Shown: in pieces, positions 1-26,401 of the stretch
Layout of the letters: each line of letters starts with the position of its first letter
How positions within the stretch are numbered: the first letter of the stretch is position 1
Source: a virus
Strand: one strand, 5' to 3'
IMG/VR virus record: IMGVR_UViG_3300035664_000072
Location: 1 to 26,401 of that record
Length of the DNA stretch: 26,401 nt
Made by a program: the position numbers and the translations under genes
The notes under the pieces: generated by a model
What the model was told of the DNA's origin: nothing
The model's database searches: none
The model's input: only the letters and a program-made list of their open reading frames with translations

Positions 1-65
1 CCCGTGGCCGTGCCGTCTACTGATCCAAACGTGTTGGAGGTGCTGGTGATGGTGCCGAAGGCCAT
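1..65 (-). CDS. Partial CDS, N-terminus of probable tail-associated protein
   Basis: An ATG at 65-63 opens a frame that reads MAFGTITSTSNTFGSVDGTA and continues off the left edge without a stop, so only about 21 residues are visible. It starts 4 nt after the stop of the upstream gene (TGA at 72-70), the same tight spacing used throughout the tail operon. The short Thr/Ser/Gly-rich start resembles the beginning of small beta-rich tail or decoration proteins, but this is too little to assign a family. Being real is likely from spacing and strand; function is a guess from position downstream of the tail genes. Confidence 0.5.
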   Translation of the reverse strand, partial: MAFGTITSTSNTFGSVDGTAT

Positions 66-69
66 AAAA

Positions 70-390
70 TCAGACGGTGACGGAGTCGATGACGTTGACG
101 CGGAAGATTTCCGAACGGGTCACGGACGAGCCGGGGAAGACGAACTTGATGTCCCAGCGCCCGAGGCCGATGGCCCAGTCAGCCGTCGAGCCGGGGTAGG
201 CCACCGTGAAGGACAGGCCGTCGCCCGCCTTGGTCACGGTCATCTGGTACTGGTTGAACTGCTTGTCCTCGAAGGTCGAGGAGAGGGTCGTGGTCAGCAG
301 GTTGGCCGGGCCGGAGGCGCCGGGAGTCCACGAGAATACGCAGGCGAAGGAATTGCCCCTCGAGATGGTGACGGTGTTTGGGCAGCTCAT
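70..390 (-). CDS. Small beta-rich phage structural protein (106 aa)
   Basis: The 106-residue product starts MSCPNTVTISRGNSFACVFS and ends in FRVNVIDSVTV. It has no signal peptide or membrane segment. Alternating hydrophobic/polar stretches (residues 5-20, 45-65 and 70-105) and a GRWDIKFVF segment followed by RSEIFRVNVID look like an immunoglobulin-like beta sandwich. Small phage proteins with this pattern lie beside tail fibres or baseplate parts in many siphoviruses. A 33-nt gap separates it from the upstream gene, and the next gene begins 4 nt after its stop. The ATG at 390 is the only convincing start. The structural role is inferred from position at the distal end of the tail operon; the exact function is unknown. 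Confidence 0.7.
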   Translation of the reverse strand: MSCPNTVTISRGNSFACVFSWTPGASGPANLLTTTLSSTFEDKQFNQYQMTVTKAGDGLSFTVAYPGSTADWAIGLGRWDIKFVFPGSSVTRSEIFRVNVIDSVTV

Positions 391-423
391 CGGGTCTTAT
401 TCTTGCGTAGGATGGAAGGGGGG

Positions 424-939
424 TCAGACCGGGTCCAGTTTTCCGATGGTGTAGATTTCGTTGGCGTCGATGTCGGGGATCACTTGCGAAGATTGCTGGG
501 GGTCAGTCCAATCGTGCGCGTCCTGTGTGATGGTGAACGTACCTCCGTCGGTGCCAACGTCTTCACCAATCAGTTCCATGAAGTCCTGGTTCTCTATTTG
601 GTCGGGAGGCCCGTACAGAAAGAGGCCCATGCCGAATTGGCTTTCCGCAGGAATAGGAGGGTCTGCTTCTGGGTCTCCCGGATTGCCCTCAATCCAGTAA
701 TAAGGAGAGTTCCAAAAAGTATTAGGGCCGTACCACGCACGGCACCTGAACGGCGAGCCGCTTTCCCAGATGAAAGCCTTGGGAAATGCTTCCCCGGTGG
801 TATCCATCCAGATACGGGAAAACCTAGTCCATTTAGGGGGAAATCGGTTTAGGTATCTGAAGTTAAAAAAAGTAATGGGCGACCTTACCCGACCCCAAGT
901 CGGCAGGCTTCCAGTCGTTCCTCCGATGCGGTCAGGCAT
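424..939 (-). CDS. Hypothetical tail-region protein, aromatic and proline rich (171 aa)
   Basis: I do not recognise this family. The first 110 residues are unusually rich in Trp, Tyr, Phe and Pro (for example NTFWNSPYYWIEGNPGDP near residues 75-92). The C-terminal third is acidic and ends in IYTIGKLDPV. There are no transmembrane segments or cysteine pairs. The start ATG at 939 shares one base with the stop of the preceding gene (TGATG), indicating translational coupling with the large tail protein upstream. Base composition is lower in GC than its neighbours, especially around 640-900. An aromatic-rich surface in a tail operon would fit a carbohydrate- or receptor-binding role, but that is conjecture. 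Confidence 0.7.
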   Translation of the reverse strand: MPDRIGGTTGSLPTWGRVRSPITFFNFRYLNRFPPKWTRFSRIWMDTTGEAFPKAFIWESGSPFRCRAWYGPNTFWNSPYYWIEGNPGDPEADPPIPAESQFGMGLFLYGPPDQIENQDFMELIGEDVGTDGGTFTITQDAHDWTDPQQSSQVIPDIDANEIYTIGKLDPV

Positions 940-2363
940 CAGACTCCGGCCCAGTAATACAGGGCGGCGCGGTTGCCGATCTTAAGACGCTCGGCCCAGA
1001 CGGAGCCGGAGATGGTCTGGTCGACGGTGAAGGTTTCCGGGTTGCCGATGTTACGCGCCACGGCCATGAGGATGAAGCAATACTCTTCCGTGTCCGTGAG
1101 GGTCGTCTGGGACTGGACAATCGTCGGGTAATGGACGTCCGTGATGTCTGATACCGGGAAGATGGGGGTATCGGTCGTGTGGTCTTTGACGCCGACCCGG
1201 AGGTAGACGTAAGTGTCCTCGTTGATGAGGAAGTCGATGGTCGCCGGCAACTGGGTGCCCGAGGCGGGTTCGTCGAACGGAACCAGGTTGTTGACCATGC
1301 CCGAACAGACGTTGGCGCGGTAAAGGTCGCCGGCCTCGCTTTCGACGACGAAGGGATGGAACTGGAACGGATGCTCGCACGCGTCCGCATCGTCGTCCTG
1401 GGCGGCGCAGCTCCCCGTGGTCCGATAGTCGAAGTTCTGCTCCGTCCAATCCGCCGGACCGACGAACTCCTCGAACCAGTCGGTATTCGCGGCCGTCAGT
1501 CCGTCCATCGCCGTCTTAGTCGAGGCGTTGGCGATGTTGGGCCAAGCCGGGTCTGCGTCTCTGTTGATATTATACGGGTCGTTCGTCTCGTTCAGGTCAT
1601 CCCGATTGGTCAGGAATGTACCGTTGAACTGGCAGGGGATATGCAGGTCGATGGGTCCGACGATATGCTGGTCGATGGTGAAAGTGATGCTGTCAGCGAA
1701 TGACGTGGCGTAGACGATGGCGATCAGTTTGACGTCATAGCCCCACTTGACGGGGTTGAAATAGGTCGTGTGACAGTTGCCCCAGTCCTTGGTCCCGCCG
1801 ATATCCGCGGAGGTATACCCGGTCATCTTGTGGATGTTCGTCGTGTTGGCATACTCCGAAGGCCCGGTCTCGGAAAAGATGGTGTCCTCGATGGAGTCGC
1901 CGGACTTGAAGATGGAAACCCAAGGCGTCTCGGCGTTCAGGAGGTCCGAGTCGGTGTCGTCGTTGGACTGGTTGATGTCGAACTTGCTGACCGTGATGTA
2001 GTAAGTCCCCGCCGAGTTGATGTTATAATAGCCTCCGCCTTCCATCCAGATGGGCGAACCAGCGCCGGCCGTTCGGGAGATGCCGGTGCCGTAGACCGCC
2101 ACCTTGCTGAGCCATGCCTGGCGTTTGTCGTAATGACCGCCGAACTTGACGCGCGGCATATTGCTCTGGGTGAAGGTGACCGTCCCCTTGGCGATCTGCA
2201 GCTTGTTGTCCACGCCGACCTTGATGCTGCGGACTTGGAACTGCTGGAACGACTCGGTGGCCGACCCTGCTCCTGCGTCTGCGAAAGGCTTCTCCGTGTT
2301 GAGGGTGAAGCCGTACCCGCTGGAGGTGAAGCCGTACCCGCTGCCTGGTTGTGCCTTGCTCAT
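939..2363 (-). CDS. Large beta-rich putative tail / host-contact protein (474 aa)
   Basis: The 474-residue product has no signal peptide and almost no helix-like heptads. It is dominated by Thr/Ser/Gly/Asp beta-type sequence, as expected of a virion surface protein. The N-terminus carries a tandem SGYGFT repeat. Around residues 325-345 is an acidic segment followed by Cys and aromatic residues (DDDADACEHPFQFHPF). The C-terminal 130 residues (GMVNNLVPFDEP, then TYVYLRVGV and YYWAGV at the end) look like a separate beta domain, possibly the receptor-facing or assembly module. The ATG at 2363 overlaps the previous stop by 4 nt (ATGA). The tail-operon position supports a distal-tail or fibre role; no specific family is assigned. 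Confidence 0.75.
   Translation of the reverse strand: MSKAQPGSGYGFTSSGYGFTLNTEKPFADAGAGSATESFQQFQVRSIKVGVDNKLQIAKGTVTFTQSNMPRVKFGGHYDKRQAWLSKVAVYGTGISRTAGAGSPIWMEGGGYYNINSAGTYYITVSKFDINQSNDDTDSDLLNAETPWVSIFKSGDSIEDTIFSETGPSEYANTTNIHKMTGYTSADIGGTKDWGNCHTTYFNPVKWGYDVKLIAIVYATSFADSITFTIDQHIVGPIDLHIPCQFNGTFLTNRDDLNETNDPYNINRDADPAWPNIANASTKTAMDGLTAANTDWFEEFVGPADWTEQNFDYRTTGSCAAQDDDADACEHPFQFHPFVVESEAGDLYRANVCSGMVNNLVPFDEPASGTQLPATIDFLINEDTYVYLRVGVKDHTTDTPIFPVSDITDVHYPTIVQSQTTLTDTEEYCFILMAVARNIGNPETFTVDQTISGSVWAERLKIGNRAALYYWAGV
2304..2343 (-). repeat. Two-copy 21-bp tandem repeat near the start of the 474-aa gene
   Basis: A 19-nt unit (plus strand ggtgaagccgtacccgctg) occurs at 2304-2322 and again at 2325-2343 with a 21-bp period. 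In the coding strand it gives GYGFT twice within the first 20 residues of the tail protein. The period is a multiple of three, so copy changes would not disturb the frame. Confidence 0.85.
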
Positions 2364-3226
2364 GAGGGTGCGACCGACGCGCTATAGACTTCGGCAGGGT
2401 AGCCCTCGCGGTTGAACCTAATCTCATAGTTGACCTTAAAAATCTTGGGCGTTCCGGAGGATTGGACGCAGTAGTCTTCAAAGCTGACCTGAGACAACAT
2501 GATCGTGGGGCGGGCCTCGCCTTTGACGGTTGCCGTGAAAGTTGTCCCGATGTGGGTTGGCAATAGTTTGATGCCTCCGAAAGAGTTGGTCGTGCTGGTC
2601 TTTCCGACCGCGTCACGGAGGGTCGCGCAATCACCTGAAGTGTTCGTGTAGATGACTCCGGAGAAAGAAGTCGTCGGAGCGAGGTACTGATTCTTGCCGT
2701 AGAAATATTGCTTTGCGGGGGTCGATGAATCCTTGAAGCCGACGAACGACCCGGCGTTGGTGGCGGTCCCCTTGGTGAAATGAGCGCCGAAGATCCCGCC
2801 GACCTTTTCGTTCTCCGAGATTGTCGAGTTCGCGAAGGTCGTGCCGTCGCCTGCGATGGCCGTGGTGAAGCCCGTGACTGGCCCGAAGAAGTTCGGGTGG
2901 GTGACGATGTGCTCGGAAGTCAGTCCGTTGGAGGCCGTGACGTTCGGGTTGGTCTTGCCGCCGGTCGTGGTGGTGCTGTCGATGCCGACGTATTCCGCGA
3001 CGATCGTATCTACCTTGAGCGGTCCTTTGGTCAGGGTGTACTTATGGACGAAGAGGTCGGAGTAACTTGGGTGGACCTGACCGCCCACGACCGCAGTCCC
3101 GGACGACGCCGCGTCGACGGAGAAGGTGGCCGTCCCGGTGATGAGGCCATAGCCGTCCGTCGTATAAGTCCCTCCTGGGTTGAGGAGTTTGCCGGACAGG
3201 TTGTTGCCGTTTTGAACGAGGGCCAT
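2360..3226 (-). CDS. Beta-rich putative virion (tail) protein (288 aa)
   Basis: The product is 288 residues, Gly/Thr/Ser rich and without membrane segments. Glycine-threonine turns recur through the first 180 residues (GSGT-, TTTTGGK- and TSEHIVTHPNFFGP-like stretches near 100-115). A more compact end includes RPTIMLSQVSFEDYC and YEIRFNREGYPAEVY. It starts 2 nt after the stop of the tape-measure-like gene (TAA-CC-ATG) and shares ATGA with the next gene, so it is part of the tail operon. In lambda-type order the genes after the tape measure encode distal tail and tip parts; that is the best guess. I cannot match it to lambda M, L or J. Confidence 0.72.
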   Translation of the reverse strand: MALVQNGNNLSGKLLNPGGTYTTDGYGLITGTATFSVDAASSGTAVVGGQVHPSYSDLFVHKYTLTKGPLKVDTIVAEYVGIDSTTTTGGKTNPNVTASNGLTSEHIVTHPNFFGPVTGFTTAIAGDGTTFANSTISENEKVGGIFGAHFTKGTATNAGSFVGFKDSSTPAKQYFYGKNQYLAPTTSFSGVIYTNTSGDCATLRDAVGKTSTTNSFGGIKLLPTHIGTTFTATVKGEARPTIMLSQVSFEDYCVQSSGTPKIFKVNYEIRFNREGYPAEVYSASVAPS

Positions 3227-3228
3227 GG

Positions 3229-4113
3229 TTATTTGTTCTTGGTGAGGAGGGCGGCGCGCGAAGGCGAGGCGTTAGCCGGGGTCGAGGGAGTGGCGCCGGA
3301 AGCGGTGACGTCGGCGGCAGGTGATGCTGTCTTGTTGGACGCGATGATCTGGAGGTAGGCGAGTTGCTCGCGCTGGATGGCCTGCTGCTCTTGGAGGGCT
3401 GTCACGACCGGGTTCTGGCCGACGCCGATGATGTTTCCGGACATCGAGTTAGGTGCGGACAAGCCTTCCTTGCCTGTCTGCTTGGCGGCCTTGACCTTGG
3501 CTTCCTCCTCTTCCTTGCGGATGCGTTCGGCGGCCTGCTTCTGTTTGCGCTGGGTTTCTTCCCAGTTCGCCATGGCCTTGCCTTCATCGGAGCCGCTAAA
3601 GGCTTCGAGGGCCCTTTTCTGGACGTCTTCCCGATTGGCCATGTTAGCCGTGAATCGTGGGTTGATGAGGTAGTTGGCCATGTTCTCGCGGCGGAGCTGG
3701 TCTAGAAGTTTCTGGCCTTCGGGCGTAGTCTCAAGGAACATCTTGGTCTTTTCAGCTCTGCCTTCCTTGGCCGACTCGGACTCCTTCTCGCGCTCCTGAC
3801 GCTCCTTGAAATACATCGCCATCCGGCGTTCATGAGATGAGACGAACATACTGTCCCCCTTGGCGAGCAGATCCAAACCTTCTTGCGCTCGACGGCGGGC
3901 GTCCGCGATAGCCCCTGAGACGCTGCTGATGGCAGACTGAAGCAAGACCATCGGGGCGAAGAATCCAAGGAAGATGTCTTTGAATGAGGTCGAGAACTTT
4001 TTCTTGATATCCTCCATCTGCTTGCCGAAGGACACGGTGGCCGCCTTGGCCTTGTCCATGGCCTGCGGGACGTCCGAGGTCGTCTTGATGTTAAGCTCCA
4101 GGGATTGTGCCAT
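3229..4113 (-). CDS. Short tape-measure-like / minor tail protein (294 aa)
   Basis: The start chosen is the ATG at 4113 (MAQSLELNIKTTSDVPQAMD); upstream sequence in this frame is antisense-like Arg/Pro-rich noise over the previous gene. Residues 15-45 (VPQAMDKAKAATVSFGKQME) look like the N-terminal helical signature of tape measure proteins. A hydrophobic stretch follows at about 48-72 (DIFLGFFAPMVLLQSAISSV). Then come long charged helices with coiled-coil character (Glu/Lys/Arg-rich, 90-240) and a disordered Ala/Ser/Thr tail. It overlaps the chaperone-position gene by 23 nt. Tape measure length scales with tail length, so 294 residues implies a very short tail, or this is a minor tail protein rather than the ruler. 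Confidence 0.68.
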   Translation of the reverse strand: MAQSLELNIKTTSDVPQAMDKAKAATVSFGKQMEDIKKKFSTSFKDIFLGFFAPMVLLQSAISSVSGAIADARRRAQEGLDLLAKGDSMFVSSHERRMAMYFKERQEREKESESAKEGRAEKTKMFLETTPEGQKLLDQLRRENMANYLINPRFTANMANREDVQKRALEAFSGSDEGKAMANWEETQRKQKQAAERIRKEEEEAKVKAAKQTGKEGLSAPNSMSGNIIGVGQNPVVTALQEQQAIQREQLAYLQIIASNKTASPAADVTASGATPSTPANASPSRAALLTKNK

Positions 4114-4708
4114 CGTCGGGTGTTTCCTTTGCAGGATTGGAAGGGGGCGCAGCCGCGGCGGCCTGCTCCTTGGCCAGTTCTTCGGCGATGAAGGCTTCCT
4201 CTTCCGGGGACATGATCGCCACGTCCGCACCCTTGCGGATAGCCAGGGCGGAGTTCAGCCAGATGGCCTGACACTCGGGCATCTCCCACGCCCGCTTCTC
4301 TTCGATGCCGTTGGCGATGAGGTTGGCCACGATGGACAGGGGCCACGGGACGCCCTTGTCCCCGCCCCCGCCCGCCTTGGCCTTGGACTGCTCCCAGAAC
4401 TTAGGCCAGTCTTGGACGAGGATGTAGCCGGCGAAGGCTTCCAGCAGGCGCTCGAACTTGGCAGGGTTGTTCTCGAGGCTGACGATCCGCAGCTGGTCCC
4501 GCCAGCCGATTGCCCCGAGTTGCTCTTCGGCGCACACTTGGCAGGCGAAGACAAGGTCCGCAGGGGTTACGCCGCGGGAGCCCGTCAGAAGCGGGGAGTC
4601 CAAGGCCATCAGACGCACCCGGTACTTGAGGCACCAGGGGTAAAGCGAACGACCCAGCAGCCGAAAAGGCGCCGGGTCGACATAGGCATTTAAGAAGCGT
4701 CGGTCCAC
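4091..4708 (-). CDS. Putative tail assembly chaperone (gpG position, 205 aa)
   Basis: The gene lies between the tail-tube and tape-measure-like genes, where lambda has G/GT. The 205-residue protein is mostly helical. It begins MDRRFLNAYVDPAPF from a GTG codon at 4708; no in-frame ATG exists before residue 34. The middle has LADLVFACQVCAEEQLGAIG-type sequence with a single CxxC, and the C-terminal 50 residues are Ala/Pro/Glu rich and probably disordered. The 3' end overlaps the next gene by 23 nt. Lambda-type chaperones use a programmed -1 frameshift here. I see only a five-C run (plus strand 4143-4147), not a canonical heptamer, so frameshifting is unproven. The role rests mainly on synteny. 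Confidence 0.62.
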   Translation of the reverse strand: MDRRFLNAYVDPAPFRLLGRSLYPWCLKYRVRLMALDSPLLTGSRGVTPADLVFACQVCAEEQLGAIGWRDQLRIVSLENNPAKFERLLEAFAGYILVQDWPKFWEQSKAKAGGGGDKGVPWPLSIVANLIANGIEEKRAWEMPECQAIWLNSALAIRKGADVAIMSPEEEAFIAEELAKEQAAAAAPPSNPAKETPDDGTIPGA

Positions 4709-4742
4709 TTCCTTGATGCTGTCCCCTTTGCGGGGAAGTCAA

Positions 4743-5120
4743 TTACATCGAGATGCCTTCGTAGTCGATGGCCGTGATGGACACCGACGTGAAGCCTTGG
4801 GACGAGCCCTTGTCATCAATCTTCGTGATGACTCCCGTGAAAGAAGCCGAAGCGGAGCCAGAGGGATAAGCCGAATTCGTGTTTGCCGTGAAGGAGAGAG
4901 TGCCGCCGAGGGCGGGCATGGTGGCCGTCTTGGCGATGCCTTCGACCGTGATCTCGGACTTGCGGTCATCGAGACGGTGGGTCTTGGTCAGGCCATTTTC
5001 ATCGACGACCGTGGCCTCGGAGTTGAACGAGGACGTTAGGGTGTAACTCTGGACGAAGAGGTTGGTGACAGTACCGGCGATACCGTAGATGCAGGTGGTT
5101 CCGTTAGAGATGGCGGCCAT
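4743..5120 (-). CDS. Putative major tail (tube) protein (125 aa)
   Basis: The 125-residue beta-rich product starts MAAISNGTTCIYGIAGTVTN. It has a central segment (DRKSEITVEGIAKTATMPAL) followed by TLSFTAN and SVSITAIDYEG. The alternating strands with a DRKxEITVEG turn resemble small tail-tube proteins that form stacked hexameric rings. It follows the tail-terminator gene and precedes the chaperone and tape-measure positions, exactly lambda V's slot. Lambda gpV is longer (246 aa) because of an extra Ig domain; a bare tube domain of this length is normal elsewhere. The ATG at 5120 is preceded by GCATATTCAA, also found before the scaffold gene start, instead of a Shine-Dalgarno sequence. Confidence 0.7.
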   Translation of the reverse strand: MAAISNGTTCIYGIAGTVTNLFVQSYTLTSSFNSEATVVDENGLTKTHRLDDRKSEITVEGIAKTATMPALGGTLSFTANTNSAYPSGSASASFTGVITKIDDKGSSQGFTSVSITAIDYEGISM

Positions 5121-5144
5121 TTGAATATGCGGGCTTTGGAATGA

Positions 5145-5579
5145 TTAGGCGGCGGGCAGGACGACCAGCACGTCGAACGAGAAAGCGGTCGCCCAGGAGC
5201 GTTCATCGATGCCCTCGTCTTCGGACCCGATGATGACATCGTAGCAGGTCGCGTCGGTCGAGGTGACGAAGGCCGCTTTGATGCTGGTCAGGTCACGCAT
5301 ATTGCCGGACAGGGCGGCGCAGCGGGCGCGGTGATCGGCGAGGGTCGTGTCGTCGGCGTTGGAGAAGAGGGTGATGCGGACCGAGCACGAGTAGTTGCCA
5401 AGGCCTTCGGGGAGGTCGCCAGGGGCACGGGCGGAGTCGCAGAGGACCACGGCCTTGGGCAGGGTCTGGGTCGCGGCGCTGTCCCCGGTGAGGAACGTGA
5501 CGGCGGTCAGCCCGGTCTGGGTCGAGAGGTAGGTGGCGAGGGTGGCCTCGACGATGTGACGGATGGATTTGGTGCCCAT
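5145..5579 (-). CDS. Putative tail terminator (lambda gpU-like, 144 aa)
   Basis: The start is placed at the ATG at 5579 (MGTKSIRHIVEATLATYLST), 7 nt after the upstream stop; a longer frame to 5642 would overlap that gene by 56 nt. The product has an N-terminal helix, a strand-rich middle (CSVRITLFSNADDTTLADHR), a helix with RCAALSGNMRDLTSIKAAF, and C-terminal strands ending FSFDVLVVLPAA. This mixed alpha/beta pattern and length match tail terminator proteins, which cap the finished tail tube and join it to the head. Position between tail-completion and tail-tube genes agrees with lambda gene order. Confidence 0.68.
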   Translation of the reverse strand: MGTKSIRHIVEATLATYLSTQTGLTAVTFLTGDSAATQTLPKAVVLCDSARAPGDLPEGLGNYSCSVRITLFSNADDTTLADHRARCAALSGNMRDLTSIKAAFVTSTDATCYDVIIGSEDEGIDERSWATAFSFDVLVVLPAA

Positions 5580-5586
5580 AAATTGG

Positions 5587-6534
5587 TTAGCGTTTTCGTC
5601 CTGAATTAAAGTCGGAAACGTCTCGCTTAAGAAGTTGGTCAAGGTCTCGGTTCATGCGGAGAACTGCGTTAGAGTAGACCATGCCCTCGACGTTGTTAGC
5701 GGTAGCCTTTTCTCCGGCGTTACCAATCAGGTTAGAAAAGCTAAGGCTGACGGCCTTGGTGCTGGCGTAAAGCTTGTGGTTGCTGTTGCCAGGGAATTTC
5801 TTGACGTAGCCGGCCACGCCCTTGCGACCGAAGTTCTGTTCGACGCCCTTTTTCTTGGGCTTGGGTAGGGTCTGCATGACGTTCCACCAGCCGGACTTAA
5901 GTTTACCGACAAGGTTCTGTTGTTCTTTGATATAGGCGTTCAGGTCGGCCTTAGACTTGACCAAGAACTTACCAAGGTAGTCGCCCTGATGGCGGATGAT
6001 GCGGGTCTTGCCCTGCCTGTTGGTATACTTGTAGCGCCGATGAATCGGGGCGATGTCTTCGACGACCTTGTTGCCCATGCGAAGGCTGGTGGCGTTGAAG
6101 AAGTTCTGGGCCTTGCTGTAAGCACGCAGTTCGTCGTTATCCGCCACAATCTTATTGATGATCGGGTTGTCGAAGTTGGCGACCTTCTCCTGGGCGGCTT
6201 TCTTAGCAATCTGGAAGGAGGCGAAGTCTCCGTTCTTCGCCGAAGCGGCTATGTTGTTGAGAAGCATGGCCCCTGCTACGCGGCCCTTGTCGTTGACTGC
6301 CACGAAAAGCTTGTTGATGTCTCGAGCGACAGCCCGCTTTCCTTGAAGTTCGGCCTGCTTGGTTTCTCCCTTGCCGCCACCTTCCCCGAAAGGAGGGGTG
6401 AAGATGATGGCGTCGCGGCACATCAGGGCGGCTTCCCGCAGCGCGGCGTATTCCATGGTCCATCCAGCTTCCTGGGCGAAGGTAGTGAGCATCCTATTGA
6501 AGCTCGCCACGTTCTGGTGGATGACCATTCCCAC
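5587..6534 (-). CDS. Putative head-tail / tail completion protein (gpZ position, 315 aa)
   Basis: The product is basic, about 313-315 residues. The N-terminal helix (SFNRMLTTFAQEAGWTMEYA) and the following FTPPFGEGGGKGET motif resemble minor tail/HK97 gp10-like proteins, whose N-terminal regions often include a TPVxTG-type loop. A long helical middle follows, with a Lys/Arg-rich region (HRRYKYTNRQGKTRIIRHQG) near 165-185 and a basic C-terminus. The start is either GTG 6534 or ATG 6528 two codons later; 6534 keeps the usual tight spacing after the upstream stop. GC content falls to about 40-50 % in parts, below the neighbours. The Z-like role comes from position between connector and tail terminator and is not firm. 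Confidence 0.62.
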   Translation of the reverse strand: MGMVIHQNVASFNRMLTTFAQEAGWTMEYAALREAALMCRDAIIFTPPFGEGGGKGETKQAELQGKRAVARDINKLFVAVNDKGRVAGAMLLNNIAASAKNGDFASFQIAKKAAQEKVANFDNPIINKIVADNDELRAYSKAQNFFNATSLRMGNKVVEDIAPIHRRYKYTNRQGKTRIIRHQGDYLGKFLVKSKADLNAYIKEQQNLVGKLKSGWWNVMQTLPKPKKKGVEQNFGRKGVAGYVKKFPGNSNHKLYASTKAVSLSFSNLIGNAGEKATANNVEGMVYSNAVLRMNRDLDQLLKRDVSDFNSGRKR

Positions 6535-6540
6535 GGCGGG

Positions 6541-6921
6541 TTACTGGTTATCGTCGATGACGACGAGCGTGATCCAGGCCGACCCGGGCTTGTAGGTCTG
6601 GCTGGTGATGCGGACGGTCTTCCCGCCGGCCACGATTTTCTTGCCTTGGCCTAGGGAGGCGATGGGGACGCCACCCGACAGTAGGGCCGCCGATGCCCCC
6701 ATAGACCCGTCTGGCTGGCTCCAGGAGGCCGTTACAGCGGGGAGCCTGACCGAGTACTGGGTCCGTTCCATATACCCCCCTGCTTCGAGCACGGTCGAGA
6801 CGGCGGGGTCGGAGATAAGGCAGGAGAAGGTGATGGCCCCGGAGTTGGCCGACCCGGCCACGCCGAAGTCCGCCACCATCTCTTTGGCGTCGTTAAGAAA
6901 CTCGGTTCCGTAGAGGCTCAT
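6541..6921 (-). CDS. Putative head-tail connector (lambda FII-like position, 126 aa)
   Basis: The 126-residue product begins MSLYGTEFLNDAKEMVADFG, a short helix. The rest is beta-rich (GYMERTQYSVRLPAVTASW, KKIVAGGKTVRITSQTYKPG, then WITLVVIDDNQ). This arrangement and size resemble FII-type head-tail joining proteins (lambda FII 117 aa), which bind the connector and provide the tail docking surface. It is the first gene after the capsid-gene terminator and precedes the tail completion gene by 6 nt. The IxxxxYKPGxAWITL ending is the most family-like part. The call is by length, predicted fold and synteny. Confidence 0.62.
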   Translation of the reverse strand: MSLYGTEFLNDAKEMVADFGVAGSANSGAITFSCLISDPAVSTVLEAGGYMERTQYSVRLPAVTASWSQPDGSMGASAALLSGGVPIASLGQGKKIVAGGKTVRITSQTYKPGSAWITLVVIDDNQ

Positions 6922-6951
6922 CCTATACTTGCCCGGATTGGATTAGGGCAC

Positions 6952-6977
6952 AAAAAAGGCCCCCATTGCTGGGAGCC
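6952..6977 (-). terminator. Intrinsic terminator after the major capsid gene
   Basis: On the minus strand a 7-bp stem GGCTCCC (6977-6971) pairs with GGGGGCC (6964-6958), with one G-U pair, around a six-base loop AGCAAT. It is followed at once by six T residues (6957-6952). This is the clearest Rho-independent terminator in the window. It sits 24 nt past the capsid stop and before the connector gene, so capsid transcripts may end or be attenuated here while a fraction reads on into tail genes. Confidence 0.8.
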
Positions 6978-7000
6978 TCGTTTGAAGCCTTAGGCCGCTA

Positions 7001-7870
7001 TTAGGCGGTCTTGAGGCGGTGCAGGGAGGTCGCGCGACCGACAGCGGCACCGAAGAGCAGCGTGGCGGTGACGTTGTAGAAGCCGGACTGTTCCTGACCC
7101 ATGAGGATCTGGACGCCGAGGCCGGTGTCCGCGTCGACAGCGTTGGCGACTTCGAAGCCAGGGATTTCCGACATCGGGAGGGCCGAGGCCACAGCGATGG
7201 CGTCAGCGCCGCAGGCGAAGCCAGCGAGGTCTTCGCTGTTCGTCGGGAGGCTGTTCCACTGGTAAACGGCAGCACCAGCGAGGGTACCGATCTGGCCGGA
7301 GGTCAGGATGCCGGCACCGAGGACGGAGTTACCGATGATGGTCGCGTCGCCGAGGAGGCCGTTGGCGTAGGTCGGGTTCAGGATGAACGCGCGGGGTTCA
7401 GCGGCCTTGGCGGCGTCGAGCACGCCCTTGGCGGTGACGACTTCAGCGTAGGTGAGGGCCGCGCCGGTGTTCACCGAGGAGGCGTAGTTGGCGTTCAGGA
7501 TGAGGGCGCCGATTTCAGCGAGGCACTTTTCAGCGAGGGCGTTGGAGGCCGTCGGGACGAAGGCGTTCGAGAGGAACTGCGCGCCGTACGACTTGACGTT
7601 AAGGGGCGAGAAGCGGCTCGACACCTTGAAGTGCTTCAGGGTGACGTTGGCGGCGGTGATCGTCGCGTCGTCCTGGGTCAGGTATCCGCCGGAGCCGAAC
7701 TCCGTTGCGGTGGAGACGCCGATTAGCGGAACTTGGACGGTGGCTCCGGCACCCGACTCAGCGGCGGTGAAGACGCTGGAGAAGGCACGGAGGGACGGGA
7801 GCTTGCCCTTGAGGGAAGCGATGACGGCTTCCGCGAGGATAGCCGGAGCGTTAGCAATGGAGTTAGCCAT
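7001..7870 (-). CDS. Major capsid protein (289 aa)
   Basis: The 289-residue product forms the capsid shell. It starts MANSIANAPAILAEAVIASL and contains a strand-rich segment with VPLIGVSTATEFGSGGYLTQ near 47-67. Helical sequence follows around 105-160 (FVPTASNALAEKCLAEIGAL). An FILNPTYANGLLGD motif near 163-177 is typical of HK97-fold coat proteins, where the backbone helix precedes an xxNPxxxxxL turn. The C-terminal half holds G-rich strands (GVQILMGQEQSGFYNVTATL). It follows portal, protease and scaffold genes and is followed by a strong terminator, both standard. Ala-rich, cysteine-poor composition fits an abundant capsid protein. The subfamily is not certain; a P22-like coat is possible. 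Confidence 0.85.
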   Translation of the reverse strand: MANSIANAPAILAEAVIASLKGKLPSLRAFSSVFTAAESGAGATVQVPLIGVSTATEFGSGGYLTQDDATITAANVTLKHFKVSSRFSPLNVKSYGAQFLSNAFVPTASNALAEKCLAEIGALILNANYASSVNTGAALTYAEVVTAKGVLDAAKAAEPRAFILNPTYANGLLGDATIIGNSVLGAGILTSGQIGTLAGAAVYQWNSLPTNSEDLAGFACGADAIAVASALPMSEIPGFEVANAVDADTGLGVQILMGQEQSGFYNVTATLLFGAAVGRATSLHRLKTA

Positions 7871-7904
7871 ATGTGTGTTTTAGGAGATTGAGGTTAGGGG
7901 GAAA

Positions 7905-8345
7905 TTAGATGCACGCCTTGATGATGGCGTTGCGGTGTTCGGCGAAGTAAGCGTTACGCTCTTTGCTGCCGACAGGGAGGGACATGAAGGTCGCGAGGTG
8001 GTCGACGGCTTCGGCGGTGGGCTTGCCATCCGCGGGGCTGAGTTCGACCGGGGAGACGCCGACGGAGGCCACGATCTTGGCGGCTTCCTTGGAGGCGCTG
8101 ACCTTGGTGGCTTCGTGCTGCTCGACGAGGGCCTTGAAGGACTCGGACTCCTTGACGGCCACTTCGAGGGCGGCGGTCAGTTCGGCGAGCTTGGCGTCCT
8201 TGGACGCGGCTTCGACCTTGAGGCTTTCGAGTTCGGCAGAGACGCCGACCGTCATCTTTTCCACAGTCGTGCGGAGGTCGTCGCGTTCGGCGGTGAGGCC
8301 AGAGACGGCGGCGGTGGCGGCGAGGAGTTGCTCTTCGATGGTCAT
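7905..8345 (-). CDS. Scaffold-like coiled-coil protein (146 aa)
   Basis: The 146-residue acidic, highly helical protein has heptad repeats from the N-terminus to about residue 100 (EEQLLAATAAVSGLTAERDD, then AELESLKVEAASKDAKLAEL). A short C-terminal helical region ends ERNAYFAEHRNAIIKACI. Scaffolding proteins of tailed phages are acidic coiled coils that fill the procapsid and interact with coat through a C-terminal helix, and they lie directly before the coat gene as here. The protease gene just upstream would remove it during maturation. The start at 8345 is preceded by GCATATTCAAG, matching the context before the tail-tube gene. Confidence 0.72.
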   Translation of the reverse strand: MTIEEQLLAATAAVSGLTAERDDLRTTVEKMTVGVSAELESLKVEAASKDAKLAELTAALEVAVKESESFKALVEQHEATKVSASKEAAKIVASVGVSPVELSPADGKPTAEAVDHLATFMSLPVGSKERNAYFAEHRNAIIKACI

Positions 8346-8367
8346 CTTGAATATGCTGTTTATGGAA

Positions 8368-9153
8368 TTAGAACGAACGCAGGGCGTCGTTGAAGGAGTC
8401 AGCCAGACCCGTGACCAATCCCTGGGCGGCGGCCTGCTTGCCGGAGAAGACCTGGCCTTCCATGGCTTCGGCCTTAACCATCTTGCGCTTCATGTTCACG
8501 GCTTCCTTGAACTCGGCGTGGATCGTGTCGACGCCGTCTTGGAGGTTGCCGAGTTGGCCTTCGTCGAGGGACGTGCCTTCGATGCCGGCGCCCTTGAACT
8601 TGCCGGACTTGATGACGACCATCTTGATACCGGCCATCTTGGCGGCTTCGGAGTAGTCGGGGATGGCCATGTAGACGCCTACGGAACCTACTGAACTTGA
8701 CGGGCTGGCGGTAACTTTATCGCTGGCCGAAGAAATCCAGTATGCGGCGGATGCCATCTCGCTGTCGGTATAGGCCATCGTGGGCTTGCCGAGGTTGCGA
8801 ATCTTGTTGGCGAGTTCTTCGACGCCCGTGACCGTGCCGCCAGGGGAAGAGACTTGGAACGCAATCTTCTCGACCGCAGGGTCGGCAGCCATCGCGTCGA
8901 CCTGATCAGACAGGTCGTTGATGTCCACGGCGCCCATCATCTTTTCGAGGGGCGAGAGTCCTTTGCCGATGACGCCGACGACCGGGATGATGCCGATGCC
9001 ATCGACGACGTAGGGCTTAGGGGCCACGCCGAAGAGCTGGGCGAGCATATCGGTGAAGCCGAACTTCTCGGCGAGGACAGCGTGGTCCTTGGCCTTGGTC
9101 GGGTCGATGAGGAGGGGCTCGCGGCCCGACAGTCCGTTGGTGAGGAAACGCAT
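8368..9153 (-). CDS. S49-family prohead protease (lambda gpC-like, 261 aa)
   Basis: This is a ClpP/crotonase-fold serine peptidase of the SppA/S49 family. Visible motifs are FQVSSPGGTVTG at about 99-110, the nucleophile region SEMASAAYWI with Ser135, and SGKFKGAG near 183-190 supplying the catalytic lysine. The segment after the nucleophile (SVGSVGVYMAIPDYSEA) is also typical. In phages this enzyme acts inside the procapsid, cleaving scaffold and sometimes portal and coat. Lambda gpC is a fusion with the Nu3 scaffold; here the scaffold-like protein is a separate gene directly downstream. The start ATG at 9153 lies 7 nt beyond the portal stop. The length is normal for a stand-alone protease domain. 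Confidence 0.9.
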   Translation of the reverse strand: MRFLTNGLSGREPLLIDPTKAKDHAVLAEKFGFTDMLAQLFGVAPKPYVVDGIGIIPVVGVIGKGLSPLEKMMGAVDINDLSDQVDAMAADPAVEKIAFQVSSPGGTVTGVEELANKIRNLGKPTMAYTDSEMASAAYWISSASDKVTASPSSSVGSVGVYMAIPDYSEAAKMAGIKMVVIKSGKFKGAGIEGTSLDEGQLGNLQDGVDTIHAEFKEAVNMKRKMVKAEAMEGQVFSGKQAAAQGLVTGLADSFNDALRSF

Positions 9154-9160
9154 AATGAAA

Positions 9161-10699
9161 TTAGGAAGCGGGTTGGTCGGGGGTCACGTCGGAGTCGTCA
9201 TCATCGATGTCGTCCTCTGCGGGTTCAGCCTGCGGGGCCTCGGGGCCTTCCTCGACGTCTCCGCTGATCGTGCCGACCGGGGTGTTGGACGGACGGAACA
9301 GCAGTTCGAACGGGATGCCGTACTTGGCGGCCAAGTCCTTGATGTGGACCATGTCGGAGGCGCGCTTGTCCATCTCGGTGCGGAAGTCTAGGCCGCGCTG
9401 GGCGTAGAGTTCGGACATGGAGAGGAGGCCCATCTCGACGTCAGCGCGGTCGTTCGCGGCTTCACGGCCAGCGTCAACGGTGACAGACTTCGGGGTCGTC
9501 CAGGATACGCGGTTCCAATCCGGGTCGTCAGGGATTTCGCCGGCGGCGATACCTTGGCCGATGATGTAGCCCCACGTCGGGACGCAGAAGTTCTCGATCA
9601 TGATGGTCTGATACTTCGAGAAGACGCGGCCAGCCTTGGCGGTGATCAGGCGGACGGTGGCGCCGCCTAACTTGGAGGAGTCGCCGACGAACTCGTAAGG
9701 CAGGACGCCCATGCTGATGTCGCGTTCGAGCGCCGCAAGGAAACCGGTGAAAGTCGAGTTTGGGCGGTTGCTCTGGAAGGAGTCCATCGACTCTCCGGGT
9801 TCGAGGGCGATGACCTTGCCGCCCATCGTGTTGGCGAGGTTGGAATAGGAGCCGGTGGCGTTGCCTAGTTCGTTGGCCATGTCGCCATCGATGACTCCGC
9901 CCTGCTTCTTGATGATGCGGGTGATGTCGCCGTTGTCCTTCACGGCCTGCTTTTCGAGGGCCAAGATTTCCATCTCGTCCTGGATGGAGTTGATGGAGTG
10001 CTGGAGCAGGGGGACGCCACGGGCGCCGGACGCGTACTCCTGGTCGACCACCATCATCATCGACTGGGCGAGGATCTGGCGGGACGAGCCGTCGGAACGG
10101 TAGATGTTGACGGCGATGTATTCGCCGAACGGACCGAACTGGATGCCGTCATGCATACCCTCGGGCACCTTGCCTTCGAGAGGGTCGCCGACGCGGTGGG
10201 CTTCCATCAGCTGGAGCTTGGCCTCCCCGGCGCCGTTACGCACCTTGGCGGCGAAGGAATCACCGTCGCGGATCATGCCGCGGAGGAGGATGGACTGGGC
10301 CTGGTAGAAACTAAAGCGGTTCGTAATGTCGATGCGCTTGGCCTTCTCGGCGAAGTAAGCCTCATAGCGTTCCTGCATCTCAGGGGTCGACGCGTGGCTC
10401 TGGGGCTTGATGCCGTCGCCCACGGTGTAGAGGCAGATGTCCGCTAGGATTTGCTTGAACGGGCCGGAGTTGCGTTCCGCCCAGCGGCACCTGCGGACCA
10501 TCGTCAGGCGGTCGTAAGGGGTCAGGTCACGGCGAAGGTCACGAGGCTCGGCGCCGTAGGCCGCACGGCGGGCACGCGTCACGCCGATGCTCTGCCAATC
10601 GCCGTAGGAGGCTTGCGGCTGCGGGGCGGCGGCTGGCATGGCCTTGGGCGTCTTGGAGGGACGCAGGCTGACGGTCGGAATCTTCTTGCGGGTGGCCAT
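9161..10699 (-). CDS. Portal protein (lambda gpB family, 512 aa)
   Basis: The 512-residue protein is the dodecameric portal through which DNA is packaged. Family-like features are YDRLTMVRRCRWAERNSGPF near 61-80, followed by LADICLYTVGDGIKPQ, a segment seen in gpB-type portals. QLMEAHRVGDPLEG comes near 165-180. YSNLANTMGGKVIALEPGES and FQSNRPNSTFTGFLAALERD in the middle resemble the part that contacts the tunnel. The C-terminal 40 residues are acidic and disordered (EGPEAPQAEPAEDDIDDDDS), possibly trimmed during maturation. It lies between the gpW-like connector and the protease, the lambda order W-B-C. The ATG at 10699 follows the preceding stop by 5 nt in the TAATTTCC context. Confidence 0.92.
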   Translation of the reverse strand: MATRKKIPTVSLRPSKTPKAMPAAAPQPQASYGDWQSIGVTRARRAAYGAEPRDLRRDLTPYDRLTMVRRCRWAERNSGPFKQILADICLYTVGDGIKPQSHASTPEMQERYEAYFAEKAKRIDITNRFSFYQAQSILLRGMIRDGDSFAAKVRNGAGEAKLQLMEAHRVGDPLEGKVPEGMHDGIQFGPFGEYIAVNIYRSDGSSRQILAQSMMMVVDQEYASGARGVPLLQHSINSIQDEMEILALEKQAVKDNGDITRIIKKQGGVIDGDMANELGNATGSYSNLANTMGGKVIALEPGESMDSFQSNRPNSTFTGFLAALERDISMGVLPYEFVGDSSKLGGATVRLITAKAGRVFSKYQTIMIENFCVPTWGYIIGQGIAAGEIPDDPDWNRVSWTTPKSVTVDAGREAANDRADVEMGLLSMSELYAQRGLDFRTEMDKRASDMVHIKDLAAKYGIPFELLFRPSNTPVGTISGDVEEGPEAPQAEPAEDDIDDDDSDVTPDQPAS

Positions 10700-10704
10700 G
10701 GAAA

Positions 10705-10959
10705 TTAGTCCTGACGGTTCTGCCAGTCCGTCGAGATGATGGTCCGACGGGCGCCGTAGGTGGCAGGGTCGAGACGCGACAGGGCGAACATGGCTTCGGA
10801 AAGCATCTCCTTCGGGGGCATGGCGAACTGCTTGGACGCGGAAGAGCCGGAGTCGGAGTAGGACATCAGGGTCTTACCTTCGGTGATCATGGCGACCGCC
10901 TTGGCTTTGATGTCGAGGAGTTCGCACTCCGTAAGTCCGATAAAGAGTCCAGAGGCCAT
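10705..10959 (-). CDS. gpW-like head-tail joining protein (84 aa)
   Basis: The 84-residue product sits directly before the portal gene, where lambda has W (68 aa). It reads MASGLFIGLTECELLDIKAK and then KTLMSYSDSGSSASKQFAMP. The pattern is an N-terminal helix, a short polar Ser/Gly hairpin region and a C-terminal helix (LSEAMFALSRLDPATYG), as in gpW-type connector proteins that seat under the portal before tail attachment. The ATG at 10959 abuts the stop of a short upstream ORF (TAAATG). The call is strong from synteny and fold pattern, weaker from sequence alone. Confidence 0.75.
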   Translation of the reverse strand: MASGLFIGLTECELLDIKAKAVAMITEGKTLMSYSDSGSSASKQFAMPPKEMLSEAMFALSRLDPATYGARRTIISTDWQNRQD

Positions 10960-11076
10960 TTAGATATGCCTGCAATGGAAGGCGAAAGGGGGGTACGACG
11001 CCCAGCCCACGCCATGAGTCTCTTCCACCCACAACACTAAACGCCGTACCCTTGTAGACAGGTTGCCAAGGGTCAT
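10960..11076 (-). CDS. Candidate small coupled ORF between terminase and gpW-like gene (38 aa)
   Basis: The 113-nt gap between the large terminase and the connector gene is exactly filled by a 38-codon frame. Its ATG (11076-11074) overlaps the terminase stop as ATGA, and its TAA (10962-10960) directly abuts the next ATG. The product starts MTLGNLSTRVRRLVLWVEET and ends FHCRHI; it is basic with a short hydrophobic stretch. I know no family. A frame this short can stay open by chance, but both junctions match the operon's own spacing rules. The same DNA also contains an inverted repeat, so a structural RNA role is an alternative. Confidence 0.45.
   Translation of the reverse strand: MTLGNLSTRVRRLVLWVEETHGVGWASYPPFAFHCRHI
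10991..11051 (-). other. Inverted repeat in the terminase-connector gap
   Basis: On the minus strand GGGTACGGCG (11051-11042) can pair with CGTCGTACCC (11000-10991) over 10 positions with one G-U wobble, enclosing a 41-nt loop. No T-tract follows, so it is not an intrinsic terminator. It may be an RNA element between terminase and portal-region genes, or incidental to the small ORF that occupies the same bases. Confidence 0.4.
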
Positions 11077-12872
11077 TCGGAAGGCAAGTCGGTTTCGGAA
11101 GTTTCCCGCCCAGCGATGCCCCAGCGGACGGCGGCGAGGAGGGCGAGGATTTCAGTATCGAGAGCATGGTTATCGCGCTTCCCCTGGGGAAGTATCCACA
11201 TTGGCTTACCTGTCCGGCGGTCCTTTACTCGGACTTCGGAGTTAAGCTGCTCGACGTAATCGGGTGAGGCATCAATGGCATATGACCACACCTTTCTAGC
11301 CCGGAGGCCGTGGAGCAAATCCTTGCCAGATGTCACTGAGTGAACGATGAGGGTCGCACGCTTCCCATTTAATCCAGGAACAACTATGTATTGTTTCTCA
11401 GAATAGAATCGGCGAGTGGTGTTGCCGGTCTTGTCCGTTACGGCGAAGTCCTCATTGCCCGAGCCCTTGGCGGTCTTCCAGTTGCGCTTTGCCGTCTCGC
11501 GGTACGTTTCAACCGTGTTGTCTCCTGAGTCCACAAGTACGAGGGCATCATGTACCCCATTATCCTTGATGAACTCTTGCACGTCATTCCATGTCTCTTT
11601 TCTGGCGAAAGCCATCAGACGGCTGTGGCCTGTCTTTGCCCATCGGCGAATGGTGACCCAAAAGTGCTGTCCACCTTTTTGCTGAACGTCCACGCCTGCC
11701 GTGCGGAAAGGGATGCTCCCGGGGACGGCGTCCTTCTGGTCGACGACGCGGGCCTTCGGGGTGATGGCCGCCTCGGCATCCCAAGGGTCGGACATCTTGT
11801 AGTTGGCGGCCTCGGCCAGCGCCACCATCTCGCCGCCCTCTTCGCTCCAAGGCATGGCCAGACGCTTCTGCTTGAAGATGCGCCGCGGCTCTTCGTCGCC
11901 GTATTGGTCGTTGGCTTCCTTGGCCTTGAGCATCAGGACGCCCAACTCGCCCCAGCTCATCGTCGCAAGGCTGTTCCAATGCAGGCCGATGTGCCCGGAG
12001 TTGGCGGCGACTGATGTGGCCACGAAGGTTCCCCTGGCGTTGGCCTCTAGGCGGGAAGCGTTCGTGTCAGGCAGATGCGTCCGACAGGCAGCGCACTCGT
12101 AGGTCGTGCCCACGCTGACCTTGTGCAAGTCCCATGTGCCGGTCGACTTGGCGTCCTCGGGGAACCTGATCTGCTCCCAGACCCATGGCTGAAGGTGGTC
12201 GCATTTCGGGCAACGCATATTCCAGTCACGCTGATCCGTCGTCTCGTGCAACTGATGGAACTCCTGCCCAGCCCGTCCGCCCTGGGATAAGAAGATGCGT
12301 TTGCCCATCCAACCGAACGCCGTCACGCGTGCGCTCAGTTCGGCCAAGTGTCCGGGAGGCGCCATCCAACATTCGTCGGCGATGGTGTAACGCAGCGAGA
12401 GGCGCTGAAGGTTCGCCTCGTTCCAGATGCCGCGGCAATAAAGCGTCATGCGGTCGAAGTCCGCGGTGGTTGACCTGTCGAGGTCGTCGCCCGAAAGACG
12501 CGCCTTCACGGGCGGACAGTTGTTCCAGACCGGGCGAAGGTAGCGCAGGGCGAAGTCCTTGGCCTCGGGGTCCGTGGCCTGAAGCACCATCGTCGGGCCG
12601 GGAGCGTTGGCGATGATGTGGCAGGTCAGCAAACGGGCGAAGAGGGATTTGCCGGACTGGATGCTGGCGAGGACGGTGAGGAGTTTCGTCTCGGGATCGG
12701 CGGCGATGCGTAAGGCTTCGGCGACCCACGGGGTCCGTTCGGCCCTGAACGGCCCGGGCATCGGTGAGTCGGGGATGGCAAGCACGTTGGACTCCAGCCA
12801 CTCGACGACGTCGCCCGAGTCTGACGGACGCAGGACATCTCGACCGATGCGGAGCAGGTCGGCTTTATTCAT
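11073..12872 (-). CDS. terL: Terminase large subunit (GpA family, 599 aa)
   Basis: This is the packaging motor ATPase and nuclease. The ATPase domain has a deviant Walker A (ASIQSGKS, about 69-76) and a Walker B ending in IADEC (Asp166-Glu167). An insertion has two CxxC pairs (CPKC 221-224, CAAC 260-263), a zinc knuckle characteristic of GpA-type terminases. The nuclease domain shows GVDVQ (Asp395), ALVLVDSGDN (Asp448) and a C-terminal ALDTEILALL. The length is near the 640 of lambda gpA. The start ATG at 12872 overlaps the small subunit gene by 8 nt. GC content is lower in the nuclease half (about 11280-11580) than in the ATPase half, a possible mosaic joint. Confidence 0.95.
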   Translation of the reverse strand: MNKADLLRIGRDVLRPSDSGDVVEWLESNVLAIPDSPMPGPFRAERTPWVAEALRIAADPETKLLTVLASIQSGKSLFARLLTCHIIANAPGPTMVLQATDPEAKDFALRYLRPVWNNCPPVKARLSGDDLDRSTTADFDRMTLYCRGIWNEANLQRLSLRYTIADECWMAPPGHLAELSARVTAFGWMGKRIFLSQGGRAGQEFHQLHETTDQRDWNMRCPKCDHLQPWVWEQIRFPEDAKSTGTWDLHKVSVGTTYECAACRTHLPDTNASRLEANARGTFVATSVAANSGHIGLHWNSLATMSWGELGVLMLKAKEANDQYGDEEPRRIFKQKRLAMPWSEEGGEMVALAEAANYKMSDPWDAEAAITPKARVVDQKDAVPGSIPFRTAGVDVQQKGGQHFWVTIRRWAKTGHSRLMAFARKETWNDVQEFIKDNGVHDALVLVDSGDNTVETYRETAKRNWKTAKGSGNEDFAVTDKTGNTTRRFYSEKQYIVVPGLNGKRATLIVHSVTSGKDLLHGLRARKVWSYAIDASPDYVEQLNSEVRVKDRRTGKPMWILPQGKRDNHALDTEILALLAAVRWGIAGRETSETDLPSE

Positions 12873-13416
12873 CGTGCGTCGAAAGGTCGGCCTTCACACG
12901 GCGCACCCAAGCCTCCAGAACTTTCACCGCCTTCGCAGGGTTTTCGGGGTTACATCCCTCTGCGACATCGAGGGCGAGTTTGTCGAGGCGGTTGACGATG
13001 CCGGCGGTCATTTCGCGCATGGCCTCGGTCGCTTCCTTCGCCGAGATGAAGTCTCGGGTGAGGATGAGCCGACGCTCCTGCTCTTCCTCGAGCGCCACCA
13101 GCGTCTTGAGGGACGCGTTATAACTCGACTGGTACTTCCCCTGGTTCGGGTCGCCCCCTTCCATCGCGGCCTGCCAGACGCCACGCGCCCGGCTGACCAA
13201 GGTCCGATGTTCGCTGATCGTGTCAGCCAGGGAGCCGTCATCGAGCTGCGCCGGTGCGGCCTTCGGTGCCGCGGCCCGCTGCACGTTCGCCCGGGCTTCC
13301 CGCCACGCCCGAGCCGCGTCGATGGAGTCCGTCGGCATTCCTTCGCGTCGAAGGACCGAGATGCGTTGAGCGGTGACGCCGAGCGCCAAACCCAGTTCTG
13401 AGTTAGTGAGGGCCAT
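12865..13416 (-). CDS. terS: Terminase small subunit (gpNu1-like, 183 aa)
   Basis: The N-terminal 45 residues (SELGLALGVTAQRISVLRRE followed by GMPTDSIDAARAWREAR) form a winged helix-turn-helix like the DNA-recognition domain of lambda gpNu1, which binds the packaging site. A linker rich in Ala/Pro follows. A long helical region with EEEQERRLILTRDFISAKEA resembles the oligomerisation part. The C-terminal segment (KAVKVLEAWVRRVKADLS) may contact the large subunit. It lies immediately upstream of and overlaps terL. The length matches gpNu1 (181 aa). ATG 13416 is the obvious start, 2 nt after a candidate short ORF. Confidence 0.88.
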   Translation of the reverse strand: MALTNSELGLALGVTAQRISVLRREGMPTDSIDAARAWREARANVQRAAAPKAAPAQLDDGSLADTISEHRTLVSRARGVWQAAMEGGDPNQGKYQSSYNASLKTLVALEEEQERRLILTRDFISAKEATEAMREMTAGIVNRLDKLALDVAEGCNPENPAKAVKVLEAWVRRVKADLSTHDE

Positions 13417-13418
13417 GC

Positions 13419-13544
13419 TCAGTTTTGCTCAACCCCTTGTTCCTCTCCGGCGGCTCTGTAAGAAACCTCCGTGGTGTCGGGCCACGCGTGAAGGGGGTGG
13501 GGGTCTAGGAGACTCCTTAGTCGGGTCATATGGGCCTTATTCAT
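13419..13544 (-). CDS. Candidate small coupled ORF before terS (41 aa)
   Basis: A 41-codon frame fills the gap between the upstream gene and terS. Its ATG (13544-13542) overlaps the upstream stop as ATGA, and its TGA (13421-13419) lies 2 nt before the terS ATG. The product starts MNKAHMTRLRSLLDPHPLHA and ends in an acidic tail GEEQGVEQN. The first four residues (MNKA) and the DNA around them (CGATGAATAARGCC) match the terL start, which may reflect an old duplication of a start region. Function unknown. Coupled junctions on both sides argue for translation; length is the main doubt. Confidence 0.45.
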   Translation of the reverse strand: MNKAHMTRLRSLLDPHPLHAWPDTTEVSYRAAGEEQGVEQN

Positions 13545-14068
13545 CGTGCTTCGGGTGTGTGGCGTGGTCGTGCCTGCTTATGTTTGTCGCGTCTGGCATT
13601 ACAGTGAGGAAACATTCCGCACGCGTCAGAGTTCACGGCGCGTTGGATTTCCTTGGCCCGACTACGCAGCCAGAAGTGGGAGCGTCCGTACATCCTGCCG
13701 ATCGTGCGGGAGTCCAGGCATCCGGGCAATGACAACGCCCAGCGTACCGTCTCGACGTGACGACGGAAGGGGAAGCTGTCGGTCGCGGCCAGCGCATCGA
13801 TGAACCCCTTGAGCATGACGCCGACATGGTCTCTACTGATGAACGCCTCGGTCTCCTTACGCAGGTTGTCCCCGTCACGCGTCGACCATGCCGGATGATT
13901 GGCGTCCACTTGGAAGACGTGCCGAGACTGCGACATCTCGCGGTAGGGTAGCACGCCGTTCTCCCTCATCTTCTCCTGAAGTTTCTTAGGCTGTGAGAAG
14001 AACCACGCGTCAAACGACTTAGCCTCCTTGCCGGGAGCGCTGAGGTCATTGATGCTTGCCTTGGTCAC
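13541..14068 (-). CDS. Hypothetical protein with possible C-terminal HTH (175 aa)
   Basis: I do not recognise the family. From the GTG at 14068 the product is 175 residues (MTKASINDLSAPGKEAKSFD at the start); a TTG at 14110, only 3 nt after the upstream stop, would add 14 less protein-like residues. The region KLQEKMRENGVLPYREMSQS is followed by an alpha-helical middle (MLKGFIDALAATDSFPFRRH). The segment CLDSRTIGRMYGRSHFWLRS near 130-150 looks like a helix-turn-helix. The C-terminus is basic (RRDKHKQARPRHTPEAR). A DNA-binding protein just before the terminase genes could regulate late transcription or packaging; that is inference only. Confidence 0.65.
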   Translation of the reverse strand: MTKASINDLSAPGKEAKSFDAWFFSQPKKLQEKMRENGVLPYREMSQSRHVFQVDANHPAWSTRDGDNLRKETEAFISRDHVGVMLKGFIDALAATDSFPFRRHVETVRWALSLPGCLDSRTIGRMYGRSHFWLRSRAKEIQRAVNSDACGMFPHCNARRDKHKQARPRHTPEAR

Positions 14069-14113
14069 GAGGTGTAGCGTCAACCATCTTGACGGCGGGG
14101 CAAGTGGCAAAGG

Positions 14114-14398
14114 TCAGAGTCTTAGCCTGTATGGATTTTGTTGAAACCTTTTGTGCTCGTTAAACCAAACGTAAGCCCTGCTTCCCGGTATCATTTTCTT
14201 TCGCTTTGAAAGCAAAAAAGAGTCATCCATCATCAGTTTTGCCAGCCATTCAGCAGTGATATATATCTCGGGATTAGCGGCGATATACTTGGCGCAATGC
14301 AGGACCAAGTCTTTCTTGGTCATCGTTTCAGGGAATGTTTCGAGAGCATCTGTCATGTGCTTCCCAATCCCTGGCCATTCTGGATTTTCAATGCTCAT
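14114..14398 (-). CDS. Hypothetical AT-rich gene (94 aa)
   Basis: The start is set at the ATG at 14398 (MSIENPEWPGIGKHMTDALE), which overlaps the upstream stop as ATGA; an ATG 24 nt further up is also in frame. The protein is basic and mostly helical. TKKDLVLHCAKYIAANPEIY and ITAEWLAKLMMDDSFLLSKR could form a winged-helix-like unit. The ending is PGSRAYVWFNEHKRFQQNPY. Base composition is about 42-45 % GC, well below the roughly 60 % around it, which suggests recent acquisition from another source. No function is assigned. Confidence 0.68.
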   Translation of the reverse strand: MSIENPEWPGIGKHMTDALETFPETMTKKDLVLHCAKYIAANPEIYITAEWLAKLMMDDSFLLSKRKKMIPGSRAYVWFNEHKRFQQNPYRLRL

Positions 14399-14754
14399 AG
14401 TTTGAAATACATATTCTCCCATAGCATCGTCGAGTCGTCGAACTTGACGTAGCCGTAACGGATCATGGTCTTTACATAGGACTCGGTCTTGGCCGTGTCG
14501 CCCTCGGCCCGGTCACGGTCAATCATCCGTCGGAGTTGTTCGCGGCTGAAGTGCGAAGGGCATTTGGCTAGCCATTGTCTCATCCAAAGCCTGTGTTCGT
14601 CATGCTTGGCAGAGATGGCCTTTCGGCCTAGCTCGGCGAGTTTGAGCATCCTGGCACGATTGGACGCCCACATATCGCGGTAACGTTCCTTGGCCTTGAT
14701 GATCTCGGCTTTTTTCAGGCGCCTAGGACGGCGCGGTTTTGTCGGGTTGTTCAT
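14395..14754 (-). CDS. Hypothetical basic helical protein (119 aa)
   Basis: The product is strongly basic at the N-terminus (MNNPTKPRRPRRLKKAEIIK) and helical throughout. CPSHFSREQLRRMIDRDRAE in the middle and SYVKTMIRYGYVKFDDSTML near the end suggest a C-terminal winged-helix-like fold in which a Tyr/Phe strand follows the recognition helix. It is the first gene after the 240-nt intergenic region, so it may be the first gene of the late transcript. Such a position often belongs to a late regulator or DNA-associated protein, but there is no direct sequence proof. Confidence 0.65.
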   Translation of the reverse strand: MNNPTKPRRPRRLKKAEIIKAKERYRDMWASNRARMLKLAELGRKAISAKHDEHRLWMRQWLAKCPSHFSREQLRRMIDRDRAEGDTAKTESYVKTMIRYGYVKFDDSTMLWENMYFKL

Positions 14755-14994
14755 GGTGGTGGAAATGTATCCCTGTATCTTGCCTCTAGACCCAGACCTA
14801 GGCCGGCGTCAGCCAAGGCCGTAGGGACTGGGTGAGGGGGACTGCATCTTGTATTTGTCCCCCTCTAACGGTTTGATAAAGGGTTTGTTAAAGTGGTGTG
14901 TATTAGGTTGTCCATTAGCCTGTCATTGATTTATCCAAAGTCAAGCCTAGGATGGCTTATGCGGTCTTTTGTGGCCTTATGGCTGTCCTCGGTC
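14755..14994 (-). promoter_or_regulatory. 240-nt intergenic region between replication and late genes
   Basis: This is the longest gene-free stretch in the window; the longest ATG frame I found here is 16 codons. The part from 14870 to 14945 is AT-richer than the genes. Weak sigma70-like candidates on the minus strand are TTGACT (14944-14939) with GCTAAT 19 nt further on, and TGGACA (14914-14909) with TAACAA 18 nt on; neither is convincing. A strong hairpin lies at 14834-14865. A late promoter or regulatory region is the natural reading because terminase and head genes follow. Confidence 0.4.
14834..14865 (-). other. Perfect 9-bp hairpin in the late-region leader
   Basis: On the minus strand GAGGGGGAC (14865-14857) and GTCCCCCTC (14842-14834) form a perfect 9-bp, GC-rich stem with a 14-nt loop. 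No T-tract follows, so an ordinary intrinsic terminator is unlikely. Position in the leader before the first late gene suggests an antitermination, RNA-stability or protein-binding element. Confidence 0.65.
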
Positions 14995-16305
14995 TTACGA
15001 CAGACCCAAACGCCTTGGAGACCCCTTGGCGGGTCTGGAATCGGCATCCCTGCTAGACACTTCGGACGCAATCTGAGACGGGGGCTGGCTGTACTCCCAG
15101 CGGATGACCCCCTTCTCGGCGGCGTGGCGGATGTAAATCTCGCCCTTGAACTGGTTCTCATGGTCCTTCAGGCCGGCACGGCCACGGCGCTTGGTCAGGC
15201 CGAACTTGTAGATCGGCTCTTCGCCCTGGCAGCGGAAGAGGACGGCGACCTCGCGGAACCAGTTGGTGAACTCGGAGGAGCCGAGGCCCGCGTAGGCTAG
15301 GTCGGCGGTGGTCTGGCCTTCCTTGTCGGAGGCGGCCTTGGGCTTCCCGGTGTGATGCATGGCCACGAGGACGGCGCCCGTCTCAAGGAGGATGGGGGCG
15401 AGGTCATGGCGCAGGAACTTGGACGCCTGCTCCTGATCGGAGACGTCGATGCCGGCGAAGGAAAGGAGAGGGTCGACGAAGACGATGTCGGCCTTATGCT
15501 CGATGATGAGGTCACGCAGGGCCGAGGTGAAGGTCGTGCCTGTCGAGACGGTGTCGCGGTAGATGGCGAGGTGGTCCCTGAGCTGGTCGCGTTCGGCGGT
15601 GTCGATGTAAGCCCCGGCGATGACGTCCTGAAGGGCCTCCCCTACGTCGAGAAAATCGTTTTCGGCCTGAAGCACGATGGCCCGCAGAGGACGGACGGGC
15701 TTGATGCCGAAGAAGTCCTTGCCGATGCACCAATGGACGGCGGCCTGCATCATCAGGGAGGACTTGCCTGTTCCCGACTGGCCGACGATCAGGAGTGAAC
15801 CGCCCTTGCAGAGCCAGCGATGGTTGCCGAGGATGCAGTTAGGGTCGTTCTTGCGGTCGGCGGACAGCAGGGCGTCGAAGTCCATGCGGGCAGGGCCGAC
15901 CTTGGGCTTACGTCCCTTGCGCGTCTCGGCTAGGCGGGCATAATGGTCGAGCAGCGTGTCGGGGTCGGTGGCCTGTTCGGCGGCGACCAGGGCACGGCGC
16001 AGGGTCGCGGCGTCCGCGATCAGGTCCGCGTGTTCGGGGCGATATGCCGACTGACCGGCATCGCTGACCAAGAGCGATACGGTGGCTTCGGTCACCGGGC
16101 TGTTAACCTGGCGTAAGCGCTGAGAGACCGTCAGCTCGTCGGGGGCGACTCCGTCCACGGCCAGCGAGAGCATGGCGGCGGCGATGTCCTGATGCGCTGG
16201 TTCAAAGAAGTCGGAGGGCTGGAGGTCGCCCGGTAAGGGGAGGGCTTCGCGGAGGAGGACGCCGAGGAGGTGGCGTTCCGCGGCGACGTTATTCGGCGGG
16301 ATCAT
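14995..16305 (-). CDS. Replicative DNA helicase, DnaB/RepA-like (436 aa)
   Basis: The N-terminal 110 residues (AAERHLLGVLLREALPLPGD and FFEPAHQDIAAAMLSLA) match the DnaB N-terminal helical domain. The ATPase core has Walker A GQSGTGKSS at about 175-183, KADIVFVDPLLSFAG with Asp278 as Walker B, and VAMHHTGKP with a sensor histidine near 316. This pattern is that of the AAA_25/RepA class of hexameric RecA-fold helicases. It is expected to unwind phage DNA at the replication fork. The C-terminus is short and polar (SRDADSRPAKGSPRRLGLS). No phage primase or polymerase is in the window, so those would come from the host or from outside this segment. Confidence 0.88.
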   Translation of the reverse strand: MIPPNNVAAERHLLGVLLREALPLPGDLQPSDFFEPAHQDIAAAMLSLAVDGVAPDELTVSQRLRQVNSPVTEATVSLLVSDAGQSAYRPEHADLIADAATLRRALVAAEQATDPDTLLDHYARLAETRKGRKPKVGPARMDFDALLSADRKNDPNCILGNHRWLCKGGSLLIVGQSGTGKSSLMMQAAVHWCIGKDFFGIKPVRPLRAIVLQAENDFLDVGEALQDVIAGAYIDTAERDQLRDHLAIYRDTVSTGTTFTSALRDLIIEHKADIVFVDPLLSFAGIDVSDQEQASKFLRHDLAPILLETGAVLVAMHHTGKPKAASDKEGQTTADLAYAGLGSSEFTNWFREVAVLFRCQGEEPIYKFGLTKRRGRAGLKDHENQFKGEIYIRHAAEKGVIRWEYSQPPSQIASEVSSRDADSRPAKGSPRRLGLS

Positions 16306-16347
16306 GTGGAAGAGAGGGTTGGGGTTTGGGGGCGTGGGTGCCCGTGG

Positions 16348-16809
16348 TCAAGATGCTTTGCGTAGGACGCGGTCTAGGTCGGACTGGCGGTAGTAAGGGA
16401 CGCTCCGCGGATTGCGGAGGATGCGGACAGGGATGGAGGTGCCGTCGATGCGGTACTGTATGCCGCGGACGGTGCGGTCGTGCTTGCGGGCGTACTCGGA
16501 GAGGGTGACCCATCCCTTAGGGGCCTTGAACTTCTCGAGGGCTTCAGCTGCGGCCTTGGCGTCGGGCCATGATTTGAACCTTGGCGACAGGCGATAAACG
16601 AACCGACCTCGGGGCATCGTCTTCCGTTCAGCGTAGCCGGCCTTGACGATGCGGGCCAGAGGCAGGGAGACTCCTGCCCGGGTGTTATAACCTAGGAGAC
16701 GCACGACCTCGATGGTCTTGAGCCAGCCATCAGGGACGTCGTCAGGACAGTTAGGCTGGGCGGTTGGCTGGGTGCGCATCAGCAGGGCGGCGTACTCCTT
16801 AGGCTTCAT
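16348..16809 (-). CDS. DNA-binding protein with two HTH-like segments (153 aa)
   Basis: The start is the ATG at 16809, one base overlapping the phosphoesterase stop (TGATG). Residues 29-75 (LKTIEVVRLLGYNTRAGVSL, then ARIVKAGYAERKTMPRGRFV) resemble a winged helix: helix, helix, then a basic strand hairpin. Residues 100-150 (WVTLSEYARKHDRTVRGIQY, then PYYRQSDLDRVLR) look like a MerR/excisionase-type HTH that ends with the usual YxxxDLDxxL helix. Two DNA-binding units in one short protein just upstream of the helicase gene fit an origin-binding, loader or regulatory role. No exact family is recognised. Confidence 0.72.
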   Translation of the reverse strand: MKPKEYAALLMRTQPTAQPNCPDDVPDGWLKTIEVVRLLGYNTRAGVSLPLARIVKAGYAERKTMPRGRFVYRLSPRFKSWPDAKAAAEALEKFKAPKGWVTLSEYARKHDRTVRGIQYRIDGTSIPVRILRNPRSVPYYRQSDLDRVLRKAS

Positions 16810-17579
16810 CAGATCAGGTCGTAAGCCGTCGAGCAGATGAACTTGCCTTGGAAGCGGTGGGCCGTCCAGACCTTGCAGTCGCCGGTCTTCTCGTCGATGA
16901 CCCCATGGAGCCACCCGTTGCACCACTTCGTCGTGGCTAGCCTTCGCAGCGCATAGTCGGCCTTGTTGATGTCCATACAGCACATCGCGGAGACTCCCAC
17001 AATGGCGGCCTCAAGGTGCTCAATCGTGCAGAGGGAGAAATCGTGAGTGTGCCCATGGATAACGACATCCCCTGGGCGTCCTAGGGTCCGGGCGGTCTCG
17101 CGGGTTGCGGCCACGCCAGCCTTGAAGCCGTGCGTGCCGGTGAGTTTCCCGACGCGGAAGCGGTTGACCCCTTCGGAGTCCTTACCCTTGACCGAGTATC
17201 GGTGAAACTCCTTGCAACCGATCTCAGCCAAGGTGTCGGTGTATGACTGCACGGCCCGCATGGCGTTATCGCGGCGGTCTCCGTTGCGGGACAGGACTTG
17301 CTCCTCGGCACGGATGTCGTGGTTACCCTGCATGAAGATTGTCGGCTTGAGCACCTTGCGCAGGAAGTAATTCCCGTGCTTCAGGTCGTCGGTGATGCCT
17401 TCCTCCTGCTCGTCAGGGGTTGCCCCGCGTCTCCAGGCGCCGAAGTCGAAGCAGTCGCCCGTATGGATGCGGAGCTGGGGTCGCCAGCGGCCGATGAACG
17501 AGGCCAGCGCGTCCTGCGTTTCTTCACAAACTAATTGGCCGTGGTTGTCTCCAGCGGCTACCCAGCGGATGATGCTCAT
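16809..17579 (-). CDS. Calcineurin-like metallophosphoesterase (256 aa)
   Basis: All core motifs of the metallophosphatase fold are visible: GDNHG (Asp11, His13), HTGDCFDFG (Asp42), MQGNHDIR (Asn86, His87), THGF near 149-152 and IHGHTHDF (175-181). These residues bind two metal ions and hydrolyse phosphoesters. Phage members include protein phosphatases and DNA or nucleotide phosphoesterases; the substrate cannot be read from sequence. It sits in an ATGA-coupled chain between small DNA-binding proteins and the helicase, which favours a nucleic-acid substrate over signalling. The C-terminal 60 residues (CCMDINKADYALRRLATTKW, then HGVIDEKTGDCKVWTAHRFQ) complete the beta sheet. Confidence 0.9.
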   Translation of the reverse strand: MSIIRWVAAGDNHGQLVCEETQDALASFIGRWRPQLRIHTGDCFDFGAWRRGATPDEQEEGITDDLKHGNYFLRKVLKPTIFMQGNHDIRAEEQVLSRNGDRRDNAMRAVQSYTDTLAEIGCKEFHRYSVKGKDSEGVNRFRVGKLTGTHGFKAGVAATRETARTLGRPGDVVIHGHTHDFSLCTIEHLEAAIVGVSAMCCMDINKADYALRRLATTKWCNGWLHGVIDEKTGDCKVWTAHRFQGKFICSTAYDLI

Positions 17580-17884
17580 TTGGAAAGTCCGAGCTCTTGC
17601 TCGATTTTGTCACGCATGATGCGGGCTCTGTGGATGTCTGGGGAGAGCCTGCGGTAAACGTTCAAAGTCGCCGTCCTGTAACGAAAGCAGTAACAGCCCT
17701 TGTTCTTGAAGATGCGCCTGTTCTGCCTGACGGACATGATGCTTCCTCCTAGCCTTCTTGCGGCTGGTGCCACGCTTGAAATACGAACCCCGAACATGAT
17801 TGCGGCCATTCTTGTGCTAGAGCCATGCCTTAACTGATACAGGGCCGCGTCTATGGCTTTGCCTTTTGGCGCTCGGGTGCTCAT
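17576..17884 (-). CDS. HTH plus integrase-arm-like DNA-binding protein (102 aa)
   Basis: The N-terminal 45 residues (AIDAALYQLRHGSSTRMAAI, then MFGVRISSVAPAARRLGG) look like a helix-turn-helix. Residues 55-100 (RIFKNKGCYCFRYRTATLNV, then YRRLSPDIHRARIMRDKIEQ) resemble the three-stranded beta plus helix unit seen in AP2 domains and integrase arm-binding domains. No tyrosine recombinase catalytic domain follows. The next gene upstream has the same two-part layout, so the two are probably paralogues. It shares ATGA with its neighbours on both sides. A sequence-specific DNA-binding or transcription role is inferred. Confidence 0.68.
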   Translation of the reverse strand: MSTRAPKGKAIDAALYQLRHGSSTRMAAIMFGVRISSVAPAARRLGGSIMSVRQNRRIFKNKGCYCFRYRTATLNVYRRLSPDIHRARIMRDKIEQELGLSK

Positions 17885-18195
17885 TTGGCGTTGAGGTAAG
17901 GGATGGGCTTGCCGGCGTCGAAAGCCGCCAGCATCTCGTCACGGCGTTTGCGGGCCGTGGTCAGGTCGCCGCCGATGTTCTCGACGATGTCCGTGCCGCG
18001 ACGACGCAGCCGGAACCAGTAGCAGTCGCCGAGGCGTTGCAGGTGATGGTTCGGGTTGTCCTTCACGTTGCGTTCGGACTTACGCTGGCCGTGGCAGATG
18101 GTGTACTTGGGGCAGGCGAGCAGGAAGGCCACGCGCTCAGGGGACAGGCCGACCTTGCGGGCCCATGCCAGCGTCTCGGGGGTCAGAGCCTCCAT
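17881..18195 (-). CDS. HTH plus integrase-arm-like DNA-binding protein, paralogue (104 aa)
   Basis: Residues 1-35 (ALTPETLAWARKVGLSPERV and the helix after it) form a helix-turn-helix-like unit. Residues 52-92 (LQRLGDCYWFRLRRRGTDIV, then GGDLTTARKRRDEMLAAF) show the beta-hairpin plus TxAxxxRDExL helix of AP2/integrase-arm domains. The same layout, with a CYxFRxR strand, is in the gene directly downstream. It ends in LNAK and the stop overlaps the next start as ATGA. It overlaps the kinase gene upstream by 13 nt. It is a DNA-binding protein by pattern; its target is unknown. No recombinase residues are present. Confidence 0.7.
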   Translation of the reverse strand: MEALTPETLAWARKVGLSPERVAFLLACPKYTICHGQRKSERNVKDNPNHHLQRLGDCYWFRLRRRGTDIVENIGGDLTTARKRRDEMLAAFDAGKPIPYLNAK

Positions 18196-18779
18196 GACTT
18201 GGCGAGGATGCGTCCTTCGGACATGATCTGCTGGCGGGCGTTCGGCTTGAAGATGTATTCCTGGTCGAAGGAATGGGCGGCCCGTATCTCGGCGATGCTG
18301 TCGAGCTCTTCGTCGTTAGCCGGACCGATGCCGGCGGTGGCGACATAGACGGTGCGGACCTTCCAGCCTTTCTCCCAGAGGATGTCCTGACAGACCCGCA
18401 GCTCGTTGATGTAGCGCCAGTCGGAGCAGACCACCGTCTCGGGGGAGGGTTGGTCGTGGTGCTTCATCACCGGGCACCAGTTGGCGAAGTGGCGGGCGAA
18501 GACGTCCCGATCCATGCGCCGTGCGAACTTGCCGGCGTGGACGAGGAAGTCGCGGTTATCGACCTTGAAGTCCTCTCGGAAGAAGTCGCCGTCGAGGCCG
18601 AGGTAGTCCATGTACTGATTAGCGGCCTCCTTCAGGGCGTCGGCGAAGTTGATGTGCTCGGCGGGGCGGGTGGACCACTCAAGAAGTCCGGAGGCGAGAG
18701 TGTCCTTCCCGGCCCTGGCGAACCCCGAGATTAGCACGAGGGTCGGGGCGGCCATCGGCGTGGGTGCTTCGTCAGTCAC
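18183..18779 (-). CDS. Deoxynucleoside monophosphate kinase-like protein (198 aa)
   Basis: A P-loop opens the protein: LVLISGFARAGKDTLASGLL, with the GxxxxGKD[ST] form at about 19-27 typical of phage dNMP kinases. INFADALKEAANQYMDYLGL lies in the nucleotide-binding region. FLVHAGKFARRMDRDVFARH follows, and CSDWRYINELRVCQDILWEK corresponds to the D-x-R-xxNE region after the second strand. It would phosphorylate dNMPs to dNDPs for phage DNA synthesis, in the cytoplasm. Start: GTG at 18779 keeps the operon's 4-nt spacing after the SSB-like gene; an in-frame ATG at 18755 is the alternative. It overlaps the next gene by 13 nt. Confidence 0.82.
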   Translation of the reverse strand: MTDEAPTPMAAPTLVLISGFARAGKDTLASGLLEWSTRPAEHINFADALKEAANQYMDYLGLDGDFFREDFKVDNRDFLVHAGKFARRMDRDVFARHFANWCPVMKHHDQPSPETVVCSDWRYINELRVCQDILWEKGWKVRTVYVATAGIGPANDEELDSIAEIRAAHSFDQEYIFKPNARQQIMSEGRILAKSWRL

Positions 18780-18783
18780 GGGC

Positions 18784-19227
18784 TTAGAAGGGTACGCCTT
18801 CGGGCGGCAGCGGTTCTTCGGGGGCGGTCGGCTTCTGGCTGCCGCGGGGGTAGGTCATCTTGTATTTATACTGAGGCTTCCCCTGCCACTCGCCGTTGGC
18901 CTCGACCTCCACGCCGACGAGGATGGTCTGACCGCAGGCGGGGGAGATGTATTCCATGAACTCAGCCGGGGTAGCATCCAGCCTGATTTCGTTGGTGTAT
19001 TTGCCGGAGAACTTGCCGACGAGCATGGCGAGGGCCTTGCCGTACTTGCTGGAGAAGTTCTTGGACAGACAGAAGCCCTTGTCGTCGACGAAGAACAGGC
19101 GGGCGGACGAAGTGCCGTCCTCCCATTGCTTCACCTTCTCGAACTTGGGTTTGATGAGTTTCAGCTTGTAGGTGCCGTTCGTGCTGATGGACGTGAGGGG
19201 CGGGCGGTCGTTGTTTTCGGTGGTCAT
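18784..19227 (-). CDS. SSB-like single-stranded DNA-binding protein (147 aa)
   Basis: The body is beta-rich like an OB fold: NGTYKLKLIKPKFEKVKQWE, then SARLFFVDDKGFCLSKNFSS, and later GQTILVGVEVEANGEWQGKP. The C-terminus is Pro/Glu rich and ends PPEGVPF, reminiscent of the acidic tip of bacterial SSB that ends in a Pro-Phe pair and recruits partner proteins. It lies between the exonuclease and kinase genes and starts 4 nt after the exonuclease stop. A role protecting ssDNA during recombination-dependent replication is likely. It is not a canonical SSB by overall sequence, so the assignment rests on fold pattern, tip and context. Confidence 0.75.
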   Translation of the reverse strand: MTTENNDRPPLTSISTNGTYKLKLIKPKFEKVKQWEDGTSSARLFFVDDKGFCLSKNFSSKYGKALAMLVGKFSGKYTNEIRLDATPAEFMEYISPACGQTILVGVEVEANGEWQGKPQYKYKMTYPRGSQKPTAPEEPLPPEGVPF

Positions 19228-19231
19228 GGTA

Positions 19232-20038
19232 TTAGGCGAAGTTGATGTTAGTCGCGGCGCTGGGCTTGGCGGCGATGTCGATGGTCGTGATCTCGGTCTG
19301 GTAACCGGGCCAGTTGCCCGAGGCGGTGCATTCCTTGTAGAGGGTCAGCGCACGCTCGAAATCGAAGGCGGCTTGGGTCATCAGTTCCGGCCCCAGCTCA
19401 TAGACCGCGTGGGCGTAGGGCGGCTCCTTCTCGACGGCGATGAAGCGGAAGCCGAGGACGCGGCACTTGTAGGCGGACTCGACGGCGTGCCGGTAGAAGT
19501 AAGCCTGGAGGGCGTACTTGTATTTGCGGACGGCCTGCAGGAAGCCGTGCGGGCTGGCATCCTCACAAGTCTTCAGATCGTAGATATAGCCGTCGTCGGA
19601 GATGCCGTCGATGGCGCACTTGACCAGGGTATCGCCGAGGAAGGCGGTAAACATGACCTCGGTCTTCGAGAGGACGATGCCGTTGTTCTTCATGCAGACG
19701 GCGGCGGAGTTGGCCACGGCGTCGACCAAGGCACCCTCTTCGGCGGTCAGGATGGCCTTGCCTTCGTTAGCGGTGACGAACTCGGCCCACTCGGCCTTAC
19801 CTTCCTTCGTGCGCTTGTCCACTTCGGGGGCGATGGCGTGCGTGGCGTTGTACGCGTCGAGCCCTTCAAGGGCGAGCTTGTGGACGGCGGTGCCCACTCG
19901 CAGGGCCTTGGACTCTTCGCGGGTGCGGGCGAGGTAAGCCTGGTAATGGGCCGGGGACTTGAGCAGTTCCTTGGCTCCGCTTTGGTTGAGGGCCACGATG
20001 GAGTCGTAGACGACGCGTTCGGTGATGAGGTCTGGCAT
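19232..20038 (-). CDS. PD-(D/E)XK exonuclease, RecE/Cas4-like (268 aa)
   Basis: The motif order fits RecB/RecE-type nucleases: LRVGTAVHKLALEG with His53, Glu127 in SKTEVMF, Asp144 in CAIDGI, the catalytic DLK triad residues at 154-156 in YIYDLKTCED, and the Q-xx-Y element in KYALQAYFYRHAVE near 175-185. Such 5'-3' exonucleases resect DNA ends to give ssDNA for an annealing protein. The ERF-type annealase is 1.6 kb upstream in the same transcript and an SSB-like gene is next, so the set forms a Red-like recombination system. The length agrees with phage exonuclease VIII-type nuclease domains. Confidence 0.9.
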   Translation of the reverse strand: MPDLITERVVYDSIVALNQSGAKELLKSPAHYQAYLARTREESKALRVGTAVHKLALEGLDAYNATHAIAPEVDKRTKEGKAEWAEFVTANEGKAILTAEEGALVDAVANSAAVCMKNNGIVLSKTEVMFTAFLGDTLVKCAIDGISDDGYIYDLKTCEDASPHGFLQAVRKYKYALQAYFYRHAVESAYKCRVLGFRFIAVEKEPPYAHAVYELGPELMTQAAFDFERALTLYKECTASGNWPGYQTEITTIDIAAKPSAATNINFA

Positions 20039-20067
20039 GGTATGTTATTGGTTGTTGGTGGGAAAGG

Positions 20068-20364
20068 TCAGAGCAGCGCCTTGATGGCGTCGGCCTGATC
20101 GGGGCGTCGGCGTTCGATGGCGGTCAGGCACATGGTCGAGCCCACGGCGAAGCGGGAGCAGGCGACGGGGCGTTGGGAATAGGTCATGCACTTGCCAGCC
20201 TTGGACAGGTAAGGGCAGCGGGCGGGAAGTTCCGCGTATTGAAAGCCGTGCAGTTGGAAGACCGAACCACGGGCGGAATAAAACTCAGTCGTGGTCGGGC
20301 TGGCGTCGATGGGCAGGAGGATGCTTTCACAGCAGGCCCCTTTGCAGAGTTCACAGGCTGTCAT
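20068..20364 (-). CDS. YkgJ-like Cys-cluster protein (98 aa)
   Basis: The start is the ATG at 20364, overlapping the upstream gene by 14 nt; longer upstream sequence in this frame is Ser/Arg/Pro noise. The 98-residue protein has a CELCKGACC cluster (Cys4, 7, 11, 12) and further Cys50, Cys59, Cys69 and Cys79, the last ones in CPYLSKAGKCMTYSQRPVAC. This is the arrangement of the YkgJ family (CxxCxxCC, predicted zinc or iron chelating, possibly Fe-S). The biochemical role of that family is poorly known. The location between the exonuclease and a coiled-coil protein suggests a metal-cofactor partner in the recombination module, which is speculation. Confidence 0.8.
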   Translation of the reverse strand: MTACELCKGACCESILLPIDASPTTTEFYSARGSVFQLHGFQYAELPARCPYLSKAGKCMTYSQRPVACSRFAVGSTMCLTAIERRRPDQADAIKALL

Positions 20365-20704
20365 CTTCGGGGCTTGCTTCTTCGACGGAGGCGGAGATAC
20401 GGCGCACGTCCTCGATGGCCTTCTCGGCAGCGTTCTCCATCTGTTCGAGGGTGTTCCGCAGGACGCGCAGCTGGACGACCAGGACATGGACCCGGTCATG
20501 GAGGGGCTTCACGGCGGCGGCTTCGTCGGCGAGTTCGATGGACTCGGAGAAGACCTGCAGTTCCGTGATCGCGGAACGGTTCAAGTCGGAGAGCGTGATG
20601 ATGTCGGCATCGTGCTGCTCGTAGCGTCCGGCGATGTGCTGGACGGTCGCAAGCGAGCCCGTGATGTTCTCCGCGAGGCGCTTGATGTTTTCGCGGTTGG
20701 TCAT
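20351..20704 (-). CDS. Helical coiled-coil protein (117 aa)
   Basis: Nearly the whole 117-residue chain is predicted helix. Heptads run through ENIKRLAENITGSLATVQHI, ADEAAAVKPLHDRVHVLVVQ and LRNTLEQMENAAEKAIEDVR. The tail is acidic (SVEEASPEDDSL). No enzyme motif is present. It is ATGA-coupled to the gene before and overlaps the Cys-cluster gene by 14 nt. It may be a structural or adaptor protein of the recombination module; no known family is recognised. Confidence 0.65.
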   Translation of the reverse strand: MTNRENIKRLAENITGSLATVQHIAGRYEQHDADIITLSDLNRSAITELQVFSESIELADEAAAVKPLHDRVHVLVVQLRVLRNTLEQMENAAEKAIEDVRRISASVEEASPEDDSL

Positions 20705-20940
20705 CGGGCGAAGGTAAGTTCCTTTATCTCGCCGTTAGGAGCAAGCGTAAAGAAGCGGACATCTGATCGGGCGAAGGACGGGTAGGTCTTGCGCTTCCAG
20801 GCGTTGAGGTCGGTCAGGAAGTCGGCGGCCTTGCGGGCCGTGAACTCGACGTACGGGAAGCCGTCCAGGAAGAGCAGCAGGGCGTACTGCTTCGGGACGG
20901 TGGCCGCAATCTTCTCGATGCCCTTGGGGGTGTCAGCCAT
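20701..20940 (-). CDS. Hypothetical protein (79 aa)
   Basis: The start chosen is the ATG at 20940 (MADTPKGIEKIAATVPKQYA), which overlaps the upstream stop by 8 nt. Sequence further upstream in this frame lies over the previous gene and does not look coding. The 79-residue product has a short strand-rich core (YALLLFLDGFPYVEFTARKA), a helix (DFLTDLNAWKRKTYPSFARS) and a final hairpin (VRFFTLAPNGEIKELTFAR). The compact alpha/beta pattern implies a folded domain. No family recognised; it is coupled to the coiled-coil gene that follows. Confidence 0.6.
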   Translation of the reverse strand: MADTPKGIEKIAATVPKQYALLLFLDGFPYVEFTARKAADFLTDLNAWKRKTYPSFARSDVRFFTLAPNGEIKELTFAR

Positions 20941-21367
20941 TGGACTGCTTGCCCTCCTTGGCGGCGTGCCATTCCTCAATTCGAGGACTATCTGGGTCTT
21001 CAAAGCCAAGCCAAATAGCCAAGTCATCTCCAGCCTTGGTCAGCCGCTCGATGTGCGCTTTCAGCGTCTTGATGTCGTCACGGCGTAGCGTATCGGCGTA
21101 GAGGTATGCGGTGAGGGCGTCGGGTTCGGCTTTCAGCCGCTCGACCTCGGCTTCGGCTTTGTTCCTTTCGGACAGCGTCTCGGCTTGTAGCAGGGTCAGC
21201 CGCTCGACCTCGGCCTTGAGGCGTGCGTAGTCCTCATAGGAAACCCATCGGCCTTCTTTGCTTGAAACCATCATTCCGAAAAGTTCGGCGTCCGGCTTAT
21301 TGCAACGATTGCAAAGAAATTGATTTAATTCGTGTCGATCAGGTTCGGTCATAATTGGTTCGCTCAT
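20933..21367 (-). CDS. Coiled-coil protein with CxxC and AKEG tail (144 aa)
   Basis: The start is the ATG at 21367, overlapping the preceding stop as TGATG. An N-terminal CNRC pair (ELNQFLCNRCNKPDAELFGM) is followed by leucine-zipper-like heptads (ARLKAEVERLTLLQAETLSE, KAEAEVERLKAE). A C-terminal block HIERLTKAGDDLAIWLGFED leads to EEWHAAKEGKQSNG. The gene at 23678-23980 has the same C-terminal block (RLTKAGDAM...WNAAKEGNAK), so the two are paralogues or share a mobile C-terminal module. Similar coiled-coil small proteins are frequent in phage early regions, with unknown function. There is no catalytic motif. Confidence 0.65.
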   Translation of the reverse strand: MSEPIMTEPDRHELNQFLCNRCNKPDAELFGMMVSSKEGRWVSYEDYARLKAEVERLTLLQAETLSERNKAEAEVERLKAEPDALTAYLYADTLRRDDIKTLKAHIERLTKAGDDLAIWLGFEDPDSPRIEEWHAAKEGKQSNG

Positions 21368-21690
21368 CAGAGTTGCCCGGTCTTGGCTCGGTTCCACTTG
21401 GCGATGGTGGCGATGCAGCAGGCTTTCGAGATGGCGTCGAACTGGCAGAGCTCAGACTGCATGATGTCATCGAGGACGCGGGCGAGTTCGTTGCCGGCGT
21501 AACGCATGGCCTGGATGTGCTCGGTCTGATTGGCCGCACGGGCTTCGGCGGCCTTGCAGGCTTGGGTCCAGAACTCTGTGTGGTCGGCGGCCTTGAGCTG
21601 ATTGATTTCAGCGTCCTTGGCGGCGAGGAGGTTCTGGTTGTGCAGGTGCCGCATGGCGGCGTTGATGGGGTCGTAGGGGTCTTGGCTCAT
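21367..21690 (-). CDS. Small helical protein, related to the AKEG-tail family (107 aa)
   Basis: The protein is helical. It starts MSQDPYDPINAAMRHLHNQN and has a middle heptad region with AKDAEINQLKAADHTEFWTQ. It ends AMRYAGNELARVLDDIMQSE and then AKWNRAKTGQL. The C-terminal pattern AGxxLA...W-x2-AK-x-G matches the C-terminal blocks of the genes at 20933-21367 and 23678-23980, suggesting a third diverged member. It is ATGA-coupled to the ERF gene upstream and TGATG-coupled to its paralogue downstream. Function unknown; next to an annealase it might be an accessory factor. Confidence 0.62.
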   Translation of the reverse strand: MSQDPYDPINAAMRHLHNQNLLAAKDAEINQLKAADHTEFWTQACKAAEARAANQTEHIQAMRYAGNELARVLDDIMQSELCQFDAISKACCIATIAKWNRAKTGQL

Positions 21691-22151
21691 TTGGTCAGGG
21701 GGCGAGGGGTGGATGCTCCGCCTAGGACGGACTGCGAAGTGGGCGCAGAACGGAAGCCAGATGCCACGGCGCCGTCATCGTCGAGGTCGACTGAGATACC
21801 ACAGGCGGTCTGGATGGACTGCCGGCGGATGTAGGTGATGGCTCCGCCGATCTGCTGGGCGGTCAGTCCCTCGGCCTTGACGAGCAGGGTGCCGAACTCG
21901 AAGCGTTCCCCGGAGCTGTGCAGGAAGGCGGTCGAGACGCCGACCTTTCCCTCCTGGCTGACGAGCGTCTGGATCAGAGCGAGGTCGTGGTCGAGGAGCA
22001 CGGGCTTGATGGCGTCGAGCAGCGCGTCGAGGGAGACGTACTTGGCCTTGAAGGCGGGGTTGATTTTGTTGGCCTTCACGTTGTCCAGGGCGGCGAGCGC
22101 TTGGACGAGGGAGGCGGTGGCGGTGGTGGGGGGCGTGGGTTTGGTGCTCAT
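21687..22151 (-). CDS. ERF-type single-strand annealing recombinase (154 aa)
   Basis: The ERF family fingerprint is clear: NPAFKAKYVSLDALLDAIKP at about 31-50, then LLDHDLALIQTL, and GGAITYIRRQSIQTACGISV followed by DLDDDGA around 115-140. In ERF proteins this IxYxRRYxLxxxxGIxxDDDDG segment closes the annealing core. The protein binds ssDNA made by the PD-(D/E)XK exonuclease encoded downstream and anneals homologous strands for recombination, genome circularisation or concatemer formation. At 154 residues it is close to the minimal ERF core and lacks the long C-terminal domain of P22 Erf. It starts 6 nt after the upstream stop. Confidence 0.88.
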   Translation of the reverse strand: MSTKPTPPTTATASLVQALAALDNVKANKINPAFKAKYVSLDALLDAIKPVLLDHDLALIQTLVSQEGKVGVSTAFLHSSGERFEFGTLLVKAEGLTAQQIGGAITYIRRQSIQTACGISVDLDDDGAVASGFRSAPTSQSVLGGASTPRPLTK

Positions 22152-22157
22152 GGGAGA

Positions 22158-22382
22158 TTATTTGGTTTGTTGGTCGGCCTTCGTGACTTCACCGGCCTTC
22201 AGCGTGGCCTCGATGTCGTCGAGGGACATCCGCGTGTAGCCGGGGACGAAGAGGTTGTAATAGGTCACGCCGTTGCGGACGGTCGGGGTCAGCAGGCGGG
22301 CGACCTTCTGATCGGGCAAGACGATGTAGGACGAGTCCGCGATGATGCGGTATTCGGCGGGGAGTTTCGGGTCTTTCTTCAT
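22158..22382 (-). CDS. Hypothetical protein (74 aa)
   Basis: The 74-residue basic protein starts MKKDPKLPAEYRIIADSSYI. It has strand-like segments (YIVLPDQKVARLLTPTVRNG and YYNLFVPGYTRMSLDD) and a C-terminal helix. The pattern LxPTxxNGxxYYxLxxxG suggests a small beta domain with conserved Tyr and Gly. It is the first gene after the 21-bp perfect dyad at 22415-22435 and begins 33 nt beyond it, so it is the nearest gene to be controlled by that site. The ERF gene follows. It may be a regulator or accessory protein; no family is recognised. Confidence 0.6.
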   Translation of the reverse strand: MKKDPKLPAEYRIIADSSYIVLPDQKVARLLTPTVRNGVTYYNLFVPGYTRMSLDDIEATLKAGEVTKADQQTK

Positions 22383-22414
22383 GTGATAGGAGAGGTTACA
22401 AAGTAAAGGTTCTT

Positions 22415-22435
22415 ACTGAGTTATGTTAACTCAGT
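22415..22435. promoter_or_regulatory. Perfect 21-bp dyad, operator-like
   Basis: The sequence is two 9-bp arms, ACTGAGTTA and TAACTCAGT, around a 3-bp centre ACA (minus strand). It lies over the last bases of the resolvase gene and before the 74-aa and ERF genes. The arms are AT-rich enough to serve as a protein site, and the half-site spacing suits a dimeric repressor. A T-tract does not follow directly, so it is weak as a terminator. TTAACA inside it could be a -35 element with a poor -10 TTACTT 17 nt on. Confidence 0.6.
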
Positions 22436-22895
22436 TAATCACGCCACGCTTGGCGCTATCGTAAATCAGCAATGCGTCTGAGTTCCACAGGGTAACCTGA
22501 ACGGTGTTTCCATACAGTTCCATGGCCCGGGCCTTCAGCTTGTTTTTCCATTGGGTCGTGGTCAGTTCGCCCTTCGTGCCGCAGGTGTGCGTCTTCTGCC
22601 AGATGGCCGGACGGATGCGGTGGATTTTCCAGCCCATGGCGACCGCGGCGCCGTAGAGGACGCCCGTGTTCCACATCAGTTTACCGATGGCGGACCCGGG
22701 GATGTTCTTGCCGGCGAACAGCGGAGGTTCCTCAAGGTAGAGCGAGACGTCCTTGGCCTTGCAGCTCAAGTCAGCGAGGAGTTGGCAGACCTCGATGTCT
22801 GACGACGGCATCTTAGCGCACTCGACAGGGTCGCCTTCAAGGGACCAGACGATGCCCCCGTTCACGCCAGGGTCGATCGCGACAAGAAGATGCAT
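22431..22895 (-). CDS. RuvC-like Holliday junction resolvase (154 aa)
   Basis: The RNase H-fold signature opens the protein: MHLLVAIDPGVNGGIVWSLE with the first catalytic Asp. A second acidic site is in VSLYLEEPPLFAG. The segment GKLMWNTGVLYGAAVAMGWK is the conserved helix of RuvC-like resolvases, followed by RIRPAIWQKT. A final acidic residue is in LWNSDALLIYDSAKR. It cuts four-way junctions or branched DNA before packaging. The ATG at 22895 gives the family-like N-terminus; a GTG at 22913, which overlaps the upstream stop as GTGA, would add six residues. The stop lies inside the left arm of the 21-bp dyad. Confidence 0.84.
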   Translation of the reverse strand: MHLLVAIDPGVNGGIVWSLEGDPVECAKMPSSDIEVCQLLADLSCKAKDVSLYLEEPPLFAGKNIPGSAIGKLMWNTGVLYGAAVAMGWKIHRIRPAIWQKTHTCGTKGELTTTQWKNKLKARAMELYGNTVQVTLWNSDALLIYDSAKRGVIN

Positions 22896-22909
22896 GGGCA
22901 AGACCCTTG

Positions 22910-23359
22910 TCACTTGCCACGCTGGGACAAGCGGAAAAGGTTAGCCACGCGGAAAGCGTAGCCGTTCGCCCGGAAGCCTTGGGAGCGGGCGGCGGTCCAG
23001 CCGACGTTCCAGACAAGGGCGAGTTGTTCGGGGGTCGGGTCGGTCATGCCGATGCGGTGGAAGTTCGCCCTGATCCAGCGGAGGTGCGAAGCGGCCACCA
23101 TGTCCTGCGCCGTAGCGTCGCGCCACTTAGACCAGGGGAAGGCGTAATGGCCCTCGGCCTTGAGGCGGGCGGAGGCGTCGTCCCAAGCGGCCTTGTTGAC
23201 CTGATACATCCCACGCTCCCCGGCCTTACCGATGGCCTTGCGGTTATGCCCGGACTCGACCTCGGCGACGGCCTCGAGGAAGGCGGCGTCGGTCTTGGCT
23301 TGGGCGTTGAGCCCGAGGAGCAGCAGGGCGACGACGGAGAAGCGTTGGTTTAGGGTCAT
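22910..23359 (-). CDS. Sec-exported lytic transglycosylase-like protein (149 aa)
   Basis: The chosen ATG at 23359 gives a clean signal peptide: MTLNQRFSVVALLLLGLNAQ followed by an A-K cleavage site at about 21/22. The mature part has AFLEAVAEVESGHNRKAIGK with catalytic-type Glu35, then GERGMYQVNKAAW, the ESGxN...GxxGxxQ layout of goose-lysozyme/SLT-type transglycosylases. LALVWNVGWTAARSQGFRAN corresponds to the C-terminal helix with the conserved NxG. It would cleave peptidoglycan in the periplasm. It is coupled by ATGA to a 44-residue membrane protein and could be the endolysin or a wall-remodelling enzyme. Confidence 0.82.
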   Translation of the reverse strand: MTLNQRFSVVALLLLGLNAQAKTDAAFLEAVAEVESGHNRKAIGKAGERGMYQVNKAAWDDASARLKAEGHYAFPWSKWRDATAQDMVAASHLRWIRANFHRIGMTDPTPEQLALVWNVGWTAARSQGFRANGYAFRVANLFRLSQRGK

Positions 23360-23490
23360 TTCCAGAAGATGATGTATGCGTAGGCCATCAGGTAGACCAC
23401 GGCGTAAGGGATGACGACCCAACGGATTATGAAGGAATGACGGCTCCGAGTGCGCTCAATAATGAGGCAGACTTTTTGCATTTCATTCAT
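23356..23490 (-). CDS. Small single-TM protein upstream of the transglycosylase (44 aa)
   Basis: The frame was found by reading the gap between two genes. ATG at 23490-23488 overlaps the upstream stop as ATGA, and TGA at 23358-23356 overlaps the transglycosylase start as ATGA. The product begins MNEMQKVCLIIERTRSRHSF, has a basic stretch (ERTRSRHS), then a strongly hydrophobic segment (IIRWVVIPYAVVYLMAYAYI) ending IFWK. It is one transmembrane helix with few charges at the end, and its position just before a peptidoglycan hydrolase suits a holin-like, pinholin-like or accessory lysis protein. The function is inferred from topology and context. Confidence 0.62.
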   Translation of the reverse strand: MNEMQKVCLIIERTRSRHSFIIRWVVIPYAVVYLMAYAYIIFWK

Positions 23491-23681
23491 GGCTGGCCCT
23501 TGCCCTCCTTGGCGGGTTTATTCTCACAGACAGCATACATACTGCACCCAGATATTTGCTTACGGCATCCGCAGGGCTTACCCTTATCGCACAGGCGTGG
23601 GCGTGTTGCAAACCAGCGACTAATCTCGTTTGTAAGCCAGAAGAAGAGGCAGAATGTAACGATGAAAATGAGGATGTTCAT
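23487..23681 (-). CDS. Membrane-anchored Cys-rich small protein (64 aa)
   Basis: The N-terminus (MNILIFIVTFCLFFWLTNEI) is one hydrophobic helix, followed by a basic linker (SRWFATRPRL). A compact Cys-rich tail has Cys31, 37, 39, 46 and 52 in CDKGKPCGCRKQISGCSMYA and just after. It ends AKEGKGQP, matching the C-terminal tails of other small genes in the window. The Cys cluster could bind metal or form disulfides. GC is low, about 45 %. It is ATGA-coupled to the 44-residue membrane protein, so both may belong to one envelope-acting unit with the transglycosylase. It could be spanin-like, a metal protein or a superinfection factor. Confidence 0.66.
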   Translation of the reverse strand: MNILIFIVTFCLFFWLTNEISRWFATRPRLCDKGKPCGCRKQISGCSMYAVCENKPAKEGKGQP

Positions 23682-23980
23682 TTGGCGTTGCCCTCCTTGG
23701 CGGCGTTCCAGCGTTGGACGGATTGGTGAACGATGGTCGGGCCGTCGTAGTCTTTAGCCATCTCCTCGTTGAATTGGATAGAGGAAGCCATCGCATCCCC
23801 GGCCTTGGTCAGACGCTCGACCTGTGCCTGTAATTCCTTGTTAGGCATAAGGGTGCAATTACAGAAGACCATCAGATGCTCAACCTCAGTCTTGAGGCGG
23901 GCGTTCTCGGCCTTGAGGGCGGCGACCTCCTTGTTCAGCTCGCCGACGCGGCGCATCATCGTCAGTTCTAGGTCGCTCAT
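23678..23980 (-). CDS. Coiled-coil protein with AKEG tail, paralogue (100 aa)
   Basis: From the ATG at 23980 (ATGA overlap with the upstream stop) the product is 100 residues. Leucine-zipper-like heptads (VGELNKEVAALKAENARLKT) are followed by CNC (40-42) and a second heptad block QAQVERLTKAGDAMASSIQF. The C-terminus is VQRWNAAKEGNAK. The last 50 residues align with those of the protein at 20933-21367 (RLTKAGD, W-x-AAKEG). Much longer upstream sequence in this frame is Arg/Pro/Ser noise and is not coding. It is probably an oligomeric small phage protein; no function is recognised. Confidence 0.65.
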   Translation of the reverse strand: MSDLELTMMRRVGELNKEVAALKAENARLKTEVEHLMVFCNCTLMPNKELQAQVERLTKAGDAMASSIQFNEEMAKDYDGPTIVHQSVQRWNAAKEGNAK

Positions 23981-24261
23981 ACGCGTCTCGGGACTTGTGA
24001 TCCGGCGACCTCGAAGCCGTCGACCTCGTAGGAGTAGGTTATCCCGACCCAGCCACCGGCGGCGGCGTAAGCCTGGAGCGATACCTTCACGGCGCCGTCT
24101 TCGTGCAGGGCTTCGTGATAGTGGTGCAGGAGTTTCTTCATGCGGCCGGAGGCGATGGCGGTCTTGTTTGAGCAGATGTCCCCGGTCATGATGCGCTCGT
24201 TGATTTCGTAGACCTCGGAGAGTAGGGCGACCATGCCGTCGAGGTGGCGGAAGGAACTCAT
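23977..24261 (-). CDS. Hypothetical protein (94 aa)
   Basis: The start MSSFRHLDGMVALLSEVYEI is a helix. A second helical region includes SGRMKKLLHHYHEALHEDGA, and strands follow (AVKVSLQAYAAAGGWVGITY, then YEVDGFEVAGS). The layout is alpha-alpha-beta-beta in a folded alpha/beta domain; the His-rich stretch LHHYHEALHEDG could bind metal. No family recognised. Both ends are ATGA-coupled to neighbours, and the upstream gene ends in the same LNAK sequence as two other genes in the window. Confidence 0.6.
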   Translation of the reverse strand: MSSFRHLDGMVALLSEVYEINERIMTGDICSNKTAIASGRMKKLLHHYHEALHEDGAVKVSLQAYAAAGGWVGITYSYEVDGFEVAGSQVPRRV

Positions 24262-24608
24262 TTGGCGTTAAGTTCGGTGACGCGGGCAATCGCCTTGGCC
24301 GGGTCGGTTTCGTATGCGAAGCACTTGTTCGGCCCATCGTACAAATAAGCCTTACCACGGAAGTGAGCATAGGTCTTGCCCCTGTCCAGCTCGGGATCGG
24401 TGTCGTGGAAGTAGTACCGAATGCCGTGGTCGGACTCATTGTATTCAACCTTCCAGCGCGGGCGTGTCGTATACTTGCCGCGAAGCAAGTCGTCCTGGCG
24501 GTCACACAGGGCGCGCAGCGCGTTGCAGTTGCGGTGCAGCTGACGGGCCATGCTCCAGGGGAACAGCCACCAGAGGCGGGGGAGGGAGTCGGGTTTGATG
24601 ATGGTCAT
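24258..24608 (-). CDS. Hypothetical protein (116 aa)
   Basis: The start is assigned to the ATG at 24608 (MTIIKPDSLPRLWWLFPWSM); an ATG at 24641 would add 11 residues that overlap the upstream gene. A Trp/Pro-rich start leads to a helix (ARQLHRNCNALRALCDRQDD). A strand-rich half follows, with Tyr/His/Asp residues (PRWKVEYNESDHGIRYYFHD, then KTYAHFRGKAYLYDG). A short terminal helix AKAIARVTELNAK resembles a common ending of small phage proteins. No membrane segment beyond the short WWLFPW patch. Function unknown. Confidence 0.58.
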   Translation of the reverse strand: MTIIKPDSLPRLWWLFPWSMARQLHRNCNALRALCDRQDDLLRGKYTTRPRWKVEYNESDHGIRYYFHDTDPELDRGKTYAHFRGKAYLYDGPNKCFAYETDPAKAIARVTELNAK

Positions 24609-24633
24609 GGGATTGTATGGGCGGTGGGATGGG

Positions 24634-24849
24634 TCAGGCATGGGTGGATTTGTAGGCGTCGAGGATGGCTTTGTTGCGGAGGTAGCGGGCCTTGGCGGCG
24701 GCTAGGATGCGTTCCTTGTTCTTGAGGTAGTAGTTCTGTCGGTAGCCGGGGTTGCGGGCAACCCATGCCTCGGTGATGGCGATGACTCGCTCCTTGTTGG
24801 CCGCGTAGTAAAGGCGGCGCTTGTAGTTGGCGATTTCCTTGTCGGTCAT
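24634..24849 (-). CDS. Small basic helical repeat protein (71 aa)
   Basis: The 71-residue protein contains two copies of an NKER helix: KRRLYYAANKERVIAITEAW and then QNYYLKNKERILAAAKARYL, spaced about 28 residues apart. Internal repeats of this YY-x-NKER-I form are known from several phage and bacterial small proteins of unclear function; similar helices accompany some homing-endonuclease and DNA-binding proteins. The whole chain is basic and helical, which suits nucleic-acid binding. It begins 7 nt after the upstream stop (TAATACGACC-ATG). No catalytic residues are seen. Confidence 0.62.
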   Translation of the reverse strand: MTDKEIANYKRRLYYAANKERVIAITEAWVARNPGYRQNYYLKNKERILAAAKARYLRNKAILDAYKSTHA

Positions 24850-24856
24850 GGTCGTA

Positions 24857-25123
24857 TTAGTTGCGGGTCTTGTACGGGCCGCGGCGGTTAAGGTTGACCC
24901 AAGTCGTGCCGGTCAGGTCGAGCCAGGTCCGCAGGGTGCAGACGGTCGTGTCCAGGGCGGCGGCGGCGTCGGCCTGCGTCTTGCCGGCGGCGTTGAGCGC
25001 GGCGATCTGCGGGAGGATGGCCTGCAGGCGTCGGGCGGCGAACTCGGCCATCGGGCGTTTGAGGGGGATGACGCGACCGGCGAAGGTCAGCGTCTCGGTG
25101 TAGGGGTGGTGTGCGTTGGGCAT
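24857..25123 (-). CDS. Small HTH protein, probable regulator (88 aa)
   Basis: The start is the ATG at 25123, in the TAATCTTCCCACC-ATG context; sequence upstream in this frame is Ser/Pro noise. Residues 32-75 carry a helix-turn-helix pattern: PQIAALNAAGKTQADAAAAL, a turn, then TVCTLRTWLDLTGTTWVNLN. The form (AAGKTQxDAAxxLxxxxxTLRxWL) is that of small phage or transposase-type HTHs. The C-terminus is basic (NRRGPYKTRN). It may be a transcriptional regulator of the early operon and a candidate ligand for the 21-bp dyad, although no direct link is visible. Confidence 0.65.
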   Translation of the reverse strand: MPNAHHPYTETLTFAGRVIPLKRPMAEFAARRLQAILPQIAALNAAGKTQADAAAALDTTVCTLRTWLDLTGTTWVNLNRRGPYKTRN

Positions 25124-25133
25124 GGTGGGAAGA

Positions 25134-25472
25134 TTAGGCGAGGTGCCAGCAGAGGATGGTGACCTTGGGGTTGGAGTGGGAACCAGCGTCCCGGTACTCG
25201 ACGACCTGATCGTAGCGGGAGCACACGTCGGCCTTGGCCTTGGCGGTGACGTACTTGTTGAAGTCGCCGGCGGTCGGTTCGCTGGCGAGGACGACGAGCT
25301 GACCGCGGACATGGTCGATGCCGTAGAGGGCGTAGGCGCCGAGGCCCTTGACGCAGCCGTCCCTGTCCTTGAGGCTGGCGGCCTTGCGGAAGTCGATGGC
25401 CTTGCGCTTGAGGAGTTCGGTCATAGCCTTGTCGGAGACGAGTTCGGCCTTGGGTTTGGTGGTATTGCTCAT
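25134..25472 (-). CDS. Hypothetical protein (112 aa)
   Basis: The product starts MSNTTKPKAELVSDKAMTEL and is mixed alpha/beta: a basic helix (LLKRKAIDFRKAASLKDRDG), then strands around YALYGIDHVRGQLVVLASEP. Then comes a helix with KYVTAKAKADVCSRYDQVVE and a last strand KVTILCWHLA. There is no membrane segment or recognised motif. It lies between the small-TM gene and the HTH gene, with 19-nt and 10-nt gaps. The AGDFNKYVTAKAKADV stretch may form a binding helix. Function unknown. Confidence 0.62.
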   Translation of the reverse strand: MSNTTKPKAELVSDKAMTELLKRKAIDFRKAASLKDRDGCVKGLGAYALYGIDHVRGQLVVLASEPTAGDFNKYVTAKAKADVCSRYDQVVEYRDAGSHSNPKVTILCWHLA

Positions 25473-25491
25473 GTGTTGTGTGGGTGGGAAA

Positions 25492-25632
25492 TTAGCGGTG
25501 GCTGCGGACGGCCTTGGCGGACTTCACCGGCTCCGGGCCGTTGATGACGCGGTAGAGTTCGGGACCGCAGAAGGTCACGATGGCGAGCCAGCCGATGGCG
25601 GCGATGGCGAACAGGGTAGCGAGGGCTTTCAT
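25492..25632 (-). CDS. Small single-TM protein (46 aa)
   Basis: A 46-codon frame runs from ATG 25632-25630 to TAA 25494-25492. The product begins MKALATLFAIAAIGWLAIVT, an N-terminal membrane helix or uncleaved signal anchor. A short periplasmic or cytoplasmic part follows (FCGPELYRVINGPEPVKSAK) and ends basic. After its stop comes TAATTTCCCACC..., the junction type seen at several other genes, then the next ATG at 25472. It is the first gene of the early block, directly after the terminator-like region. Possible roles are membrane targeting, host modification or superinfection exclusion; none can be shown from sequence. Confidence 0.66.
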   Translation of the reverse strand: MKALATLFAIAAIGWLAIVTFCGPELYRVINGPEPVKSAKAVRSHR

Positions 25633-25823
25633 GTGTTTGGTGGTGCGTCAACATCCTTGGCAGACTGTTCCGCATTCGTCAAGGGTCTTTCCGCAAGGGC
25701 CAAAAGAAGACCCCCACTTGTCTCGTCAGACAGAGGCGGGGGCCGTTATAAGTTCCAATGTGCCACCCTAGGCCGCCACGTCAAGGGGCAATAGACCCCT
25801 CTGGCTTGCCCTCAGAGGCGGGT
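25633..25823 (-). promoter_or_regulatory. 191-nt non-coding boundary between holin and early genes
   Basis: The interval contains no credible gene. Just after the holin stop, CCTCTG (25818-25813) can pair with CAGAGG (25803-25798), and a GGGG/CCCC stem follows. The terminator-like hairpin at 25702-25742 lies beyond. Two TTGACG hexamers on the minus strand, at about 25670 and 25645, could be -35 elements for the early block, but no good -10 is found (CAAGGAT is the best). It probably separates two transcripts, one ending after the holin and one starting before the 46-aa gene. Confidence 0.4.
25702..25742 (-). terminator. Terminator-like hairpin upstream of the early block
   Basis: On the minus strand CCCCC (25742 region) pairs with GGGGG, and an inner TGTCT/AGACA stem caps with a GACG tetraloop; an asymmetric internal loop lies between the two. 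It is followed by TCTTCTTTT (about 25710-25702), a fair U-rich tract. The hairpin lies between the holin gene and the first early gene. It is a plausible intrinsic terminator for the upstream transcript. Confidence 0.5.
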
Positions 25824-26153
25824 TTACCCTTTAGGGGGTGTCTTCCCCTTCATGGCCTTGATACGGGCCAGCAGGGCGTCACTTAATTCGGGGGCCGCGT
25901 AACCAGCGCACCCGGCGGCGGCGAAGGCCAGGGCCTCGGAGGAGAAGTAGCCCTTCGTGCCAAGCCCGACCAGAAGCGAGGTCAGTCCAGCGGTGGCCGT
26001 GCGGCGCAGGATGTAGCCTAGCGACTGCTTCTCGCTGGAACAGAAGTAACGGACCAGCCAAGAGACCGAACCGATCAGGATGCCCATGCCGATGTCGCGG
26101 GCCTCGACGGGAATCTCGTCGGGGGAGGGAGGTTGGGGCAGGGCGGCGCTCAC
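25824..26153 (-). CDS. Holin, LydA-like (109 aa)
   Basis: The protein has three hydrophobic segments: about 21-38 (IGMGILIGSVSWLVRYFC), 49-66 (LRRTATAGLTSLLVGLGT) and 72-89 (SEALAFAAAGCAGYAAPE). Charged turns lie between them, and the C-terminus is basic (ARIKAMKGKTPPKG). This topology and the RRxxxAxxTSLLVGL...LAFAxAGxAGYxAPE pattern are those of the LydA-type phage holin family, which forms membrane lesions at the end of infection. It starts at GTG 26153, overlapping the upstream stop as GTGA. The gene just upstream is an HEXXH metallopeptidase-like protein. No peptidoglycan hydrolase is adjacent within the window. Confidence 0.78.
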   Translation of the reverse strand: MSAALPQPPSPDEIPVEARDIGMGILIGSVSWLVRYFCSSEKQSLGYILRRTATAGLTSLLVGLGTKGYFSSEALAFAAAGCAGYAAPELSDALLARIKAMKGKTPPKG

Positions 26154-26401
26154 GAGATGCGGGGCGGCTTGGCGTTGGGGGCGAGCATGACGCGGCGGTA
26201 GTCCTGCGCCCAGAGCATCTTGGCCAGGGCTTTGCCGGCCTTGTCGACTTCGGCTTCGGCCACGCCGGGGAAAGGCAGGTGGACCTGCTCATGGCACAAG
26301 ACTTCGAGCTGACGCTTGGCGCCGAGGCGGGGGTCAATCTCGATGAGGTCTTCGCCGATCGTGGCCTGACCCCAGGCACGCTCACGGCCTAACTTGCGCC
26401 A
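26150..26401 (-). CDS. Partial HEXXH metallopeptidase-like protein, C-terminal 83 aa
   Basis: The frame is open from the right edge (WRKLGRERAWGQATIGEDLI) to the TGA at 26152-26150, so the N-terminus is missing. It contains VLCHEQVHLPFPG, an HEXXH zinc-binding motif (His37, Glu38, His41 of the visible part), followed by AEAEVDKAGKALAKMLWAQD, which may supply a third ligand (Glu49 or Glu51). Small phage proteins with a CHExxH followed by a helix and LWxxxYRR are known from several environmental phages; the substrate is unclear. The GTGA overlap with the holin suggests joint expression and a possible role in lysis or host-wall attack. Confidence 0.7.
   Translation of the reverse strand, partial: WRKLGRERAWGQATIGEDLIEIDPRLGAKRQLEVLCHEQVHLPFPGVAEAEVDKAGKALAKMLWAQDYRRVMLAPNAKPPRIS

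Follow-up and report, generated by a model that had tools for sequence, protein, structure and literature searches.

The stretch of DNA analyzed here, virus record IMGVR_UViG_3300035664_000072 (26,401 nt; hereafter the window), carries on its minus strand three open reading frames (22910-23359, 23356-23490, and 23487-23681) that are chained by ATGA overlaps and lie 2.47 kb from a holin-like gene, as the initial annotation had described. The genes and features of the locus are as follows.

22431..22895, minus strand: RuvC-like Holliday junction resolvase, direct downstream neighbor of the enzyme gene (PHROG 1770, E=1.7e-13)
22910..23359, minus strand: SLT lytic transglycosylase of 149 aa, proposed SP-endolysin (Pfam SLT, conservation, signal peptide)
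23297..23359, minus strand: putative signal peptide, residues 1-21, with an AQA|K cleavage site (by inspection)
23356..23490, minus strand: p44, 44 aa with a single TM segment, N-terminus inside as judged by charge, apparently accessory (pN/pS; restricted to the variable slot)
23487..23681, minus strand: p64, 64 aa, N-terminal TM segment and six Cys (window only)
23678..23980, minus strand: p100, variable-slot coiled-coil protein; the AAGGAGG ribosome site for p64 lies within the 3' end of its gene
23977..24261, minus strand: p94, core soluble protein (in 75/81 loci, including L001, the window's own copy)
25663..25744, minus strand: putative boundary between the holin cassette and the early operon (hairpin and conserved promoter-like element)
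25824..26153, minus strand: LydA-like holin candidate (weak Pfam PF16083 and PHROG matches)
26150..26401, minus strand: SprT-like HExxH protein without a signal peptide, cut by the window end (weak match)

The transglycosylase gene starts at the ATG at 23359, not at a longer TTG start, and ends at 22910. Its product matched the Pfam SLT family (PF01464) at E=4.4e-6, with 26.7 bits against a gathering cut-off of 21.3 bits. E35-S36-G37 and G47-x-x-G50-x-x-Q53 were invariant in 16 aligned rows and were also present in a relative on locus L098; ESG, with its catalytic Glu, and G-x-x-G-x-x-Q are what we take to be the motifs of SLT transglycosylases. By inspection, the N-terminus reads MTLNQR, with one R, followed by the h-region FSVVALLLLGLN and then AQA|K. 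Residues A19, Q20, A21, and K22 were invariant in the 16 aligned rows, and the Ala-rich AxA-type end was kept in the diverged relatives L111, L112, L126, L141, and L142. Judged by sequence only, the transglycosylase is predicted to carry a cleavable signal peptide with n, h, and c regions, and the SLT match and signal peptide together bear out the earlier view of an exported, lysis-type enzyme located outside the holin cassette. Classification as a SAR endolysin was rejected, because the h-region is by inspection strongly hydrophobic and followed by an AxA site, rather than a weakly hydrophobic uncleaved anchor. The signal peptide also disfavors a virion enzyme, as well as the use in entry that had been suggested at the outset; the sole PHROG lead toward a virion role was 'lytic tail protein' (E=0.0014 over 36 residues).

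Relatives were collected in two scans. The first, with the enzyme as query, found 134 encoding stretches, and the best 80 of these 134 loci were kept; across them the enzyme was 88-100% identical (46 distinct sequences), with mean pN of 0.035 and mean pS of 0.220. The second, limited to the best 80 of 222, returned mostly contigs already in the first set and added diverged enzymes at 72% (L141) and 81-88% (L111, L112, L126, L142, and L144) identity, all six of which adjoin RuvC and begin with a signal-peptide-like stretch. An SLT domain was detected in 19/19 related records, above the cut-off in 16 and sub-threshold in 3, as one copy per record bar one mirror-duplicated contig. In that contig (IMGVR_UViG_3300020043_003659; L020 and L022), the enzyme region appears twice in mirror orientation, which is probably an assembly artefact.

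Outside this set, the enzyme had no match among 50,697 phage records, and a search of genome contigs (321 stretches) yielded no relative. SLT was likewise absent from P8625, the nearest isolate, and from two metagenome-assembled genomes (MAGs) with portal matches (0/3). A profile built from the enzyme and its L098 relative matched E. coli MltE/EmtA chains weakly (E 0.016-0.31); a profile from the enzyme family alone gave nothing useful against PDB sequences. The AlphaFold model, made from a shallow alignment, had a pLDDT of 58, and its best PDB comparison (Z 2.8) was to an unrelated fold. The L098 relative itself (461-1204) is an SLT protein anchored by a TM segment, shares 36% identity with the enzyme across 117 aa, and closes a tail module, where endolysins are commonly encoded, on a different, 22 kb phage contig; tblastn of this protein in phages gave nothing useful. 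Membership of the enzyme in the SP-endolysin class, a step beyond 'SLT protein with a signal peptide', is proposed by analogy.

The window resembles the Verrucomicrobia phage P8625 in portal (27%) and capsid (29%), and portal genes 85% and 90% identical occur on short contigs of a Verrucomicrobiota MAG and an Opitutales MAG. The host of the group is thus probably a member of the Verrucomicrobiota, in freshwater. The genome of these phages is approximately 28-30 kb, with a lambda-type portal. In the five long relatives (27.6-32.9 kb), the main genes share one orientation, in the order terminase, head, tail, fibre, lipoprotein, HExxH protein, holin, and small TM genes, then regulator-type genes, p94, slot, transglycosylase, RuvC, ERF, exonuclease, and helicase. 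Because the window stops inside the HExxH gene, the fibre-to-lipoprotein stretch is missing from it. One long relative, G001 (IMGVR_UViG_3300042514_000940), has terminase genes at both ends, approximately 28,230 bp apart; its end overlap is only 76% identical (ungapped), which could mean that two strains are fused in this contig or that it carries small indels.

The surroundings of the enzyme gene are constant on one side and variable on the other. RuvC lies within 150 bp downstream in 77 of the 78 loci where both were measured (from the best 80 of 134). Upstream, a variable slot separates the enzyme from p94; of the 74 loci that could be measured, 25 lack any gene there and p94 directly precedes the enzyme with a gap of 0, and otherwise the slot holds mostly soluble coiled-coil proteins, a TM protein having been noted for L003, L071, and L017. 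In the window, ATGA overlaps occur at 23681, 23490, and 23359, with p100 and p94 chained likewise, and a mechanical count of ATGA-linked pairs in which both ORFs had at least 40 aa gave 18 on the minus strand and 2 on the plus strand, some surely spurious. The enzyme ATG overlapped the stop of the upstream gene in 80/80 loci (best 80 of 134), the partner being p94 in 25, a coiled-coil gene in 40, p44 in 2, and another gene in 13, several of them coiled-coil-like. Since the enzyme thus overlaps any upstream gene, ATGA coupling was rejected as a sign of a functional pair.

The upstream border of the slot is a shared stretch that encodes the AAGGAGG ribosome site and ends in ATGA; its exact 27-base form was found in 14 of the best 80 of 134 loci, always upstream of the enzyme. 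The small coiled-coil family (RLKAEVERL and a WNAAKEG tail) is represented in the window at 20933-21397 and 23678-23980, as well as in L003, L034, L070, and many other loci. The 3' ends of its genes encode the ribosome site of the next gene together with the ATGA, and these genes reshuffle among close relatives, marking a cassette-exchange border.

p44 has one hydrophobic segment (residues 25-43) and no family match in Pfam or PHROG. It was found in four IMG/VR contigs besides the window, always in the p94-enzyme slot, and in 2/80 loci of the first scan (best 80 of 134). It lies directly before the enzyme in L003, L071, and L157 and two genes away in L144/L158, and hence abuts the enzyme in four of the five known contigs, the window counted. 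Its DNA is identical to that of the window at 132/132 bases in L003 and 131/132 in L071, next to enzyme genes that differ from the window's by 3% and 11%, respectively; the distant copies are 84% (L157) and 80% (L144/L158) identical. Its pN/pS of approximately 0.11-0.21 in the three pairs compared marks p44 as a selected gene. Purifying selection and this strict placement beside the enzyme would fit a lysis modulator that restrains the enzyme, a role that p94 or p64 might share by analogy and that is compatible with the enzyme being the endolysin; with the enzyme lacking p44 in 78/80 loci (best 80 of 134) and p44 lacking a family match, we regard this as rather unlikely. The pattern would fit p44 having a modest part in controlling lysis, but equally a slot that is simply a recombination site for such genes.

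p64 has Cys residues at 11, 31, 37, 39, 46, and 52, and its Lys and Arg residues number 0 before the TM segment and 10 after it, so the Cys part is predicted by the positive-inside rule to be cytoplasmic. One scan of IMG/VR recovered no relative, and p64 occurred in 0/80 first-scan loci (best 80 of 134); its coding status is accordingly to be judged only from its start, ribosome site, and overlap. Its 3' end is the same junction DNA as that of the coiled-coil genes, and p64 therefore looks like a fusion at the border. A spanin role for p44 and p64 was considered and rejected on topology and on the lack of a lipobox (Phe occupies position -1 in the IVTFC of p64; p44 lacks any such motif). Neither protein had a family match, and PADLOC gave no meaningful match; a superinfection role is possible for either.

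The initial annotation had treated the three genes as one unit, possibly a complete alternative lysis system. Overlapping genes, with membrane proteins adjoining a hydrolase, are what such a unit would look like; however, p64 is unique, p44 is rare, the holin and spanin-like genes are elsewhere, and ATGA overlaps are common here. The enzyme is core, but p44 and p64 occupy a variable slot that is often empty, and we consider a three-gene lysis unit very improbable. p44 and p64 appear instead to be swappable accessory passengers, not parts of a lysis unit.

The holin candidate matched PF16083 at E=0.01 (16.4 bits, below the cut-off of 28.4) and PHROGs 6384 (E=4e-4) and 785 (E=9e-4), and a LydA-family signal was found in 5/6 contigs of the group. 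Its reading frame ends 2,465 bp before the enzyme start in the window; across 40 loci, the distance from holin to enzyme was 1,520-4,702 bp (median 2,498). In the five long contigs, the holin, a lipoprotein, and the HExxH protein are clustered downstream of the tail fibre. The lipoprotein of L089 (1244-1975) has 244 aa and a LAGC lipobox, with a long central part leading to TM segments at the C-terminus, and is a u-spanin-like candidate; the late-cassette lipoprotein matched an Rz-like spanin PHROG (E=9e-4), a match confined to the 40 N-terminal residues. Directly after the holin, four of the long relatives (G001, G003, G004, and G006) encode a 108-aa two-TM protein (L089:2595-2918), possibly an antiholin or second holin, which was not seen in the fifth, G002, and is absent from the window.

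In relatives, the SprT-like HExxH protein lies between the lipoprotein and the holin, and two diverged subfamilies were seen (window 26150-26401 and L004:1826-2110). It has 94-105 aa where complete, and H49, E50, and H53 are invariant in 16 rows. The L089 homologue matched SprT-like at E=0.002, below the cut-off, and M78-like and PHROG 'metallo-protease' were other weak leads; the structure model had a pLDDT of 66, and its best fold comparison (Z 3.9) was unrelated. This protein counts against an endolysin role for the transglycosylase, since it sits next to the holin, where an endolysin is usually found, and could itself be the lytic enzyme; its lack of a signal peptide is expected of a canonical holin-released enzyme. 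The HExxH protein might then be the true endolysin, or both enzymes might act, with the transglycosylase auxiliary like the Kayvirus Tgl beside LysK. We judge this unlikely: none of its weak family leads is a wall hydrolase, it is small, and its model has no fold match.

Between the late cassette and the enzyme operon lies a conserved hairpin (25744-25709, with a T-rich tail, z=-2.7), followed by the promoter-like TTGACGAATGCGGAACAGT from 25682. The element reads GGAAAG....TTGACGAATGYGGAACAGTCCGCCAAGGAT, also written TTGACGAAT...GAACAGT. It occurs once per genome in 6/6 long contigs (window included), always at the boundary and in the sense direction. A consensus sigma-70 scan of 21000-26401 found no promoter; as that scan missed the conserved element, the element is called promoter-like only. 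The boundary likely marks where late transcription stops and an early operon begins, for which the element would act as promoter, and the assignment of the enzyme to an early region holds up on this reading. A canonical lysis cassette was rejected, because holin and enzyme are not adjacent and are separated by the hairpin and promoter-like element in 30 of the 40 loci holding both genes; in the other 10 (L047, L049, L050, L052, L053, L059, L076, L077, L079, and L080) the element was not found.

Which enzyme lyses the cell was approached through a gene-by-gene scan of the near-complete relative G004 alone, with a Pfam list complete at E<=0.01 and the best 25 of 65 PHROG families. Its 44 ORFs matched 25 Pfam families, and the only wall-hydrolase families among these were SLT and 'Transglycosylase-like', both on the same protein; since PHROG was covered for the best 25 of 65 families, other lysis families are possible by PHROG. 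As the sole wall hydrolase recognized by Pfam in G004, the enzyme appears to be the endolysin that the holin cassette lacks, not part of a second or alternative lysis system. Its position past the conserved boundary element, among regulator and recombination genes and away from the holin, would also suit an early action on the wall, such as superinfection exclusion or remodelling, in place of lysis. Such a role would leave the phage without a recognized wall hydrolase (G004 scan), and Kayvirus Tgl is early-transcribed and still a lysis enzyme (PMC7150955); we find a purely early role distinctly unlikely.

We therefore favor, as the probable explanation, that the transglycosylase is a signal-peptide endolysin that is made early, exported, and triggered by the holin, with p44 and p64 as exchangeable accessories. 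The early/recombination operon would give rise to the enzyme, and Sec would export it, with cleavage after AQA. It would then wait in the periplasm for the late LydA-like holin to collapse the membrane potential, whereupon the outer membrane would be handled by the u-spanin-like lipoprotein encoded in the late cassette. We infer export, timing, holin triggering, and the spanin role from the gene content and layout. p44 and p64 would be dispensable, having been inserted at the shared ribosome-site/ATGA junction upstream of the enzyme. Counting against the endolysin reading, an active hydrolase exported early risks premature lysis. It is possible, if doubtful, that the sole murein hydrolase is exported early, that the cell is thereby armed long before virions are present, with the timing of lysis depending wholly on the late holin, and that the swappable overlapping genes (p44, possibly p94) act as strain-specific restraints on the enzyme.

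These results supply a likely endolysin and a lysis layout for a widespread uncultured phage group linked to Verrucomicrobiota/Opitutales. The words lysis, holin, endolysin, lysozyme, and transglycosylase do not occur in the paper on P8625, the nearest isolated relative, and searches of the open-licence PMC literature listed no work on how Verrucomicrobiota phages encode lysis. Should the enzyme indeed be made early, these phages would provide a test of how an exported hydrolase stays harmless until the holin fires.

In T7 (gene 3.5 lysozyme) and T4 (gene e), too, the endolysin gene is found at a distance from the holin, among early or DNA-metabolism genes. The T7 enzyme is an amidase, and its gene adjoins the Holliday junction endonuclease gene 3. 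In contrast to the window's enzyme, neither is known to have a signal peptide, and the parallel is one of gene position. Kayvirus Tgl is a secreted transglycosylase with an AxA signal peptide and an early-type promoter, which lyses cells once nisin removes the membrane potential (PMC7150955). The window's enzyme is likewise an AxA signal-peptide transglycosylase in what seems to be an early-type operon; however, Tgl is extra to LysK and located near it, whereas here there is no second recognized wall hydrolase and the gene lies in a recombination operon. In Firehammervirus, F379_024 is an upstream gene that overlaps a Sec-dependent SLT endolysin gene and delays lysis (PMC7692668). p44 is similarly a small gene overlapping the start of a predicted Sec-exported SLT enzyme, a likeness of gene arrangement, but F379_024 is conserved in its genus and p44 is rare.

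The nearest parallel in domain and layout is Fletchervirus F352, for which the same report describes an SP-SLT endolysin (F352_101), a LydA holin, and scattered lysis genes; co-expression of enzyme and holin lysed E. coli in a Sec-dependent manner, and the holin was needed (PMC7692668). In the Fletchervirus genomes CP81 and NCTC12673, we found SLT once each, with a LydA family match (below the cut-off) far away in both. Pairwise BLAST detected no similarity between the window's enzyme and the CP81 SLT protein. Fletchervirus infects Campylobacter and has a genome of 132-135 kb, in contrast to the far smaller genome of the window's phage with its lambda-type portal and its probable Verrucomicrobiota host, and the window's enzyme adjoins a RuvC-like gene. 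In the combination of a signal peptide with SLT (PF01464), a LydA-type holin candidate, and dispersed lysis genes, the window resembles Fletchervirus F352, and its enzyme is probably a further case of this known lysis type, the SP-endolysin, and not a second lysis unit.
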